From assembly GCF_017349295.1 (NCBI RefSeq), contig NZ_JAFMPK010000047.1, positions 124,001 through 188,000 on the forward strand: a stretch of DNA of 64,000 nt. The letters are read 5' to 3'. How positions within the stretch are numbered: the first letter of the stretch is position 1; each line of letters opens with the position of its first letter. The position numbers and the translations under genes are program-made. This document shows positions 1-64,000 of the stretch, piece after piece. The stretch comes from Myceligenerans salitolerans. GTDB lineage: Bacteria; Actinomycetota; Actinomycetes; Actinomycetales; Cellulomonadaceae. Below the pieces are notes generated by a model. The model saw only the letters and a list, made by a program, of their open reading frames with translations. It did not search any database and was not told the DNA's origin.

Positions 1-483
1 ATCGTGAATCCGACGGGTAAGTTCGTCGTGGGTGGTCCCCAGGGTGACGCGGGGCTGACGGGGCGCAAGATCATCGTGGACACGTACGGCGGCATGGCGC
101 GGCACGGGGGCGGGGCGTTCTCGGGCAAGGACCCGTCGAAGGTGGACCGTTCGGCGGCCTACGCGATGCGCTGGGTGGCGAAGAACGTGGTCGCCGCGGG
201 GCTGGCGCGACGGTGCGAGGTGCAGGTGGCGTACGCGATCGGCAAGGCGCACCCGGTGGGGCTGTACGTGGAGACGTTCGGTACCGAGACGGTGCCTCCG
301 GCGCGGATCGAGGCGGCGATCCGGGAGGTGTTCGACCTGCGGCCGGCCGCGATCACGCGGGACCTGGACCTGTTGCGTCCTGTCTACCGTCGTACCGCGG
401 CCTACGGGCACTTCGGCCGTGACCTGCCGGGCTTCACGTGGGAGCGGACCGACCGGGTGGAGGCGCTGCGCGCGGCGGTGTGA
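1..483 (+). CDS. metK: S-adenosylmethionine synthetase, C-terminal part (5' end outside window)
   Basis: MetK makes S-adenosylmethionine from methionine and ATP in the cytosol. The reading frame is open from base 1, so about 160 C-terminal residues of an approximately 400-residue enzyme are visible. The family signature [20 protein letters not shown] is followed by the glycine-rich [19 protein letters not shown] segment that contributes to the active site. The C-terminus ends about 25 residues after the FGR motif, which is normal for the family. priA follows about 106 bases downstream on the same strand, a common actinobacterial order. Identity is certain, but the start and N-terminal domain cannot be judged. 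Confidence 0.97.
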
Positions 484-589
484 CCGGGGTCGTCGTCCGG
501 CGGTGCCGTCCGGGGTGGGGCGCGTTCCGGTTCCGTTCGCGCCGTCGGGGTTGTCGTCCGTGTCGGTCAGTCGTGGTGGGATAGCACTC

Positions 590-2872
590 GTGGATCAGGA
601 CGTGCTTCCCGGGCTCGACGGGGCCGCGGTGCCGGGCGCGGGCGCGCGGTCCGGCGGGAAGGCTTCGGGAGCGAAGGCGTCGGGTGGGCGAGCGGCCGGG
701 ACGGGCGCGGGGGAGACCGGCGGGGTGCCGGTCGCGCGGACGCTGCCGGTGGCGCGAGTGGCCCTGGACCTGCAGCCCGCACATCTCGACCAGCCGTACG
801 ACTACCTCGTCCCGGCGTCGATGGACGACGACGCGCAGCCGGGTGTGCGCGTCAAGGTGCGGTTCGGGCGTCAGGAGGTGGGCGGGTTCGTCCTGTCCCG
901 TCTCGCCGAGAGCGACCACGAGGGGCGGCTCGTGCCCCTGAAGCGTGTCGTGTCCGCCGAGCGGGTGCTGACGGCGCAGGTGCTGGAGCTGTGCCGGGCG
1001 GTGGCGGCCCGGTACGGCGGGACGCTCGCCGATGTGCTACGGCTGGCCGTGCCACCCCGGCACGCCCGTGTGGAGCAGGAGACGGTGCCGCCGCCGGGGC
1101 GTGCCGGGGAGGACGGCGGCGAGGGGGCGGACGGGCCGGCGGGGGACTGGTCGACCGACCCCGGTGGCACGGGCACCTCCGCGTGGGCTCCCTACCAGGG
1201 TGGGCAGGCGTTCCTGCGGCGTGTGCTGGGTGGTGACGCGCCGCGTGCCGTGTGGTCCGCGCTGCCCGGCGTCGACGACACCCGTCCCGCCGGGGCGGGC
1301 ACCGCCGAGACGGCGGGCACGCCCGTTCCGCGCTGGGCGACGGCGGTCGGGGCCGCCGTCGCCGCGTGCGTCGCCGGCGGCAGGGGGGCTCTTGTCGTCG
1401 TGCCCGACGCGCGCGACGTCGTCCGGGTCCGCGCGGCCCTGGACGCGGCCGGGATCCCGGCCGGGCCGGGCGGGCACGTGCGCCTGATCGCCGACGACGG
1501 CCCGGCGCCGCGCTATCGCGCCTATCTCGCCGTGCTGCGCGGCCACGCACCCGTGGTGGTCGGCACCCGGGCGGCCATGTTCGCGCCGGTGCGGGATCTC
1601 GGGCTGGTGGTGCTGTGGGGCGACGGCGAGGAGACGCTCGCCGAGCCGCACGCGCCCTACCCGCACGCGCGGGACGTGCTCGCGCTCCGTGCCGCGCAGG
1701 CAGGCGCCGCGTTCCTGCTCGGCGCACCCGGCCGCACCGTCCAGGCGCAGGCGCTGCTGGCGTCCGGCTGGGCACGCGAGCTCGCTCCCGCCCGCGACAC
1801 GCTGCGCGCCCGGACGCCCCGCGTGCGGGCACTGACCTCGGTCGAGCTGGCCCGCGAGGGTGCCGCTGCCGCCGCCCGCCTGCCGTCCGTGGCCTGGCGC
1901 GCCGCACGTGAGGCGCTCGGGCACGGCCCGGTGCTCGTCCAGGTTCCTCGCGGTGGCTACCTGCCCGTGGTGGCGTGCGCCCGGTGCCGTACCGCGGCCC
2001 GCTGCGAGGCGTGCCACGGTCCGCTCGGGCTGCCTCGCGCCGACGCGTCCCCGCAGTGCACCTGGTGCGGCAGGATGGCCGGCGGCTGGTCGTGCGCCGG
2101 GTGCGGGTGGACCGGGCTGCGGTCCGTACGCGTCGGTTCGGCACGCACCGCCGAGGAGCTCGGCCGAGCGTTCCCCGGCGTCCCCGTACGGCTCTCGGCG
2201 GCCTCCGCGCCGTCCGGCGTGCTCGACACCGTGCCGGGCGAGCCCGCGCTGGTCGTCGCCACCCCGGGCGCCGAACCCGTCGCCCGGGGCGGCTACACCG
2301 CCGTACTCCTGCTCGACGCCGCGGTCATGTCGGGCGGCACGCACCTGGCCGCCGGGACCGACGCCCTGGGACGCTGGCTCGCCGCCGCCGCACTGGCCCG
2401 GCCCGACGGCCAGGTACTGCTCGTCGGCGACGGCGCCCCCGGGCCCAGCCAGGCCCTCGTACGCTGGGATCCCGGCGGGTTCGCCGCCCGTGAGCTGGAC
2501 GAACGCGCGGCGCTGCGCCTGCCGCCGGCCGTGCGGGTCGCGGCCGTGACCGGGGACCGGGACGCTGTCGCCGCCGTGGTCGAACGGGTCGGGCTGACGG
2601 GTGAGAACGTGCTGGGCCCCGTCGAGGTCGACGACCCCTCGCCCGCGCCGGCACGGCGCGGCGGCGCGACGACCCCCAAGGCGGACCGTGCCGCACCGGC
2701 CGCCGCGGCCGAAGCGCTCGACGTGGCCCGTCCCGTCCGGACCGTGCTGCGGGTGCCGCTCGACCAGGGCGACGAGCTCGCGCGCCGGCTGCGCGCGTCG
2801 ATGGCCGTACGATCGGCGAGGCGAGAGCGCGGGACCGCCCGCGCCAGGATGGACCCCGAGGAGATGCTGTGA
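590..2872 (+). CDS. priA: Primosomal protein N' (PriA), degenerate helicase type
   Basis: PriA recognises stalled forks and directs replisome reloading. The GTG at 590 is preferred over the long upstream frame: a GGTGGGA element lies about 10 nt upstream and the protein then opens VDQDVLPGLDG, followed by the conserved LPVARVALDL / HLDQPYDYLVP 3'-DNA-binding region. Around residues 460-510 there are eight cysteines in CxxC pairs (CARCRTAARCEAC, CTWC, CAGC), the PriA zinc-binding insertion. The helicase motifs are decayed: no GxGKT Walker A is present and the DEEH-like position reads GDGEE. This fits the probably helicase-inactive PriA of actinobacteria. The stop overlaps the GTG of the next gene by 4 nt. 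Confidence 0.9.
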   Translation: MDQDVLPGLDGAAVPGAGARSGGKASGAKASGGRAAGTGAGETGGVPVARTLPVARVALDLQPAHLDQPYDYLVPASMDDDAQPGVRVKVRFGRQEVGGFVLSRLAESDHEGRLVPLKRVVSAERVLTAQVLELCRAVAARYGGTLADVLRLAVPPRHARVEQETVPPPGRAGEDGGEGADGPAGDWSTDPGGTGTSAWAPYQGGQAFLRRVLGGDAPRAVWSALPGVDDTRPAGAGTAETAGTPVPRWATAVGAAVAACVAGGRGALVVVPDARDVVRVRAALDAAGIPAGPGGHVRLIADDGPAPRYRAYLAVLRGHAPVVVGTRAAMFAPVRDLGLVVLWGDGEETLAEPHAPYPHARDVLALRAAQAGAAFLLGAPGRTVQAQALLASGWARELAPARDTLRARTPRVRALTSVELAREGAAAAARLPSVAWRAAREALGHGPVLVQVPRGGYLPVVACARCRTAARCEACHGPLGLPRADASPQCTWCGRMAGGWSCAGCGWTGLRSVRVGSARTAEELGRAFPGVPVRLSAASAPSGVLDTVPGEPALVVATPGAEPVARGGYTAVLLLDAAVMSGGTHLAAGTDALGRWLAAAALARPDGQVLLVGDGAPGPSQALVRWDPGGFAARELDERAALRLPPAVRVAAVTGDRDAVAAVVERVGLTGENVLGPVEVDDPSPAPARRGGATTPKADRAAPAAAAEALDVARPVRTVLRVPLDQGDELARRLRASMAVRSARRERGTARARMDPEEML

Positions 2873-3564
2873 GTCACCACCGCACCGAGAACGCCGGCGC
2901 CGCACGAGAGGCCGTCGGTGCCGCCGCGCGGCAGTCCGCAGGCATCGAGACCGTCGTCCTCGACTTCGGCAACGTGCTGGTCGGCTGGGACCCGTACGCC
3001 GCCTACGCGCACCACACCGACGCGTCGGGCCGTGCCTGGACCACGGCCGACATCGACGCGTTCTTCGACGAGGTCGGTTTCGCCGCGCTCAACCACGAGG
3101 CCGACTCCGGGCGGCCGTTCGCGGACATCGTCGCCCAGCTCGAGCGCACCCACCCGCACCGGTCCGCCGACCTGGCCGTGTACGTCGACCGCTACGCCGA
3201 GACCCTGACCGGCCCGGTGCCCGGGTCGGAGGATCTCGTGAAGGACCTCGCCGGACTCGGCCTGCGCCTGTACGGGCTGACCAACTGGTCGGCCGAGACC
3301 TTCCGGCACGCCGAACCCGCCGCACCCGCCATCGGGCTGCTGCACGGCGTGCTCGTCTCCGGGCGCGTCGGCCTCGCCAAGCCCGACGTGCGGATCTACC
3401 AGCACCTCGCGGAGAGTTTCGACGTCGACCCGGCGCGGGCGGTGTTCGTCGACGACAAGCAGGAGAACGTGGACGCCGCCCGCGCGTGCGGCTTCCACGC
3501 GATCCGGTTCACGGACGTGGCCGCGGCGCGGCAGGAGCTGGTGCGCCTGGGCGTGGCCGTCTGA
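2869..3564 (+). CDS. HAD-superfamily (HAD-IA) hydrolase
   Basis: This is a 231-residue haloacid dehalogenase-like phosphatase. All four motifs are visible: DFGNV with the nucleophilic Asp (about residue 32), LTNWS (motif II), the lysine in GLAKPDV (motif III) and FVDDKQEN (motif IV, Mg2+-binding). The second Asp of motif I is replaced by Asn, as in YihX-like sugar-phosphate phosphatases. The GTG start overlaps the priA stop (GTGA), so the two are probably translationally coupled. Substrate is unknown. Confidence 0.85.
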   Translation: MSHHRTENAGAAREAVGAAARQSAGIETVVLDFGNVLVGWDPYAAYAHHTDASGRAWTTADIDAFFDEVGFAALNHEADSGRPFADIVAQLERTHPHRSADLAVYVDRYAETLTGPVPGSEDLVKDLAGLGLRLYGLTNWSAETFRHAEPAAPAIGLLHGVLVSGRVGLAKPDVRIYQHLAESFDVDPARAVFVDDKQENVDAARACGFHAIRFTDVAAARQELVRLGVAV

Positions 3565-3627
3565 CGGCGGCGTGCCGGACACGGCACCCGACCGTGGGGC
3601 GTGGCGGCGCCGGGCGTGGATCGCTCG

Positions 3628-3633
3628 TAGGAT
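3628..3633 (+). promoter_or_regulatory. -10 element for leaderless fmt
   Basis: TAGGAT ends 6 nt before the fmt GTG, the spacing at which transcription would start on the start codon itself. No Shine-Dalgarno sequence lies between. The inference of a leaderless mRNA rests on the TANNNT match and the spacing only. Confidence 0.55.
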
Positions 3634-3639
3634 TGTGCG

Positions 3640-4605
3640 GTGCGTCTCCTGTTTGCCGGAACCCCCGAGCCCGCCGTCGCCTCGCTGGAGGCGCTGATCG
3701 CCTCCCGCCACGAGGTGGTGGCCGTGCTCACACGTGCCGACGCGCCCGCGGGCCGCGGCAGAAGGTTGACGCCCAGTCCGGTGCGGGTCCGCGCGGAGGA
3801 GTCCGGCGTTCCCGTGATCACCGACCGGCCGCGCGGTGAGGAGTTCCTCAGCACGCTGCGCGAGCTGGGTGTCGACGCCGCGCCCGTGGTCGCCTACGGA
3901 CACATCCTGCGCCCCGAGGTCCTGGCCGTCCCGCGCCTGGGCTGGGTCAACCTGCACTTCTCCGTCCTGCCCGCCTGGCGCGGCGCCGCGCCCGTGCAGC
4001 ACGCCGTCATCGCCGGGGACGAGGTGACCGGCGCCACCACCTTCCTGCTCGACGAGGGCATGGACACCGGGCCCGTCCTCGGTACCACCACCGAGTCGAT
4101 CCGGCCCCGCGACACCTCCGGAGACCTGCTCGCGCGGCTCGCCGTGTCCGGTGCCGAACTTCTCGTGCGCACCCTCGACGCGCTGGAGGACGGCGCCCTG
4201 ACGCCCCGCCCCCAGCCCGCCGACGGCGTGTCGGTCGCCCCCAAGCTCACGCCCGCGGACGCCGAGATCCGCTGGCACGTGCCCGCCACCGCGATCGACC
4301 GGAGGATCCGCGGCTGCACGCCCGCGCCCGGAGCGTGGACGACGCTGCCCGGCGAGGGGCCGGACGCCGCCCGGCTCGGACTGGGCCCGGTCACGCCCGT
4401 CCCGGACGTCACCGACCTGGCGCCCGGCCGGGTCCGCGCGGAGAAGAAACGCGTCCTGGCCGGCACCGCGACCCACGCCGTCGCGCTCGGCGACGTCAGA
4501 CCGCCGGGCAAGAGACCCATGCCCGCGCCCGACTGGGCACGCGGCGCGGGACGCGCGCTGATCGACGCGGGCCTCGTGCTCGGCGGATCGGAGGTACGGG
4601 CGTGA
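3640..4605 (+). CDS. fmt: Methionyl-tRNA formyltransferase
   Basis: Fmt formylates initiator Met-tRNA using 10-formyl-tetrahydrofolate. The 321-residue product begins [12 protein letters not shown] and carries the catalytic region [17 protein letters not shown] (Asn and His of the NxH motif), followed by [10 protein letters not shown] with the conserved Asp. The C-terminal OB-like domain ends within the normal length. The GTG start has no Shine-Dalgarno sequence but has TAGGAT 6 nt upstream. The stop overlaps the GTG of rsmB, so fmt-rsmB form a coupled pair. Confidence 0.96.
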
Positions 4606-6323
4606 ACGCCGACCACTTCGAGCGCCGCGACGACCGTCCGGGCGGTGGCCGCCGGAACGGGCACGGCCGCAGTGGGTCCGGCCGCGACGACCACGGCGGC
4701 CGACGCCGCCCCGGCGGTCAGGACGACCGGCGCGACGCCCGCGGACGACAGCGGCCGGCCGCCCGCGTCCGCGGCGAGCGGTCGACCTCCCGGCAGGCAC
4801 CCGGACAGCGTGCCAAGCGCACCGACCCGGCGCGCACCGCCGCGTTCGACGTGCTGCGCGAGGTCGACGAGTCGGACGCGTACGCCAACCTCGTCCTGCC
4901 GCCCCTGCTCGCGGACCGTCGCATCCGCGGCCGCGACGCCGGGTTCGCGACGGAGCTGACCTACGGCACCCTGCGGATGCGCGGTCGCTACGACGCCGTC
5001 CTGGCCGAGTGCGTGGACCGGCCGCTGGACGACCTCGACGCGGGCGTGCTCGACGTCCTGCGCCTGGGCGCGCACCAGCTGCTGGGCATGCGGGTACCGT
5101 CTCACGCCGCGGTGTCCGAGACGGTGGCGCTGGCACGGACCAACGTCGGCGCCGGCCCGGCGCAGTTCGTCAACGCCGTGCTGCGCCGCGTCTCGGAGGT
5201 GAGCCTGCCCGAGTGGCTGGAGCGGATCGAGGCCGGCGCCCCGGACCGCCTCACCGGACTCGCGACGGTGCAGTCCCACCCCCTGTGGGTGGTGCGTTCG
5301 CTGCGCGAGGCGCTGGCCGGTCACGGCCGGGACCCGGGCGAGATCGGTGACCTCCTGGCGGCCGACAACGAGCCACCACGCGTCACCCTCGTCGCGCGGC
5401 CGGGCCTGGTCGACGTGTCCGACGACGACGCCTGGCACGACGCCGACCTCGTTCCCGGTCGCTGGGCGCCCACCGCGCTCGTCCTGGACGGCAGCGACCC
5501 CGGCGTGGTCCCGGCGGTGCGCGACGGCCGGGCGGGCGTGCAGGACGAGGGATCCCAGCTGGTCACTCTCGCTCTCGCGGCCGTTCCCCTCGACGGTAGG
5601 GGAGCGGGCGGCCCGGCACGGAACGAGGCGCCGCAGGCGCGGGCGACCGACTCCGGCGGACCGGTCTCCGAACCCGAGCCCTCCACCAGCGGCCCCGAGC
5701 GCTGGCTCGACCTGTGCGCCGGACCGGGCGGGAAGGCCGCACTGCTGGCCGCACTGGCCGCGCAGCGGGGTGCGACACTCGTCGCCAACGAGGTGCAGCC
5801 GCACCGGGCGCGGCTCGTGCGGCGGGCGCTGGACGCCGTTCCCGACGGCGTCGTGGAGGAGGTGCGCACCGGCGACGGCCGGGAGACGGGCACCGACGAA
5901 CCCGGCGCCTACGACCGCGTGCTCGTCGACGCGCCCTGCACGGGCCTGGGCGCGTTGCGCCGCCGCCCCGAGTCGCGCTGGCGCCGTACGCCGGCGGACC
6001 TCGCGACCCTCACCGGCCTGCAGCGCGAACTGCTCGCCTCGGCCCTGGACGCGGTCCGTCCCGGCGGCGTGGTCGCCTACGTGACCTGTTCTCCGGTCCT
6101 GGCCGAGACACAGCTCGTGGTGACGGACGTGCTGCGCAGGCGGGACGACGTCGAACGGCTGGACACCCCCGCCGTCGTGCGGTCCGTGCTGCGGACCGAG
6201 CCCGACGGCACCCGGCCCGACCTCCCGCTGACCGGCGGCGCAGGCGCCCGTGACGACGTCCAGCTGTGGCCCCACGTGCACGGCACCGACGCGATGCACC
6301 TGACCCTGCTGCGCAAGCACTGA
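4602..6323 (+). CDS. rsmB: 16S rRNA (cytosine-967-C5)-methyltransferase RsmB
   Basis: RsmB methylates C967 of 16S rRNA. The 573-residue product has a roughly 75-residue Arg/Gly/Asp-rich basic N-terminal extension, a NusB-like RNA-binding domain ([14 protein letters not shown] onward) and a SAM-dependent methyltransferase domain starting at [13 protein letters not shown]. Both catalytic cysteines are visible, in [15 protein letters not shown] and in [13 protein letters not shown] disordered Pro/Ser/Glu-rich insertion of about 30 residues precedes the SAM motif. The GTG start overlaps the fmt stop (GTGA). The basic tail may help RNA binding, but that is inference. Confidence 0.93.
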
Positions 6324-6389
6324 GGCGTCCCACCGGGCACACGCTCGTCCCGCCGTCCCGCCGGGTCATCGGTCGCACGGCACCCGCCC

Positions 6390-6395
6390 TAGGCT
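6390..6395 (+). promoter_or_regulatory. -10 element for leaderless rpe
   Basis: TAGGCT stands 7 nt upstream of the rpe ATG and there is no ribosome binding site between, which suggests transcription starts at or next to the start codon. Confidence 0.55.
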
Positions 6396-6402
6396 TGGCC
6401 GC

Positions 6403-7065
6403 ATGAGCGCCCTCATCGCACCGAGCATCCTGTCGGCCGACTTCATGAACCTGGAGAGCGAGCTGCAGCGCATCGCCGACGCCGACCTCGCGCACGTGGA
6501 CGTCATGGACAACCACTTCGTGCCGAACCTGACCCTGGGCCTGCCCGTGTTCGAACGGCTCACCAAGGTGTCGCCGGTGCCCGTGGACGCACACCTGATG
6601 ATCGAGGACCCGGACCGCTGGGCGCCCGCCTACGCCGAGGCCGGCGCGGCGTCGGTGACGTTCCACGCCGAGGCGGCGCGGGCGCCCGTGCGCCTCGCCC
6701 GGGAACTACGGCGCCTCGGCTCCCGTGCGGGTGTGGCGCTGCGGCCGGCGACACCCGTGGAGCCGTTCCTGGACCTGCTGTCCGAGGTGGACATGATCCT
6801 CGTCATGACCGTGGAGCCAGGGTTCGGGGGCCAGTCGTTCATCGAGGGGACACTGCCCAAGATCCGGCGCGCACGCCAGGCCATCGGCGAGTCCGGCCTG
6901 GACGTGTGGGTACAGGTCGACGGAGGCGTCTCACGCGACACCATCGACCGCGCCGCCGACGCGGGCGCGAACGTGTTCGTCGCCGGCTCGGCCGTCTACG
7001 GCGCCGAGGACGTCGCGGGCGAGATCGCGGCCCTGCGCGACCTGGCCTCGGCGCACTGCCACTGA
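6403..7065 (+). CDS. rpe: Ribulose-phosphate 3-epimerase
   Basis: Rpe interconverts ribulose-5-phosphate and xylulose-5-phosphate in the pentose phosphate pathway. The 220-residue TIM-barrel protein shows APSILSADF at the N-terminus, [12 protein letters not shown] with metal-ligand His/Asp, [22 protein letters not shown] and VDGGVS near the C-terminus, all diagnostic. It lies directly before the riboflavin riboswitch. Ribulose-5-phosphate is also the substrate of the RibB domain encoded just downstream, so the neighbourhood makes metabolic sense. Confidence 0.97.
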
Positions 7066-7152
7066 CCGGCCGGCGCGGAGCACGTGGTGAGACGAACGAC
7101 ACTCCCGGGGCCCGGGGCACGTGTGGCATGCTTGCTGGTGCAAACGCAATCG

Positions 7153-7284
7153 ACGTGCTCCGGGGTCGGTGTAATTCCGAACCGGCGGTGACAGCCCGCG
7201 ACCCGCGCTCTGCCTCACGGCAGGCCGGTTGACCTGGTGGAATTCCAGGGCCGACGGTGAAAGTCCGGATGGGAGGAAGCACGT
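7153..7284 (+). ncRNA. FMN riboswitch (RFN element)
   Basis: The conserved RFN aptamer is recognisable: the closing stem pairs ACGTGCT (7153-7159) with AGCACGT (7278-7284). Inside lie GGTGTAATTCC, ACCGGCGGTGACAGCCCGCGA, GGTGGAATTCC and CCGACGGTGAAAGTCCGGATG, which are hallmark RFN loops. It precedes ribE-ribBA-ribH, so FMN binding should lower expression of riboflavin synthesis. The aptamer is followed by about 148 nt of leader before the ribE ATG. That leader contains a small CCGGG-AGGT-CCCGG hairpin but no U-rich terminator, so translational or Rho-dependent control is more likely than intrinsic termination. Confidence 0.95.
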
Positions 7285-7432
7285 ACGGTCGCGACGCGGG
7301 CACACCTGACGGGTGAGCCCACCGCCGCGACCGGCGCCGTCGTCGGTGCGCCGTCCGGGAGGTCCCGGTCCGGCGGACAGGCGGCCTCTCGGCGAACCCC
7401 GGAGCACCGACGCTCTGGGAGGGAAACCGCAG

Positions 7433-8206
7433 ATGTTCACCGGCATCGTCGAGGAGACCGGCACGGTCCGTTCCCTCGTCCATCCCGACGAGGCGGGCAC
7501 CGACGCGGTACTCACCGTCGTCGCACCTCTGGCCGCCTCCGACGCGCGGCTCGGCGACTCCGTCGCCGTCGACGGCGTCTGCCTCACCGTCACCGCCGTG
7601 TCCGACGACGACGGCGGCACCGCCGAGCCCACCATCACCTTCGAGGTCATGCCCGAGACCCTGCGCCGCAGCACCCTGGGCGCCCTGACGCCGGCCGCAC
7701 GCGTCAACCTCGAGCGCGCACTGCCCGCCGACGGGCGCCTCGGCGGACACGTCGTCCAGGGACACGTGGACGGCACCGCCACCCTCCTGCGGCGCGAGCC
7801 CGGGCCGCGCTGGGACGAGCTCACGTTCGCGGGGCGACCCGGGCTGCTGCGCTACGTCGCCGAGAAGGGCTCCATCGCGCTCAACGGCGTGTCCCTGACG
7901 GTCACGCACGTCTCCGACCTCCCGGACCGCGCCGGACCGGACGGCGCCGCCGGCTCCGGGCAGGGCACGTTCGGCGTCTCCCTCGTCCCCACCACGCTCC
8001 AGGCCACCAACCTCGGCGAACTGGCACCCGGGTCTCTCGTCAACGTCGAGGTGGACGTCCTGGCGAAGTACACCGAACGGCTCCTGACCGGCCCCGGCGC
8101 ACCTGCGCGCGCGCACGTGACCGCCCTGGACGACCACCCCCGCGTCGCCCCGCCGGGCACCCCCGAGCCGGCCGTTCCCGCGTCGAGCCCGGAGGTGCCC
8201 GCATGA
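7433..8206 (+). CDS. ribE: Riboflavin synthase, alpha chain
   Basis: This enzyme dismutates two 6,7-dimethyl-8-ribityllumazine molecules into riboflavin and a pyrimidinedione. The start is the ATG at 7433 (MFTGIVEETGTV), with GGGAGGG about 10 nt upstream, rather than an upstream GTG in the same frame. The two lumazine-binding repeats are visible, with GHVVQGHVDGTA in the first half and KGSIALNGVSLTV in the second. The product is 257 residues, longer than the usual 200-215, because of Gly/Ala-rich insertions and a Pro/Ala C-terminal tail. It is first in the FMN-regulated operon and its stop overlaps ribBA (ATGA). Confidence 0.95.
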   Translation: MFTGIVEETGTVRSLVHPDEAGTDAVLTVVAPLAASDARLGDSVAVDGVCLTVTAVSDDDGGTAEPTITFEVMPETLRRSTLGALTPAARVNLERALPADGRLGGHVVQGHVDGTATLLRREPGPRWDELTFAGRPGLLRYVAEKGSIALNGVSLTVTHVSDLPDRAGPDGAAGSGQGTFGVSLVPTTLQATNLGELAPGSLVNVEVDVLAKYTERLLTGPGAPARAHVTALDDHPRVAPPGTPEPAVPASSPEVPA

Positions 8207-9651
8207 CCGCCGTCGTCCCCGACCGCACGAAGCGCACCGAGCCGCCGGAGCGGACCACGCCGCCACGCCGGGCCGGGGAGGCGGGGCCCGTCGAGCACAC
8301 CGTTCCCGCCGCGCTGCGCGCGTTGCGCGCCGGGCGCCCGGTCCTGGTCGCGGACGACGCGTCCCGCGAGAACGAGGTCGACGTCGTCCTGCCCGCCGTC
8401 CACGCGACCACCGAGTGGGTCGCCTGGACGGTGCGGCACTCGTCCGGCTACCTGTGCGCGCCCCTGCCCGCCGAGCGCGCCGGCGCACTCGGCCTGCCGC
8501 TGATGTGGGAGAACAGCGAGGACGAGCGCCGCACCGCGTACACCGTCTCGGTGGACGCGCGCGGTGTGGGCACAGGGATCAGCGCGGCCGACCGCGCCCT
8601 GACCCTCCGCACGCTCGCCGACCCGGCGACCACGTCCGCCGACCTGATCCGCCCCGGCCACGTGCTCCCGCTCCGTGCCCGCCCCGGCGGTGTCGCCGAA
8701 CGCCGCGGCCACACGGAGGCCGCCGTGGAGCTCGTCCGGCTCGCCGGCCTCGACGGCGGGACCGGCGCCGTCGCGGGTATCGCCGAGCTCGTCGCCGACG
8801 ACGGCGAGATGCTGCGCCACGACGACGCCCGCCGGCTTGCCGACACCGAGGGACTGGTGCTGGTCACCGTGTCCGACATCGTCGAGCACCTGGAGCGTGC
8901 CGAGGACCGGGACGCCGAGGAGGAGCGGGAACACGACGTCGCGGCGCCCGCCGCGGAACCGGGTGCACACGCCGCACCCCACCGACCCTCGGCGGATGCC
9001 GCGACCTCGGGGCAGCAGCAGCGCGCCGCCCGGGTCGCCGAGGCCTTCCTGCCCACGACCCACGGCATGTTCCGCGTCACGTCCTACCGCGACACGGGCA
9101 CGCGCGCCGAGCACCTCGCGCTCGTGCCCGATGCGGCCCCACCGGCGGGCTCCGGAGCGGATGCCGAGGCCCCGGCGCTGGTGCGGGTGCATTCGGAGTG
9201 CCTGACGGGTGATGCGCTGGGTTCGCTGCGGTGCGACTGCGGTCCGCAGCTGAAGGCGTCTCTGGAGGCGGTGGCGGCGGCCGCCGCCGAGGGGCGGCGG
9301 GGCGCGGTGGTGTATCTGCGCGGGCACGAGGGCCGCGGGATCGGGCTGGCCGACAAGATCGCGGCGTACGCGTTGCAGGACGAGGGGCTGGACACGGTGG
9401 ATGCGAACGCGTCTCTGGGGTTGCCGGTGGATGCGCGCGAGTACGGCGCGGCGGCGGCGATCCTGGGTGAGCTCGGGATCGGCCGGGTGGAGCTGCTGAC
9501 GAACAACCCGGCCAAGACGTCGGGGCTGCGGGCCGCCGGCGTGGAGGTCGTGGGGGAGCGGGCGCTGCGGGTCGGCGCCGGGCCGCACAACGCGGCGTAT
9601 CTGAGCACGAAGCGGGACCGGATGGGACACATGCTGGAGGTCGCACGATGA
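8203..9651 (+). CDS. ribBA: Bifunctional DHBP synthase / GTP cyclohydrolase II
   Basis: The N-terminal half (residues about 25-235) is 3,4-dihydroxy-2-butanone-4-phosphate synthase and the C-terminal half is GTP cyclohydrolase II, the two entry points of riboflavin synthesis. RibB signatures are [12 protein letters not shown] (acidic active-site loop), [12 protein letters not shown] and [17 protein letters not shown]. RibA signatures are [17 protein letters not shown] (zinc-binding cysteines), [12 protein letters not shown] and [16 protein letters not shown]. The usual ENEGD of RibB reads ENEVD, keeping both Glu and the Asp but changing Gly to Val. An Ala-rich linker joins the domains. Third-position usage shifts from mainly C in the first half to more G from about 9,180. 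ATGA overlaps occur on both sides. Confidence 0.95.
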
Positions 9652-10169
9652 GCGGAGCGGGAGCACCGGCGCTGACGGTGGACGGTCGGGGGCTGTACGT
9701 GGTGGTGATCGCCGCGAGCTGGCACACGCAGGTGATGGACGGGTTGCTGGAGGGGGCGCGGCGGGCGCTGCGCGAGTCCGGGGCGGCGTGGAGCGAGGTG
9801 CGGGTGCCGGGGTCGTTCGAGCTGCCGGTGGCGGCCGCGCGGGTCGCCGGACTGTCGGGCGCCGCGTCGGCCGTCGCATCCGTCGCGGCGCCGGGGGCGG
9901 ATGACGCGGTCCCGCGGCGGCCGGATGCGGTGGTGGCGCTCGGCGTGGTGATCCGTGGTGGTACCCCTCACTTCGACTACGTGTGCTCGGCGGCGACCAC
10001 GGGTCTCGTGGACGTGAGCGTGCGGACGGGCATTCCGGTGGGTTTCGGGGTGCTGACGTGCGACGACGAGGCGCAGGCGCTCGACCGGGCGGGGCTGCCC
10101 GGCAGCCGGGAGGACAAGGGGCAGGAGGCTGTCCAGGCTGCGGTCGCCACGGCCGTGGCCCTGCGGTAG
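9648..10169 (+). CDS. ribH: 6,7-dimethyl-8-ribityllumazine synthase
   Basis: RibH condenses the RibB and RibD-pathway products into lumazine and assembles as an icosahedral or pentameric shell. The 173-residue product shows the N-terminal [20 protein letters not shown], the substrate loop [27 protein letters not shown] and the C-terminal [16 protein letters not shown]. An Ala-rich insertion of about 15 residues separates the second and third blocks. It is the last gene of the riboswitch operon in this window, with an ATGA overlap to ribBA. Confidence 0.95.
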
Positions 10170-10173
10170 CGAC

Positions 10174-10179
10174 TAGGCT
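10174..10179 (+). promoter_or_regulatory. -10 element for leaderless hisE
   Basis: TAGGCT stands 6 nt upstream of the hisE GTG, overlapping the end of ribH's untranslated tail. This suggests hisE has its own leaderless transcript separate from the rib operon. Confidence 0.55.
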
Positions 10180-10185
10180 CGGGCC

Positions 10186-10449
10186 GTGAAGACCTTCGAG
10201 TCCTTGTTCGCCGAGCTCTCCGAGAAGGCCGCGGCCCGTCCGTCCGGTTCGGGCACCGTGGCGCAGCTGGACGCGGGCGTGCATGCCATCGGCAAGAAGG
10301 TCGTGGAGGAGGCGGCCGAGGTGTGGATGGCCGCCGAGTACGAGTCGGACGCCGCCACGGCCGAGGAGATCTCCCAGCTGCTGTACCACCTGCAGGTGCT
10401 GATGCTGGCGAAGGGACTCACGCTCGAGGACGTGTACGCGCATCTGTAG
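10186..10449 (+). CDS. hisE: Phosphoribosyl-ATP pyrophosphatase
   Basis: HisE removes pyrophosphate from phosphoribosyl-ATP, the second step of histidine synthesis. The 87-residue all-helical MazG-like protein shows [28 protein letters not shown], with the metal-binding EEAAE motif, and the C-terminal [18 protein letters not shown]. Length is typical for the stand-alone form. A 16-bp hairpin separates it from hisG, encoding the preceding enzyme of the pathway. Confidence 0.95.
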
Positions 10450-10457
10450 CGGGCGGT

Positions 10458-10495
10458 CCCGGTGGGTCCGGCCGCCTCTGGCCGGACCCACCGGG
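10458..10495 (+). terminator. Strong hairpin between hisE and hisG
   Basis: A perfect 16-bp inverted repeat (arms 10458-10473 and 10480-10495) encloses the 6-nt loop GCCTCT and begins 8 nt after the hisE stop. No U-tract follows. It may be an actinobacterial-type terminator lacking Us, an RNA-processing or stabilising stem, or an attenuator controlling hisG. Confidence 0.7.
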
Positions 10496-10547
10496 AACAT
10501 CAGCCCGCTCGCCGTCCCCGCCGTACGTCCGACAAGGAAAGACTTCC

Positions 10548-11396
10548 ATGCTGCGAATCGCCGTCCCCAACAAGGGCTCCCTGTCCGAGCCCGCGTCCGA
10601 GATGCTGCGCGAGGCCGGGTACCGGCAGCGCCGCTCGAGCCGTGAGCTGGTGCTCGCGGATCCCGAGAACGGGTGTGAGTTCTTCTTCCTGCGTCCGCGG
10701 GACGTGGCCGTCTATGTCGGCGCCGGGACCGTGCACGCCGGGATCACCGGCCGGGACCTGCTGCTGGACTCGGGTGCGAACGCGGTCGAGCACCTGGCTC
10801 TCGGGTTCGCGCGGTCCACGTTCCGGTTCGCGGCGCCGGTCGGGACGATGCGCGAGGTGGGCGACATCGCCGGGCGTCGTGTCGCGTCGTCGTACACGAC
10901 GCTCGTGGCGGGCCACCTGGTGAAGCAGGGCGTCGAGCCTGCCGAGGTGGTCCACCTGGACGGCGCCGTCGAGAGCTCGGTCGGGCTCGGGGTGGCGGAC
11001 CTCATCGCCGATGTCGTGGAGACCGGCAGCACGCTCAAGGCCGCGGGCCTGGAGGTGTTCGGCGACCCGATCCTGACCAGTGAGGCCGTGCTGATCCGGC
11101 AGGCCGACGCCGCCGCGCCGCCCGGGGTGCGCACCTTGACGCGACGTCTCGAGGGTGTCATCACGGCCCGCTCGTACGTCCTGATGGACTACGTGGTGCC
11201 GAACGAGCTGCTGGAGCAGGCCGTGCGGATCACGCCCGGCTTCGAGTCGCCGACGGTCTCTCCGCAGCACCACCGCGACGCGTCCGCGGTCCGGGTCATG
11301 GTGCCGCGGGGCGACACCAACCGGGTGATGGACGCCCTGCACGATGTCGGCGCGCGCGCGATCATCGTGACATCGATCCACGCCAGCCGTATGTAA
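10548..11396 (+). CDS. hisG: ATP phosphoribosyltransferase (long form)
   Basis: HisG performs the first, feedback-inhibited step of histidine synthesis, joining ATP and PRPP. The ATG at 10548 is chosen because AAGGAAAG lies 7-14 nt upstream and the protein opens [15 protein letters not shown]. The PRPP-binding loop is [31 protein letters not shown]. At 282 residues it is the long form, with a C-terminal ACT-like regulatory domain ([21 protein letters not shown]), so histidine feedback is expected. It follows hisE after a hairpin and is followed closely by a PH-domain gene. Confidence 0.96.
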
Positions 11397-11407
11397 GGAG
11401 ACCACAC

Positions 11408-11950
11408 GTGGGCACCCCCGGCGACAACGGCGACCACCAGCGCGAACACGACGACGACCGGGAAGGACCACGGCAGTCCGACCCTGCCCCGGACCGCTAC
11501 CGCACGTTCCGGGGCAGGTTCACCACCCCCACGGCGTGGTCCATGGGCGCCGCACTCGCGATCGGCTGCGTCTTCGTGGCGCTGGTCGCGGAAGGCCCGG
11601 GCGCGGGTACCACGCTGAACCGGGTCTCGACCATCGTGGTGGGGCTGTTCTTCGCCCTGCTCACCGTGCGGTTCGCCGCCGTACGTGCCGAACCCGACCG
11701 GTCAGGGCTGACGGTCGTGAACTACGTGCGACGCCGGCGCCTGGACTGGGCCGAGATCGTCGCCGTGCGGTTCGGGTCCGGGGACCCGTGGGTCCACCTC
11801 GACCTGGCCGACGGGTCCGTGCTCGCCGTCATGGCCGTCCAACGGGCCGACGGCGAGCACGGCATGAACGAGGCGCGACGCCTCGTCGGGCTCATCGCCG
11901 AGCACGGTGAGGCCGCTGACCCCGGTCCCGACCACCCTCACGAGGGCTGA
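11408..11950 (+). CDS. PH-domain membrane protein
   Basis: The 180-residue protein has a charged N-terminus, two predicted transmembrane helices (about residues 37-58 and 65-90) and a C-terminal bacterial PH-like domain (RAEPDRSGLTVVNYVRRRRL... DPWVHLDLADGS). Such proteins are common after hisG in actinobacteria, but their role is not established. The GTG start has AAGGAG 7 nt upstream. Its 3' end overlaps the convergent helicase gene by 59 bases, so the two mRNAs are complementary at their ends. Confidence 0.8.
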   Translation: MGTPGDNGDHQREHDDDREGPRQSDPAPDRYRTFRGRFTTPTAWSMGAALAIGCVFVALVAEGPGAGTTLNRVSTIVVGLFFALLTVRFAAVRAEPDRSGLTVVNYVRRRRLDWAEIVAVRFGSGDPWVHLDLADGSVLAVMAVQRADGEHGMNEARRLVGLIAEHGEAADPGPDHPHEG

Positions 11951-13913
11951 AGCCGCCCCGGCGGTCGTCGTCGAAGCCCCGGCGGGCCGGCGCGCCACGG
12001 TCGACCTGGATGCGCAGCGCCCGGCCCGCGACGCGGGCCCGGCCCAGCCGGTCCATGGTCGGCTCGTCGAGCGGGGCGCTGATGTCCACCAGGGAGAACG
12101 AGCCGAAGATGTCGATCTTGCCGACGTCCGAGCCGGTCAGCCCGCCCTCGTTGGTCAGTGCGCCCACGATGCCGCCCGGGTTGACCCCGTGCGTGTGGCC
12201 GACGGCGAGCCGGTAGCGGGTGCCCGGACGGCCGTGCTCGCGCGGCCCGCGCCCCGGACGGTCCCGGTGGCCGGTGCGTTCACCGGAGCGGTCGTGCCGC
12301 TCGGCGTCGTGCGTGGTCCGCCGCGTCGCGGCGGACCTCGCCTTCGCCTGCTCACGCTCGTACTCCTCCTGCTCGGCACGCAGGCGGGGACCGTCGTCAC
12401 CGACTGCCATCGCCGCGAGCGCCGCGGCGATCTGGACGAGTTCCTCGTCCGCGGCCGTGCGGGACGGTGCGGGCTGGGCGATGGCCGGTGCCGCGGTGGT
12501 GTCCGTGGCGTCGGCCGTTGCGGGATCGGCCTCGGGGGCGGGTGCGGCGGGTTCGCCGGTGGGGCGGGTGAGATAGGCGCGCAGCATGTCGGCGTACAGG
12601 TCGAGGCGGCCGGCGTCGCGGCGGGCGGGGACCTGCTTCAGCAGCGTGGCGAACTTGTGCGCGGACACGTCGCGGGGGGAGGGGATGTCCGCCTCCTCGA
12701 GGCGGGTGCGGACGGTGCGTTCGATGCGGCGCAGCAGTCCGCGTTCCTGCGGGGTGACGAAGGTGAGGGCCTCGCCGGTGCGGCCGGCGCGGCCGGTACG
12801 GCCGATGCGGTGCACGTAGGCCTCGGGTTCGCGCGGCAGGTCGAAGTTGACGACGAGGCCGATGCGGTCGACGTCGAGGCCGCGGGCGGCGACGTCGGTG
12901 GCGACCAGGACGTCCAGGGCGCCGGAGCGCAGTCGCTCGACGATCTTCTCGCGGTCCTTCTGTGCGACGTCGCCGGAGATGGTCGCGGCGGAGATGCCGC
13001 GCTCCAGGAGCGCGGAGCCCACGTCCTCGGCGGCGCCGCGGGTGCGGGTGAACACGATCGCGGCCTCGGCGTCGGAGGTGGCCAGGACCCGCACGAGCGA
13101 TCCGGTCTTGTGCCGGAAGGGGACGACGGCGTACGTCTGGCGCACGGACGTCACGGTGGAGGACTGCCGGGTCACGGCGATCTCGACCGGGTCGGTCAGG
13201 TGCTGGTCGGCGACCTTGCGGATGGCCGGGGGCATGGTGGCGGAGAACAGGGCGACCTGCCGCTGTGCGGGGGCCGTGGAGAAGATCTGCTCGACGTCCT
13301 CCGCGAAACCCATGCGCAGCATCTCGTCGGCCTCGTCCAGGACGAGGAACTTCACGCCGTCGAGCACGAGCGACCCGCGCTCCATGTGGTCCATGACGCG
13401 GCCGGGGGTGCCGACCACGACGTGCACGCCGTCGCGCAGGGCGCGCTGCTGAGGCATGTAGGGGGCGCCGCCGTAGACCGGCAGCACGCGGACGCCGGGC
13501 AGGTGCGTGGCGAAGGACTCGATCGCGTCGGCGACCTGCATGGCCAGTTCACGGGTGGGGGCGAGCACGAGCGCCTGCACGTGTCCGCGGGCCACGTCGG
13601 CCTGCGGGTCGACGGCGGCCAGGAGCGGCAGGCCGAAGGCGGCGGTCTTCCCGGTGCCCGTCTGGGCGACGCCGGTGATGTCGCGGCCCTCGAGCAGCGG
13701 CGGGATCGCCGCGGCCTGGATGTCCGACGGGGTCGAGAAGCCGAGGTCGCGGGTCGCGTCGAGGAGCGCGGCGGGCAGGGGCAGGTCGTCGAACCGCTGC
13801 TCCGGTTCGGCGGGTGCGGACGTCGCAGGCTCCGCCGTCGCGCGGGTGGTGGGGTCGGCCGCCTGCTCGGCCGGGGACTCGGGGGCAGGCGTGGTCAGGG
13901 CAGCAACGGGCAT
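11892..13913 (-). CDS. deaD: DEAD-box ATP-dependent RNA helicase (DeaD/CsdA type)
   Basis: This is a cytosolic RNA helicase for structured RNA and ribosome assembly. The ATG at 13913 begins MPVAALTTPAPESP. An Ala/Pro/Glu-rich leader is followed by the Q-motif region FDDLPLPAALLDATRDLGF, Walker A AQTGTGKTAA, PTRELAMQV, DEAD in LVLDEADEML, SAT in ALFSATMPP, and the motif VI region HRIGRTGRAG. The C-terminus carries a DbpA-type RNA-binding domain (RYRLAVGHTHGVNPGGIVGAL) after a charged Arg/Glu linker, and ends in an Arg/Gly-rich tail. At 673 residues the size is normal for the DeaD group. No clear Shine-Dalgarno sequence precedes the ATG. Confidence 0.93.
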   Translation of the reverse strand: MPVAALTTPAPESPAEQAADPTTRATAEPATSAPAEPEQRFDDLPLPAALLDATRDLGFSTPSDIQAAAIPPLLEGRDITGVAQTGTGKTAAFGLPLLAAVDPQADVARGHVQALVLAPTRELAMQVADAIESFATHLPGVRVLPVYGGAPYMPQQRALRDGVHVVVGTPGRVMDHMERGSLVLDGVKFLVLDEADEMLRMGFAEDVEQIFSTAPAQRQVALFSATMPPAIRKVADQHLTDPVEIAVTRQSSTVTSVRQTYAVVPFRHKTGSLVRVLATSDAEAAIVFTRTRGAAEDVGSALLERGISAATISGDVAQKDREKIVERLRSGALDVLVATDVAARGLDVDRIGLVVNFDLPREPEAYVHRIGRTGRAGRTGEALTFVTPQERGLLRRIERTVRTRLEEADIPSPRDVSAHKFATLLKQVPARRDAGRLDLYADMLRAYLTRPTGEPAAPAPEADPATADATDTTAAPAIAQPAPSRTAADEELVQIAAALAAMAVGDDGPRLRAEQEEYEREQAKARSAATRRTTHDAERHDRSGERTGHRDRPGRGPREHGRPGTRYRLAVGHTHGVNPGGIVGALTNEGGLTGSDVGKIDIFGSFSLVDISAPLDEPTMDRLGRARVAGRALRIQVDRGAPARRGFDDDRRGGFSPREGGRDRGQRPHRARR

Positions 13914-14267
13914 GGGGGTATCAAACCGTTCGTCGTCGAGAGGGAGTCCGGACCTCGTGGCGCTCTCGGCGCCCGGCCCCGGGCCGCTCACTCGGCGAAC
14001 ACACACTCGCTCCGGCGACTCACGCCGACACGCGCAGAAGGCGACCAACTCCAGGGGGATCAGTGGCCATCCTACGCGCTGGGGCCGGGACCGGGCCAGA
14101 CGGGCCCGGGGTGACGTGCGGCACCACCTCTGCCGGAGCGGCCTCTGCCGGAGCGGCGTCGTCGCGCCGCGGCGCCGGAGACGCGCCCGGCGCGCCCCTG
14201 TGCGGATCCGCAACACTCGGCCCGTAGTATGGCGCACGGGAAGGAACGGCACGGTGAGGCGGTGTAT
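13914..14267. other. Divergent intergenic region between deaD and the pgsA-like gene
   Basis: The region holds the promoters of two divergent genes. A TAGTAT hexamer at 14225-14230 is a good -10 candidate for the rightward operon. A 15-nt unit CCTCTGCCGGAGCGG occurs twice in tandem near 14127-14156. No open frame here has convincing coding character. Confidence 0.5.
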
Positions 14268-14840
14268 GTGTCCAGGGGACAAGAGATCAGCTCCCGGGTT
14301 CTCACGGTGCCCAACGCGATCAGCATGGTCCGGCTGGCGCTCGTTCCCGTCTTCGCGGTCCTGATCGTCGCGCACCAGGACGCTCTCGCGCTGGTGGTGC
14401 TGGCGGTCTCGGGCGTCACCGACTGGCTCGACGGAGTACTCGCCCGGTCGCTGCACCAGGTCAGCAGGCTCGGGCAGATGCTCGACCCGCTTGCCGACCG
14501 CCTCTTCATCTTCGCCACCCTGCTCGGCCTCGCCTGGCGTGAGGTCGTGCCGCTGTGGCTGGTGGCCGCGATCCTCGCGCGTGACCTCGTGCTGGCGCTC
14601 ATGGTTCCCGTCCTCGCCCGCCTCGGCTACGGCACGCTCAACGTCAGCCAGGCGGGGAAGGTCGCGACCTTCGCCCTCCTGTACGCGTTCCCGCTGCTGC
14701 TCCTCGCGGAGGCCGGTGGCGCCGTGGGCACCACGGCACACGTCGTGGGCTGGGCCTTCACCTGGTGGGGCGTCGCCCTGTACTGGTTCGCCGGGCTGCA
14801 GTACGTGGCGCAGGTGCGGCAGCTGGCGGCTCGCGGATGA
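14268..14840 (+). CDS. CDP-alcohol phosphatidyltransferase (PgsA-like)
   Basis: This is an integral membrane enzyme that transfers a phosphatidyl group from CDP-diacylglycerol to an alcohol. The diagnostic motif DGxxARx8Gx3Dx3D is present (DGVLARSLHQVSRLGQMLD then PLAD), and about five to six hydrophobic helices follow. I prefer the GTG at 14268 because GAGG lies 8 nt upstream and a TAGTAT -10 overlaps the ATG at 14229. GTG 14262 is also possible. Position before DUF881-sbp-DUF881-garA matches the locus of M. tuberculosis pgsA2 (Rv1822). The acceptor alcohol is not certain, although glycerol-3-phosphate is likely. Confidence 0.85.
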   Translation: MSRGQEISSRVLTVPNAISMVRLALVPVFAVLIVAHQDALALVVLAVSGVTDWLDGVLARSLHQVSRLGQMLDPLADRLFIFATLLGLAWREVVPLWLVAAILARDLVLALMVPVLARLGYGTLNVSQAGKVATFALLYAFPLLLLAEAGGAVGTTAHVVGWAFTWWGVALYWFAGLQYVAQVRQLAARG

Positions 14841-15727
14841 ACGACGGCACGCGCGACCCCGCGCCTGGCTCCCGGCGTCGTCCCGACGCCTCGATGACAC
14901 TCCTCAACGAGGTCATGAAGCGTCCTCTCGACCCCGGGTACGCGGCCGCGGCGGCACGCCGCGCGGAGCGTGCCGCGGCCGGGGAGGACACCGAGCCGCG
15001 TGTCCCCGCGCTCGTGGTGGCCATGTTCGTCGCCGTCGGTCTCGGCCTGGTCGTCACCGTCGCGGTCGTCCACCTGCGCGCCCCGCAGCCCGCCGCCACC
15101 CAGGCGCGCTCCGTGCTGGCCGACCAGGTCGCCGAGCGCAGCCTGCAGGTCGAGAGCCTCACGGACCGGTCCGTCGCCCTCGCCGCCGAGGTCGACGAGC
15201 TCGAGAACGCCGGCACCCTGCCCAGCGCGCTGCGGGAGACCAACGACCTCGACAAACTGGCGAACGGGACCACCGCCGTCAGCGGTCCCGGCCTGGTCGT
15301 CACCCTCACGGACGGCGGGCTCGCGGACGACGAGAGCGGGCAGCGCGTGTGGGACACCGACCTGCAGTACGTGGTGAACGCGCTGTGGGCCTCGGGCGCC
15401 GAGGCGATCGCGGTCGGCGGCGAGCGCCTCACCGCCGTCAGCGCCATCCGGAGTGCCGGCGACGCGATCCTGGTGGACCTCCAGCCTCTCAACGGGCCCT
15501 CCTACCGCGTGGAGGCGATCGGGGACCCGGAGAAGCTCGAGGTCGAGTTCGCCCGCTCCACAGGCCCGCCCTTCCTCCAGGTGCTCGGCACCCAGGGCAT
15601 CGAGTCGAGCGTGCAGAGCGCGGAGGAACTGCGGCTCCCCGCCGGCCGGCCGCAGACGCTGCGCTGGGCCGAGGCGCCCGGGACGGACCAGAACGACCAG
15701 GACGACACAGCGAAGGACGGAGCATGA
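14837..15727 (+). CDS. DUF881 membrane protein (first copy)
   Basis: The 296-residue protein has a cytoplasmic N-terminus, one transmembrane helix (VPALVVAMFVAVGLGLVVTV, about residues 56-76), a short coiled coil and an extracytoplasmic DUF881 domain with the conserved GPGLVVTLTDGG and the ALWASGAEAIAVGGERL block. Its function is unknown, although the family is conserved next to pgsA, sbp and garA. The ATG overlaps the previous stop (ATGA) and its own stop overlaps sbp (ATGA), so the three are translationally coupled. Confidence 0.88.
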   Translation: MNDGTRDPAPGSRRRPDASMTLLNEVMKRPLDPGYAAAAARRAERAAAGEDTEPRVPALVVAMFVAVGLGLVVTVAVVHLRAPQPAATQARSVLADQVAERSLQVESLTDRSVALAAEVDELENAGTLPSALRETNDLDKLANGTTAVSGPGLVVTLTDGGLADDESGQRVWDTDLQYVVNALWASGAEAIAVGGERLTAVSAIRSAGDAILVDLQPLNGPSYRVEAIGDPEKLEVEFARSTGPPFLQVLGTQGIESSVQSAEELRLPAGRPQTLRWAEAPGTDQNDQDDTAKDGA

Positions 15728-16056
15728 TCCCAGTCATCGGCCTCGTGGTCGGCGTCGTCGCCGGCCTCATCCTGCAACCCACCGTGCCGGTGGCGCTGCA
15801 GCCCTACCTGCCGATCGCCGTCGTCGCCGCGCTCGACGCCCTGGCGGGCGGCCTGCGCGCCGCCCTGGAGGGCATGTTCGACGACCGGGTGTTCCTCACC
15901 TCGTTCCTGTTCAACATCCTCATCGCCGCGTTCATCGTGTTCCTCGGTGACCAGCTCGGCGTAGGATCGCAGCTCTCCACCGCGGTCGTGGTGGTGCTCG
16001 GCATCCGGATCTTCTCCAACGCCGCGTCCATCCGCCGCACCATCTTCAAGGCCTGA
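15724..16056 (+). CDS. sbp: Small basic protein Sbp (DUF1290)
   Basis: The 110-residue membrane protein has three predicted helices and the family core LPIAVVAALDALAGGLRAAL, FLTSFLFNILIAAFIVFLGD and GIRIFSNAASIRR. It belongs to the DUF1290 family first named from Bacillus Sbp, which sits near division genes. Its molecular role is not established. It lies between two DUF881 genes, overlapping the first by 4 nt and ending 2 nt before the second, a layout also seen in mycobacteria. Confidence 0.9.
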   Translation: MIPVIGLVVGVVAGLILQPTVPVALQPYLPIAVVAALDALAGGLRAALEGMFDDRVFLTSFLFNILIAAFIVFLGDQLGVGSQLSTAVVVVLGIRIFSNAASIRRTIFKA

Positions 16057-16058
16057 GC

Positions 16059-17405
16059 ATGAGCGACGAGCAGCACGACGGCCCGGCTCCCGAGCCGGGC
16101 GACGCCTCGGACACCGAACCGGGCGAGCACGCCGGAGCCGGCGGCCCCGAGCCCGGAGACGCGCGGCCGCGGCCCCTGGGATCCGGGACGGCCGACGAAC
16201 CGGGGCCCGGGAGCAGCGGTGAACGACCGGGAGCCGACGACGGCGCTGCTCCGCGGCCGGAGGACGCCGAAGCGGGCGACCATCCAGAGCTCGGCGCACC
16301 GGAGGGTCCGCGCGACGCCGTGGTCACCGATATCCCGGAGGACGGCGAGGCGGGCGAGGCGACGCCCGGGCCCGAATCGTCGGAACCGGAAGTGTCGGCG
16401 CCGGAATCCCCGCAACCGGAATCAGCGGGACCGGAATCAGCGGGGCCGGAATCAGCGGGGCCGGGTTCTCCGGAGCTGGCGGAACCAGCTCCGGGGAACG
16501 GACGGGGCGAGGACGTCGCGCGGCCACCCGGGAGCGACGACCCCGCACCGGTCACACCGGGGACCGAGGATGTCGTGGTTGCGGGTGGGTCCCCGGACGC
16601 CGCTCCGGCCGCCGGCAGTGAGGAGGGCGGCGACGCCGGGCACGACGCTCCCGCCGCCCCGCCCGCGCCGGCCGCCCCGCCCGCCGGCGGGACCCGGCGG
16701 CTGTGGGAGCTGTTCCGGCCGCGCAACCGGCGCGCCGAGTACATCACCGCCGCACTGTGCATCGCGTTCGGCTTCGCCCTGGCCGTCCAGGTGGCGCAGT
16801 CCACCGGTGACCAGCTGGCCTCCCTGCGGCAGGACGAGCTCGTGCGCCTGCTCGACGAGGTCACCCAGCGTGGCGAGCAGCTCGACGAGGAGGTCGCCAA
16901 CCTCACCGAGGCACGCGACGACCTGCTCTCGGCCGACGGCCAGGACCGCGCGGCACGCGAGCTGGCCGAGCAACGCGCCGCCTACGAGGGCATCCTGTCC
17001 GGCCGCCTGCCCGCCGAGGGCCCCGGTGTCGTCGTCGAGATCCATGCCGGGCCGGGGACGGTCACGGCCGCGAACATGTTCAACATGCTCGAGGAGCTGC
17101 GCAACGCCGGCGTCGAGGCCCAGCAGGTCAACGACGTGAGGATCGTCACCAGCAGCCACTTCGAGGAGACGGTCGACGACCAGCCACGCATCCTCCTGGA
17201 CGGGCGGCTGCTGGAGCCGCCGTACACCTGGGTGGCGATCGGGGACCCGGAGACGGTGGACCGCGCCCTGGAGATACCGGGTGGGGCACTGCCCACGCTG
17301 CGCGACGCCGGCGCGACCGCGGAGGTGACGCGCCAGGAACACGTCGTCGTCGACGCGACACGCATGCCGGCGGACCCCGAGCACGCCGAACCGAGCGAAG
17401 AGTAG
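16059..17405 (+). CDS. DUF881 membrane protein (second copy) with long acidic N-terminus
   Basis: This is a second DUF881 protein, 448 residues. The first 210 residues are an acidic, Pro/Glu/Ala/Gly-rich, probably disordered cytoplasmic region that includes a five-residue repeat of the type PESAG (seven units, 16371-16475). One transmembrane helix (AEYITAALCIAFGFALAVQV) follows, then a coiled coil (LRQDELVRLLDEVTQRGEQL) and the extracytoplasmic DUF881 domain with GPGVVVEIHAGPGTVTAANM. Such paired DUF881 proteins flank sbp across actinobacteria, and their function is unknown. The long tail is unusual in length and may interact with cytosolic partners, but that is speculation. Confidence 0.85.
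   Translation: MSDEQHDGPAPEPGDASDTEPGEHAGAGGPEPGDARPRPLGSGTADEPGPGSSGERPGADDGAAPRPEDAEAGDHPELGAPEGPRDAVVTDIPEDGEAGEATPGPESSEPEVSAPESPQPESAGPESAGPESAGPGSPELAEPAPGNGRGEDVARPPGSDDPAPVTPGTEDVVVAGGSPDAAPAAGSEEGGDAGHDAPAAPPAPAAPPAGGTRRLWELFRPRNRRAEYITAALCIAFGFALAVQVAQSTGDQLASLRQDELVRLLDEVTQRGEQLDEEVANLTEARDDLLSADGQDRAARELAEQRAAYEGILSGRLPAEGPGVVVEIHAGPGTVTAANMFNMLEELRNAGVEAQQVNDVRIVTSSHFEETVDDQPRILLDGRLLEPPYTWVAIGDPETVDRALEIPGGALPTLRDAGATAEVTRQEHVVVDATRMPADPEHAEPSEE
16371..16475 (+). repeat. 15-nt tandem repeat, seven units, within the DUF881 gene
   Basis: Units of 15 nt resembling CCGGAATCAGCGGGG start at 16371, 16386, 16401, 16416, 16431, 16446 and 16461. Units three to five are nearly identical. 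They keep the frame and encode PESAG-like pentapeptides. Confidence 0.85.
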
Positions 17406-17537
17406 CCGACTCCCGCTGGTGCCATGTAGGTTGGTTCGGACCGGGCTACCCGTGAACCCGCACGTGACAGCACCCGTGCCGCCGCCCGGCGCCACACCGG
17501 CGAGACGTCCGAACCGTTCCCACACCGAGGAGACCCG

Positions 17538-18026
17538 ATGACCGACCCCAGTGGCCAGCCTCATCCGGGCCCCGACCCCACGGCGACCACGGCCAACCTC
17601 GGCCGTATCGTCTTCCCGACCGGGGACGACGCCGCCGCGGGACGGACGGCCCTCAGCCCCGAGGAGGCCGCGGCCGTCGCCGCGCTGCCTCGGCACTCGG
17701 CTCTGCTCGTGGTGCAGCGCGGCCCGGGTTTCGGCGCCCGCTTCCTCCTGGACACCGACCGCTGCGTGGCGGGCCGGAGCGAGCAGGCGGACATCTTCCT
17801 CGACGACGTCACCGTCTCGCGCAAGCACGCGGAGTTCGTGCGCGACGGCGACACGTTCAGCGTGCGCGACATCGGCTCCCTGAACGGCACGTACGTGAAC
17901 CGCGAGCGGATCGACGGCGCCGTGCTCTCCACGGGCGACGAGGTGCAGATCGGCAAGTTCCGCCTCACCTTCCACGCCAGCCCGCAGGCCTCGGCGCAGT
18001 CCTTCCCGGGGGTGCCGCAGCGGTGA
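17538..18026 (+). CDS. garA: FHA-domain regulator GarA/OdhI-like
   Basis: GarA/OdhI binds and inhibits 2-oxoglutarate-consuming enzymes unless phosphorylated by Ser/Thr kinases. The C-terminal FHA domain is intact: GRSEQADIFLDDVTVSRKHAEF with Gly-Arg, Ser and His, then DIGSLNGTYVN with the Asn and GDEVQIGKFRL. The N-terminus does not show the canonical ETTS phosphosite; the aligned stretch reads ATTANLGRIVF (Thr17/Thr18). GAGGAG lies 6 nt before the ATG, and a TAGGTT hexamer at 17427-17432 may be its -10. The stop overlaps ftsR (GTGA). Confidence 0.92.
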   Translation: MTDPSGQPHPGPDPTATTANLGRIVFPTGDDAAAGRTALSPEEAAAVAALPRHSALLVVQRGPGFGARFLLDTDRCVAGRSEQADIFLDDVTVSRKHAEFVRDGDTFSVRDIGSLNGTYVNRERIDGAVLSTGDEVQIGKFRLTFHASPQASAQSFPGVPQR

Positions 18027-18778
18027 GGCCGGGGGCCGCCCGCCGAGCCGCGGACGACCCGCGGCCGGTCGAGCGAGCCACCGGGCAGGACATCGAGCCG
18101 TGGCCGCGGGGCATCTCGCGTCAGGCGACGATGCGCATCAGCGACGTGCTGCGGGCACTCGCGCCCGAGTTCGGTGACGTCTCGCACTCCAAGCTGCGCT
18201 TCCTGGAGGAACAGGGGCTGATCACGCCCGTCCGGACGCCGTCGGGCTACCGCCAGTACAGCCAGGCCGACGTCGAACGGCTGCGGTACGTCCTGACCGA
18301 GCAGCGTGACTCGTACCTGCCCCTGAAGGTCATCAAGGACCGGCTGGCCGCGATGGACGCGGGCGACGACGAGGCCCGGCCCGCGCCGCGCCTCGCGCCC
18401 GCCGAGTCGTCGGCCCGCCGCCGCTGGACACCCGAACAGGTCGCCGAGGCGGCCGGTGCCTCACCGGAACTGGTCGAAGAGCTCGTCCGGGTCGGTGCCG
18501 TCGAGCGGAGCGGCCACGGCACGCTGGGCGCGGGCTCGGTCGACGTCGTCCGCATCGCCGTGGCCCTGTCGGAGCACGGCATCGAGCCTCGCCACCTGCG
18601 CACGCTGCGCAGCGCGGCCGACCGCCAGGTCGCCCTCGCCGACCAGGTCGTCGCACCGTGGCGAGGCCGCCAGTCGCAGAGCGCGCACGGTGAGGCGGCC
18701 GCCATGGCGGCCGAGATCGGCGAACTCCTGACCCGGTTGCACGCGATCTGGGTGCGCCAGGGTGTGGCGGATCTCTGA
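18023..18778 (+). CDS. ftsR: MerR-family regulator FtsR
   Basis: This is a 251-residue MerR-type DNA-binding protein, homologous by position and sequence to Rv1828 and corynebacterial FtsR, an activator of ftsZ. The helix-turn-helix is MRISDVLRALAPEFGDVSHSKLRFLEEQGLI, with the MerR wing region TPSGYRQYSQADVERLRYVL. The C-terminal half (TPEQVAEAAGASPELVEEL) is the FtsR-type effector region and lacks the metal-binding cysteines of classical MerR. The GTG start overlaps garA by 4 nt, so FHA protein and regulator are co-translated. Confidence 0.88.
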   Translation: MRPGAARRAADDPRPVERATGQDIEPWPRGISRQATMRISDVLRALAPEFGDVSHSKLRFLEEQGLITPVRTPSGYRQYSQADVERLRYVLTEQRDSYLPLKVIKDRLAAMDAGDDEARPAPRLAPAESSARRRWTPEQVAEAAGASPELVEELVRVGAVERSGHGTLGAGSVDVVRIAVALSEHGIEPRHLRTLRSAADRQVALADQVVAPWRGRQSQSAHGEAAAMAAEIGELLTRLHAIWVRQGVADL

Positions 18779-18787
18779 CGCGCGGCA

Positions 18788-18793
18788 TACCGT
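18788..18793 (+). promoter_or_regulatory. -10 element for leaderless DUF151 gene
   Basis: TACCGT ends 6 nt before the GTG of the DUF151 gene and no Shine-Dalgarno sequence intervenes. Confidence 0.45.
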
Positions 18794-18799
18794 GAAACG

Positions 18800-19297
18800 G
18801 TGACGTCCGACGTGCCGATGGTCCCCATGGAGATCCTCGGCGTCCGCCAGCAGCAGCGCGACCAGGAGATCGTGGTCCTGCTGCTGGACAGCGCTGCCGA
18901 TCTCGCCGTCCCGATCGTCATCGGGCCGCGCGAGGCCAGCGCCATCGCCATGGCGCAAGCAGGCCTCGCCACGCCCCGCCCCATGACCCACGACCTGCTG
19001 CGCGACGTGCTCGCCGCAGTGGGCGTCGAACTCGAACGGGTCGAGATCGTCGCCCTGGAGGGCGGCATCTACTTCGCCGAGCTGGTCCTGTCGGGCGGAG
19101 CCCGGCTCGACTCGCGAGCGTCGGACGCGATCGCTCTCGCCGTGCGCACCGGCAGCCCCGTCCTGTGCTCCGCCGAGATCGTGGCGCTGGCGGGTGTCGA
19201 GATCGTGGACGTGGAACAGCGGGAGGAGATGGAGAAGTTCCGCGCCTTCCTGGACCACGTCAGCCCCGACGACTTCTCCGGTCCACCGGGCCAGTGA
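18800..19297 (+). CDS. Bifunctional nuclease family protein (DUF151)
   Basis: The 165-residue protein contains the full DUF151 domain: VPMEILGVRQQQRDQEIVVL, IVIGPREASAIAMA, RPMTHDLLRDVLAAVGVELE and SRASDAIALAVRTGSPVLCS. Members have been described as bifunctional RNase/DNase, but physiological function in actinobacteria (Rv1829) is unclear. It sits between ftsR and another MerR gene, the same order as Rv1828-Rv1829-Rv1830, and seems to have its own leaderless promoter. Confidence 0.9.
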   Translation: MTSDVPMVPMEILGVRQQQRDQEIVVLLLDSAADLAVPIVIGPREASAIAMAQAGLATPRPMTHDLLRDVLAAVGVELERVEIVALEGGIYFAELVLSGGARLDSRASDAIALAVRTGSPVLCSAEIVALAGVEIVDVEQREEMEKFRAFLDHVSPDDFSGPPGQ

Positions 19298-19417
19298 ACC
19301 GGTCGCCCCGGCCCGTCCGCGCCGTCGGGCGACCGCACGCCGCGACACGCCGGGCGGGTTCGCCCCGGAACGTGCCGGACGGCCCTAGCGTGGTCACGAG
19401 ACTTTCCAGGAGGCACA

Positions 19418-20041
19418 GTGAACACCCATGGTGAGGTCAGAGCCGCCGGCGAACCGATCCCGTACGGCGCTCAGGGTCTCCTCTTCGGTGAGGACCTGAC
19501 CGAGCAGGATGCGTCCACGGGCTACCGCGGGACGACGGCGTGCAGTGTCGCCGGGATCACGTACCGGCAGCTGGACTACTGGGCACGCACGGGCCTCGTC
19601 GAGCCGAGCATCAAGCCGGCCACCGGCTCCGGGACGCACAGGCTGTACAGCTTCCGCGACATCCTCGTGCTCAAGGTGGTCAAGCGGCTCCTCGACACGG
19701 GCGTCTCGCTGCAGCAGATCCGCACCGCGGTCACCCACCTGCGGGAGCGTGGCGTCGAGGACCTCGCGCAGATCACGCTCATGTCCGACGGCGCGTCGGT
19801 GTACGAGTGCATGTCCGCCGATGAGGTGGTCGACCTCGTCCAGGGCGGCCAGGGCGTGTTCGGCATCGCCGTGGGGCGGGTCTGGCGCGAGATCGAGGGC
19901 ACGCTCGCCGAGCTGCCCACCGAGACGTTCGGGCCCGACGCCGGAGCGGACGAGCCGGGAGCACCCACCGGGTCCCTCGCGAGTGACGACGAGTTCACCC
20001 GCCGCCGCCTGCGCCGCGACCAGACCCGCAACGCGGGCTGA
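19418..20041 (+). CDS. MerR-family regulator (Rv1830-like)
   Basis: The 207-residue MerR protein has its helix-turn-helix in the middle of the N-terminal half (ACSVAGITYRQLDYWARTGL) and the characteristic VEPSIKPATGSGTHRLYSFRDILVLKVVKRLLD. The C-terminus is acidic and ends in an Arg-rich stretch. It corresponds to the second MerR gene of the garA cluster, reported in mycobacteria to affect division gene expression. A clear AGGAGG precedes the GTG start by about 5 nt. Confidence 0.88.
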   Translation: MNTHGEVRAAGEPIPYGAQGLLFGEDLTEQDASTGYRGTTACSVAGITYRQLDYWARTGLVEPSIKPATGSGTHRLYSFRDILVLKVVKRLLDTGVSLQQIRTAVTHLRERGVEDLAQITLMSDGASVYECMSADEVVDLVQGGQGVFGIAVGRVWREIEGTLAELPTETFGPDAGADEPGAPTGSLASDDEFTRRRLRRDQTRNAG

Positions 20042-20063
20042 CACCGCTGCCGCGCCGCCGCCG

Positions 20064-21353
20064 CTAGAGCAGCGGCCGTAGCGGTGAGAGCAGGGCCTCG
20101 CCGACCTTGGCGAGGCCCGAGCGTCGCTCCCACTGCTCGATGGTGAGCTCACGTGCGTTCGTCAGGTCCAGCCGGAACACGTCCTCCATCCGGGCCGCGA
20201 GCGCCGGGTCGACGATCTCGAGGTTGACCTCGTAGTTTCCGGTGAGGCTGAGCCGGTCGATGTTCGCGGTGCCGATGGTCGTCCAGCGGCCGTCGACGGT
20301 GGCGGTCTTGGCATGCACCATCGCGTCCTGGTAGAGGAAGATACGCACGCCGCCCCGCAGCAGTGAGGTGTACAGGCCGCGGGCCAGCCAGTCGGCGACG
20401 ACGTGGTTCGAGCGGTGGGGGACCAGTACGCGGACGTCGACGCCGCGGGTGGCTGCGGCCAGGAGGGCGTCGTGGATGTCGTGGTCCGGGATGAAGTAGG
20501 CCTGGGTGATGTAGACGTGGCTGGTGGCGCGGTCGATCGCGTCGAGGTAGATGCCGCGGATGGGGAAGACGAGCTCGGAAGGCGCGTTGCGTGCGGCTCG
20601 CAGGTGGGGGAGCCAGGTGTCGGAGCCGACGTCGGTCAGCTGCGGCAGGCGGCCGGTGCGCTGCCGGTTCCAGAAGTCGACGAACGCGTTGCGCAGCTCC
20701 CACACGGCGGGGCCCTCGAGCCGGATGTGGGTGTCGCGCCACTGCGTGGCGTACATGGAGCCGATGTTGTAGCCGCCGACGAAGCCGACGCGGTCGTCGA
20801 CGACGAGGATCTTGCGGTGGTCACGGCCGGACTTGCGGACGTTGAGCGCGAGCATCCCGGGACGGAACACGGGGAAGCGCAGCACGTGCACGTCGGGCGG
20901 GAAGTTGAAAAAGCTGCGCGGGACCACCAGGTTGGCGAACCCGTCGACCACGACGTAGACCTTGACGCCCCGGGCGGCGGCGTCGATGAGGGTCTGCTTG
21001 AACTGTCGGCCGACGGTGTCGTCCTTCCAGATGTACGTCTCGAGCATGACGGTGTGCCGGGCGCCGCGGATGGCTTCCAGCATGGCGTCGTACAGGTCCG
21101 CGCCGTAGGTGTAGATCGTGGTGGTGGTGTCCTCGACGTGTTCGGTGAGGGGCTTCTCCGTGGGGAACGTCGCCGTGAGCGGGTGCATGCGCCGGCGGAC
21201 GGCGTCGGTGACCGTCATGGCGGCGGCCACGGCGACAGGGGCGGCCGCCGCGAGGAGCCCGGCGCGCAGGGCGAACTTCCGCGCCCGGCGCAGGAGGTCG
21301 GGCGCGACGTCGATGGTGAGACCGGAGATGTTGCGAGACGGCACGAAGCTCAC
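20064..21353 (-). CDS. cls: Cardiolipin synthase / phospholipase D-like protein
   Basis: This is a membrane-associated phospholipase D-superfamily enzyme that most likely condenses phosphatidylglycerols into cardiolipin. Both catalytic HKD motifs are present: HRKILVVDDRVGFVGG (around residue 215) and HAKTATVDGRWTTIGTAN (around residue 370). A single N-terminal hydrophobic segment (AGLLAAAAPVAVAAAMTV) anchors it. The GTG at 21353 (VSFVPSRNISGL) is preferred to the extended upstream frame, which has no coding character. It converges with the MerR gene with a 22-nt gap. Members with other phosphodiesterase activities exist, so the substrate is inferred. Confidence 0.85.
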   Translation of the reverse strand: MSFVPSRNISGLTIDVAPDLLRRARKFALRAGLLAAAAPVAVAAAMTVTDAVRRRMHPLTATFPTEKPLTEHVEDTTTTIYTYGADLYDAMLEAIRGARHTVMLETYIWKDDTVGRQFKQTLIDAAARGVKVYVVVDGFANLVVPRSFFNFPPDVHVLRFPVFRPGMLALNVRKSGRDHRKILVVDDRVGFVGGYNIGSMYATQWRDTHIRLEGPAVWELRNAFVDFWNRQRTGRLPQLTDVGSDTWLPHLRAARNAPSELVFPIRGIYLDAIDRATSHVYITQAYFIPDHDIHDALLAAATRGVDVRVLVPHRSNHVVADWLARGLYTSLLRGGVRIFLYQDAMVHAKTATVDGRWTTIGTANIDRLSLTGNYEVNLEIVDPALAARMEDVFRLDLTNARELTIEQWERRSGLAKVGEALLSPLRPLL

Positions 21354-21509
21354 GGTACCGGGAGCCCGGCAACGGCGCGGGACTTTTGTGCGTCGGCGGA
21401 CCGTCCGCGAGTGAACCGCGGAACGGGGAATCGGGGATTCTTCCCGTGCTCTTTGCTTTCGGATTCCCACGTTCGAGGGCGATCCCGCGTGGCGCGCGAT
21501 CCAGCCGGC

Positions 21510-22538
21510 TCACTCGATGGCGGCCGCCAGAGGGTGGGACCGGATCGCCGCCGCGAGCTCGCCGTCGACCCGGTCGAGGTAGACACCGGTGGTGGCGATG
21601 GAGGCGTGCCCCAGCAGCTCGGCGACGACCTTGACGTCCCACCCCTCCGCCACCAGCAAGGTCGCGGTGGTGTGCCGCAGCGCGTGCGGCGTCGCCTCAC
21701 GCCGCACGCCGTCGGGCATCCGGTTCACGGCACGGCGCAGCAGGCCCCGCACGGCCTGGGTGTCGATGCGGCGCCCGCGCCAGGACAGCAGGAGGGCGCG
21801 CTGCGCGTCGGCGTCGTCGGGGCGGCGTGCGGCCAGGCGCGGCCGCAGGCCCGTCAGGTAGGACTCCAACGCCGCGGCCAGCGGCGGGCTGAGCGCGACG
21901 GTGCGCGTGTGGCCGCCCTTGCCGCGGATGCGCCAGGTGGTGCGGACGTCCTCGCGGGTGAGGTCCGCGACGTCGGCGCGGGCGAGTTCGGACACGCGCG
22001 GACCGAGGACCAGGAGGAGCGCCAGGACGAGGCGGTCGCGGGCGGCCAGATCCTGGTCGGCACGGGCCGGTGTGGCGTCGTCGGCCGCCAGCAGGGAACG
22101 GGCAGCACCCGCGGACAGCGCCGTCCGTGCGGCGCGCAGCGGTTCACGGCTCCGGGCCGGCGGCGAGGCCCACTGCATCGGGTCGGCCTGGACCCAGCAC
22201 TCGCGGGCCGCGTAGGAGAAGAACCGTGAGACCGACTGGCGGAACCGGTTGACCGTGGACGTGGACCGGCCCGGGCCGGCCTTGGCGCCCGGGTCGGTGA
22301 ACCGGGCGTCGGGTGCGGCCTGGTAGCGCACGAGGATGGAGTCCACGTCGGAACCGCTGATGTCGTCGAGCACCGTGGTGGGGCCGGCCAGACGGGCGAA
22401 CTCGGTGACGTCACGCGTGTAGCTGCGTGCGGTGGCGGGGGAGAGCACGTCGCGCACGGTCTCGACCTCGACGGCGGCGAGGTAGCGGCGGACGGCTTCG
22501 TCCACAGTGAGGCGTTCCAGGCGTGGTGGTGCAACCAT
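21510..22538 (-). CDS. Tyrosine recombinase, XerC/XerD-like
   Basis: The 342-residue site-specific recombinase has the N-terminal SAM-like core-binding domain (LTVDEAVRRYLAAVEVE) and a complete catalytic domain. It has Arg in LGPRVSELARADV, Lys in GKGGHTRTVALS, HxxR in PHALRHTTATLL, His in LLGHASIATT, and the nucleophile in TGVYLDRVDGEL. Length and motifs fit chromosomal XerC/XerD, but other integrase-family members look similar and no dif site was sought. TAGTCT stands 7 nt upstream of the ATG (22546-22551), suggesting a leaderless transcript. Confidence 0.82.
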   Translation of the reverse strand: MVAPPRLERLTVDEAVRRYLAAVEVETVRDVLSPATARSYTRDVTEFARLAGPTTVLDDISGSDVDSILVRYQAAPDARFTDPGAKAGPGRSTSTVNRFRQSVSRFFSYAARECWVQADPMQWASPPARSREPLRAARTALSAGAARSLLAADDATPARADQDLAARDRLVLALLLVLGPRVSELARADVADLTREDVRTTWRIRGKGGHTRTVALSPPLAAALESYLTGLRPRLAARRPDDADAQRALLLSWRGRRIDTQAVRGLLRRAVNRMPDGVRREATPHALRHTTATLLVAEGWDVKVVAELLGHASIATTGVYLDRVDGELAAAIRSHPLAAAIE

Positions 22539-22545
22539 GCAGGTC

Positions 22546-22551
22546 AGACTA
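22546..22551 (-). promoter_or_regulatory. -10 element for leaderless recombinase gene
   Basis: On the minus strand, TAGTCT ends 7 nt before the ATG of the recombinase. The region to 22729 is shared with the divergent dehydrogenase gene. Confidence 0.5.
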
Positions 22552-22716
22552 TGTGGAGACACTGACATGGGAAGTCCGCGCGGTGATCCTCGCGTCGTCT
22601 GCCTCCGCCTCCACGACGTCCGTGAGGCACGCGTCAGGGCCGAGGGCACGGACGAACGCGTCCTCGAGGTCGGGTGGCGGGTGAAGGCACGGTCGCCACC
22701 GGCCCGGATGTGCCCC

Positions 22717-22722
22717 TATGCT
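22717..22722 (+). promoter_or_regulatory. -10 element that decides the dehydrogenase start
   Basis: TATGCT ends 7 nt before the ATG at 22730 and overlaps an alternative ATG at 22718. If it is the -10, translation must begin at 22730 on a leaderless mRNA. Confidence 0.5.
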
Positions 22723-22729
22723 CGCATCG

Positions 22730-23842
22730 ATGACACCGATTCCAGCGGTGATGAAGGCGGTGCGGCTCCTCGGGCACGGCGGCATGGACCAGCTCGTGCA
22801 CAGCGACGACGTGCCGGTGCCCGAGCCGGGGCCGGGCGAGGTCCTGATCGACGTCCACGCCTGCGGGATGAACAACACCGACGTGTGGGTCCGCGAGGGC
22901 GCCTACGGCAGCGAGACCGACCCTGGTTCGGTGTCCACGTGGCGGCGAGGCCGCTCGACACTGACGTTTCCCCGCATCCAGGGCACCGACACCGTCGGTG
23001 AGATCGTCGCGGTCGGCGACGGTGTGCCCGGTGCGCGGATCGGGGAGCGGGTCATGGTGGACTTCAGTATCTACAACCGGCCCGAGGGAGACGACAGCCT
23101 CGCCGACATCGACTACATCGGCCACGGACGCGACGGGGGATATGCCGAGTATGTCGCCGTCCCGGCGGAGAACGCCTACGAGGTGACCTCCCGCATCAGC
23201 GACGCGGAGCTGGCCACGTTCTGCTGCGCCTACCTGACCGCCGAGCAGATGCTCGACCGGGCACGCCTGGAGGCGGGGGAGCGGGTCCTGGTGACGGGGG
23301 CGTCGGGCGGGGTCGGTTCGGCGGTCATCCAGCTGGCGCGCGTACGCGGCGCGATCCCGTACGCCGTCTCCAGCGCCGGCAAGGAGCACGCGCTCCGGGA
23401 GATCGGCGCCGAGGACGTCGTCCTGCGCGACGTACCCGATCTGGTGGGAGCCGTGGGGCGCATGGTGGACGGACCGGTCGACGTCGTCGCCGACCTGGTC
23501 GCGGGCCCGTTGTTCAACGACCTGCTGCGCATCCTGCGACCCGAGGGCCGGTACACGACGGCCGGCGCGATCGGCGGACCCGTGGTCGGCCTCGACCTGC
23601 GGACCATGTACCTGAAGCAGCTGGAGCTGCACGGGTCCTCGCAGGGAACGCGGACGGCGTTCCGACGGCTGGTGCGGTACATCGAGGACGGCCGGATCCG
23701 GCCGCTGCTCGACCGCACCTTCCGGCTGTCCGACTTCCACGAGGCGCAGCGCACCTTCATGAGCAAGACCTACGTCGGCAAGCTCGTCGTGGTGCCCGAC
23801 CGGCACTGGGCCACGGTGGGAGCGCCGTATGCGGCATCGTGA
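22730..23842 (+). CDS. Zinc-type alcohol dehydrogenase / quinone reductase-like protein
   Basis: This is an MDR-superfamily oxidoreductase of 370 residues. The GroES-like N-terminus shows PVPEPGPGEVLIDVHACGMNNTDV, a GTDTVGEIVAVGDGV stretch and the nucleotide-binding VLVTGASGGVGSAVIQLA. The usual catalytic-zinc Cys and His are not evident at the CGxNxxD position, so it may be a zinc-independent quinone-reductase-type member. It overlaps the proline-racemase-family gene by 14 bases, so the two probably act on the same substrate. The substrate is unknown. Confidence 0.8.
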   Translation: MTPIPAVMKAVRLLGHGGMDQLVHSDDVPVPEPGPGEVLIDVHACGMNNTDVWVREGAYGSETDPGSVSTWRRGRSTLTFPRIQGTDTVGEIVAVGDGVPGARIGERVMVDFSIYNRPEGDDSLADIDYIGHGRDGGYAEYVAVPAENAYEVTSRISDAELATFCCAYLTAEQMLDRARLEAGERVLVTGASGGVGSAVIQLARVRGAIPYAVSSAGKEHALREIGAEDVVLRDVPDLVGAVGRMVDGPVDVVADLVAGPLFNDLLRILRPEGRYTTAGAIGGPVVGLDLRTMYLKQLELHGSSQGTRTAFRRLVRYIEDGRIRPLLDRTFRLSDFHEAQRTFMSKTYVGKLVVVPDRHWATVGAPYAAS

Positions 23843-24962
23843 GCGAACTCTCGAGCTCCTGGACACACAGTCCGGGGGAGACGTGAGCCGGATCGTCGTG
23901 GCCGGGGTGGGGCCGCTTCCCGGGGACACGGTACTCGCCAAGGCCCGCTACCTGCAGAGCGACGGCGACGGTCTGCGGCGGTTGCTGCTGTCCGAGCCCT
24001 ACGGCGACCCCGCCATGTCCGTGGACCTGATCGTCGAGCCCTCGCATCCCGAGGCCCAGGCCGGCTACATCATCATGGAGGCGATGGGCTACCCGCTGTA
24101 CTCGGGTTCCAACACGATCTGCACCGCCACGGCACTCCTGCAGAGCGGCCGGATCCCGATGCGCGAGGGCCTGCAGAGCGTCGTCCTGGAGTCGCCCGCG
24201 GGCCTGGCGCGGATCAGCGCGCGCGTCCTGGACGGGCGGGTCGTGTCGATCACCACTCAGGGCGAGCCCGCGTACGTGGCGGCCGAAGGTCTGGCCGTGG
24301 AGGTGCCGCACTACGGCGAGGTGCGGTTCGACCTGGTGTGGAGCGGCGCGTACTACGCGATGATCGACGCCGCGCGTCACGGGTTCACCCTCGCGGCTGC
24401 CGAGCAGATCGCACTCACCGCGTTCGGTGACGCGTTCGTGCGCGCGGCGCGGCCGGGCCTCCTTCAGGAGCATCCGGAGCTGGGCGACGTCGGCCCGTTG
24501 CCGTTCGCGCACTTCATGGGGCCCGTACGAGAAGCCGGCGGTACCGCCGACGGGCACGTGAGGTACGAGTCGCCGTCGGCGACCTACGTCCACCCCGGCG
24601 TGCTCTGCCGTAGCCCGACCGGCACGGGGACCTCGGCACGACTCGCGCTCATGGCTCGTCGCGGCGAGATCCGCGAGGGCGACGAGCTGGAGACCATCTC
24701 ACCGCGCGGGAGCCGGTTCATCGGCACCGTGCGAGAGAACGCCCAGGTGGGCGACTATCCCGCGCTGCACTCGACGATCACCGGCAGCGCGCGCCTCATG
24801 GCGCACTCGCACATCACCGTGGACCTGGACGACCCGCTCGTGGACGACTCCGACCTGGAGCACGTGCTCTCACCGCTGGACGCCGGGAACGTCGCCCACG
24901 ACGGTGAGGCGCCACCGGGCGACGCACGGGCGCACGGCTGGCCCCGGCACGTGATCCGATAA
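23829..24962 (+). CDS. Proline racemase family protein (atypical active site)
   Basis: This 377-residue protein shares the duplicated fold of proline racemase, 4-hydroxyproline epimerase and trans-3-hydroxyproline dehydratase. The two catalytic positions are Ser92 (YSGSNTIC, where racemases have CGH) and Thr264 (SPTGTGTS, where racemases have CGTGTS). Family knowledge associates Cys/Cys with racemases or epimerases and Cys/Thr with the dehydratase, so Ser/Thr predicts neither racemase nor standard epimerase chemistry. It overlaps the upstream dehydrogenase gene. A small palindrome covers its stop codon. It may be a hydroxyproline-type dehydratase or another amino-acid lyase. Confidence 0.82.
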   Translation: MRHRERTLELLDTQSGGDVSRIVVAGVGPLPGDTVLAKARYLQSDGDGLRRLLLSEPYGDPAMSVDLIVEPSHPEAQAGYIIMEAMGYPLYSGSNTICTATALLQSGRIPMREGLQSVVLESPAGLARISARVLDGRVVSITTQGEPAYVAAEGLAVEVPHYGEVRFDLVWSGAYYAMIDAARHGFTLAAAEQIALTAFGDAFVRAARPGLLQEHPELGDVGPLPFAHFMGPVREAGGTADGHVRYESPSATYVHPGVLCRSPTGTGTSARLALMARRGEIREGDELETISPRGSRFIGTVRENAQVGDYPALHSTITGSARLMAHSHITVDLDDPLVDDSDLEHVLSPLDAGNVAHDGEAPPGDARAHGWPRHVIR

Positions 24963-24972
24963 TGCACATTAT
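24959..24972. promoter_or_regulatory. AT-rich dyad over the stop of the racemase-like gene
   Basis: ATAATG-CA-CATTAT is a perfect inverted repeat in a very GC-rich neighbourhood. Its form resembles a GntR- or TetR-type operator, but no regulator gene is adjacent. Confidence 0.4.
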
Positions 24973-25500
24973 GTCATTTCGAAGGGAAGGACGCCCCCCT
25001 TCCGGTGCGATGTCCGGTGCTCGTGCGGGCCGGCGGCTGACGGTCCGGGCACCGCCGGCCCGGTGCTCGCGCCCATGCCCTCTGGTGATGTCCTCTGGTG
25101 ACCTCCGGTGCCCGGCTTCTGACGCCCGAGCCACGTGGCGCGTCCGCCGGCCCGAGGGCTGATCTTGCAGGGTGTCCGGTACGTCCGATGTCTGGGCCCG
25201 GCCCTGCCTGGCGCCGGTGGCGGTGCGTGGGCGGCCGTGGGTCGACGGCCCGCTTCAGGTGCTAGACAATGGTGTATAGCGCAACACAACGGTCTTACCA
25301 GGATGACCAGTGCGTCACTGGATGATCTCGTCACCTTCGCGGGGCGCCGCCTTCGGCCACCAGGAGCTGTCCGGGAACGGGTGCTTCGAGCGGTGTCCGC
25401 GGTGGCGGAGCGGCGCGCGGAGGCGTGTCACGCTTTCGCGCCGCTCCACCACCGCTCCCCCGCTGCCTCCTGCGTCACATCCCCCTGATCCACGTCCCCG
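24963..25500. other. Intergenic region without a recognisable gene
   Basis: Apart from the dyad at its left end I see no credible gene in these 538 bases. Short open frames lack conserved motifs or plausible start signals. A locally AT-richer stretch at about 25,260-25,305 (CTAGACAATGGTGTATAGCG, then CAACACAACGG) looks promoter- or operator-like. A frame starting at ATG 25302 (MTSASLDDLVTFAG) may be a gene remnant, but I cannot assign it. Confidence 0.5.
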
Positions 25501-27936
25501 CTACTGCCCCACGTACTCCGCGAGGTGCTGCCCGGTCAGGGTCGACGCGTCCGCGACCAGGTCCGCCGGTGTCCCTTCGAAGACCACGTGCCCGCCGTCG
25601 TGCCCGGCGCCGGGACCGAGATCGATGATCCAGTCGGCATGCGCCATCACGGCCTGGTGGTGTTCGATGACGATGACGGACTTCCCGGCGTCCACGAGCC
25701 GGTCCAGGAGGCCGAGCAGGTTCTCCACGTCGGCGAGGTGCAAGCCCGTGGTGGGCTCGTCCAGGAGGTAGACGCCGCCCTTCTCCCCCATGTGCATGGC
25801 AAGCTTGAGACGCTGCCGTTCACCACCCGAGAGCGTGTTGAGCGGCTGCCCGAGCTTCAGGTAGCCGAGCCCGACGTCGCGCAGGTGCCCCAGTGTCTTG
25901 CGCGCCGCGGGCACCTTGGAGTCCGCGGCGCCGAAGTACTCGTACGCCTGGCTCACCGACAGGTCCAGGACCTCGGCGATGTTCAGTTCGCCGAGCCGGT
26001 GCTCCAGCACGGCCGCCTGGAACCGCCGCCCACCGCAGTCCTCACAGGGCGTCGCGACCGTCTCCATGAAACCGAGTTCGGTGTAGATCATGCCGTTGCC
26101 CTTGCAGGTGGGGCAGGCGCCCTCCGAGTTCGCGCTGAACAGCGCCGGCTTGACCCCGTTCGCCTTCGCGAACGCCTTGCGGATGGCGTCCAGCATCCCG
26201 GTGTAGGTGGCCGGGTTGGAGCGGCGTGACCCCTTGATCGCGCCCTGGTCCACGACGACGACGCCGTCCCGCCCGGCGAGGTTTCCGTGCACCAGCGAGC
26301 TCTTGCCGGAGCCCGCCACGCCCGTGACAACCGTCAGTACGCCGGTGGGCACGTCGACGTCGACCTGGCGCAGGTTGTTCTGGTCCGCTCCCCGGATCTC
26401 CAGGGCACCGTCCGCCGGGCGCACCGACTCCTTGAGCCGTGCGCGGTAGCCCAGGTGCCTGCCCGTCAGCGTGTCGGCCGCCGCGAGCCCGTCGACGGTG
26501 CCCTCGTAGCAGATCGTGCCACCGTCGGTGCCGGCGCCGGGGCCCAGGTCGATCACGTGGTCCGCGATCGCGATCGTCTCGGGCTTGTGCTCCACCACGA
26601 GCACCGTGTTGCCCTTGTCCCGCAGGCTGAGCAGGAGGCTGTTCATCCGCTGGATGTCGTGCGGGTGCAAGCCGATGGTCGGCTCGTCGAAGACGTACGT
26701 GACATCCGTGAGCGCCGACCCCAGGTGCCGGATCATCTTGGTGCGCTGCGCCTCGCCCCCGGACAGCGTGCCCGCGGGACGGTCCAGTGACAGATAGCCC
26801 AGGCCGATGTCGGTGAACGAGTCGAACAGGTGCAGCAGACTCCCGACGAGCGGCGCGACGGCCGGGTCGTCCACACCTCGCGCCCATTCGGCGGCGTCGG
26901 TGATCTGCATCGCGCAGACGTCGGCGATGTTCTTGCCCCTGATCCTCGCGGACCGCGCCGACTCGTTGAGCCGCGTGCCCTCGCAGGCCGGACACGGCCC
27001 GAACACCGCCGCGGCCTCCACGAACCGCCGCAGGTGCGGCTGCAGCGACTCCGGGTCCTTGCTGAACATCGACGCGCGGATCTTCGGGATGAGCCCCTCG
27101 TAGGTGTAGTTCATCCCCATGGCCTTGACCTTGGTCTTCTCCTTGTACAGGAGGTCCTCGCGCTCCTGCGGGGAGTAGTCCTTGATCGCCTTGTCCGGGT
27201 CCACGAACCCCGACTCGGAGAATCCTCGCACCATCCAGCCGTCCGCCGTGTATCCGGGCACCAGGATCGCGCCCTCGGACAGCGACCGGTCCTCGTCGAC
27301 GATCACGGACAGGTCCAGGTCCGAGACACTTCCCCGGCCCTCGCACTCCGGGCACATTCCCCCGAGGTACACCTGCTCGCGCACCACGGCCTTGTCCACC
27401 TTGCCGCCGGCCTTCTCGGTGCTCATCACGCCACTGGCCTTGCTGGTGGGGATGTTGAAGGAGAACGCCGGCGGCGGCCCCACGTACGGCTCCCCGATCC
27501 GGCTGAACAGGTTACGCAGCATCGCGTTCGCGTCCGTCACCGTGCCGACCGTCGAGCGGACGTTCGCACCGAGACGCTCCTGGTCCACCAGGATCGCCGT
27601 CGTGATGCCCTCGAGCCGGTCGACGTCGGGCCGTGGCAGGGACGGCATGAATCCCTGTACGAACGTCGAGTACGTCTCGTCGATGAGTCGGCGCGACTCC
27701 GCGGCGACCGTGCCGAACACGAGTGAGCTCTTGCCCGAACCCGACACGCCCGTGAACACCGTCAGCCGCCGCTTCGGGATCTCGACGTCGACGTCTCTCA
27801 GGTTGTTCTCCCGGGCCCCGGTCACCCGGATCAGATCGTGCCGGTCCGCGGGATGGGCCGGCGACGGCGTGCCGTCACCGCTCACCCGGTCGGCATTCCT
27901 CACGGCGGACCCGGCCGTCCTGACACTCGTGTTCAT
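25501..27936 (-). CDS. UvrA2-type ABC ATPase (excinuclease A paralogue)
   Basis: This is an 811-residue twin ABC ATPase of the UvrA family. Each half has Walker A (GVSGSGKSSLVFG; GVAGSGKSSLVHG), a signature (TLSGGEAQR; TLSGGERQR) and Walker B (YVFDEPTIGLH; YLLDEPTTGLH). Zinc-binding cysteine pairs are visible (CPECEGRG; CPACEGTR; CPTCKGNG with CEDCGGRR). It is about 140 residues shorter than canonical UvrA and lacks the full UvrB-binding insertion, typical of UvrA2/DrrC proteins linked to DNA-intercalating antibiotic resistance. GGAGAGCG precedes the ATG. It is the last gene of a minus-strand run with a VOC protein and an AraC regulator. Confidence 0.88.
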   Translation of the reverse strand: MNTSVRTAGSAVRNADRVSGDGTPSPAHPADRHDLIRVTGARENNLRDVDVEIPKRRLTVFTGVSGSGKSSLVFGTVAAESRRLIDETYSTFVQGFMPSLPRPDVDRLEGITTAILVDQERLGANVRSTVGTVTDANAMLRNLFSRIGEPYVGPPPAFSFNIPTSKASGVMSTEKAGGKVDKAVVREQVYLGGMCPECEGRGSVSDLDLSVIVDEDRSLSEGAILVPGYTADGWMVRGFSESGFVDPDKAIKDYSPQEREDLLYKEKTKVKAMGMNYTYEGLIPKIRASMFSKDPESLQPHLRRFVEAAAVFGPCPACEGTRLNESARSARIRGKNIADVCAMQITDAAEWARGVDDPAVAPLVGSLLHLFDSFTDIGLGYLSLDRPAGTLSGGEAQRTKMIRHLGSALTDVTYVFDEPTIGLHPHDIQRMNSLLLSLRDKGNTVLVVEHKPETIAIADHVIDLGPGAGTDGGTICYEGTVDGLAAADTLTGRHLGYRARLKESVRPADGALEIRGADQNNLRQVDVDVPTGVLTVVTGVAGSGKSSLVHGNLAGRDGVVVVDQGAIKGSRRSNPATYTGMLDAIRKAFAKANGVKPALFSANSEGACPTCKGNGMIYTELGFMETVATPCEDCGGRRFQAAVLEHRLGELNIAEVLDLSVSQAYEYFGAADSKVPAARKTLGHLRDVGLGYLKLGQPLNTLSGGERQRLKLAMHMGEKGGVYLLDEPTTGLHLADVENLLGLLDRLVDAGKSVIVIEHHQAVMAHADWIIDLGPGAGHDGGHVVFEGTPADLVADASTLTGQHLAEYVGQ

Positions 27937-28013
27937 GGTCTCGCTCTCCGCAGCGGTGGTCGTGAATCTGGCGATGGTTCCCGCACAGTACTGCGGGACA
28001 CCGACACGGCCCG

Positions 28014-28424
28014 TCAGCCGGTCTGGTTGAACCGGATGTGGTTGCCGGCAGGGTCGCGGAACGCGCAGTCCCGGACCCCGTAGGGCTGGTCGACCGGTTC
28101 CTGGACCACCTCTGCTCCGGCGGCCTGGATCCTGTCGAACGTCCTGTCGATGTCGGGCGTGGCCAGGACGAGGGTCGCGTAGGTGCCCTTGGCCATCATC
28201 TCGGCGATGGTCCGGCGCTCGTCCTCGGTGATGCCCGGGTCCGCCGCCGGCGGCGTCAGCACCACCGACGTGTCCGACCCTGGCGGCGCCACGGTGATCC
28301 AGCGCATCGCGCCGCCGCCCACATCCTGGCGCACCTCGAAACCGAGGACGTCACGGTAGAACGCCAGCGACTCCTCCGGATCCGTGTGCGGGAGGAACGT
28401 GTGGTGAATCCTGATCGTGTCCAT
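28014..28424 (-). CDS. VOC (glyoxalase/bleomycin-resistance) family protein
   Basis: The 136-residue protein has the paired beta-alpha-beta-beta-beta modules of vicinal-oxygen-chelate proteins: IHHTFLPHTDPEESLAFYRDVLGFEV at the N-terminus and YGVRDCAFRDPAGNHIRFNQ at the C-terminus, with the likely metal His/Glu/Asp positions partly conserved. It starts 10 nt after the AraC gene stops, so they are cotranscribed. Substrate is unknown; binding of a drug or detoxification of a small molecule is a reasonable guess given the UvrA2 neighbour. Confidence 0.85.
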   Translation of the reverse strand: MDTIRIHHTFLPHTDPEESLAFYRDVLGFEVRQDVGGGAMRWITVAPPGSDTSVVLTPPAADPGITEDERRTIAEMMAKGTYATLVLATPDIDRTFDRIQAAGAEVVQEPVDQPYGVRDCAFRDPAGNHIRFNQTG

Positions 28425-28434
28425 ACCCGTGACG

Positions 28435-28914
28435 CTAGGCGTGCGCGGGCGACGGCGCTTCTCGATTCCTGACCGGCCGTACGGCAGCGCCACCCGAACC
28501 GTTGCGCACCGGCCGCGTCACCTGCTTGGCGATGCACGGCGGCATCCCCGACGTGTCCTGGGCGCCCTCGATCCGGTAGACGCTGGGCGGCACGCCCACC
28601 AGCTCCGCGAACCGCGTGCTGAACGTGCCCAGCGACGAGCAGCCCACCGCGAAACACACCTCCGTGACGCTCATGTCACCACGGCGCAGCAGCGCCATCG
28701 CCCGTTCGATCCGCCTCGTCATCAGGTACGAGTACGGTGACTCGCCGTAGGCCCGCTTGAACTCCCGGCTCAGGTGCCCGGCCGACATGTGCACGCCACG
28801 TGCCAGCGCCTCCACGTCCAGCGGCTGCGCGTACTCCCGGTCGATCCGGTCGCGTACCCGGCGCAGCAACCTGAGACTGCGCAGGCGCTCGCGATCGGTT
28901 GGTGATGTACCCAT
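28435..28914 (-). CDS. AraC-family transcriptional regulator
   Basis: This is a small 159-residue regulator made mainly of the AraC double helix-turn-helix domain: LDVEALARGVHMSAGHLSREFKRAYGESP and then MSVTEVCFAVGCSSLGTFSTRFAELVGVPPSVYR. There is no obvious effector-binding domain, only a Pro/Arg-rich tail. AraC-VOC gene pairs are common in actinobacteria and the regulator probably controls the VOC gene and its own operon. It is divergent from the osmoprotectant transporter operon. Confidence 0.88.
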   Translation of the reverse strand: MGTSPTDRERLRSLRLLRRVRDRIDREYAQPLDVEALARGVHMSAGHLSREFKRAYGESPYSYLMTRRIERAMALLRRGDMSVTEVCFAVGCSSLGTFSTRFAELVGVPPSVYRIEGAQDTSGMPPCIAKQVTRPVRNGSGGAAVRPVRNREAPSPAHA

Positions 28915-28972
28915 TCGTCGATGATCTCAGGACGCCACGGCGAGTTTTATGTTGCCGCGTCGTTGCCGGTGT

Positions 28973-29002
28973 TTTACATAAGCCGTGCCACGCTTGTGTA
29001 TG
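28973..29002 (+). promoter_or_regulatory. Candidate promoter for the osmoprotectant transporter operon
   Basis: TTTACA (28973-28978) and TGTATG (28997-29002) are separated by 18 bp, in a locally AT-rich stretch. The flanking ACATAAGC and GCTTGTGTAT form an imperfect dyad, so a regulator may bind here. Confidence 0.4.
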
Positions 29003-29045
29003 GTGATGCACCCGTAAGGCTGGCGCTCTTGTGGGGAAGGTGTGC

Positions 29046-29705
29046 GTGGACGGACTGCATAGCTGGTGGGAGTACGTCGTCGGACACGGTGACGACGTCC
29101 TGGAGGCCACGCTGGAGCATGCCCAGATCACGGTGGTGGTCGTCATCCTGGCGACGGTTTTCTCCGTAGCGCTCGGGGTCTGTGTGCAATCACGGCCCAC
29201 CAGCAAGGCGATAGCCCTCGCGATCGCGAGCATCTTCCTGACGATCCCGGCGCTTGCTCTCTTCGCACTTTTCATCCCGTTGGTCGGACCGGGCGACAAC
29301 CCGGCGATGATGGCGCTTTTCCTCTACGCGATCCTGCCGATCCTGCGCAACACCGTGACCGGTCTCGACGAGGTCAGCCCAGCAGTTGTCGAGTCCGCCC
29401 GCGGGATGGGCATGAGTTCCGCGCAGCGGCTCTGGCGGGTACGGCTCCCGTTGGCCTGGCCACTGATCATGACCGGCGTGCGCATCTCGACGCTGCTGAC
29501 GGTCGGCATCGCGGCGATCGCCATCCTGGTGGGGGGCGGTGGCCTGGGAACGTTCATTCAGGGCGGCCTCACGCGCCTGGGCCTGCCCAACAGCGTGGAG
29601 TCGGTGTGGGTCGGGACCGTTTTCACCGTCCTGCTCGGCCTCGCACTCGATGTCGTCCTGTCCCTGGTCCAGCGCTTGACCAGCTCCCGCGGCCTCCGGG
29701 CCTGA
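29046..29705 (+). CDS. Osmoprotectant ABC transporter permease (OpuCB/OpuCD-type)
   Basis: This is an integral membrane permease of about 219 residues with five or six helices and the BPD_transp EAA loop (VVESARGMGMSSAQRLWRVRLPLAWPLI). It moves a quaternary ammonium compound or similar compatible solute across the membrane. I prefer the GTG at 29046 because GGGGAAGG lies 6 nt upstream; a GTG at 29031 is in the same frame. It is the first gene of an operon with an ATPase and a second permease, as in opuC/proU-like importers. Confidence 0.88.
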   Translation: MDGLHSWWEYVVGHGDDVLEATLEHAQITVVVVILATVFSVALGVCVQSRPTSKAIALAIASIFLTIPALALFALFIPLVGPGDNPAMMALFLYAILPILRNTVTGLDEVSPAVVESARGMGMSSAQRLWRVRLPLAWPLIMTGVRISTLLTVGIAAIAILVGGGGLGTFIQGGLTRLGLPNSVESVWVGTVFTVLLGLALDVVLSLVQRLTSSRGLRA

Positions 29706-29724
29706 AACGAAGGTAAGGAACCTC

Positions 29725-30750
29725 ATGGCAGGCGAACCGAAGATCCGACTCGACCACGTGAGCAAGATCTACCAGGGGGCCGAAGGCCCGGCGGTCGCAG
29801 AACTCACCCTGGACATCGATCCTGGAGAGATCCTTGTCCTGGTCGGCCCCTCCGGTTGCGGCAAGAGCACCACCCTTCGCCTCATCAACCGGATGATCGA
29901 GCCCACGAGCGGACGAATCTATCTCGACGGGGACGACGTCACGGACGTCAACCCGGACCAGCTGCGCCGACGGATCGGCTACGTGATCCAGCAGATCGGC
30001 CTTTTCCCGCACCAGACCATTGCCGAGAACGTGGCCACGGTGCCGAAGATGCTCCGGTGGGACAGGAAGAGGATCTCCACACGGGTCGACGAACTGCTCG
30101 AGCTGGTGGGGCTCGACCCGCGCGTGTACCGGGACCGCTACCCCAAGGAGTTGTCCGGCGGCCAGGCGCAGCGCGTCGGCGTCGCGCGGGCGCTCGGCGC
30201 CGACCCCTCCATCATGCTGATGGACGAGCCGTTCGGCGCCATCGACCCGATCACGCGCGAGAGCCTGCAGAACGAGTTCCTGCGCCTGCAGGAGGAACTG
30301 CGCAAGACGATCGTGTTCGTCACGCACGACATCGACGAAGCGATCAAGATGGGTGACCGGATCGCGATCCTGGGTGAGCAGAGTGTGGTTCATCAGGCCG
30401 ATACGCCTGAGCGCATCCTCGCCTATCCGGTGGACGACTTCGTGCGGAGCTTCATCGGAGCCGGCACCGCGATGAAGGGTCTCGCGTTCGAGCGCGTCGG
30501 GGACCTGGACCTGGCACCGTTCGACGAGGGCAGGAACGGGGACGGGAAGCCTGTGGGAACGATCACCGCGGACGCGACGCTCTTCGAGGCGCTCGAGGAG
30601 ATGCTGCGCACCGCGGACGGGAAGACGGTGGTGGTAGATGAGTCGGGCCGGCCCGCCGGGGTGGTGGAGCTGAGCCATCTCAGCGACGCGTTGCGGACAG
30701 CCCAGGACGAGGCGCGTCGACACTACGACGAGCTCGGGGCCGCCTCGTGA
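29725..30750 (+). CDS. Osmoprotectant ABC transporter ATP-binding protein (OpuCA-type)
   Basis: This is the energising ATPase of the importer, 341 residues. Walker A is GPSGCGKSTT, the Q-loop region is YVIQQIGLFPHQTI, the signature LSGGQAQRVG, Walker B IMLMDEPFGAID and the switch His FVTHDIDEA. After about residue 240 a C-terminal region with a CBS-like segment (ADGKTVVVDESGRPAGVVELSHL) resembles the ionic-strength sensor of OpuA/OpuC ATPases, so osmotic gating is plausible. The stop overlaps the next permease (GTGA). Confidence 0.92.
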   Translation: MAGEPKIRLDHVSKIYQGAEGPAVAELTLDIDPGEILVLVGPSGCGKSTTLRLINRMIEPTSGRIYLDGDDVTDVNPDQLRRRIGYVIQQIGLFPHQTIAENVATVPKMLRWDRKRISTRVDELLELVGLDPRVYRDRYPKELSGGQAQRVGVARALGADPSIMLMDEPFGAIDPITRESLQNEFLRLQEELRKTIVFVTHDIDEAIKMGDRIAILGEQSVVHQADTPERILAYPVDDFVRSFIGAGTAMKGLAFERVGDLDLAPFDEGRNGDGKPVGTITADATLFEALEEMLRTADGKTVVVDESGRPAGVVELSHLSDALRTAQDEARRHYDELGAAS

Positions 30751-31574
30751 GCGAGGCGGTCACTCCCCTCACCGCCAGGTGGCGACACGGGCGGAAACAT
30801 TCTGTCTCGACCGTCGCGATGCCGACCGGAGCCCAGCTCTGGCACCGATATTCGCTGGTCCTGGCGCCCGCCTTCATCGCCGGGCTGGGGCTCGTGCTCT
30901 GGTACTACTACAACAGCCTCGGCGTCGGGACCATCGCGCAGATTCAGGTATCTTCCGCGCTCGACTGGGAAACCAAGCTGAAGCCGCAGCTGATCCAGCA
31001 CCTGACGATCGCGGCCTGGTCCACTCTGCTGGTGATTCTTGTCGCAGTGCCGCTAGGGGTCCTGCTGACCCGCGGCGGCCCGCGCAGGATCGCGCCGGCA
31101 GTCCTGGCTGTCGCGAACTCGGGACAGGCGCTGCCGGCGTACGGTCTGCTGATCATCTTCCTCGCAGCGATGGGGCAAGGCGGCCGCACCGTGGTCGTGG
31201 CCCTGGTGGTCTACGCGATCCTCCCCGTACTGCGGAACACGATGGTGGGCCTCGACGGTGTCGACCGCAGCATGCTCGAGGCCGGCCGCGGGATGGGTAT
31301 GACCCGCATGCAGACCCTGCTGCGGATCGAGCTTCCGCTCGCGGTTCCCGTGATCGTGGCGGGCATCCGTACCGCGATGGTCCTCAACATCGGCATGGCC
31401 ACGCTTGCGTTCCTGATCGGCGGCGGCGGTCTCGGGATCACGATCAGCTCGGGACTGAAGCTCAACCAGGACGCGGTGCTGCTCGTCGGTGCCATCACGG
31501 TCGCGCTCGTCGCGCTCACCTTTGACTGGTTCGGCGCCTTGGCCGAGCGATTCTTGCACCCGCGCGGTCTCTAG
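30747..31574 (+). CDS. Osmoprotectant ABC transporter permease, second subunit
   Basis: The second membrane subunit has 275 residues, with an N-terminal soluble stretch, one early transmembrane helix and about five further helices. The EAA loop is MLEAGRGMGMTRMQTLLRIELPLAVPVI. It is about 35% identical by eye to the first permease in the core, as expected for the heteromeric pair. It overlaps the ATPase gene and is followed by a strong hairpin. Confidence 0.9.
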   Translation: MSEAVTPLTARWRHGRKHSVSTVAMPTGAQLWHRYSLVLAPAFIAGLGLVLWYYYNSLGVGTIAQIQVSSALDWETKLKPQLIQHLTIAAWSTLLVILVAVPLGVLLTRGGPRRIAPAVLAVANSGQALPAYGLLIIFLAAMGQGGRTVVVALVVYAILPVLRNTMVGLDGVDRSMLEAGRGMGMTRMQTLLRIELPLAVPVIVAGIRTAMVLNIGMATLAFLIGGGGLGITISSGLKLNQDAVLLVGAITVALVALTFDWFGALAERFLHPRGL

Positions 31575-31616
31575 CCGCCGTCGCCCGGGAGATCCACCGG
31601 TGGCACGAACGGGCTG

Positions 31617-31683
31617 TTCACAGGAGAGCCGTGATCGGGCGGACCCGCCGTCTGGCGCGACGGCCGCTCGATCACGGCTCCTG
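31617..31683. terminator. Bidirectional terminator hairpin
   Basis: Arms 31617-31640 and 31662-31683 pair over about 22 bp with one 2-nt bulge and one mismatch (CACAGGAG..CCGTGATCG). A nested CCGTC/GACGG stem lies inside. It separates the transporter operon from the convergent binding-protein gene. Confidence 0.75.
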
Positions 31684-31703
31684 TGAGTGCGAGCATCCTG
31701 GGC

Positions 31704-32651
31704 TCAGACGAGGCCCTGTTCTTCCAGGTACTCGGCGGCGACGTCGTCCGCGCTCTCCCCCTCGACGTCGACCTTCGCGTTCAGCTCGGCCATCGTGGCG
31801 TTGTCGAGCGGAGCGAAGATGGCTTCGACGAGCTCGTCGTAGACATCCGCGTGCTCCCCGTACACCGCGTTGTCGAACGTGTAGGACGCGTTGTAGATGA
31901 TCATCACGCCCGGATCTTCGACGAGCTCGATGTTGAGCGCCTCGATACGGCCGTCGGTCGTGAAGATCTCACCGAAGTCGCAGTTCGCCGCGGCCGTCTC
32001 GGTATAGATCAGGCCTGTGTCGAGGATCTGGATCTGCTCCTGCGGCACCTCGTAGCCCGTGGCGTCCTCGAAGAGGATCAGCCCGTCGGGACGATCGGGA
32101 AACTCGGTCTCCATGCAGACGGTCGCGTCCGGGTTGGCCTCCAGGTAGTCAGCCATGCCCTGGAAGTCGAACCCGCCCTCGGCCGCCGCGAGGTCGCCGT
32201 TGGCCGCAAAGCCGTAGGTGTCGTTGAACGGGGAGGTCCCGACCCACTTGATGTCGTTCTGTTCGAGATCTTCCTGGGACGTGACCTGGAAGAGCTCTTC
32301 CGGGTCGCTGCTCGGGTCCTCATGGCCGAGGTGGACGGTCCAGCCTGTGCCGTTGTACTCGGGGTACACGTCGATCTCCTCGGCCAGGAGGGCGTCACGG
32401 GCGACCGAGGTGCCACCCAGGTTCGTCTGCGTGGTCACGTCCGCTCCCTCGGCCTCGAGCGTTTGGACCAGCAGTTCGCCGAGCAGGATGTTCTCCGTGA
32501 AGTCCTTGGATCCAACGGTGATGCTCACCCCGCTGAGCCGGCCGTCGCCTCCGCCGGACGAATCGGTCGTGCCGCAGGCGGTCAGGGTCAGGCTTGTGGC
32601 GAGACCGGCGGCGAGACCGGCCGCGACGTCGAGCTTTCCGCGGGTACGCAT
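31704..32651 (-). CDS. Osmoprotectant substrate-binding lipoprotein (OpuCC-type)
   Basis: This is an extracytoplasmic solute-binding lipoprotein of 315 residues. A signal peptide ends at the lipobox LTAC, followed by a Ser/Gly-rich tether. The mature part has the OpuAC/ProX-type fold: SGVSITVGSKDFTENILLGE at the N-terminus, YPEYNGTGWTVHL, and LDTGLIYTETAAANCDFGEIF. Mature length is about 285. It is encoded on the opposite strand to its permeases, meeting them at a hairpin, unlike the usual single-operon layout. Ligand (glycine betaine, choline or related) cannot be told from sequence alone. Confidence 0.9.
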   Translation of the reverse strand: MRTRGKLDVAAGLAAGLATSLTLTACGTTDSSGGGDGRLSGVSITVGSKDFTENILLGELLVQTLEAEGADVTTQTNLGGTSVARDALLAEEIDVYPEYNGTGWTVHLGHEDPSSDPEELFQVTSQEDLEQNDIKWVGTSPFNDTYGFAANGDLAAAEGGFDFQGMADYLEANPDATVCMETEFPDRPDGLILFEDATGYEVPQEQIQILDTGLIYTETAAANCDFGEIFTTDGRIEALNIELVEDPGVMIIYNASYTFDNAVYGEHADVYDELVEAIFAPLDNATMAELNAKVDVEGESADDVAAEYLEEQGLV

Positions 32652-33027
32652 GGATCTACTCCCTGGTTGTCGTCGGTTCTGCCCTTTGCGAGACAGTTCG
32701 TCCCGCTTGGGGCACGCCCCAACGTAACCTGCCCTTGTTTCGGTGATTTGTCCGCAGGGTTCCCGGCCCTCGATCGAGGGGACAACGACCCACGCCCACG
32801 GCCGTCACGCAGACGCATCGAGAGCCCTTGGATGCTCCCCACCACCGGATTGCCCCGGGTAACAGTCCCTTGCCCGATTCGCTCCCCGCATCGTGATGGG
32901 ACCGTAATCGGCTCCCCGGCAACGGCAGCCGGATCTCGTGCGTCCATGGAAGAGAGGCGTTCGGCAGGGAAACGCCGCGCATGGAGTCATCGACGGCAGT
33001 CACGATGACGGCGAGGGGACGTGAGCC
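32652..33027. other. Divergent intergenic region with a 14-bp palindrome
   Basis: The 376 bases between the binding-protein gene and a small membrane-protein gene contain the perfect palindrome CCCTCGATCGAGGG (32767-32780), which may be an operator for the binding-protein gene. No gene is recognisable. Confidence 0.5.
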
Positions 33028-33234
33028 ATGACCAACATCACGATCGGCAGAGGGGACTTCTCCGACCCCGGTTTCGGCTCCGGCCACGGGCCGGGAGACG
33101 ACCGCTACACCGCACCACGGGAGATCAGCGGCTGGATTCCGCTGCTGGCCTCGGGGATCGCGCTTCTCGCGATGGTCGTCGCGGGAAGCGTGCTGTTCGG
33201 GGAGGCGGTCAAGTCCGCCCTCGGCGCGCTGTGA
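33028..33234 (+). CDS. Small single-span membrane protein, unknown function
   Basis: The 68-residue product has a polar Gly/Asp-rich N-terminus and one transmembrane helix (ISGWIPLLASGIALLAMVVAGS). It has an ATG start, high third-position GC and a terminator shortly after, all consistent with a real gene. I do not recognise a family. Confidence 0.55.
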   Translation: MTNITIGRGDFSDPGFGSGHGPGDDRYTAPREISGWIPLLASGIALLAMVVAGSVLFGEAVKSALGAL

Positions 33235-33292
33235 GGCGACGGCCGAACGAGGCGGGCACGGATACGCCGTGGCGCGTCACCGTCCCGGCGGA

Positions 33293-33324
33293 CCGGCCCC
33301 CGGCGCACCGCCGCCGGGGGCCGG
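33293..33324. terminator. Bidirectional terminator hairpin
   Basis: A perfect 13-bp stem (33293-33305 with 33312-33324) with loop CACCGC lies between two convergent genes, ending 1 nt before the stop codon of the minus-strand gene. Confidence 0.75.
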
Positions 33325-33325
33325 C

Positions 33326-33691
33326 TCACGCGGCGTAGTAGTCGGTACCCACGGTCCAGGCCGCGAACGCGAATGCCGCGAACAGGCCGAGCGCCACGAC
33401 GAGGTTGACCACCGGGTAACGCCGCTCGCCCGGCTCGCGGATCACGGGCTCCATGGCCAGGCCCGCACCGCCGAGCAGCAGCACCAGGGCGACGAACCAG
33501 ATCGGGAACGTCAGTTCCCCGCTGCGCATCACTCCCTGGACGGCGTCGGACCACCAGTCCACCCAGTGCGGGACGCTCTCCGTCAGGCCGGTCCCGGTCG
33601 CCCGGGCCTCCGCGAGCCAGAGAGCCGCGTACGGAATCCCGAGACCGAGCGCGGCCAGCGCGCGCCAGTCGATGACCGTCAGCTTCGCCAT
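33326..33691 (-). CDS. Hypothetical membrane protein, three helices
   Basis: The 121-residue product starts MAKLTVIDWRALAALGLGIP and shows three hydrophobic segments: about residues 8-27, FPIWFVALVLLLGGAGLAME and VVNLVVALGLFAAFAFAAW. Regular spacing and codon use support a real gene. No family is recognised. Its terminator is shared with the convergent small-protein gene. Confidence 0.6.
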   Translation of the reverse strand: MAKLTVIDWRALAALGLGIPYAALWLAEARATGTGLTESVPHWVDWWSDAVQGVMRSGELTFPIWFVALVLLLGGAGLAMEPVIREPGERRYPVVNLVVALGLFAAFAFAAWTVGTDYYAA

Positions 33692-33995
33692 GCCTGATCT
33701 CGCTCTCTGTCGTTCACCGGCGACACGGCCGGACCGCAATTCCTTGTCCAACTTGTGATAATCCGCTGTCCATTGTGCATTCGCCCAGGCCAGAGCGCTA
33801 CCAGGGAGAGCGATCCGGCCGGTCCGACGACTCCTCGCAGCGTGGAAGGACTCTCGGCGACGATTCGACTTTCGGAGCATTTGGCCTGGTGGCACTCTAT
33901 GGCCGACGGTGGAACCGCGGTCGGCGCCACGCCTTGGGTGGCCCCGCGCCACACCGCCGGATCCAGGGTGAGGCTGCGAGGGAGCTGACGGGACG
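33692..33995. other. Divergent intergenic region
   Basis: The 304 bases hold promoters for the minus-strand membrane protein and the plus-strand exonuclease-like gene. A locally AT-rich stretch has GATAAT at 33757-33762 as a possible -10, but I see no clear -35. No gene is recognisable. Confidence 0.45.
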
Positions 33996-35165
33996 ATGAC
34001 ACTTGCCAGGTCGGACACCGGCACGCCCGCGTACGCCGTCCTCGGCATGGCCACCAGCGGAATCGACCTGGACCGTGACACCGTCCGCGACCTGGCGGTC
34101 GTCCGCCTCGACGAGCAGGGCGGACTGGTCGACGAGTGGGCCACCACCCTCGACGAGGGCACGTTCGCCGACCAGGGCGCCCAGGTGCGCGAACTGCTCT
34201 CCCAGATGGCCGTCGTCACGCACAACGGACGCCTCGGCGTGGAGATGCTCCGCCGCGTCCTGACCCGCGCCGGATGGGACGTGCCCACCATCGCGCAGGC
34301 CACGACCCTCGAAGCCAGCTTCACCTACCTGCCGCGGCTGCTCCGCCGCCGGCTCGCCGACTGCTGCACCGCCGCCGGCGTCACCGGGCCCGACGGCCAG
34401 GCGTCCGGCGAGGCACGCGCCACCGCCGAGCTGCTCGTGCGATTCCTCGGCGGCGTCGCCGGCGTGCCACCCGCTCACGAGCTGACCGGCGTCACGCTGC
34501 GCGCCTGGGTCTACCCGTGGCCCGCGCACCCCACACGTGCCGCCGCGCCCCGTCCCCGGCCCTGGGTCCGTCCCGCGCCCCGGCCCTACGGCCTGGCACC
34601 CGCACCCCGGCACCTCAACGCACGCCAGCTCGCCGACGGCGCGGCAGGCACCCTGGGACACGAACACGCCTACCTCACCCTGCTCGCCGAGGAGGTCGCG
34701 CGGGGCCGGCTCCCCGAACCCGAGCCCGGCGCCCGTACCGGCCAGTCCGGCCTGACCGGGTTCACGGACCCGCCCGCGCTACGCCTGCTCGAGGAGGTCG
34801 CCACCGTCCTGCGCGTCGACGACCTCGCCGCCGCGCACCGGGACTTCGTCAACACGCTGATCGCCCAGGCGATCGAGGAGGACCGGTACGCCCAGGAGGA
34901 ACGCCAGGAACTGTTCCGGCTCGCGTCGTTGCTCGGCGTGCCGTGGTCCGTGGTTCTGGAACCGATCGTGGAAGCCACCCCGCTCGACTTCCCCAAGGTC
35001 GTGGACAACACCGGCAGCAGCCGTCGCCCCGCCGCCGGCGGCGGGGCGGGGCCCAAGGCGATCCGCGCCTGGGCGGCGGCCAACGGCTACGTCATCGCCC
35101 CGGAGGAGAAGATCCCCTGGAACGTCGTCCGCGCCTTCGAGGAGGCGCAGGAGCAGCAGAACTGA
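33996..35165 (+). CDS. Mosaic protein: degenerate DEDD exonuclease-like, TerB-like and Lsr2-like domains
   Basis: The 389-residue protein seems to have three parts. Residues 10-165 resemble the DnaQ/RNase T exonuclease fold (AVLGMATSGIDL for the DxE motif, VVTHNGRLGVEMLRRVLTRA, GEARATAELL), but the catalytic acids are lost. A Pro/Arg-rich linker follows. Residues about 265-325 (AAHRDFVNTLIAQAIEEDRY, then RQELFRLASLLGVP) look like a TerB-type helical domain. The C-terminus AIRAWAAANGYVIAPEEKIP and VVRAFEEA matches the Lsr2 DNA-binding tail. The domain assignments are by eye; a DNA-associated non-catalytic role is inferred. Confidence 0.6.
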   Translation: MTLARSDTGTPAYAVLGMATSGIDLDRDTVRDLAVVRLDEQGGLVDEWATTLDEGTFADQGAQVRELLSQMAVVTHNGRLGVEMLRRVLTRAGWDVPTIAQATTLEASFTYLPRLLRRRLADCCTAAGVTGPDGQASGEARATAELLVRFLGGVAGVPPAHELTGVTLRAWVYPWPAHPTRAAAPRPRPWVRPAPRPYGLAPAPRHLNARQLADGAAGTLGHEHAYLTLLAEEVARGRLPEPEPGARTGQSGLTGFTDPPALRLLEEVATVLRVDDLAAAHRDFVNTLIAQAIEEDRYAQEERQELFRLASLLGVPWSVVLEPIVEATPLDFPKVVDNTGSSRRPAAGGGAGPKAIRAWAAANGYVIAPEEKIPWNVVRAFEEAQEQQN

Positions 35166-35175
35166 CGTCCGCCGC

Positions 35176-36198
35176 TCACGCGTCCGGGTAGCCCCGCGGG
35201 TTCGCGGACTGCCACCGCCACGTGTCCGCGCAGATCTCGTCGATCGTGCGCGTCGCACGCCAGCCCAGCTCCGTGTTCGCTCGCGCGGGGTCCGCCCAGA
35301 ACGCGGCCAGGTCGCCCGGCCGCCGTGGCCCCACCTCGTACGGCAGCTCCCTGCCCGCCGCCCGCTCGAACGCGTGCACCATCTCCAGCACCGACGTGCC
35401 CCGGCCGGTACCGAGATTGAACGCCCGCACCGGCTCCGCGAGCTCCTCCAGGTGCTCCAGCGCCGCCACGTGCCCCTCGGCCAGGTCCATCACGTGGATG
35501 TAGTCCCGCTCGCACGTCCCGTCCGCGGTCGGGTAGTCGTCACCGAACACCGTGAGGCGCTCGCGACGGCCCACGGCCACCTGCGCGATGAACGGCATGA
35601 GGTTGTTCGGGATGCCCTGCGGGTCCTCGCCGATCCGCCCGGAGGGGTGGGCCCCCACGGGATTGAAGTACCGCAGCAGGGCGATCCGCCAGCCCTCGTG
35701 CACCGCGGCGACATCGGCCAGGACCCGTTCGATCACGACCTTCGTCTGCCCGTACGGGGAGGAGGCCGACAGGTGCTCGTACTCCTCCTGGTAGGGAACC
35801 GGGGCGTGCTCGCCGTACACGGTCGCCGAGGAGGAGAAGACGAACTTGGTGACCCCGGTGCGCTCCATGGCACGCAGCAGCGAGAACGTGGCGTCGAGGT
35901 TGTTCTGGTAGTAGCGCAGCGGCTCGGAGACCGACTCGCCCACCGCCTTGAACCCGGCGAAGTGCACGACGGCGTCGATCTGCTCGTGCGTGAACAGCTG
36001 CTCGGTCTTCTCGGTGTTCGTCAGGTCGAAGGCGTGGAACGGGACGTGCTTGCCGCTGAGCGCCTCCAGGCGCCCCTGCACCGTGGGCTTGCTGTTCGAG
36101 AAGTCGTCGACGACGACGACGTCGTGCCCCGCCTCGAGCAGGGACAGGACGGTGTGGGAGCCGATGTAGCCGGCTCCGCCGGAGACGAGGACGCGCAT
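35176..36198 (-). CDS. galE: UDP-glucose 4-epimerase
   Basis: GalE interconverts UDP-glucose and UDP-galactose for the Leloir pathway and polysaccharide synthesis. The 340-residue short-chain dehydrogenase-like enzyme has the NAD-binding VSGGAGYIGSHTV, HFAGFKAVGES, FSSSATVYG with the catalytic Ser, and SPYGQTK with the catalytic Tyr and Lys. LLRYFNPVGAHPSG and GTCERDYIHV are also typical. A TAGATT hexamer 7 nt upstream (36206-36211) suggests a leaderless transcript. Only 10 nt separate its stop from the convergent gene. Confidence 0.96.
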   Translation of the reverse strand: MRVLVSGGAGYIGSHTVLSLLEAGHDVVVVDDFSNSKPTVQGRLEALSGKHVPFHAFDLTNTEKTEQLFTHEQIDAVVHFAGFKAVGESVSEPLRYYQNNLDATFSLLRAMERTGVTKFVFSSSATVYGEHAPVPYQEEYEHLSASSPYGQTKVVIERVLADVAAVHEGWRIALLRYFNPVGAHPSGRIGEDPQGIPNNLMPFIAQVAVGRRERLTVFGDDYPTADGTCERDYIHVMDLAEGHVAALEHLEELAEPVRAFNLGTGRGTSVLEMVHAFERAAGRELPYEVGPRRPGDLAAFWADPARANTELGWRATRTIDEICADTWRWQSANPRGYPDA

Positions 36199-36205
36199 GG
36201 CGGTC

Positions 36206-36211
36206 AATCTA
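36206..36211 (-). promoter_or_regulatory. -10 element for leaderless galE
   Basis: On the minus strand TAGATT ends 7 nt before the galE ATG and there is no ribosome binding site between. Confidence 0.5.
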
Positions 36212-36441
36212 CCCGCGCTCGCGTGGATCGCGGCGGGTGTTTCGCGCTTCGGCCGCGTGAATGTCATCCTTGACCCACAAGCCTCTCTCCGTGAGCCGTC
36301 CGCACACCCGCGACCCACGCCACGGATCTGCCTCTCTGTTCGCTTCATCGCACGACGGGCCCCGTTCGTACCGATTCGACCGCGCCGTCCCGGTGCCGGC
36401 CGGCGGTCACGCGCACCCGGGGACCACAGGAGGAAAGACCC

Positions 36442-37824
36442 TTGGCTCTGCCCAGCCCCAGCTACACGATCACCCTGCGCGTGGAGGTTCCCGCCTCGCA
36501 ACGCGCCACCAGTACCGTGGTCGGCGCCGTCGCCGATGCGGGAGCCGCCGTGACCGGCGTCGACATCGCCCACTCCACGAACGAGGGTCTCGTCGTGGAC
36601 GTGACGTGCGACGCCGTCGACGGCGACCACTCGGACCGCATCGTCGCGACCCTCGACGCGCTGCCGGGCGTGCGCGTGCTCAAGGTCAGCGACTCCACGT
36701 TCCTCATGCACCTGGGCGGGAAGATCGAGATCTCCACGAAGACGCCCATCAGGACCCGCCGGGACCTGTCCCGCGCCTACACGCCCGGGGTCGCCCGGGT
36801 GTGCGAGGCGATCGCTCGGCGTCCCGAGGACGCCCGCCACCTGACGATCAAGCGCAACACGGTCGCCGTCGTCACCGACGGCACGGCCGTGCTCGGGCTC
36901 GGGGACATCGGGCCCGCCGCCGCGTTGCCCGTCATGGAGGGCAAGGCCGCGCTGTTCAAGGAGTTCGGCGGTGTCGACGCCTGGCCCGTGTGCCTCGACA
37001 CCACGGACACCGAGGAGATCATCCGCACCGTCAAGGCCCTCGCGCCCGTGTACGGCGGGGTGAACCTCGAGGACATCGCCGCACCGCGCTGCTTCGAGAT
37101 CGAGGCACGACTGCGCGCCGAGCTGGACATCCCCGTCTTCCACGACGACCAGCACGGCACCGCCATCGTGGTGCTCGCCGCGCTGATCAACGCGCTGAAG
37201 GTGGTGGACAAGAAGCTGCCCGAGGTGCGCGTGGTCGTCTCGGGCGTCGGTGCGGCGGGGAACGCCATCATCCGTCTCCTCAAGGCGCAGGGCGCCCAGC
37301 ACGTGGTCGCGTTCGGACGCTCCGGCGCGCTGCGCGCGGGCAGTCCCAGCGGCGACCCGCACCGCGACTGGATCGCGCAGAACACGAACGCGGAGGACTT
37401 CACCGGCACGCTCGCCGAAGGGCTGCGAGGCGCCGACGTCTTCATCGGGGTCTCGGCCGGCAACATCCTCACCGGCGCTGACGTCGCCACCATGGCCGAG
37501 GACGCCGTCGTGCTGGCCCTGGCCAACCCCACCCCCGAGGTCGACCCCACGGCCGCGAGCGAGACCGCGGCCGTCGTGGCGACCGGCCGCAGCGACTATC
37601 CCAACCAGATCAACAACGTGCTCGCCTTCCCCGGCCTGTTCCGCGGGCTCCTCGACACCGGCGCGTCGGAGATCACCACCGAGATGCTGCGCGTCGCGGC
37701 GGTCGCGATCGCGGGCGTCGTCGGCGAGGACGAGCTGAACAGCGCGTTCATCATCCCGGGCGTGTTCGACCACCGCGTCGCGGAGGCCGTGGCCGGCGCG
37801 GTGCGGAGCGTCAGCGAGAGGTAG
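36442..37824 (+). CDS. NAD(P)-dependent malic enzyme with N-terminal ACT domain
   Basis: This enzyme oxidatively decarboxylates malate to pyruvate. A regulatory ACT domain occupies residues about 8-75 (TITLRVEVPASQRATSTVVG). The catalytic part has RAYTPGVARVC, GTAVLGLGDIGP, GGVNLEDIAAPRCFEIE, HDDQHGTAIVV and the nucleotide-binding SGVGAAGNAI, all malic-enzyme signatures. At 460 residues it is the bacterial short form. The start is a TTG at 36442, chosen because AGGAGGAAA lies 6 nt upstream and no ATG or GTG fits. Confidence 0.93.
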   Translation: MALPSPSYTITLRVEVPASQRATSTVVGAVADAGAAVTGVDIAHSTNEGLVVDVTCDAVDGDHSDRIVATLDALPGVRVLKVSDSTFLMHLGGKIEISTKTPIRTRRDLSRAYTPGVARVCEAIARRPEDARHLTIKRNTVAVVTDGTAVLGLGDIGPAAALPVMEGKAALFKEFGGVDAWPVCLDTTDTEEIIRTVKALAPVYGGVNLEDIAAPRCFEIEARLRAELDIPVFHDDQHGTAIVVLAALINALKVVDKKLPEVRVVVSGVGAAGNAIIRLLKAQGAQHVVAFGRSGALRAGSPSGDPHRDWIAQNTNAEDFTGTLAEGLRGADVFIGVSAGNILTGADVATMAEDAVVLALANPTPEVDPTAASETAAVVATGRSDYPNQINNVLAFPGLFRGLLDTGASEITTEMLRVAAVAIAGVVGEDELNSAFIIPGVFDHRVAEAVAGAVRSVSER

Positions 37825-37896
37825 CACGCGCGTCCGAGACACCCTGCCGGGCGCACGTCCGGCGCGTCATCGCCCGAGCTGTCGGCCCTGCCCGAT

Positions 37897-37902
37897 TAGT
37901 CT
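37897..37902 (+). promoter_or_regulatory. -10 element for leaderless integrase gene
   Basis: TAGTCT ends 6 nt before the integrase ATG with no intervening Shine-Dalgarno sequence. Confidence 0.5.
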
Positions 37903-37908
37903 TCCCGC

Positions 37909-39474
37909 ATGGCCTACACCGAGACCCGGACGAACCGCGCCGGTCGCACCGTGCACGTGGGCCGGTACCGCGTGGACGGGCGCCTGCGCAGCACGCGCCA
38001 GATGTCCTCCAGGCGCGAGGCGCTCGCCACCGCGCGGCGCCTGGAGGAGGCCGGGAAGCGCGGCGAGTGGGTGGACCCGGCCGCGTCCCGCATCACCGTG
38101 GCCGCCTGGTTCGACACGTGGCAGGCCGGCCGCGCCGACCGCGCGCCCCGCACCCTGGAGGCCGAACGGGAACGGTTCCGCTCGCTGGTCGCGCCGCGCT
38201 TCGGCGACGTGCCGCTGCGGCAGGTCACCCACGAGGACGTGACCCGCTGGTCGGCCACGATGACCTCCCCCACCACCGGCGAGGCCGCCTCGCCGGCGCG
38301 CCGCCGCGATGCGATGCGCCTGCTCGTCGCGCTCCTGGACGCCGCCGTCGATGCCCGGAGGCTGCCCGCCAACCCTGCCCGGTCGGCGTCGGGCAAGGTC
38401 ACCGCGCTCCCCCGCGCGCCGAAGACCAAGCCGCACCGCTACCTCGGCCACGAGCAGCTGCGCCGCGTCGCCGACGCCGCCGGGGCCCCCGGCACGCCGG
38501 CGCGCACCCTGATCCTGCTGACCGCCCTGACGGGCCTGCGCTGGGGCGAGGTCAGCGCTCTGACCGTGTCCGACGTCGACCCCCTGCGCGGCCGCCTCGC
38601 GGTCACCAAGGCATACACCCGCCTCGACGACGGATCGCTCCTGCTCGGCGACACCAAGACGCACGCCCGCCGCGAGGTGCCGCTGCCCGCCGCCGTGGCC
38701 GACGACGTCGCCGCGCTCATGGCGGGCCGCGCCCCGGGCGACCTCCTCTTCCCCGGCGCCACCGGTGCCCCCCTGCGCCGCGAGAGCTTCGACCGCTCCG
38801 CCTTCCGCCCGGCGGTGCGCGCTGCCGGCACGGCGGTGTCGATCGTCTCGGAGATCATCGACGCCGCAATGTCCGACGCCGCAATGTCCGACGCCGTGCC
38901 GACCGACGCGGTGCCGACCGACGGCACAGCAGGCCGCGTCCTCCCCGGTGTCGCGACGACATCCGCCGTGGTGGCGTCCAGCGCCCCTGCTCGCCTCCGC
39001 ACCGCGGGCCGCATCGTGTACGACGACGTCCTGGCGGGGCGCGTCCTCCGGCTCCAGTCCCGGCACGGCTTGGAGCCCACCGGCACCTGCGGGCCGGAGA
39101 CGTGGGCGGTGCTGGCGGAGCTCGACCGGACGCATCGCGACGGGCTGACCCGGGGGCAGAAGGTGAGCCGCACCCGGCTGCTCGCAGCACTCGCCCGCAC
39201 CACGCTCGCGCCCGGTGCCAAGGACTTCGACACCCTCACCCTGCATGACCTGCGGCACACGGCCGCGTCCCTGGCGATCGCGGGCGGCGCGAGCGTCAAG
39301 GCGGTGCAGCGGCTGCTGGGCCACGAGTCCCCGATGCTCACCCTGTCCACCTACGCGGGCCTGTTCGAGGACGACCTGGACACGGTGGGCGAGGTCATGT
39401 CGGCGGGCTTCGCGGCCGCCGGGCCGGGCACTCCGGCCGGTGACCGGAGCGTGTTGCGGGCCGTGCCGTCCTGA
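37909..39474 (+). CDS. Tyrosine integrase with a large insertion in the catalytic domain
   Basis: This is a phage-type integrase of 521 residues, about 125 more than usual. An AP2-like arm-binding N-terminus is followed by a SAM-like core-binding domain (ITVAAWFDTWQAGRADRAPR). Catalytic residues are complete: Arg about 210 (TGLRWGEVSAL), Lys about 250 (DTKTHARREVPL), HxxR at 446-449 (LHDLRHTAASLA), His about 472 (LLGHESPM) and Tyr about 482 (LSTYAGLFEDD). Residues about 310-435 are inserted before HxxR. They include a five-residue repeat (AMSDA/VPTDA) and a segment resembling a peptidoglycan-binding repeat (RVLRLQSRHGLEP, GTCGPETWAVL). No tRNA attachment site or partner phage genes are visible nearby. 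Confidence 0.88.
   Translation: MAYTETRTNRAGRTVHVGRYRVDGRLRSTRQMSSRREALATARRLEEAGKRGEWVDPAASRITVAAWFDTWQAGRADRAPRTLEAERERFRSLVAPRFGDVPLRQVTHEDVTRWSATMTSPTTGEAASPARRRDAMRLLVALLDAAVDARRLPANPARSASGKVTALPRAPKTKPHRYLGHEQLRRVADAAGAPGTPARTLILLTALTGLRWGEVSALTVSDVDPLRGRLAVTKAYTRLDDGSLLLGDTKTHARREVPLPAAVADDVAALMAGRAPGDLLFPGATGAPLRRESFDRSAFRPAVRAAGTAVSIVSEIIDAAMSDAAMSDAVPTDAVPTDGTAGRVLPGVATTSAVVASSAPARLRTAGRIVYDDVLAGRVLRLQSRHGLEPTGTCGPETWAVLAELDRTHRDGLTRGQKVSRTRLLAALARTTLAPGAKDFDTLTLHDLRHTAASLAIAGGASVKAVQRLLGHESPMLTLSTYAGLFEDDLDTVGEVMSAGFAAAGPGTPAGDRSVLRAVPS
38860..38919 (+). repeat. 15-nt tandem repeat, four units, inside the integrase gene
   Basis: Two copies of GACGCCGCAATGTCC are followed by two copies of GACGC(C/G)GTGCCGACC. 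The units keep the reading frame and fall in the inserted segment of the integrase. Confidence 0.85.
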
Positions 39475-39522
39475 CCTGCGGCCCGCGGCCCGACGACACG
39501 ACCGTGGTCGTCGGTCACAAGG

Positions 39523-39553
39523 CGCACCCGGTCGTGGGTGCCGACCGGGTGCG
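39523..39553. terminator. Bidirectional terminator hairpin
   Basis: A perfect 12-bp stem (39523-39534 with 39542-39553) with loop TGGGTGC separates the convergent integrase and RNase Z genes. A second 8-bp hairpin lies just upstream (39490-39497 with 39507-39514). Confidence 0.7.
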
Positions 39554-39652
39554 GCGGTCGCGCGAGAGGGCCGGGGCGCTTGGACCCATGCACATTCCGG
39601 CAGGGGTCACGAACGCCGGGCGGACGCCTCCACCGTTGACACGAGGCCTCCG

Positions 39653-40729
39653 TTACGGTCTGCGCGGGACGGGGATCTGGTCCAGGTCGTTCGCCACCGT
39701 CAGGTCGCCGTCGAACACCGCGCGGGCCTCACGTTCGAACTCCAGGGGGCCCGAGCCGTCGGCGGACTCGTACCGCTGGGAGAAGTGCGTGAGGACCAGG
39801 TGCCGCACGCCCGCCTCCGCCGCCACGCGCGCCGCCTGCAGCGCCGTGAGATGCCCGTGCTCGGCCGCGAGGGCGGCGTCGCGCTCCAGGTAGGTCGACT
39901 CGATGACCAGCAGGTCGACGCCGTCGGCCAGCTCGCCGACCGCGTCGCACAGCCGCGTGTCCATGACGAACGCGAACGACTGGCCGGGGCGCGGAACCGT
40001 CACCTCCTCACGCCGCACGACGACGCCATCGGGCAGCGTCAGCGAGCCGTCCCGCTGCAGGCATCCCACGTCGGGGCCCGCGATGCCGCGCGCCGCCAGC
40101 AGCTCGGGGTCGAACGACGTCGAGTCGGCCTCCTGAAGGCGATACCCGAACGCCTCGATCCCATGGTCAAGCCGCCGGGCGGTCAGCGTCACCGCCGCAC
40201 GGGAGGGCCGCTCCCCCGGCACTCGCGGCACGACGACGGACCCGGCAACGGCATCCCCGCCCGCGACCCCGCGATCCGCGCCGTCACCGGCCGCCCCATC
40301 GCGGCCCGGCGCGCCGTCCGTGCGGCCGCTCGCCGGCACGCGTTCCGACGAGTTCGCGGTCAACGGCTGCAGGGCGACGCGTTCGCGGTGGTGGAACGCG
40401 GTCGCGTCGCACAGGTTGCGCACCCACGGCTCCCCGGAGGCGGGAAAGGTGATCGGGACGGTGTGCGCCACGCCGTCGAGGCTGATCCGCTGCACGACGC
40501 CGGCCAGCCCCAGGCTGTGGTCGCCGTGCAGGTGGGTCAGCGCGATCCGGGTCAGGTCCGACGCCGCGACGCCCGCGCGGGTCATCTGCCGCTGGGTGCC
40601 GTCGCCGGGGTCGAAGAGGATGGCCTGGTCGTCCCAGTACAGGACGTAGCCGTTGTGGTTGCGGGTGCGGGTGGGCACCTGGCTGGAGGTGCCGAGGACG
40701 ACGAGCTCTCGGGCGGCGGTGCGGGTCAC
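39653..40729 (-). CDS. rnz: Ribonuclease Z (tRNase Z)
   Basis: RNase Z cleaves the 3' trailer of tRNA precursors. The 358-residue metallo-beta-lactamase-fold protein has [20 protein letters not shown], the zinc motif [14 protein letters not shown] (HxHxDH), [11 protein letters not shown] and, further on, [15 protein letters not shown] and LTHFSQRY. A Gly/Asp-rich insertion of about 55 residues around position 140 is not typical. The GTG at 40729 is preferred over the upstream ATG because GGAGG lies 8 nt before it. The gene is divergent from a TOPRIM gene, 61 nt apart. Confidence 0.9.
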
Positions 40730-40790
40730 CGCCCGATCCTCCCCCGATTTCATCTTGTCGGTCGCCCGTGCGGCGGCGACGATCGTGTGC

Positions 40791-41471
40791 ATGGTCACCA
40801 CCGGGGATCCTGCCGCGCGGAGGACGAGCGCGCTGCCCGGCGGCGTCGTCGGCGGGTTCGGGGCCTCCGCGCGCGCCGCCGACGAGGCCCTCGCCCTGAT
40901 ACCCGGCGCGGCGACCGTGCTGCTCGTCGAGGGCATCACCGACCGTATCGCTCTGGAGACGTTCGCCGCGGCCGCCGGCCGGGACCTGGCGGCAGAAGGG
41001 GTGCTGGTCGCGCCGATCGGCGGCGCGCACGCCGTGCGCCGGGTGCTGGCGTCCATGTCCTGCGCCGCTGTGTCCGGGGTGCCGCGTCCCCGGCTCGGCG
41101 GCCTCTGCGACCGGCGCGAGGAGGGCGTGTTCCGGCGCGCCCTGACCGAGGCCGGGCCGGCCTCTCCCCGCAGCGGACTCGCGGATCTCGGGTTCTTCGT
41201 CTGCGTGGACGATCTCGAGGAGGAGCTGATCCGCGCCGTCGGGGTCTCCGGCGTGCTGGAGGTGTTCGAGGCGTCCGGTGACCTGCGGGCCTTCCACGTG
41301 TTCCAGCGGCAGCCCGCCTGGCGTGGCCGGCCCGTGGCGGCGCAGCTGTACCGCTTCGTGCGCAGCGTCTCGGAGCGCAACCTGGCGTACGCGGGTCTCC
41401 TGGCCGAGGCCGCGGCCCGGCGGGGTGTCGTGCCCGCCCCGCTCGCCGGCCTCTTGGAGCATGCGCGGTAG
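40791..41471 (+). CDS. Stand-alone OLD-type TOPRIM protein
   Basis: The 226-residue protein carries a TOPRIM fold of the kind attached to OLD/RecF ATPases: [20 protein letters not shown] with the catalytic Glu, [16 protein letters not shown], and [18 protein letters not shown] with an acidic residue. The C-terminus ([16 protein letters not shown] ... [19 protein letters not shown]) matches the conserved tail of actinobacterial TOPRIM nucleotidyl-transferase/hydrolase proteins. No ATPase domain is fused or adjacent. It may be an endonuclease or phosphatase; function is unknown. The ATG at 40791 is the likeliest start, but the Shine-Dalgarno sequence is weak. Confidence 0.7.
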
Positions 41472-41583
41472 CGGCGTCACCTGCTCCCGCGCGCATCCGA
41501 TGCTCATCATGTGCTCATGAGCGGGCTGGACGCTGCGCTCAACAGCCGCAGAAGCCTGCGATAAAGCCCCTTCTGGCTCATTC

Positions 41584-41610
41584 GACACCCGCTCTATGAA
41601 AGCGGGTGTC
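41584..41610 (+). terminator. Intrinsic terminator after the TOPRIM gene
   Basis: GACACCCGCT (41584-41593) and AGCGGGTGTC (41601-41610) form a perfect 10-bp stem with loop CTATGAA, followed by GTGTTTGTG. It isolates the downstream KfrA-like gene from readthrough. Confidence 0.75.
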
Positions 41611-41624
41611 GTGTTTGTGAGAGC

Positions 41625-41665
41625 AGAAGTATTGGTAGTATTGCCATACTTCTAGTACTACTACC
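41625..41665 (+). promoter_or_regulatory. Interleaved inverted repeats upstream of the KfrA-like gene (putative operator)
   Basis: This is an AT-rich island in GC-rich DNA. AGAAGTAT (41625-41632) pairs with ATACTTCT (41646-41653). GGTAGTA (41634-41640) pairs with TACTACC (41659-41665). The directly repeated AGTATTG motif adds symmetry. It begins just after a terminator and ends 62 nt before the gene. KfrA proteins bind operators of this kind and repress themselves, so this is a plausible autoregulatory site. Confidence 0.6.
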
Positions 41666-41727
41666 GGCCGCCGAAAACTGGGATCGTCCTGATCCTCCGC
41701 GGCGGCCCTGATCCGAGAGGAAACCGC

Positions 41728-42753
41728 GTGCGCGACAAGGACCGCGTCGTCGAGGCCATCGAGGCGCTGACCGCCGAGGGCGTCTCCCCCACCGTCACCA
41801 CCGTGCGGGAGCGAGCGGGCTGCTCGAGTGCGGCGGCCACCCGCTTCCTGCGCGAGTGGCGGGAGGAACAGGCCGCACGGCGGGCCGAGGAGTCCGCGGC
41901 CGCCGCCCTGCCGGGTGCGGTCGAGCGGATCGCCCAGCGCGGGATCGCGACGCTGTGGCAGGAGGCCGTGCGCACGGCCCGCGCCCAGCACGAGACCGAA
42001 CTGGCTCGTAGCCGCGACTCGCTGGAGCGCGCCGGCCACGAGGCCGACGAGCTCGCACGCACCGTCGACGCCCTGACAGGGGAGCTGGCCGAGGCGCGTG
42101 CCCTGGCCGACCGTCTCCGCGAGCAGCTGGACCAGGCAGAGGAGGCCCGGAGCGCCGCGGACCGGGAACGCGCGGACGCCCAGTCCGCCCGCGCCCGCGC
42201 GGAGGGCGAGTCGGCGGCCGCCCGGCGCGCCCTCGGTGAGGTGCGTGAGGAGCTGGCCCTGGCGCAGACGACCGTGACCGGCCTGGAGAAGGCACGGCAC
42301 GACGCCGAGCGTGCGCAGGCCGCCGCGGACCGGGAGCGCGCCGCCGCGCAGGCCGCTCACGGCCAGGCCCAGGCCACGCTCGACGCGCTCCGGGAGAACC
42401 TCGACCAGGCTCGCGCGGCCGCGGCCGTGTCCCGGGAGGACGCCCAGGCGGCGCGGGACGACGCCAGGTCCGCCCGCGACGAGGCTCGCGCGGCCCGGGA
42501 AGCGCTGGAGGCCGCCCGTGACCGTGCGGGCCGGGACCTGCACGCCGCCCGCGAGGAACTCGCCGCCGAGCGCGAGGCGCGTGCCGCCGCGGACTCGGCC
42601 AGGGCCGCGGCGGAGGCCGAGCGGTCCGCCCAGGCCGTCGCCGCCGCCCGGCTCGAGGGTGAACTGGCCGCGGCGCAGGAGGCCCGTGCGGCCGCCCAGG
42701 AGAGCAGTCACGCACCTGCCGGAACGCAAGCAGGTGACGCCGGTTCCCGCTAG
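41728..42753 (+). CDS. KfrA-like DNA-binding coiled-coil protein
   Basis: The 341-residue protein opens with a KfrA_N-type DNA-binding domain (DKDRVVEAIEALTAEGVSPT then TTVRERAGCSSAAATRFLREWR). About 260 residues of uninterrupted Ala/Arg/Glu/Asp-rich coiled coil follow and end in a short disordered tail. Plasmid KfrA binds its operator and forms long filaments that help plasmid positioning; chromosomal homologues have no established role. GAGAGG precedes the GTG start by about 7 nt. The upstream dyads are the likely binding site. The next gene begins 11 nt after the stop. Confidence 0.8.
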   Translation: MRDKDRVVEAIEALTAEGVSPTVTTVRERAGCSSAAATRFLREWREEQAARRAEESAAAALPGAVERIAQRGIATLWQEAVRTARAQHETELARSRDSLERAGHEADELARTVDALTGELAEARALADRLREQLDQAEEARSAADRERADAQSARARAEGESAAARRALGEVREELALAQTTVTGLEKARHDAERAQAAADRERAAAQAAHGQAQATLDALRENLDQARAAAAVSREDAQAARDDARSARDEARAAREALEAARDRAGRDLHAAREELAAEREARAAADSARAAAEAERSAQAVAAARLEGELAAAQEARAAAQESSHAPAGTQAGDAGSR

Positions 42754-42756
42754 GCT
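42751..42756 (+). promoter_or_regulatory. -10 element for leaderless PHP gene
   Basis: TAGGCT overlaps the stop codon of the KfrA-like gene and ends 8 nt before the GTG of the PHP hydrolase. Confidence 0.4.
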
Positions 42757-42764
42757 CGATCCTC

Positions 42765-44003
42765 GTGACTCACCAGGTAGAACGCCTGCTACTGGGGATC
42801 GAGGAACAGATCGCGCACCGGTATCTCGAAGTGCCCTTCGACGTGTCCGGTGCCCACGCGATCGAGGTCCGCGTGTCGTACGACCGGCACGCGGCCTCGA
42901 TCGAGGTCGGCTGCCGTGATCCGCAGCGTTGGCGGGGCTGGTCGGGCACCGCGCGTGACGGGTTCGTGATCCGGCCCACCCGTGCCACCCCCGGCTACGA
43001 GCCGGGTGCCCTGCCCGACGGGGGCTGGGCCGTGGTCCTGGGCCTGCACTCGGTGACGGCCGACCCGATCCCCGTCACCGTCACGGTCCTCGTGGACGAC
43101 GAGGCCGCGGACGTCGCACCCGAGCCCGCGGCGCCTCCGGCACCCACGAACCCGCGCGCCTCCGAGCGTGGTCTTCCCGCGCCCGCGGGGCTGACCTGGT
43201 ACGCCGGGGACCTCCACGCCCATTCCACGCATTCGGACGGCAGCCTCTCGCTGCACGAGCTCACGGCAGCGGCGGCGACCCGGGGCATGGACTTCCTCGC
43301 CGTCACCGACCACAACACGGTCTCCCACCATGCCCACCTGCCCGAGGTCGCGGCCCGCTACGACACGTGCCTGCTGCCGGGCCAGGAGATCACCACGGAC
43401 GCCGGCCACGCGAACGCGTTCGGGGACGTCGGCTGGATCGACTTCCGCGCCCCGGCCGAGCAGTGGTCGCGGCAGGCCTCCGCGCGCGGCGGACTGCTGT
43501 CGGTCAACCACCCCGTCCAGGAGGACTGCGCCTGGCTGCACGAGCTGTCCGACGACGCCCGCGCGCGTACCGCGGTGGAGGTCTGGCACATCTCGTGGTT
43601 CCTCAATCTCGCGGCCAGTGCCCCGTGGGCGTTCCTGAGGGAGTGGTCCCGGGGCCGGGACGTCCCCGTGCTGCTGGGCGGGTCGGACTTCCACACGCCC
43701 GAGGCCGGCTTCCCGCCGGGCACGCCGACCACCTGGGTCGCGGCCGAGGAACGCACCCCCGAGGCGATCCTCGAGGCCGTGGCCGCGGGCCGTACGTCGA
43801 TCGCCCGCTTCCCGGGCCCCGGCGAGCCGGTGCTGCTGCGCGCGGGGGGTGACCTGATAGCGGTCGACGCGGACGGCACGGTGCTGGTCGACGCCGAGGG
43901 TCGGCGTCGCCTGGTGCGCGGCGAACGCACGGTGTTCCGGCCGGGCACCGGCCCTCACTACCTCGAGGCGGTGGACCGCACCCTCCTGGCGATCAGCCCC
44001 TGA
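42765..44003 (+). CDS. PHP-domain metallohydrolase (CehA/McbA family)
   Basis: This is a 412-residue cytosolic PHP-fold metal-dependent phosphoesterase/hydrolase. The metal-binding motifs are GDLHAHSTHSDG, AVTDHNTVSHH, GQEITTDAGHANAFG, LSVNHPVQEDC and LLGGSDFHTP. The first 130 residues form a beta-rich accessory domain typical of CehA-type proteins. Natural substrates of most members are unknown, and no secretion signal is present. A -10-like TAGGCT precedes the GTG start by 8 nt. Confidence 0.88.
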   Translation: MTHQVERLLLGIEEQIAHRYLEVPFDVSGAHAIEVRVSYDRHAASIEVGCRDPQRWRGWSGTARDGFVIRPTRATPGYEPGALPDGGWAVVLGLHSVTADPIPVTVTVLVDDEAADVAPEPAAPPAPTNPRASERGLPAPAGLTWYAGDLHAHSTHSDGSLSLHELTAAAATRGMDFLAVTDHNTVSHHAHLPEVAARYDTCLLPGQEITTDAGHANAFGDVGWIDFRAPAEQWSRQASARGGLLSVNHPVQEDCAWLHELSDDARARTAVEVWHISWFLNLAASAPWAFLREWSRGRDVPVLLGGSDFHTPEAGFPPGTPTTWVAAEERTPEAILEAVAAGRTSIARFPGPGEPVLLRAGGDLIAVDADGTVLVDAEGRRRLVRGERTVFRPGTGPHYLEAVDRTLLAISP

Positions 44004-44028
44004 CGGGGCCGCCACCCGCTCGTGGCGC

Positions 44029-44667
44029 TCACCTGTCGAGCAGGTCCAGGAAACTTGGCGTCGTGGCGAACGGGTCGGCCGGCCCGTCGTGGCGCCGTGC
44101 CGAGACCCGGTCGGCCAGGGCTCGCGCGGCCCGGTCGATGCGCTCCGGGAGCGGGTTGGCGTCACGGTCGGTGTCGTGGCCGGTGCTGCCGTCCTTGGCC
44201 CAGTCGTCGGTGGCGGCGAAGACCGCCGTCGGGACGACGTCCGCGCGCAGGTAGGTGAACAGGGGCCGCAGCGAGTAGTCGAGCGCCAGGGAGTGGCGCG
44301 GCGTGCCGCCGGTCGCCGCCAGCAGGACGGGCATGTTCGTGAGGGCGTCCTTGTCGAGGATGTCGACGAACGACTTGAACAGTCCTGAGTAGGTGGTGGT
44401 GAACAGCGGGGTGACGGCGATGACGCCGTCGGCGCGGGTGAGCCGGTCGATCGAGCGGGCCAGTTCACCCCCGGCGAAGCCGGTGAGCATGGCGTCCATG
44501 ATCGCGTGCGCGTGCTCACGCAGTTCGACGACGTGGACGTCCACCCCGTGGCCGTCCCGTTCGAGCTCGCGGGCGGTGGCGGCGGCGAGCCGGTCGGCCA
44601 GCAGGCGGGTCTGGGACGGCTGGGACAGGCCTGCCGTCACGACGGCGACGGTACGTGCTTCGGTCAC
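44029..44667 (-). CDS. NAD(P)H-dependent FMN reductase (CE1759-like)
   Basis: This is a 212-residue flavodoxin-like FMN reductase. It shows TVAVVTAGLSQPSQTRLLAD at the phosphate-binding loop, ADGVIAVTPLFTTTYSGLFKSF and a VLLAATGGTPRHSLALDYSL segment. It supplies reduced flavin to the luciferase-like monooxygenase encoded immediately upstream, as in MsuE/MsuD-type pairs. The GTG start overlaps the monooxygenase stop (GTGA). Confidence 0.9.
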   Translation of the reverse strand: MTEARTVAVVTAGLSQPSQTRLLADRLAAATARELERDGHGVDVHVVELREHAHAIMDAMLTGFAGGELARSIDRLTRADGVIAVTPLFTTTYSGLFKSFVDILDKDALTNMPVLLAATGGTPRHSLALDYSLRPLFTYLRADVVPTAVFAATDDWAKDGSTGHDTDRDANPLPERIDRAARALADRVSARRHDGPADPFATTPSFLDLLDR

Positions 44668-45821
44668 AGTGCTGCCTCCTCGGCGACGGTTCCGGTGTAG
44701 GGGTCGACGGCGTCGCCCACGTGGGTGGCGGTGGCCTCGCCCGCGGCCTGGGCGGCGGCGACGCGCTCGGCGTGGGTGGGCGGGTCGGCGGGGACGCCGT
44801 CAGGGCGCTTGGCCTCGACGATCTTGCGCAGCTCGGGCACGATCTCGCCCGCCAGGAGGTCGATCTGTTCCAGCACCGTCTTCAGGGGCAGGCCGGCGTG
44901 GTCGACGAGGAACAGCTGCCGCTGGTAGTAGCCGACCTCCTCGACGAACGCGCCGTAGCGGTCGATGACCTGCTGCGGCGAGCCCACGGTCAGCGGCGTG
45001 TCGCGGGTGAAGTCCTCCATGGAGGGGCCGTGCCCGTACACGGGAGCGACGTCGAAGTAGGGCCGGAACTCGTCCCACGCGTCCTGCGAGCGGGGCCGGA
45101 CGAAGACCTGTCCGCCCAGGCCCACGATCGCCTGGTCGGCCCGGCCGTGGCCGTGGTGCTCGTAGCGCTGCCGGTAGAACCGCACCATCTGCCGGGTGTG
45201 GCTCATCGGCCAGAAGATGTTGTTGTGCAGGAAGCCGTCGCCGTAGTAGGCGGCCTGCTCGGCGATCTCCGGGGAACGGATGGAGCCGTGCCAGACGAAC
45301 GGCGGCACGCCGTCGAGCGGACGCGGCGTGGAGGTGAAGCCCTGCAGCGGGGTGCGGAACTTGCCCTCCCAGTCCACGACGTCCTCGGTCCACAGGCGGC
45401 GCACCAGGGCGTAGTTCTCGATCGCCAGCGGGATGCCCTGGCGGATGTCCTGCCCGAACCACGGGTAGACCGGACCGGTGTTGCCGCGGCCCATCATCAG
45501 GTCCATGCGGCCGTCGGAGATCACCTGGAGCATCGCGTACTCCTCGGCGAGCCGCACCGGGTCGTTCGTGGTGATGAGGGTCGTGGCGGTGGACAGGGTG
45601 ATGTTCTTCGTGACGCCCGCCAGGTAGCCGAGCATCGTCGTCGGGGACGAGGCGACGAACGGCGGGTTGTGGTGCTCGCCGGTGGCGAAGACGTCCAGGC
45701 CCGCCTCGTCGGCGTGCCGGGCGATGGTGAGCATGTTGCGGACGCGCTCGGTGTCGTCCGGGGTGTGGTCCGCGACCGGGTCGCGGGTGACGTCGCTGAC
45801 GCTGAAGATGCCGAACTGCAC
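44664..45821 (-). CDS. LLM-class FMN-dependent monooxygenase (CE1758-like)
   Basis: This is a luciferase-like TIM-barrel flavin monooxygenase, 385 residues. The GTG at 45821 (VQFGIFSVSDVTRDP) is preferred since GAGGAG lies 7 nt upstream. Motifs include FATGEHHNPPFVASSPTTML, MDLMMGRGNTGPVYPWFGQD and GYYQRQLFLVDHAGLP. It forms a translationally coupled pair with an FMN reductase. The substrate is unknown; the family oxidises sulfonates, aldehydes and other small organics. A palindrome lies about 50 nt upstream. Confidence 0.9.
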   Translation of the reverse strand: MQFGIFSVSDVTRDPVADHTPDDTERVRNMLTIARHADEAGLDVFATGEHHNPPFVASSPTTMLGYLAGVTKNITLSTATTLITTNDPVRLAEEYAMLQVISDGRMDLMMGRGNTGPVYPWFGQDIRQGIPLAIENYALVRRLWTEDVVDWEGKFRTPLQGFTSTPRPLDGVPPFVWHGSIRSPEIAEQAAYYGDGFLHNNIFWPMSHTRQMVRFYRQRYEHHGHGRADQAIVGLGGQVFVRPRSQDAWDEFRPYFDVAPVYGHGPSMEDFTRDTPLTVGSPQQVIDRYGAFVEEVGYYQRQLFLVDHAGLPLKTVLEQIDLLAGEIVPELRKIVEAKRPDGVPADPPTHAERVAAAQAAGEATATHVGDAVDPYTGTVAEEAAL

Positions 45822-45871
45822 GGCCGTCTCCTCTTCCTCGGTACTGCCGGGACCGGCGCGATCCCGCCGGT

Positions 45872-45891
45872 CCATGCTTTTGCATGCATGG
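45872..45891. promoter_or_regulatory. Palindrome upstream of the monooxygenase operon
   Basis: CCATGC-TTTTGCAT-GCATGG is a perfect 6-bp dyad 51-70 nt upstream of the monooxygenase start, with a smaller ATGC/GCAT dyad nested in it. It looks like an operator. Confidence 0.45.
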
Positions 45892-46023
45892 GCGGAACGT
45901 GGTCCCGCGGTGGTTCATTCCGTGAGATCGCGCACAACTACCCCTAGTCTGCCGGGATCCCGCTTGCGTGCGCCCCCGCGGCCAGTAGCCTTGACAAATC
46001 ATCGTTTCCGCCCGGGAAAACCT

Positions 46024-46049
46024 GGAACACGCCAGCGTGTCCGTGCGTT
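46024..46049 (+). promoter_or_regulatory. SigR/SigH-type promoter of rbpA
   Basis: GGAAC (46024-46028) and GTT (46047-46049) are separated by 18 bp, matching the thiol-stress sigma factor consensus GGAAT-N18-GTT. The palindrome ACACGC-CA-GCGTGT (46027-46040) lies over the left part. Streptomyces rbpA is a known SigR target, which supports this call. Confidence 0.6.
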
Positions 46050-46111
46050 GAAACTTCGGAACTTCTTGAAGACCGTCTTCAGCCCCCATTCCCGAGACCC
46101 TGGAGGACGAC

Positions 46112-46456
46112 ATGGCTGACCGCTCCCTGCGCGGCATGAGCATCGGCTCGAAGAGCATGGAGTCCGACGAGGGCGTGGACTTCGCCCCGCGGTTCCAGGC
46201 CTATTACGACTGCCCCAACGGGCACACGATCATCCTTCCGTTCGCGACCGACGCCGAGGTCCCCGCCCTGTGGGAGTGCCGTTGCGGCGCCGAGGCTCTG
46301 CTGCGGGACGCCGAGCGTCCCGAGGCGAAGCCGGGCAAGCCACAGCGTACGCACTGGGACATGCTGCTCGAGCGTCGCACCGTCAAGGAGCTGGAGGAGC
46401 TTCTCGACGAGCGGCTCGAGCTCCTGCGCGCGGGCAAGCTCCGCCGTTCCGCGTGA
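46112..46456 (+). CDS. rbpA: RNA polymerase-binding protein RbpA
   Basis: RbpA is an actinobacteria-specific RNA polymerase partner that stabilises the open complex with the principal sigma factor. The 114-residue product shows SLRGMSIGSKSMESDEGV (N-terminal tail), the zinc-binding core YYDCPNGHTIILPF with the later CRCG, and the C-terminal sigma-interaction domain RTHWDMLLERRTVKELEELL. A strong TGGAGGACG precedes the ATG by a few nt. A 15-bp hairpin follows the gene. Confidence 0.96.
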   Translation: MADRSLRGMSIGSKSMESDEGVDFAPRFQAYYDCPNGHTIILPFATDAEVPALWECRCGAEALLRDAERPEAKPGKPQRTHWDMLLERRTVKELEELLDERLELLRAGKLRRSA

Positions 46457-46513
46457 GGCAGTGAGCCCGGCCGCGCCGAGCGCGGCGCCGGGCACCACCC
46501 GAGGATTGTCGGG

Positions 46514-46548
46514 GAAGGGCGCCGCCGGGAGATCCGGCGGCGCCCTTC
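46514..46548. terminator. Bidirectional terminator between rbpA and lnt
   Basis: A perfect 15-bp stem (46514-46528 with 46534-46548) with loop GAGAT is flanked by a short T-rich end on each strand. Confidence 0.8.
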
Positions 46549-46599
46549 CTGTGCCCACGGGCGGGTACCCCGCCGTCCCGGGCGGCCCCCGCCCGGGCG

Positions 46600-48309
46600 T
46601 CAGCCCACGAGCGCACCGCGCTCCCGGGTCGCATCCCGCCCCGGACCGGGCGGCGACGCGCGGCCGCGGTGCACCCGGGCGCTGACGCGGACGACGACGC
46701 CCGCCACGACCAGCAGGCCGGCGACGACGCCGGCGACCCACCCGGGCCAGTACCCCGCCGCGACGGCAGGGGTGATGGTGTGCCGCAGCGGCAGCGCGGC
46801 CGCGAGGGTGTCGTGGGTGAACAGTCCGGTCGAGGTGACGAGCGTGCCGTCGGGGGCGACGATCCCGGAGACGCCGACGGTGGACACCTGGACGGCGGCC
46901 CGGCCCGTGGTGATCGCCTGCATGCGCGTCATCGCGAGCTGCTGCGTCGACTCCTCGGTCCACCCGAACGCCGCGTTGTTCGTCGGTACGACCAGCACCT
47001 GGGCGCCCCGCCGGACGGCGTCGCGCACGATCTCGTCGTAGGCGACCTCGAAGCAGATGATCGTGGCGATGCGGACGTCGTCCCCACCCCCGCCCGCGGG
47101 GACGTCCATGACGGCTGGTTCGTCACCGGGCAGCATGTCGGTGGTGACACGGTCCACCTGGTCCGACAGGAGCCGCACGAGGGGCCGCAGCGGGATGTAC
47201 TCACCGAACGGCGCCGGCCGCTGCTTCGCGTATCGCTCGGTCGCCCCCTGCCCGGCCTGCCACAGCAGGGACAGGTTGTAACGTCCTCCGTCGGCGGGAT
47301 ACTCCTGCGTACCCACGAGGATCGGGGCGTCGACGGCGACGGCCGCGGCGTCGAGTGCGGCGCTCGCCGCCGCGCTGGTACGGGGGTCGACGCCGGTCGA
47401 GTCCTCGGGCCACAGCACGATGTCGAGCTCACCGGCGAAGTCCTCGGCGAGTTCGTAGGTGCCCTCGAGGTGGTTGCCGAACAGTTCCGGACGTTGCGCG
47501 AACACGCCGAGATCCGGGTCGTCGACGTTGCCCTGCACGGCGCCGGCCCACAGGACGCCGTCCTCGGCGAGGTCGCTTCCGGCATCTCGCACGAGCGCGC
47601 CGTCGTCGTCGGTGACGGTACCGGCCTCGGAGGAGGCGGGCAGCGGCAGCGTCACGGGGACGACGACGATCGCGGCGGCGGCCGCGACCGCCGCGGCGGC
47701 GCGGCCGTAGGAGGCGGCGGCGCGGGGGCGGGCGACGACCGCCCGCGTGGCGGCGGCGAGCCCGACTCCGGCGAGACACACCGCAAAGGTGACCAGGACG
47801 GTGCCGCCGAGCCAGGCGGCGCGTCCGACAGGGGCGTCGACCATGGCCCAGGCCAGCCGTCCCCAGGGGAAGCCCCCGAAGGGGACCTCGCTGCGCCACT
47901 GCTCGACCGCGGTGAACACGACGGCGAACGCGACGGCCTGCCACACCACACCGCCTCGACGCAGGCCGCGGCCGCCCGGCGTGGCGCGCACGGCACGTCG
48001 TGCCCAGGTCCACAGGGCGCCGAACAGGGCGAAGAACAGCGCCTCGACGCAGGACATCGCGATCCATGGCGCGATCTCGGTGGCGTTGATCGCCCACCGC
48101 ACGTGGGGCAGGAAGAACGTGAGCCCGAACGCGAGTCCGTGCAGCGCATTCCACCAGGCGTGGTCCTCCCGCAGCGCCCACCACAGGAGCGCGACGGCGA
48201 CGAACGCGCCGGGCCACCAGCCGAGGTCGGGGAACGCGGCCCACAGAGCGATCCCGCCGGTCACGGCGAGGAACAGGCTCAGCAGCCTCTGCGGGGAACG
48301 ACGGTGCAC
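46600..48309 (-). CDS. lnt: Apolipoprotein N-acyltransferase
   Basis: Lnt adds the third acyl chain to lipoproteins at the membrane. The 569-residue protein has about six to seven N-terminal transmembrane helices, a nitrilase-like catalytic domain and one C-terminal helix. The Glu-Lys-Cys triad is visible in LWPEDSTG, YAKQRPAPFGEYIPL and IICFEVAYDE. TAAGCT stands 6 nt upstream of the GTG (48316-48321), suggesting a leaderless transcript. It converges with rbpA over a shared terminator. Confidence 0.93.
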   Translation of the reverse strand: MHRRSPQRLLSLFLAVTGGIALWAAFPDLGWWPGAFVAVALLWWALREDHAWWNALHGLAFGLTFFLPHVRWAINATEIAPWIAMSCVEALFFALFGALWTWARRAVRATPGGRGLRRGGVVWQAVAFAVVFTAVEQWRSEVPFGGFPWGRLAWAMVDAPVGRAAWLGGTVLVTFAVCLAGVGLAAATRAVVARPRAAASYGRAAAAVAAAAAIVVVPVTLPLPASSEAGTVTDDDGALVRDAGSDLAEDGVLWAGAVQGNVDDPDLGVFAQRPELFGNHLEGTYELAEDFAGELDIVLWPEDSTGVDPRTSAAASAALDAAAVAVDAPILVGTQEYPADGGRYNLSLLWQAGQGATERYAKQRPAPFGEYIPLRPLVRLLSDQVDRVTTDMLPGDEPAVMDVPAGGGGDDVRIATIICFEVAYDEIVRDAVRRGAQVLVVPTNNAAFGWTEESTQQLAMTRMQAITTGRAAVQVSTVGVSGIVAPDGTLVTSTGLFTHDTLAAALPLRHTITPAVAAGYWPGWVAGVVAGLLVVAGVVVRVSARVHRGRASPPGPGRDATRERGALVG

Positions 48310-48315
48310 TGCAGC

Positions 48316-48321
48316 AGCTTA
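48316..48321 (-). promoter_or_regulatory. -10 element for leaderless lnt
   Basis: On the minus strand TAAGCT ends 6 nt before the lnt GTG start. Confidence 0.45.
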
Positions 48322-48340
48322 GTCGCTGAGGATCACGGGC

Positions 48341-48385
48341 CCGTCACGACCTCGCCCGTCACGACCTCGCCCGTCACGACCTCGC
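48341..48385. repeat. Three perfect 15-bp tandem repeats upstream of lnt
   Basis: CCGTCACGACCTCGC occurs three times in tandem, with a degenerate fourth unit after it. It lies in the 154-nt gap between the amidohydrolase stop and the lnt start, outside recognised genes. Confidence 0.85.
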
Positions 48386-48463
48386 CCGACGCGACCGGTC
48401 CCCGGGGAGACCGCGACGACCCAGGGCGCGACACAGCGGAGCCCGCGGGGCGGCACCGGCGGC

Positions 48464-50137
48464 TCAGGACAGCACGTCGTGGATGACGACACCGTCGCGC
48501 AGGGTGTGCAGGCATTCGGGTGCCGGGGCGTCGTCGGTCAGGGCCGGCAGGAGCGGCTGGCCGGCGCGCGCCTCCTGGCTCCAGGACGACAGGGGGCTCA
48601 GCCGTGTGGAGCCCGTCTGCACGGTGAGCTCGTCGGCCCGCCACACGGCCAGGTGCGCGGGCGCGCCGACACGCAGCTCCCCGGCGCCGGTGTGGTCGAG
48701 CCCGGCCAGGCGCCACCCGCCGCGCGTGTGCGCACGGAACGCGGCGCGCGCGGACATGCGCTGGTCGGGATCCTCGTGCGCGGTGGCGGCCCGCACCCCG
48801 GCCCACGGGTCGACGGGGGTGACGGGCGTGTCCGAACCGAACGCGAGCGGGATGCCGGCGCCGACCAGGTCCGCGAACGGCTGGAGGGTCGCGGCGCGGA
48901 CCGGGCCGAGGCGGCCGGCGTACATGCCCGTGGTGCCGCCCCACCGTGCGTCGAACGCGGGCTGCATCGACAGGGACACACCGTGCAGCAGGAGCGAGGA
49001 CAGGGCCTGGGCGTCGACGAACAGGGCGTGCTCGATGCGGTGCCGTCCGGCGCGCAGCCGGCCCGGGCCGTCGATCTGCGCGGCGACGTGGAAGCCGAGG
49101 AGGACCTCGTCCATGGCGCGGTCGCCGATGACGTGGAAGCCCGCCTGTCGGCCGGTCGCGGTCACGGCCGTGAGATGGTTCGCGATCTCCTCGGCGGACA
49201 GGTACAGGTTGCCGTGCCACGCGGACCCGTCGGGACCGGCGGCGAGGTCGGTGTACGGGGAGCGCAGCGCGGCGGTCCGGGACCCGATGGAGCCGTCCAC
49301 GGTCAGATCGCCGGCGATACCGGCGAGGAACGGCAGCTCGGCGATCAGTTCGGCGGCGTCCTCGGCGGTCTCGCACAGCTCGCCGCGGTAGGCGACCACG
49401 TGCGGCAGCCCGGACGCGGGGTCCGCGGTGGCGGCCATGATGGCGGCCAGCCCGTCCCGGGTGTCCAGGTGCGGGGCGCTCATCTCGTGCACGGACACGA
49501 CACCGCGCCGCGCCCACTCGGCCAGCGCCGCGCGGTGGGTCCGCTCACGCCGCTCGGGCGACATGCGGCGCGACACGTCCCGCACGTCGTGGTGCGCCTC
49601 GGCGGTCAGCACCCCGTCCGGCGCCCAGCCGGGCAGCCGGTCGATGCCCGCCGCGCCGGCCAGGGAACTCGACACGACCGCGGAATGACCGTCGACACGC
49701 CCGGCGTAGACGGGCCGGCCACCGGCGACGTCGTCGAGCTCGGCGCGGGTGAAGGGACGACGTTCGGGCCACGTCTGCTCGTCCCACCCGAACGCCAGAA
49801 GGCACTCGGCGCCACCGGGATCGGACGCGTCCAGCCGGCGTGCCCCGTCGGCGAGAGCGGCCAGCGCGTCGGCGAGGGACCGCACCCCGGCGGCCTCCGA
49901 CAGGTCGACGGCGCCGGCGGCCAGCCCCGTCTCCAGAACGTGCACGTGCGCGTCGACGAAACCGGGCGTGACCAGAGCCCCGTCGAGCTCGACGACGCGG
50001 TCCGCACGGGCGGCGAGGCCGTCGGCGGTGTCGTTCGCGCCGAGCCAGGCCACGACACCGTCGTCGACGAGGATCGCCTCGGCGAACGGGTCGGCGGCCG
50101 AGTGCACGACACCACCGCGGTACAGGATGGATGTCAC
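48464..50137 (-). CDS. Amidohydrolase family protein (YtcJ-like)
   Basis: This is a 557-residue metal-dependent amidohydrolase of the amidohydrolase_3 (YtcJ) type. It has PGFVDAHVHVLETGL (HxH metal motif), VSVHEMSAPHLD, GFHVIGDRAMDEVLL, HRIEHALFVDA and AFGSDTPVTPVDPW with the catalytic Asp. Some members hydrolyse N-acyl amino acids or imides, and this substrate is unknown. The gene lies 40 nt downstream of helY. Confidence 0.9.
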   Translation of the reverse strand: MTSILYRGGVVHSAADPFAEAILVDDGVVAWLGANDTADGLAARADRVVELDGALVTPGFVDAHVHVLETGLAAGAVDLSEAAGVRSLADALAALADGARRLDASDPGGAECLLAFGWDEQTWPERRPFTRAELDDVAGGRPVYAGRVDGHSAVVSSSLAGAAGIDRLPGWAPDGVLTAEAHHDVRDVSRRMSPERRERTHRAALAEWARRGVVSVHEMSAPHLDTRDGLAAIMAATADPASGLPHVVAYRGELCETAEDAAELIAELPFLAGIAGDLTVDGSIGSRTAALRSPYTDLAAGPDGSAWHGNLYLSAEEIANHLTAVTATGRQAGFHVIGDRAMDEVLLGFHVAAQIDGPGRLRAGRHRIEHALFVDAQALSSLLLHGVSLSMQPAFDARWGGTTGMYAGRLGPVRAATLQPFADLVGAGIPLAFGSDTPVTPVDPWAGVRAATAHEDPDQRMSARAAFRAHTRGGWRLAGLDHTGAGELRVGAPAHLAVWRADELTVQTGSTRLSPLSSWSQEARAGQPLLPALTDDAPAPECLHTLRDGVVIHDVLS

Positions 50138-50176
50138 GACATGAACCTTATGCGATCCGGCCCGTCATCAACCTGT

Positions 50177-53098
50177 TCACAGACTCGAGTACGCGACCAC
50201 GCCCCGCAGGACCGCGTCGTGGGCACGGCGCGCGGTGCGGCGCAGCCTCTCGGACGGCGCGGCGCCGGCGAGCTGGTCGAGCACGTCCAGCACCTGCTTG
50301 CACCAGCGCACGAAGTCGCCCGCGGCCAGCTCGTGACCCGAGTCGAGGGCCACGCTCAGCGGCTTGCCGCTGGCCCACCGGTGCACGGGCGCCACGATGC
50401 CCAGGTCCAGCCTGCCGGTCGCCTCGATGCCGTGCGCCTCCTCCAGGTCGTCGACCTCCGACCACACCCGCTGCGTCTCGTCCAGCGCCCGGGCCAGCGC
50501 ACCACGCGGCCCCCCGGGCACGAACGGCTCGCTCTCGGCGTCCCGCCGGCCCTGGTACACCACGGCGGACACCACGGCGGCCAGACCCGCCGGGTCCAGC
50601 CCGTCCCAGGCCCCCCGGCGCAGGCATTCGGCCAGCAGCAGGTCGTTCTCGGCGTACAGGCGACGCAGCCACCGCCCCGAGTCGGTCACCCGCAGCCCGG
50701 CGGCACGGTCGGGCCCCTCCGCCGTCTCGGCCACGTACCCCAGCTCGGCGAGCACATCCAGCGTCCGGTCGAAGACCCGCGCGATACCACCGGTACGACC
50801 CTCCACACGACGCACGAGCTGATCGTGCTCCGCCTTGAGCCGGCGCCACCGCTCCGCCCAGCGAGCATGGTCCTCGCGCTCGGGGCAGCCATGACACGGA
50901 TGCGCCTTCACCGCCGCCCGCAGCCGCCCCAGCTCCGCGTCCGACGCGGCGTCACCACGCCCCGCCACCGTGCCGCGGCGACCCGAACCCTCTCCGGCGC
51001 CGCGCGCGTCCGCCTCACCGACCGCCGCCCGCAACCGCAGCGCCAGCTCACGACGCACCTCCGCCTTCCGCGTGTTCGCACCCTTGGGAATCTTCACGCG
51101 GGCCACCGTCCGCACCCCGCCGGGCAGATCCGCGAGCGTGAGCCGCTTGACCTGCCGCTCCTGCGTCAGCACCGTCGGGCGAGGACCGTCGAACCCGCCC
51201 GGCTCCCCCGGATCCAGCACCAGGACGTACCCGCGCCGCCGACCCGTCGGCAACTGCACGACGTCCCCGCGGCCCAGCTTCTCCAGCTCCGCCACGACCT
51301 CCGCCCGCCGCGCACTCGTCGCCGCACGCGACAACTCCTTCTCCCGGGCCGAGATATCCGCCCGCAGCTGCGCGTACTGCGCGAAGTCCCCCCGGTCGCA
51401 CGTCATCGCCTGCGCGTAACCCTCCAGCGCCTCCGCGTGCGCCCGCGCCTGCTTCGCCAGCCCCACCACGCCCCGGTCGGCCTGGAACTGCGCGAAACTC
51501 GTCTCCAGCACCTCCCGCGCCCGATCCCGCCCCACCTGCGCCACGAGATTCACCGCCATGTTGTACGTCGGCCGGAACGAGGACCGCAACGGATACAGGC
51601 GACGCGACGCCAACCCCGCCAGCGCCTGCGGATCCAACCCGTGGTGGTCGACCACGATCGCATGCCCGTCCGTGTCGATCCCCCGCCGGCCCGCACGCCC
51701 CGTCAACTGCGTGAACTCACCCGGCGTGATCGGCTGATGCCCCGTCCCGTCCCACTTGACCAGCTTCTCCAGCACCACGCTCCGCGCCGGCATGTTGATC
51801 CCCAACGCCAGCGTCTCCGTCGCGAACACCACCTTCACCAACCCGGCCGCGAACAACTCCTCGACCGTCTCCTTGAACACCGGCAACAACCCCGCATGAT
51901 GCGCCGCCACACCCCGCGCCAGCGCCTGCGACCACGACCAGTACCCCAGCACCTCCAGATCCTCCGGCGGGATCGCCGCAGTACGACGCTCCACCACCTC
52001 CCGGATCCGCGCCTCCTCCGCCGCCGTCGTCAGCCGCAATCCCGCCCGCAGGCACTGATCCACCGCACCCTCACACCCCGCACGCGAGAACACGAACCAG
52101 ATCGCCGGCAGCATCCCGTCCGCGTCCAGCGCGTCCACCACCGCGAACCGCGGAGGCGTACGCCGCCGCGGCACCCCACCGGTCACCCCACCGGCCGAAC
52201 TGTCATCACCCACCTTCCGGCCACCACGCCCCCGGTAGCCACGATCACCACGCCCCCGGTACCCCCGTCCCCGGCCACGCCCCGGCCCGTGATCACCCGG
52301 CCGGTTACCCCGGAACGCCGCCGCCAGCTCCGGGTTGATCGGCGGATTCTTCCCCGGGTCGAACGGATCCACGTGGCCCGCGTACAGGTCCAGCATCCGC
52401 GGCCGGCCCCGCGGCTCCGGCGAACTGAGCTCCACGTGCTGCCACAGCGGCACCGGACGGCGCTCGCTGACGACCACGGCCGTGTCCCCGCGCACCATCT
52501 CCAGCCAGTCGCCGAACTCCTCCGCGTTCGACACCGTCGCCGACAGCGACACCAGCTGCACGTCGTCGGGCAGATGGATGATCACCTCTTCCCACACGGG
52601 ACCCCGGAACCGGTCGGCCAGGTAGTGCACCTCGTCCATCACCACGTACGCCAGCCCGTCCAGCGCGGCCGACCCGGCATACAGCATGTTGCGCAGCACC
52701 TCGGTGGTCATCACGACCACTGGCGCGTCACCGTTGATCGTCGTGTCACCCGTGAGCAGGCCGACGTTCTCCGCACCGTGCCGCGCCGCGAGATCGGAGT
52801 ACTTCTGGTTGCTCAGCGCCTTGATCGGCGTCGTGTAGAACGCCTTGCGCCCACCCGCCAACGCCAGATGCACCGCGAACTCCCCCACCACCGTCTTGCC
52901 CGCACCGGTGGGCGCGGCCACCAGCACACCTCGACCCGCTTCCAGCGCCTCGCACGCGGCGATCTGGAAGTCGTCGAACCGGAAGTCGAGGCGCTCGCGG
53001 AAGACGTCGAGCTGGGGGATGTCCTGCGAGTCCGCGCCCCGGCGCCGGGATGCTGCGTAGCGCTCGGCGGGACTGAGCTCGTCGGCACGGCGTGTCAT
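50177..53098 (-). CDS. helY: Ski2/Mtr4-like DEAD/DEAH helicase HelY
   Basis: HelY is an actinobacterial Ski2-family RNA helicase of 973 residues. The N-terminal core has the Q-motif DFRFDDFQIAACEALEAGRG, Walker A AAPTGAGKTVVGEF, DEVHYLADRFRG (DEVH box) and SLSATVSN, then in the second RecA domain AVAHHAGLLPVFKETVEELF-like AAHHAGLLP and GRAGRRGIDTDGHA. A long Arg/Gly-rich insertion (about residues 265-300, with RGRGYRGRG repeats) sits between the RecA domains and may bind RNA. It lies beside tatC-tatA, the same order as M. tuberculosis helY-tatC-tatA. TAGTCT (53106-53111) stands 7 nt before the ATG. Confidence 0.92.
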   Translation of the reverse strand: MTRRADELSPAERYAASRRRGADSQDIPQLDVFRERLDFRFDDFQIAACEALEAGRGVLVAAPTGAGKTVVGEFAVHLALAGGRKAFYTTPIKALSNQKYSDLAARHGAENVGLLTGDTTINGDAPVVVMTTEVLRNMLYAGSAALDGLAYVVMDEVHYLADRFRGPVWEEVIIHLPDDVQLVSLSATVSNAEEFGDWLEMVRGDTAVVVSERRPVPLWQHVELSSPEPRGRPRMLDLYAGHVDPFDPGKNPPINPELAAAFRGNRPGDHGPGRGRGRGYRGRGDRGYRGRGGRKVGDDSSAGGVTGGVPRRRTPPRFAVVDALDADGMLPAIWFVFSRAGCEGAVDQCLRAGLRLTTAAEEARIREVVERRTAAIPPEDLEVLGYWSWSQALARGVAAHHAGLLPVFKETVEELFAAGLVKVVFATETLALGINMPARSVVLEKLVKWDGTGHQPITPGEFTQLTGRAGRRGIDTDGHAIVVDHHGLDPQALAGLASRRLYPLRSSFRPTYNMAVNLVAQVGRDRAREVLETSFAQFQADRGVVGLAKQARAHAEALEGYAQAMTCDRGDFAQYAQLRADISAREKELSRAATSARRAEVVAELEKLGRGDVVQLPTGRRRGYVLVLDPGEPGGFDGPRPTVLTQERQVKRLTLADLPGGVRTVARVKIPKGANTRKAEVRRELALRLRAAVGEADARGAGEGSGRRGTVAGRGDAASDAELGRLRAAVKAHPCHGCPEREDHARWAERWRRLKAEHDQLVRRVEGRTGGIARVFDRTLDVLAELGYVAETAEGPDRAAGLRVTDSGRWLRRLYAENDLLLAECLRRGAWDGLDPAGLAAVVSAVVYQGRRDAESEPFVPGGPRGALARALDETQRVWSEVDDLEEAHGIEATGRLDLGIVAPVHRWASGKPLSVALDSGHELAAGDFVRWCKQVLDVLDQLAGAAPSERLRRTARRAHDAVLRGVVAYSSL

Positions 53099-53105
53099 GA
53101 GGCAC

Positions 53106-53111
53106 AGACTA
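53106..53111 (-). promoter_or_regulatory. -10 element for leaderless helY
   Basis: On the minus strand TAGTCT ends 7 nt before the helY ATG. helY can thus be transcribed separately from tatAC. Confidence 0.5.
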
Positions 53112-53168
53112 CGTGTCGTGTCCGACAGCGTGCCGGGCCGTTCGTGCGGGCGTTCCGACGAGCTCAGC

Positions 53169-53936
53169 TCACAGTTCCGCGAGCTTCCTGGCCTGGCGCC
53201 GGTCGTGCAGCCACGCGATGCCGAGCGCCACGAAGTAGAGCAGGCAGATGGGCAGTGCGACGAGGATCATGGTCCAGGGGTCGGGGGTCGGGGTCATGAC
53301 GGCCGCGAACGTGAACGCGACGAGCACGGCCCAGCGCCAGCCCTTGGCCATGGAAGCCGCGGGGAGCACACCGGTGAGGTTCAGGCCGGTGAGCACGACC
53401 GGGGACAGGAACGCGAGCCCGAACGCGATGAGGAGCCGCATCACCAGGGACAGGTACTCCTGGGCGTTGGTGAACCCGGTGGCCTCCTCGGGGAGGAAGC
53501 CGGACAGGATCTGGATGGCGTGCGGGAACACGAACCAGGCCATGAGGGCGCCGCCGAGGAACAGGGGGATCGCGGCGCCGACGAACACGTAGGCGTACCG
53601 CTTCTCCTTCGTCGTCAGTCCGGGGGTGATGAACGCCCACAGCTGGTACAGCCACCAGGGGCAGGTCAGGAACACGGCGAGGAACAGCGCCGACTTGATC
53701 TTCAGGTCGAGTGCCGCCATCGGGCCCGCGAAGTTCAGCGTCATCTCGTTGCCGCGCATCTCCTCGGCGGCGACGAGCGGCTGTTGCAGCGCCTGCAGCA
53801 GCGGGTCGTACAGCAGCCAGCCCGCCACGGCACCGACCACGAGGCCGAGCGCGACCAGGACGATGCGCTTGCGCAGCTCCTTGAGGTGGTCGATCAGGGG
53901 CATGCGGCCGTCGGCCGCACGCCTGCTTCGTGCCAT
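53169..53936 (-). CDS. tatC: Twin-arginine translocase subunit TatC
   Basis: TatC is the membrane receptor for twin-arginine signal peptides. The 255-residue protein has the cytoplasmic N-terminus PLIDHLKELRKRIV, six predicted helices, the conserved FAFITPGL-like WAFITPGLTTKEKRY loop and Pro-rich loops after it. It starts 3 nt after the tatA stop. Together with TatA it forms the minimal actinobacterial Tat system; TatB is not in this window. Confidence 0.95.
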   Translation of the reverse strand: MARSRRAADGRMPLIDHLKELRKRIVLVALGLVVGAVAGWLLYDPLLQALQQPLVAAEEMRGNEMTLNFAGPMAALDLKIKSALFLAVFLTCPWWLYQLWAFITPGLTTKEKRYAYVFVGAAIPLFLGGALMAWFVFPHAIQILSGFLPEEATGFTNAQEYLSLVMRLLIAFGLAFLSPVVLTGLNLTGVLPAASMAKGWRWAVLVAFTFAAVMTPTPDPWTMILVALPICLLYFVALGIAWLHDRRQARKLAEL

Positions 53937-53939
53937 GCG

Positions 53940-54233
53940 TCAGGCCTTGGGGGCGTCGTCGCCCCGGGAAACACCACCGTAGCCGTCGCGTGTCATGCCC
54001 GGGATCGGGTCGTCACCCTTGCGTGCGGTGTCGTTCCTCGCGGTGTCGTTCCGGCGGGCGTCGTCGTCCCGCGTGTCGTCGTCGCCGTCGGAGCGCAGCT
54101 CGTTGATCTCGCGCTTGAAGATCTTCATCGACTGGCCGACGCTCTTGGCCAGGCCCGGAAGCCGGGTCGACCCGAACAGCAGCAGGATGACGGCGATCAG
54201 GACGATCCAGTGCCACGGCTGTAGGGCACCCAT
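53940..54233 (-). CDS. tatA: Twin-arginine translocase subunit TatA
   Basis: TatA is a pore-forming Tat component. The 97-residue protein has one N-terminal helix (WIVLIAVILLLFGSTRLPGL) with the FGxxRLP hinge, an amphipathic helix (AKSVGQSMKIFKREINEL) and an Asp/Arg-rich tail that contains a duplicated NDTAR. AAGGAG precedes the ATG by 6 nt. The RiPP operon terminator lies about 90 nt upstream. Confidence 0.94.
   Translation of the reverse strand: MGALQPWHWIVLIAVILLLFGSTRLPGLAKSVGQSMKIFKREINELRSDGDDDTRDDDARRNDTARNDTARKGDDPIPGMTRDGYGGVSRGDDAPKA
54025..54054 (-). repeat. 15-nt direct repeat in the tatA tail
   Basis: Two adjacent units of GCGGTGTCGTTCC(TC/GG) encode the repeated NDTAR of the TatA tail. 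Confidence 0.7.
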
Positions 54234-54322
54234 GGTGACTCCTTGTTCGTAGACGGTGCCGGACGCACGCCGGCACCGAACGGACTGACAGGTCGATCCT
54301 ACGCACGAACGGGTGCGGAGCG

Positions 54323-54362
54323 GTAACCCCCGCAGGACCGGGCCCGGTCCTGCGGGGGTTAC
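54323..54362. terminator. 40-bp perfect palindrome ending the RiPP operon
   Basis: Arms 54323-54342 and 54343-54362 are perfectly complementary with no spacer (GTAACCCCCGCAGGACCGGG and its reverse complement). It begins 2 nt after the SagB-type gene's stop codon on the minus strand. In RNA it would fold into an 18-bp or longer GC-rich stem. It most likely terminates the RiPP operon and protects tatA from readthrough. Confidence 0.8.
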
Positions 54363-54364
54363 GG

Positions 54365-55633
54365 TCAGTGGTCACCGACGGCCCCGCCGGAAGGGGCGGT
54401 CCCGGTGACGGCGAAGTCGCCGGCGGGTACCTCCCGCCATCCGAGCCGGTCGGCGATGTGCTCACTCGGCCCGGCTCCCATGCCCCGGACCCGCAGACCC
54501 AGCGCCGCCCCCGCCAGATGAGCCGCTTCGAGGACTGCTCCGAACTCCGCCGTGACGAGACCCGACGCGAAGCCCTCGATCGGGTAGTTCGCGGCCACCA
54601 CGTCGAGCTCCGCGACAAGAGAGACCACAATCCTCGGAGCACGTGCCCACCCCATGCGCGCGGCCGCCCCACGAGCGCACCACCGCGCCCACGGCCCGTC
54701 CCCGAGCGTCCGGACGGCGTGGGCGTCCGGGTCGTACTCGTAGACACCGTCGGGCAGGCCCGACACGCCGGTGCAGCACGCCAGCGGCCGGAGGCTGTAC
54801 AGCGCACCCCCGCTCGGATAGGCGCGTGCCGTCGGTGAACAGCTCCGGCAGAACAGTGCGCAGAGCAGCCCGCCCAGGGCGTCACGCCCGAGGGGCAGCG
54901 CGGCCTCCTCCTCCCGAGCAGAACGTCGCGACCTGAGCGCCTCCAGGACTCCGAGCCGCGCCGAGTCGCAGTGCCCCAGCTCGTCGTGGTGCCCCGGGGG
55001 CCCGGTCCGCACCTGCTCGTCGCTCGTCACCGCGGCTCGCCGTGCGGCCGGGGGGCGCCTCGGTGCGGCGGGCACCCGCATGGGTGTCCGCGTGACATGG
55101 TGCGCGGCCCGTGCCGCGGTCGCCGCATCGGTGCGTGCCGGCAGCTCCGGCACGCGCACACCGCAGAACTCGGCCACCACGGCCAGCGTCGCGCGGGCGT
55201 CGCCGTCGCCGTCCAGGAGACGGGCGTACATGCCGGCCGGGCAGCGGATCTCCCACCCGGACACGAGGTCGACCATCGCGACGTCCTCGCCCCGGAGCAG
55301 CGCGGCGGTGGTCCCCGGGGCGAAGTGCTCGTGCGCCTCGTGCAGCGCGCGCGGAACTCCGGGCGTGACCCGTACCCGCGCCCGGTCGAACCTCAGCTCC
55401 GCGGTGCACCATCCCTGACGGACCAACGACCGGACGATGCTCGCCTCGCGGGAGGGTCTCGCCGGGTCGAGCACGTGCCCGGCCGCGAGCAGGCCGAGGA
55501 CGACCGTGCGTGGCACTCCCACACCCTGGCTGAACGGTCCCGCGGACATGCGCGCGAGCCCCGCGGCCGTCTCCCGGATCTCGACGCCCGCTCCCGGCCG
55601 TGCCGTGACGTGAACCGTCCCTAGGAGTTCCAC
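54365..55633 (-). CDS. SagB-type FMN azoline dehydrogenase
   Basis: This enzyme should oxidise thiazolines or oxazolines to thiazoles or oxazoles using FMN. The GTG at 55633 (VELLGTVHVTARPG) is chosen because GGGAG lies about 6 nt upstream and it overlaps the upstream stop. The N-terminal half has the accessory region seen in SagB/TbtE proteins. The C-terminal nitroreductase fold has RRSAREEEAALPLGRDAL, YPSGGALYSLRPLACC, DGVYEYDPDAHAVRTLGDGP and AEFGAVLEAAHLAGAALGLR. It is 422 residues and last in the operon. The missing tailoring partner genes do not affect this assignment. Confidence 0.88.
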   Translation of the reverse strand: MELLGTVHVTARPGAGVEIRETAAGLARMSAGPFSQGVGVPRTVVLGLLAAGHVLDPARPSREASIVRSLVRQGWCTAELRFDRARVRVTPGVPRALHEAHEHFAPGTTAALLRGEDVAMVDLVSGWEIRCPAGMYARLLDGDGDARATLAVVAEFCGVRVPELPARTDAATAARAAHHVTRTPMRVPAAPRRPPAARRAAVTSDEQVRTGPPGHHDELGHCDSARLGVLEALRSRRSAREEEAALPLGRDALGGLLCALFCRSCSPTARAYPSGGALYSLRPLACCTGVSGLPDGVYEYDPDAHAVRTLGDGPWARWCARGAAARMGWARAPRIVVSLVAELDVVAANYPIEGFASGLVTAEFGAVLEAAHLAGAALGLRVRGMGAGPSEHIADRLGWREVPAGDFAVTGTAPSGGAVGDH

Positions 55634-56613
55634 TGCCGCTCCCAGCAGGATTCCGGCCGCCCGCCCAGGCCCCGCTCGATCAGGTTGAACGCGACGTAGG
55701 CCGCACCGATACGGTCCGTGTACCCGACGCCCGTCTGGGACAGCAGCTGGTAGGCCACGTTGATCTCGAAGCGGAACTGCACCCAGGCGGCACTCCTGCG
55801 CCGTTCGGAGATCCACTCCTCGTCGAGCACCGTGGCACGGTGGATCTCGGCCGTGTCGCGCCACACGCCCGCTGACGCGGCCGGCCCGCCCAGGCCGGTG
55901 AACTCCCCCGCGGACAGTCCTCCCAGCCGTCGCATCAGGTCACGGTGCAGCACCAGAAGCTCCCCGACCACCCCGGCCCCGGCGTCCTCGTCCGCCTCCC
56001 CCACCGCCGTCCGGCGTCCGAACTCCTCCTCCCGGGCCGCCAGCACCCGCAGCATCTCGGCTCGGCGGGGGCCGGCCATGGTGAGGTATCCGGCGACGTG
56101 CGAGAGGAACGAGTCGTGGGCCCGGGCCGAGACGGGCAGGCGGTCGCTCATGAAACGGCGCAGGAACCTCACCGGGAAGACGAGCCGGTCACCCGGCCGC
56201 GTCCGACCCAGCACCCGCGCCAGACTGTCGCGCGAGTCCAGCGACCACTGCACGTAGACGCCGCGCACCCGAGGGCTCAGGCGGTCCAGGAAGGGGTCGT
56301 ACGAGGCGGCGACGTGCACGGAGCCACGATCCGGACATCGGGTCTCCAGGTCCCTCGGCGCTCGTTCCCGGGCGGGAACACGGCGCACGGCGCCGGACGA
56401 CGGCGCCACCCGCGCGGAGACGGACTCGATGTCCTGCCGGGACCACACCGACGAGAACAGGACCACCAGGTGCCATGCCGAGGAACCGTAGGCGATCCGG
56501 TAGTAGGACCGCCCGGCGCCCGGCCCGGCCGGCTCGAGCCGCGCCAGTGCGTCGTGGGCGCCGGCCCGGTCCACGTCGTGCACATGGACCGACCACGTGC
56601 TCAGCTGTGTCAT
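55621..56613 (-). CDS. Putative pyridine synthase (TclM/TbtD-like), divergent
   Basis: This 330-residue protein lies between the YcaO and SagB-type genes. Its C-terminus, FRFEINVAYQLLSQTGVGYT then AAYVAFNLIERGLG, resembles the N..Y..L...G......LL.A.N.VE tail of thiopeptide pyridine synthases. An N-terminal stretch SYYRIAYGSSAWHLVVLF fits the opening strand-turn-strand of the LanB-elimination-like fold. Length matches TclM/TbtD (about 290-350). I prefer the ATG at 56613 because AAGGGG lies about 6 nt upstream; an overlapping GTG at 56628 is possible. The assignment rests on pattern and context, not on catalytic residues I can confirm. Otherwise it is an unknown RiPP enzyme. Confidence 0.5.
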   Translation of the reverse strand: MTQLSTWSVHVHDVDRAGAHDALARLEPAGPGAGRSYYRIAYGSSAWHLVVLFSSVWSRQDIESVSARVAPSSGAVRRVPARERAPRDLETRCPDRGSVHVAASYDPFLDRLSPRVRGVYVQWSLDSRDSLARVLGRTRPGDRLVFPVRFLRRFMSDRLPVSARAHDSFLSHVAGYLTMAGPRRAEMLRVLAAREEEFGRRTAVGEADEDAGAGVVGELLVLHRDLMRRLGGLSAGEFTGLGGPAASAGVWRDTAEIHRATVLDEEWISERRRSAAWVQFRFEINVAYQLLSQTGVGYTDRIGAAYVAFNLIERGLGGRPESCWERQWNS

Positions 56614-56624
56614 GCCCCGCCCCT

Positions 56625-58313
56625 TCACGCGATCGGATGCGGGACCAGGGCCCGCTCACGCACGACCGTGTCGTCCCACTCGAAACCGTTCGTGACCGTC
56701 CAGCGCCGGATCTCCTCCAGGAAGGCGGTGACGCGGCGGTTCCGCCCGCCGAACGAGGGCGGCACCGTTCCCGGCACCAGGACCTTCGCGCATCGAAGGC
56801 CGACCGCCCGGTGCGTGCTGTTGGTGAGGTCGACGGCCAGCACCGTCCGCCCGGCACGCCGCTGCGCCTCGGTGAGCAGCCGGAACCGGTCGGCGCTCGC
56901 AGCCGGGGTCGCCCCCGGCACCGACCTGCCGGGTGGCGCGTCGAACCAGAAGTCCCACAACCGCCACAGGCCGGGGTTCCAGAAGTGGGTCTTGCCGTGG
57001 TCGGCGACGTCGACGACGTCGACCACCGGGTCGGCGTCGCGCCACCTGTCGCCGTCCCCGGCGGCGATCATTCCCGCACGGACTCCCACGAACTCGGAGA
57101 TGGCCTTCCTCAGCGCTCCGGCGACGCCCCAGCCGGCGGCACCTCCCAGGTTCGGCCGGCGCCCGAGCCCGTCCCGGCCGACGACGAGCACGCAGTCGAG
57201 ATGCGGCGTGTCACCGGGCACACGCATCGCCACCACGTCGTCCGCGTCCAGGTCGTGGCACAGCGCCCGCCAGTGCGACCACTCGTCCCGGGACAGCCAT
57301 CGGGCCGGGTCGAGCCGTTCCGGCGCACGGCCGCTGTACCAGCTCTTGAGGACGGCGTCGCGCTCGTACACCTCGGCCAGGCCGCGATGCATCGCGTCCT
57401 CCAGGTCGAGCCCGACGGACATCCCGTTCGAGCTTTCCACGAACAGCCTGCCCTGCCCGGTGTCGGCCCTCGGGTCCCCGTAGTAGACGAGCGAGGCGGG
57501 GACGTGGACCGACCGGCCCGTGCCGATCTCCGTGGCCTCGGCCACCCAGACGCGGGTCCCGGCCGTGGGCGCGACGCACGCGGTACCGTCCGGTTCCCCG
57601 TAGCTGTCGTACACGCCGAACGCCCGCGGGTCGGCCATGCGTTCGTCGCCGACGTCCAGGTGCGTCAGGCTGTCGTTCCGCGCCGGATGAACGCACGAGA
57701 TGCGCTCCAGCACCTCCAGCGCGGCCGTGCCGGCCGCGGCCCAGCCCTCGTGGCCGACGCCGGCGCCGTTCATCCCGTCGTCACGTCCACCGCTCAAGGT
57801 GGCGACGCACCGGTAGCCCGGCCCCCAGCGCTCGCCCTCGATCGTGGACACCAGCCCGACGTTCTCCGAGACGACGACGCGCAGCAGCGACCTGACGTAG
57901 TCCTCGCGCAGGGGTCCCGCGGCGGGGGCCAGGAGGCGGGGAGAGCCGTCGTCGTGCTTCGCGCAGCGTTCGCAGGTCGAGAGCGGAAGCGCGTACTCCA
58001 CCGCGAGATCCGCCCGGCCCGCGCGGGCGCGGACGATCAGGCCGCGCGCGAGAGCCGTCGCGACGCGCTCCGCGAGTCGCGGCAGCAGAGTCCGCGCGGT
58101 CCCGTGGAGCACGTCGCACGCGGGCACGCACGTGTGTCCCGCGCTGCGCTCGCCGTCGCGTCCGCGCACGCGCCGCCGTTCGTAGCACTCCGGGCAGCAG
58201 CTCGCGGGTCCTTCGCCGAGGAACCCGATCGCGACGCTGTCACCCTCGCAGACGAACCCCATCTGTCCCCGGAGGCCTTCGGGGACCCCGTCCGTGCGAA
58301 TCCTGTCCGTCAT
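56625..58313 (-). CDS. YcaO-type TOMM cyclodehydratase
   Basis: This ATP-dependent enzyme cyclises Cys (or Ser/Thr) into azolines. The 562-residue protein has an N-terminal 150-residue module with three Cys pairs (CCPEC near residue 40, a CVPAC near 61, CERC near 120), like the zinc site of ocin-ThiF partners. YcaO signatures are AALEVLERIS, NGMSVGLDLEDAMHRGLAEVYERDA (ATP/Mg residues) and a C-terminal PHPIA, a variant of the catalytic proline-rich tail. The ATG at 58313 overlaps the previous stop (ATGA). No separate ocin-ThiF gene is visible in the window. Confidence 0.88.
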   Translation of the reverse strand: MTDRIRTDGVPEGLRGQMGFVCEGDSVAIGFLGEGPASCCPECYERRRVRGRDGERSAGHTCVPACDVLHGTARTLLPRLAERVATALARGLIVRARAGRADLAVEYALPLSTCERCAKHDDGSPRLLAPAAGPLREDYVRSLLRVVVSENVGLVSTIEGERWGPGYRCVATLSGGRDDGMNGAGVGHEGWAAAGTAALEVLERISCVHPARNDSLTHLDVGDERMADPRAFGVYDSYGEPDGTACVAPTAGTRVWVAEATEIGTGRSVHVPASLVYYGDPRADTGQGRLFVESSNGMSVGLDLEDAMHRGLAEVYERDAVLKSWYSGRAPERLDPARWLSRDEWSHWRALCHDLDADDVVAMRVPGDTPHLDCVLVVGRDGLGRRPNLGGAAGWGVAGALRKAISEFVGVRAGMIAAGDGDRWRDADPVVDVVDVADHGKTHFWNPGLWRLWDFWFDAPPGRSVPGATPAASADRFRLLTEAQRRAGRTVLAVDLTNSTHRAVGLRCAKVLVPGTVPPSFGGRNRRVTAFLEEIRRWTVTNGFEWDDTVVRERALVPHPIA

Positions 58314-59206
58314 GGTCCTTGCCCTTCGATGTCGCGGCCGGCCGGGGAGGGTCGCCGATCGCGGGCGGATCGCGCGAGCCTCCACAGCCGTCGTTCCTGC
58401 TCGGGCACGATGCCCAACCGGTTGATCGACGTGTGGACCAGGTGGGGCCCGCAGCGCCGGGGTGTGTCCTGCCCGATCTCCCGCACCAGGCTCACGAGGT
58501 CCTCCGCGAGCCGCGGGCCGATACGGCGGCCCCATCGCCGCACGGAGATCGCGGTCGCGACGTCGGCCGCGATCCGGCCGGCGGCATCGGCCTGCAGCGG
58601 GTTCCAGTCACGGCCCAGGCGCGGTGGAGCCGCCGCCTCCGCGGCGGGCCGCCCGTCGGCACCGGGAGCCCGTCCGACCTCGAGGAGGGCGGTGACGAGG
58701 TGGAGCGCCGCCGCGAACCGCCAGCCGTCCGGCGCGTCCCGGCGGGTGCGCAGTTCGCGCGCGATCATCGCGCTCTGGCGGCAGAAGTACGCCTCGCACC
58801 GGTCCAAGACCTCACCGGTCCCGTACTTGTCCGTCTCGGCCGTGTACTCGGCCGGCTCGCACGTGTTGGGCCGCCTCAGCGTCTTGATCTCGCTCTCGGG
58901 CACGCCTTCCGCCTCGCCGAGCGGGCGGGTCCGCCGCGCGTACGCGTCGGGCGAGGGCCACGGCGATGCGGGTGCCGAGCGCAGGACGTCCCGGAGGGCG
59001 CGTTCCACCGACCGGAGCGCTTCGGCGCCGGGCGCTCGGTGGTCGCGGCCTCGGAGCCGGAGCCGTACGTGGGGTCCGCCGTTCCAGTGCCGGATGAAGA
59101 AGAATTCCACCTCGGGGTGCCGTTCGAGGGCTTCGCCCGACGCGGTGACCACCGCGTCGAGCTCCGTCGTGAAGACGTGCCGGCAGACCCAGCCCCGGGC
59201 GCTCAC
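58310..59206 (-). CDS. Thiopeptide-type LanB elimination domain (SpaB_C)
   Basis: This 298-residue protein is the C-terminal, glutamate-eliminating half of a split LanB dehydratase (TbtC-like). Visible features are FIRHWNGGPHVRLRLRGRDH, the RPNTCEPAEYTAETDKYG segment, HLVTALLEVGRAPGADG and the terminal LVHTSINRLGIVPEQERRLW. It forms Dha/Dhb from glutamylated Ser/Thr made by the upstream enzyme. The GTG overlaps the upstream stop (GTGA). Pyridine synthases share the same fold, so the exact activity cannot be fixed by sequence only, but the pairing with the 808-aa gene supports elimination. Confidence 0.85.
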   Translation of the reverse strand: MSARGWVCRHVFTTELDAVVTASGEALERHPEVEFFFIRHWNGGPHVRLRLRGRDHRAPGAEALRSVERALRDVLRSAPASPWPSPDAYARRTRPLGEAEGVPESEIKTLRRPNTCEPAEYTAETDKYGTGEVLDRCEAYFCRQSAMIARELRTRRDAPDGWRFAAALHLVTALLEVGRAPGADGRPAAEAAAPPRLGRDWNPLQADAAGRIAADVATAISVRRWGRRIGPRLAEDLVSLVREIGQDTPRRCGPHLVHTSINRLGIVPEQERRLWRLARSARDRRPSPAGRDIEGQGP

Positions 59207-61629
59207 AGGTCCACCACGTACTCGAGCGCGGGAGCGCCGGGGTCTGCGGGAAGGGCCTCCTGGAACAGGAGGTCGTCGTGCACGCCCCGCAGCCATCGTT
59301 CGAACACCACCAGGCTCAGCGGGACGTCGAGGTCCCAGTACTGCGGTTTGGACGTCCCCGCCAGCCACGTTCCCGTCGTGCTGCGGGGGATCAGGCGCAC
59401 GAACGACCGCGCCGGGATCTCGTGCCGCCGCAGGAACCGGATCATCCGTGCCGCGTACGCCGACCACTGCTCGGTACGGTCGCGGCGTGGTACGGCGGCG
59501 CCGTCCACGACCACGCCACGCCGCTCGACGACGACGTGGCCCGCGACGACGCGCGGTACCAGCACCGACTCGGCGTCGCCGGGGCGGAAGTAGCGGCCCA
59601 CGAGGTCCGCGATCCACGGCCGCGGCGCGGGCACGGTGTCCGAGACGAGCAGCATGAAGCGTTCGATCGCGGGCAGGTGCATCACGTGGATCGCCGAACC
59701 GGGTACGACGCGGACGGTCCGTGCGCTGGAGAGCTGGAACAGTTCGAGGCGGCCCGACGGGCCGCGGCGGATGCTCAGGTCACCGAGCGTGATCGAGGTG
59801 CCCTCCCGTTCGGGGAACGGGTTCGCGCCCGGTGTGGAGACGAGATGCCCGGCCAGCTGGTCGTGTCCGGCCACGCTCGCGAGATAGCGCGAGTTCAGTT
59901 CCGCGACGATGGTGCCGGCGTCCTGCCCGGCGCCACCGGTGGAGCCGGCCGAGCCGAGGGCGAGGGGCTGGAGCGTCCTGCCGGTGCGATGTGCGTGCCG
60001 TGCGGAGAGTCGCCCGTGGCCGGGGTAGAGGCCGTTGATCACGACCGTTGCGGACGGCCGGTCGACCTGGACGTAGGCCTCGGCTCCGGCCCGGCCGGCG
60101 GGTTCGGTCGGCAGGCGGTCCAGGTCGAGCACGATCTCGTGCGCCGTGCGGGAGAGCGTCGGTGTGTTCACGGGTCCGAGGCTGCGCAGGACGCTGTTGG
60201 GCAGCCAGGGCGCCGTGAGCGGCCCGGGGCCGAGGGCGTCGCGCACGGGGTCGTCGCCGCCGGCCGGCCGGCGCGCCTGGCTCAGCACCTCCTGCCATCC
60301 GGCCAGGAGCGGCCGGCCGCAGATCCGCTCGGCCAGGCCGGTCCGGGTCAGGACACGGTCGAGGTGCCTTCCGGGCCAGTACTCGCGGCCGGCGTCCAGG
60401 ATCTTCCGGAGCTGCCCTGCCGCGGTGCGCAGGACGTGCAGGTCGCGGGGGTCCACGGCCGAGGTACCGAACGCGTAGTGATGGCCCTTCGGGCCGGTCT
60501 CGCCGGGATCGATCCGGGGGCGCAGCTCGGTGCCGCCCGTGCGTCGTCCGGTGGCGGCCGGCTCGGAGGGGGGCGTGCGTACCGGCAACGACAGGTCGAT
60601 GCCCTCGGCGGACGCGGCCTCGTCGATCGGGACGAACGCCTCTCGGGACCCCTGCGGGCCGAGCACGGCACGGATGACGTCTCGTTCCCGGCCGGCGACC
60701 ACGACGATCTCCAGCAGCCCGGCACGCAGGAGCGACCGGGTTTCCTCGTGCGGGAGGTGCCGTCGCCGGCGCGCCCACGGTTCGGCGCGGTGGGCGGCAC
60801 AGTCGTCGAGGCAGTGTCGCGACGTGTCCCCCAGGGCGGCGGTCCTGAGCCGGTAGCCCTTCGGATCCAGGTAGAGCACGCGGCCGTCGACGACGGTGAT
60901 GGTGCTGTTGGGTGTCAGGATCACCGTCTCGGGGTGCTGTTCCATCAGCATCTCGGCGTTCCGGACGGCGAGGTTCGTGGCGAGCCATTCCGCACCGTGC
61001 TGCACGGGCGGCTCGAACCGGTGGAGGAGCTTGTCACCACGCTCGGCCGGGTGGTGCTCGTGCAGCGCCTCGGTGACCATGAGGAGCGAGATCGGACTGG
61101 TCTTGCGCGACGCCCTCATCGCGTAGTTGTAGAGAGCCGACAGCTTCTTGTCGATCGTCTCGCCGGCCCGGGGCGTCCGGATCGGCCGGCGGCGCAGCTC
61201 GCGGACGTAGTCCGGCGCGGTCGACGCCAGCGAGAACTGCAGGACGGCCGATTCGTCCAGCAGGTCCACCAGGTGCCGGGCGTCGGCGCCCAGGGCCGCG
61301 ACGATCTCGGTCTCGATCGTGCGGAGCGCCTGTTCGAAGTCGTCGTGCGCGGTGCCGATCTCACGTGCCAGGGCCGCCAGGTCCGACGGCGTGCCGGGTG
61401 AGGACGCGAGGTCCCTGATCCAGCGCAGCCGGCGCCGTCGCAGCGCACGGCGCAGCTTCAGGGCGGACCGTGCGGCGTCGTCGTTTCCGGCGACGCGCCG
61501 CTCGAGGATCGTGTCGATCCGCCTGACCGACCGCTCCAGTGCGTCCGTCGCCTCCCGGACGCCCGACAGGGACCCGCCGAACCTCGGCGGGGACAGCGCG
61601 GCCCTTCTGGCCGCGAGCAGATCTGGCAT
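59203..61629 (-). CDS. LanB-type tRNA-Glu-dependent Ser/Thr glutamylation protein
   Basis: This is the N-terminal glutamylation half of a split lantibiotic dehydratase, 808 residues. It uses glutamyl-tRNA to esterify Ser/Thr of the precursor. Visible signatures include YNYAMRASRKTSPISLLMVTE (the R..R.TPfG-like motif), NAEMLMEQHPETVILTPNST, ELNSRYLASVAGHDQLAGHL and the C-terminal FLRRHEIPARSFVRLIPRS. An N-terminal region should include the leader-binding domain typical of LanBs. The ATG at 61629 has GGGAGCG about 9 nt upstream. The order precursor-B-C is that of TbtABC-type clusters. Confidence 0.9.
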   Translation of the reverse strand: MPDLLAARRAALSPPRFGGSLSGVREATDALERSVRRIDTILERRVAGNDDAARSALKLRRALRRRRLRWIRDLASSPGTPSDLAALAREIGTAHDDFEQALRTIETEIVAALGADARHLVDLLDESAVLQFSLASTAPDYVRELRRRPIRTPRAGETIDKKLSALYNYAMRASRKTSPISLLMVTEALHEHHPAERGDKLLHRFEPPVQHGAEWLATNLAVRNAEMLMEQHPETVILTPNSTITVVDGRVLYLDPKGYRLRTAALGDTSRHCLDDCAAHRAEPWARRRRHLPHEETRSLLRAGLLEIVVVAGRERDVIRAVLGPQGSREAFVPIDEAASAEGIDLSLPVRTPPSEPAATGRRTGGTELRPRIDPGETGPKGHHYAFGTSAVDPRDLHVLRTAAGQLRKILDAGREYWPGRHLDRVLTRTGLAERICGRPLLAGWQEVLSQARRPAGGDDPVRDALGPGPLTAPWLPNSVLRSLGPVNTPTLSRTAHEIVLDLDRLPTEPAGRAGAEAYVQVDRPSATVVINGLYPGHGRLSARHAHRTGRTLQPLALGSAGSTGGAGQDAGTIVAELNSRYLASVAGHDQLAGHLVSTPGANPFPEREGTSITLGDLSIRRGPSGRLELFQLSSARTVRVVPGSAIHVMHLPAIERFMLLVSDTVPAPRPWIADLVGRYFRPGDAESVLVPRVVAGHVVVERRGVVVDGAAVPRRDRTEQWSAYAARMIRFLRRHEIPARSFVRLIPRSTTGTWLAGTSKPQYWDLDVPLSLVVFERWLRGVHDDLLFQEALPADPGAPALEYVVDL

Positions 61630-61665
61630 GTCATCGCTCCCGATGGTGTGCGCACGTGGCGGGCA

Positions 61666-61712
61666 GGCGGGCCCACCCTCCCGGCGAGCAGGTCTTCGCT
61701 GGCGGGCCCGCC
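61666..61712 (-). promoter_or_regulatory. Stem-loop between precursor and LanB genes
   Basis: GGCGGGCCC at 61666-61674 recurs within the palindrome GGCGGGCCCGCC at 61701-61712, and the two can pair over 9 bp. It lies in the 89-nt gap after the precursor stop. Such stems often limit readthrough so the precursor is made in excess of its enzymes. Confidence 0.45.
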
Positions 61713-61718
61713 CTTCCT

Positions 61719-61940
61719 CTACCAGCCGGTCGGGCCGCCGCCGGTGGGCTCGTAGCACGCACCGCTGCCACAGCCGCAGATGTTGCTGCTGGAGGTCACG
61801 TAGGTGGTGGCGACGGTTGATGCGCCGCCCTCGGCCACCTCGAACTCCATGCTGAGAGGCTCGAGTGCGAACGCGGCGTCGATCGCGTTGCCGCTCTCGA
61901 AGGCGTCGACCGCGTCGCCTTTCTGGAAGCTGTCGGACAT
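61719..61940 (-). CDS. RiPP precursor peptide, thiopeptide-like
   Basis: The 73-residue precursor has an acidic leader (residues 1-40, SDSFQKGDAVDAF ... LEPLSMEFEVAEGGA). The following region is rich in Ser/Thr/Cys/Gly: Ser41, Thr42, Thr45, Thr46, Thr49, Ser50-52, Cys55, Cys57, Ser59, Cys62. A Gly/Pro tail ends in Trp73. Cys55, Cys57 and Cys62 are thiazole candidates, and the Ser/Thr are dehydration candidates. Ser50 and Ser59, or Ser41 and Ser50, are nine residues apart, as are the two Ser of 26-membered thiopeptides. A strong GGAGGTGA precedes the ATG by 7 nt. The gene is first of the modification operon. Confidence 0.85.
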   Translation of the reverse strand: MSDSFQKGDAVDAFESGNAIDAAFALEPLSMEFEVAEGGASTVATTYVTSSSNICGCGSGACYEPTGGGPTGW

Positions 61941-62169
61941 TTCAGGTTCACCTCCACTCTTGTCGCGTCGGCAACCCGTGGCCGGTCGGCCACGTCGTCT
62001 CGCGTGGGCACGGTGTGCTCACCGGGACGAGTGCGGAGGGAGCCCGGGGTCCTGACGGGTTCCGGGCGACCTCCGCAGTGGTTGCGGGAGCAACATTCGC
62101 AGGAGCGGTGTGAGGGTTTCTTGGGTGGACCTTGAGCTCAGCGGGGCGGGCGGGGTGCGGGGGCCGTCC
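61941..62169 (-). promoter_or_regulatory. Leader/promoter region of the RiPP operon with two dyads
   Basis: The 229-nt gap between the regulator stop and the precursor start contains CGTGGCCG-GT-CGGCCACG (61977-61994), a perfect 8-bp dyad, and GTTGC-GGGA-GCAAC (62081-62094). Either may be a regulator site or mRNA leader stem. No -10/-35 pair is convincing. The strong ribosome binding site is at the 3' end. Confidence 0.5.
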
Positions 62170-64000
62170 TCACGGCGTCGCGCGAAGCCTGGCCTGTGTG
62201 GTCGTCACCCGGTCCGTGCGGTGCTGTGCACGGTAGAGCGCGAGGGCTGCCTTCCAGGCGGTGCGGGCGCTGTCGTGGTCGCCGAGAGCCGCATGGGCCT
62301 CGGCCAGGCCGCTGAGGGTGTTCGCCTCCTCGTACGTGTCCTTCATCGCCTGGTGCACCCGGAGTGCCTCGCGGTAGTGGTCGACGGCGGCGGCGTGGTC
62401 GCCGGCACGGGTGGCGACGTAGCCGAGGCTGTCCAGACTGGCCGCCTCGCCGGCCGTGTATCCCAGGGCACGCGAGGAGTCCAGGGCCGCCTGGCAGTGG
62501 TGGCGCGCCGTCGCGTACTGCCCGAACCGGGCCAGGCACCAGCCGAGGTTGTTCAGGGCCGCCGCTTCCCATTGCCGTTCCCCGGCGCTCCGGAAGAGTT
62601 CCAGTGCCCGCTGCGCGTGCTGCAGGGTCGCGTCCTCGTCCTGTGCGAGGAGCGAGGCGAGGGTGAGGACCTCGTGCGAGTGCGCCAGGTTGACGTGGTC
62701 GCCCGTCGCCTCGAAGTGGTGGACGGCGGCGGCGAGGTGGTCGAGCGGCTCCTGGCCGGGGCGCCCGGCCAGCAGCAGCGCGTAGGCCAGCCGGCGGCGC
62801 ATCAGCGCGGTCAGCGTGCCGGCGTCGGCGTCCCGCATCCTGGTCGCGGCGTCGAGCCCGGCGCGGCCGAGCCCGAGGAAGTCGTCGACGTGGCCGCAGC
62901 GCCGGAAGTACAGGTGGCCGTCCCAGCACAGCCGCCAGACTTCTCTGTGCAGTCCCCTGTCGGCGGCGAGGCGTACGGCGGCGGGGATCCAGGCTCGTTC
63001 GGTGGTGAACCACTCGAGCGCCGCGGCCTCGTCGGTCAGCGCAAGGGCATGCGGCTGGTGCCCGGGTGTGCCGGCCTCGGCGACCGACGAGGGCACCTCG
63101 TACGGTCCGAGGAGGCGATGGGCGACGGCGGAGGTCTGGACGTAGAAGCCGATGAGGTCGCGCAGGGCGTCGTGGCGCTCTGGGGCGGGGATCTCCGCCT
63201 GGGCACGCTCCCGTGCGTGCAGGCGCACCAGGTCGTGCAGTTCGTGCCTGCCGGGTGCGGGCTGGTGGACGAGGTGCGCCGATTCCAGTCGGCGCAGGAG
63301 CGCGCAGGTGCGGGCCACGGTGAGGCCGGCGAGGGCGGCTGTCGCCGGTAGGCCGATGTCCTGGCCGGGCGCGAGGCTGAGCAGCCCGAGCAGCCGTGCC
63401 GCGGCCGCGGGCAGTGCCTGGTGCGAGGCGTCCAGCACGCTGCGCAGTGAGGTGTCCAGCTCGCCGGTGTCCAGGGCGTCGAGTCTGGTCTCTCCCTCCA
63501 GGAGCCTGGACGCGATCGTGGACAGGGGCAGGTGCGGGCTACCGGCTGCTCCTGCCGCGGCGATGGCCAGCGCCAGGGGCAGCCGGCCGCAACCGGTGAC
63601 GATGGCTTCGACCGCGTGCGGCTCTGCCGCGGTCCGGTCCTCCCCGAGGCGGGCGGCGAGCAGTTGGCGTGCGTCGGCCGAGGTGAGCGGGCCCAGGGTG
63701 AGGGACTGGGCTCCTTCGGTGGCCACGAGCCCGCTGAGCCGGTCGCGGCTGGTGATCAGTACGACGCAGGAGGAGTCCCCGGGCATGAGGGGGCGTACCT
63801 GCTCGGCGTCGCGCGCGTTGTCCAGCAGGAGGAGCATCCGTTTGCCGGCGAGGAGGCTGCGGTACAGGCCGGCCTGCGCCTCGGCGCTGGTGGGGATGGC
63901 CTTGGCGTCCATCCCGAGGGCGATGAGGAAGTCGTGGACGACGGTCCGCGGGCTCGCGGCCGGCGTGCTCGGAGAGAATCCGTGCAGGTTGACGTAGAGC
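62170..64000 (-). CDS. SARP/AfsR-like regulator with NB-ARC and TPR domains (5' end outside window)
   Basis: The frame is open to the right edge, so the N-terminal DNA-binding/BTAD part is missing. The visible part begins LYVNLHGFSPSTPAASPRT and has NB-ARC features: RMLLLLDNARDAEQVRPL (kinase-2-like), VVLITSRDRLSGL (RNBS-B-like) and GCGRLPLALAIAAAGAAG (GLPL-like). The C-terminal half is a TPR array with at least four repeats (AAALNNLGWCLARFGQYATA, AASLDSLGYVATRAGDHAAA, ANTLSGLAEAHAALGDHDSA). AfsR/SARP proteins activate antibiotic gene clusters, and this gene lies immediately upstream of the precursor on the same strand. Confidence 0.85.
   Translation of the reverse strand, partial: LYVNLHGFSPSTPAASPRTVVHDFLIALGMDAKAIPTSAEAQAGLYRSLLAGKRMLLLLDNARDAEQVRPLMPGDSSCVVLITSRDRLSGLVATEGAQSLTLGPLTSADARQLLAARLGEDRTAAEPHAVEAIVTGCGRLPLALAIAAAGAAGSPHLPLSTIASRLLEGETRLDALDTGELDTSLRSVLDASHQALPAAAARLLGLLSLAPGQDIGLPATAALAGLTVARTCALLRRLESAHLVHQPAPGRHELHDLVRLHARERAQAEIPAPERHDALRDLIGFYVQTSAVAHRLLGPYEVPSSVAEAGTPGHQPHALALTDEAAALEWFTTERAWIPAAVRLAADRGLHREVWRLCWDGHLYFRRCGHVDDFLGLGRAGLDAATRMRDADAGTLTALMRRRLAYALLLAGRPGQEPLDHLAAAVHHFEATGDHVNLAHSHEVLTLASLLAQDEDATLQHAQRALELFRSAGERQWEAAALNNLGWCLARFGQYATARHHCQAALDSSRALGYTAGEAASLDSLGYVATRAGDHAAAVDHYREALRVHQAMKDTYEEANTLSGLAEAHAALGDHDSARTAWKAALALYRAQHRTDRVTTTQARLRATP

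Follow-up and report, generated by a model that had tools for sequence, protein, structure and literature searches.

Thiopeptides block translation in bacteria, and their discovery and engineering are guided by the small number of pathways that have been worked out. The described systems closest to the locus analysed here are the pbt and tbt clusters (GE2270/thiomuracin-type), the lactazole cluster (laz) and the pyritide cluster (mro). The first of these have in common with it a split LanB, a YcaO, a SagB and a TbtD/PbtD-type pyridine synthase. We find that the locus, part of a 64,000-nucleotide stretch of Myceligenerans salitolerans DNA (the window), is probably a divergent thiopeptide-type (pyridine-macrocycle) RiPP cassette. 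Judged from its sequence, it appears to be a divergent member of a kind already known and not a new class. What is new is its clean insertion, a cassette without an F protein, its divergent enzymes and its predicted 33-residue core.

The cassette covers 10.8 kb (54338–65161) in an otherwise ordinary actinobacterial chromosome stretch, with its right end beyond the window, which stops at 64000. All seven genes named in the initial annotation are present in one minus-strand run, open and with no internal stops: a SARP/NB-ARC/TPR regulator, a 73-aa precursor, a LanB-type glutamylation protein (LanB-Glu), a LanB eliminase, a YcaO, a pyridine-synthase-like protein and a SagB. Their GC content at third positions is 0.86–0.91, and their start codons are our choice. 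The tight packing described earlier holds for the last five genes, LanB-Glu to SagB, which overlap by 4, 4, 4 and 13 nt, but not for neighbours said to lie within 12 nt, as the only positive gaps are 89 nt (precursor to LanB-Glu) and 229 nt (SARP to precursor). The cluster had also been called complete-looking. Its gene set agrees with this, but its completeness does not, as the cassette contains no F-protein/LazD homologue and no transporter and runs on to ~65161. No resistance gene, transposase or integrase was found among the cassette genes.

The borders were set by blastn to a locus of a same-genus genome (L134 of G165), in which the flanking blocks stop at 54337 (L134:9917) and restart at 65162 (L134:9910). 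The site is empty in that genome, with both flanks joining within ~6 bp, and we call the insertion (54338..64000, continuing to 65161 outside the window; no strand assigned) from this empty site and from nothing else. The insertion point adjoins tatA and has clean edges, with no target-site duplication seen by eye, and the cassette was probably gained as one block. Its codon use gave no sign of foreign origin: values for the six larger genes stay inside the range of neighbouring genes, and the precursor, at 73 codons, is too short for such a comparison. After the last gene lies a perfect 40-bp palindrome (54323..54362, no strand assigned) with 20-nt arms, 100% complementary, and zero spacer, in agreement with the operon end first proposed. 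The 71 bases spanning it fold as RNA at −46.5 kcal/mol, and no T-run terminator was found there; the palindrome is probably a hairpin terminator without a T-run. Because the empty-site match reaches 54337, approximately its first 15 bases sit in the old flank.

The enzymes expected of a thiopeptide cluster are recognizable at different strengths. For the split LanB, the 808-aa LanB-Glu (59203..61629, minus strand; a glutamyl-tRNA-dependent glutamylation protein) has no match in Pfam or NCBIfam and resembles TbtB (6ec7; phmmer E 3.2e-15), and the 298-aa glutamate eliminase (58310..59206, minus strand, GTG start) matches PF14028 (1.4e-24) and TIGR03891 (1.1e-16, 61.6 bits, above the cut-off). 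The YcaO cyclodehydratase (562 aa, 56625..58313, minus strand) matches PF02624 at 2e-41 and aligns to LazE-type proteins. The SagB-type azoline dehydrogenase (422 aa, 54365..55633, minus strand, GTG start) matches TIGR03605 at 5.6e-15, under the curated cut-off, with a single SagB-domain match at 268–398.

The [4+2] pyridine synthase, or macrocyclase, is a divergent assignment (335 aa, 55621..56628, minus strand, GTG start), drawn from NF045556, alignment and predicted fold. It matches NF045556 at 2.7e-9, its 36.7 bits falling far short of the curated cut-off of 325, has no match in Pfam, and shares 17–20% identity with 11 relatives. In the alignment it retains S-F-x-S-H, N290-x-x-Y293 and R306, with PbtD Y293F mapping for the tyrosine. 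Its sole phmmer match to a pyridine synthase is L041 of Nonomuraea turkmeniaca, itself a TbtD/PbtD relative. A PDB search with the protein alone returned one weak, irrelevant match, and the structural link came through its relatives and a model. That model was built from an alignment of pyridine synthases, and its residues 1–110 are unreliable (pLDDT below 50). Foldseek and VIA comparisons likened the protein to pyridine synthases, not eliminases, although Foldseek gave only weak E-values, the best being 0.0096 and none reaching 0.001. An eliminase profile gave no match, and with pyridine-synthase profiles the window eliminase (32.9 and 17.0 bits) outscores the window pyridine synthase.

Given this high divergence and the loss of the G-P-H in its relatives' R-H-W-x-x-G-P-H stretch, the 335-aa protein could be a decayed or repurposed LanB-C relative, and the product a linear, goadsporin-like azole/dehydroamino-acid peptide made with no macrocyclisation. 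Loci with laz-type genes and an undetectable pyridine synthase do occur (7 of the 80 fetched, these being the best 80 of 97 relatives). Yet we consider a linear product improbable, as the protein is likened to pyridine synthases, keeps the N-x-x-Y tyrosine and is encoded by a gene that overlaps its neighbours in the operon. Goadsporin-like clusters have no pyridine synthase, where this one has a predicted one, and a linear product needs a leader protease, which none of the seven genes resembles. The thiopeptide/TOMM reading of the initial annotation is supported by family profiles, by the resemblance to TbtB and by a predicted fold of the pyridine-synthase type that keeps the conserved Tyr.

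The precursor peptide (73 aa, 61719..61940, minus strand), recognized from its sequence, has a predicted leader of residues 1–40 ending in EGGA and a predicted core starting at Ser41: STVATTYVTSSSNICGCGSGACYEPTGGGPTGW. An E-x-x-A-S leader/core signature occurs in 11 of 12 aligned relatives, and EGGAS41 fits it, which gives a core of 33 residues and places Ser1 at the border, as in a thiopeptide precursor. The second Ser that a pyridine requires is available at 50–52 and at 59, the residue just before Ser59 being Gly, which is not azole-forming. The core Cys are C55, C57 and C62, and the leader has no Lx4F motif. From the sequence, the ring partner may be core Ser12 (or 10/11), which would give a 26–32-membered ring with a long Cys-containing tail, or core Ser19, which would give a 53-membered ring. 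A small ring between Ser50 and Ser59 (26-membered, leader 1–49) is possible but disfavoured, as Thr49 mismatches the Ala before Ser1.

In the proposed pathway, the SARP regulator (943 aa, 62170..65001, of which 62170..64000 is within the window; minus strand; Trans_reg_C, BTAD, NB-ARC and TPR domains; gene start at 65001, outside the window) would turn on a single transcript. The split LanB pair would turn Ser/Thr into dehydroamino acids, and YcaO and SagB would make azoles of the three Cys in the core and possibly of some Ser/Thr residues. The pyridine synthase would then couple a second dehydroalanine with the one formed at Ser41 (core position 1), and residues 1–40 would be expelled as a carboxamide.

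Leader binding departs from the usual pattern. The YcaO carries a fused, truncated E1-like N-terminal part with the Cys pairs CPEC and CERC, and its alignment to LazE-type proteins, read with PMC4603692, indicates a truncated form dependent on an F-protein partner. The cassette encodes no TbtF/LazD-type leader-binding F protein and has no intergenic gap large enough for one. A profile of six F proteins found no match in the window plus 32 kb; among five known proteins it detected the L150, L149 and L040 F proteins and the L032 LazD and missed the L039 LazD. Run against the whole genome (G000), this profile again found no match; it matched in G572 but also missed the F protein of G050/G070. A genome search with the L058 F protein found nothing in G000, nor in G050/G070 despite an F-like protein readable in L150. 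The best TIGR03882 match in G000 (26.3 bits) contains a stop and falls under the cut-off, and the same model matches in 11 of 14 control genomes. A distant F gene could still lie elsewhere in G000. Within the cassette proteins, LazD-RRE profiles gave no match. The ~220 N-terminal residues of SagB match no family profile; comparing the F-protein RRE profile with a profile of this region gave E 0.016 and a probability of only 2.8%, and the SagB structure model (mean pLDDT 48.9) was too poor for a structure search.

With an F-dependent YcaO, no F protein found and no Lx4F in the leader, the cluster could be defective, its F protein lost and its YcaO inactive, making nothing or an azole-free pyritide. 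We doubt this, as all seven reading frames are open, those of the five enzymes overlap and the six larger genes have codon use within the range of their neighbours. Moreover, PMC4603692 gives 85% as the share of fused-YcaO thiopeptide clusters with a leader-binding F protein, so some lack one. For a functional thiopeptide-type pathway, leader binding would have to proceed without a separate cassette F protein, perhaps via a domain inside one enzyme. More specifically, and only as a tentative proposal, recognition would sit inside an enzyme such as the SagB N-terminus, Lx4F would have been lost in parallel, and the 33-residue core would yield either a ~53-atom ring or a Cys-free 26–32-atom ring with a 21–23-residue, three-Cys tail. 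A five-enzyme operon with a natural core of this length and no separate leader-binding protein would be a useful test of substrate recognition by such enzymes.

The earlier suggestion that the precursor and product may be undescribed fits our searches, which found no close relative in YcaO scans of 84,980 species, among 221 family genomes screened with the pyridine synthase or among 396 from the order screened with the YcaO; the species collection may omit the window's own genome or very near records. A YcaO pattern scan of that collection gave 27 stretches, none confirmed, and a scan with a three-sequence alignment and two patterns gave 172 stretches and 97 relatives, the best 80 of which have 25–34% identity in the best segment. 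In the loci of these best 80, tblastn at E 1e-3 found no relative of the window pyridine synthase. Plasmid matches (24 records) were all <60% identical, none with 80% query coverage, and cassette enzymes are mostly 17–36% identical to their best matches. One of 220 other family genomes gave a pyridine-synthase match, a 74-aa stretch on a 6.6-kb contig without other cluster genes, which we attribute to chance. Across 395 other genomes of a phylum sample, the two pyridine-synthase matches had internal stops, and the two LanB-Glu matches covered only the C-terminal quarter, at loci without a clear pyridine synthase. The family search also missed G050/G070, though loci there match a pyridine synthase, which suggests that mining genomes by this divergent enzyme may miss similar ones.

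Compared with pbt/tbt, the cassette shares E-x-x-A before Ser1 with L041 and L149, but lacks a TbtF homologue and Lx4F and has a 33-residue core with three spaced Cys. Two genomes of the same bacterial family carry a GE37468-like cluster (L149/L150) with the same gene kinds and a YcaO that is 29% identical (497 columns). There the YcaO gene follows that of the pyridine synthase, where in the cassette it comes first. The GE37468-like cluster also differs in its core (STNCFCYPCCSCSAPSSSA), intact Lx4F leader and chromosomal site, and L150 has an F-like protein where the cassette has none. As in the pyritide pathway (mro; PMC9247985), one candidate pyridine Ser of the cassette precursor follows a residue that cannot become an azole, and the leader would be expelled as an amide. 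By contrast, mro lacks both genes for azole formation and Cys in its precursors, where the cassette has YcaO, SagB and C55, C57 and C62. Finally, the cassette and laz are both compact, lack tailoring genes and have EGGA before Ser1, and three Ser at core positions 10–12 recall lactazole (PMC7210931). The cassette YcaO has a remnant E1 N-terminus and is 28–30% identical to LazE-type proteins. However, the LazD homologue and fused LazF that mark the lactazole family are absent, eliminase and SagB being separate; core position 13 is not Cys; and the tail would be longer if the ring closes at Ser10–12. PMC7210931 also describes an artificial 34-residue lactazole substrate accepted by Laz enzymes, of which the 33-residue core would be a natural counterpart.

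The stretch (bases 124001-188000 of a 1,004,405-base contig in a 4.58-Mb genome) carries the minus-strand run described in the initial annotation: a SARP regulator, a precursor, a split LanB, a YcaO, a pyridine synthase and a SagB, seven open genes in all, with no internal stops in 7/7. In transcription order, with start codons that we picked from overlaps and frames, these are the SARP regulator (65001-62170), the precursor (61940-61719), the glutamylation protein LanB-Glu (61629-59203), the eliminase (59206-58310), the YcaO (58313-56625), the pyridine synthase (56628-55621) and the SagB (55633-54365). Their third-position GC is 0.86-0.91. The tight packing claimed for the downstream genes held up, the last four junctions overlapping by 4, 4, 4 and 13 nt, as did the perfect palindrome claimed at the operon end, which lies downstream of SagB and spans 40 bp with zero spacer. 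The 71 bases surrounding it have an RNA folding energy of -46.5 kcal/mol, and a search for a T-run terminator found none.

These genes sit between tatA, tatC and a DSHCT helicase gene on the left and a small gene (65166-65561) followed by two WYL-domain genes, the first PafC-like, on the right. When aligned to G165, a genome of the same genus, the left flank ends at window position 54337 and the right flank starts at 65162, the ends lying ~6 bases apart in G165. Because these flanks nearly meet where the cassette sits, 54338-65161 (10.8 kb, all seven genes) is, judged from the alignment, an insertion, or else a loss in G165. In G164, also of this genus, the corresponding gap is filled by a different ~1.2-kb stretch (L135:8591-9815), and the tatA-pafC junction is therefore variable. 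Inspection of the cassette edges by eye revealed no target-site duplication. In a third congener, G163, the helicase match was divided across contig ends. Translations read from fetched locus L003:10055-13444 (window-scale 73055-76444) resemble ectD, ectC, ectB and ectA of ectoine synthesis.

The proposed thiopeptide/TOMM-type assignment is supported by profiles, one catalytic residue and a predicted fold that is not independent of these. The YcaO, the only one in its genome by Pfam profile, matched PF02624 (2e-41), and its N-terminus aligns with what remains of an E1-like part in two lactazole-type YcaO proteins; the Cys pairs match, and overall identity is 28-30%. The eliminase matched PF14028 (1.4e-24) and exceeded the TIGR03891 cut-off. 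LanB-Glu had zero Pfam or NCBIfam matches; in phmmer it matched 6ec7 (3.2e-15, the strongest stretch being 560-845 in the longer reading frame), titled lantibiotic dehydratase domain protein, which we take to be TbtB of the thiomuracin pathway. SagB matched TIGR03605 at 5.6e-15, below the curated cut-off, in a single stretch, vs. two stretches each in SagB from three other clusters (L044, L055, L049). SagB proteins of several thiopeptide clusters (L058:6173-7546, L040:7153-8421, L150:5123-6523) have a common N-terminal region ahead of the dehydrogenase domain, to which the N-terminus of the window SagB seems similar.

In actinobacterial thiopeptides, the leader's Lx4F (Leu -29 and Phe -24 in TbtA) is reported to be bound by the leader-recognition domain (RRE) of the TbtF/LazD-type F protein (PMC12710340). 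Heterocycloanthracin-type fused cyclodehydratases are described as lacking the recognition part and needing an F protein, which 85% of the thiopeptide clusters that group with these enzymes carry (PMC4603692). The cassette YcaO is a truncated fused form, and the cassette has no F gene, because every gap (229, 89 and ~160 nt) is too small to hold one. A profile built from six F proteins recovered 4/5 positive controls (the L150, L149 and L040 F proteins and L032 LazD, missing L039 LazD) and found no F protein across the window and a further 32 kb, where the top score was 5.6 bits. A genome-wide search found none in the window's own genome, though it also missed the F protein of G050/G070, two genomes of the same family. 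By inspection, the window leader has no Lx4F; its Phe14 aligns with the Phe of the L149 and L058 leaders, but the Leu five residues earlier is missing. Foldseek E-values were weak, and the window eliminase outscores the window pyridine synthase on pyridine-synthase profiles. These results and the missed L039 control leave our confidence unchanged, because the two main claims rest on the pyridine-synthase profile match and on the sizes of the gaps.

Lactazole LazD matches also occurred in seven of 80 loci (L060, L063, L078, L081, L083, L090, L110) whose fetched stretches show no pyridine synthase, and likewise in L052 and L094, but on short contigs. Such loci may make linear products. The L039 precursor is Ser-rich (STYSLSSSSSTSCQGCSGCSVQPPLQLDTA), and its cluster is apparently the same as that of L081. 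Three loci of the same class (L012, L013, L035) each have two YcaO genes and a split LanB; the L012 precursor reads STSCSSTSTCSSTTST... and that of L013 STSSSSTSTCSSTTSTTSCSA, and the pyridine-synthase profile gave only eliminase-level scores on both loci.

The window precursor reads MSDSFQKGDAVDAFESGNAIDAAFALEPLSMEFEVAEGGASTVATTYVTSSSNICGCGSGACYEPTGGGPTGW. Among 12 hand-picked precursors from related loci (one per locus, leaving out second and third precursors of some), 11 carry E-x-x-A-S at the leader/core border, L039 being the exception; outside the alignment, the third precursor of L062 is without it. The window has EGGAS at Ser41, the exact motif of the lactazole-type L043 precursor. Lactazole's pyridine is reported to form from Ser1 and Ser12 (PMC7210931). 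Because EGGAS fits both the relatives' border motif and lactazole Ser1, we predict a 33-residue core, STVATTYVTSSSNICGCGSGACYEPTGGGPTGW. Assuming 3 ring atoms per residue, calibrated on lactazole (Ser1-Ser12, reported as 32-membered) and pyritides (Ser1-Ser6/7, 14 and 17 atoms; PMC9247985), closure at core Ser10, 11, 12 or 19 would give 26, 29, 32 or 53 atoms. By analogy, Ser12 is a possible second pyridine Ser: lactazole has the same Ser triplet at 10-12, and its S10A, S11A and S12A variants are each reported to give no product (PMC7210931). Ser19 is another possible candidate, as the ensuing C-Y-E-P is like C-A-Q-P in L043 and C-Q-A-P in L115; the Cys residues clustering nearby count in its favor, and the Gly directly preceding it, not an azole precursor, counts against it.

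The searches turned up no close relative. Pyridine-synthase searching yielded a short, chance-like match in 1/220 other family genomes; it missed G050/G070, whose loci match lactazole-type pyridine synthase, and its empty answers therefore understate distant relatives. YcaO matches occurred in 31/396 genomes of the order (own included), the best others being G050 and G070 (86 bits), and in a genome-contig collection the best 80 of 97 YcaO relatives were 25-34% identical in their best segment. LanB-Glu had 33-35% identity over its C-terminal part in 2/395 other phylum genomes. Overall, a divergent variant of a thiopeptide-type cluster is supported, and putative new chemistry is possible. G070 (L149:9400-19343) and G050 (L150:164-10052) hold a thiomuracin/GE37468-like thiopeptide cluster near genes reading like rpsR, rplI and dnaB. 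The window cassette differs from that cluster, which is GE37468-like with precursor core STNCFCYPCCSCSAPSSSA, compared here with the GE37468 core STNCFCYPCCSCSS.
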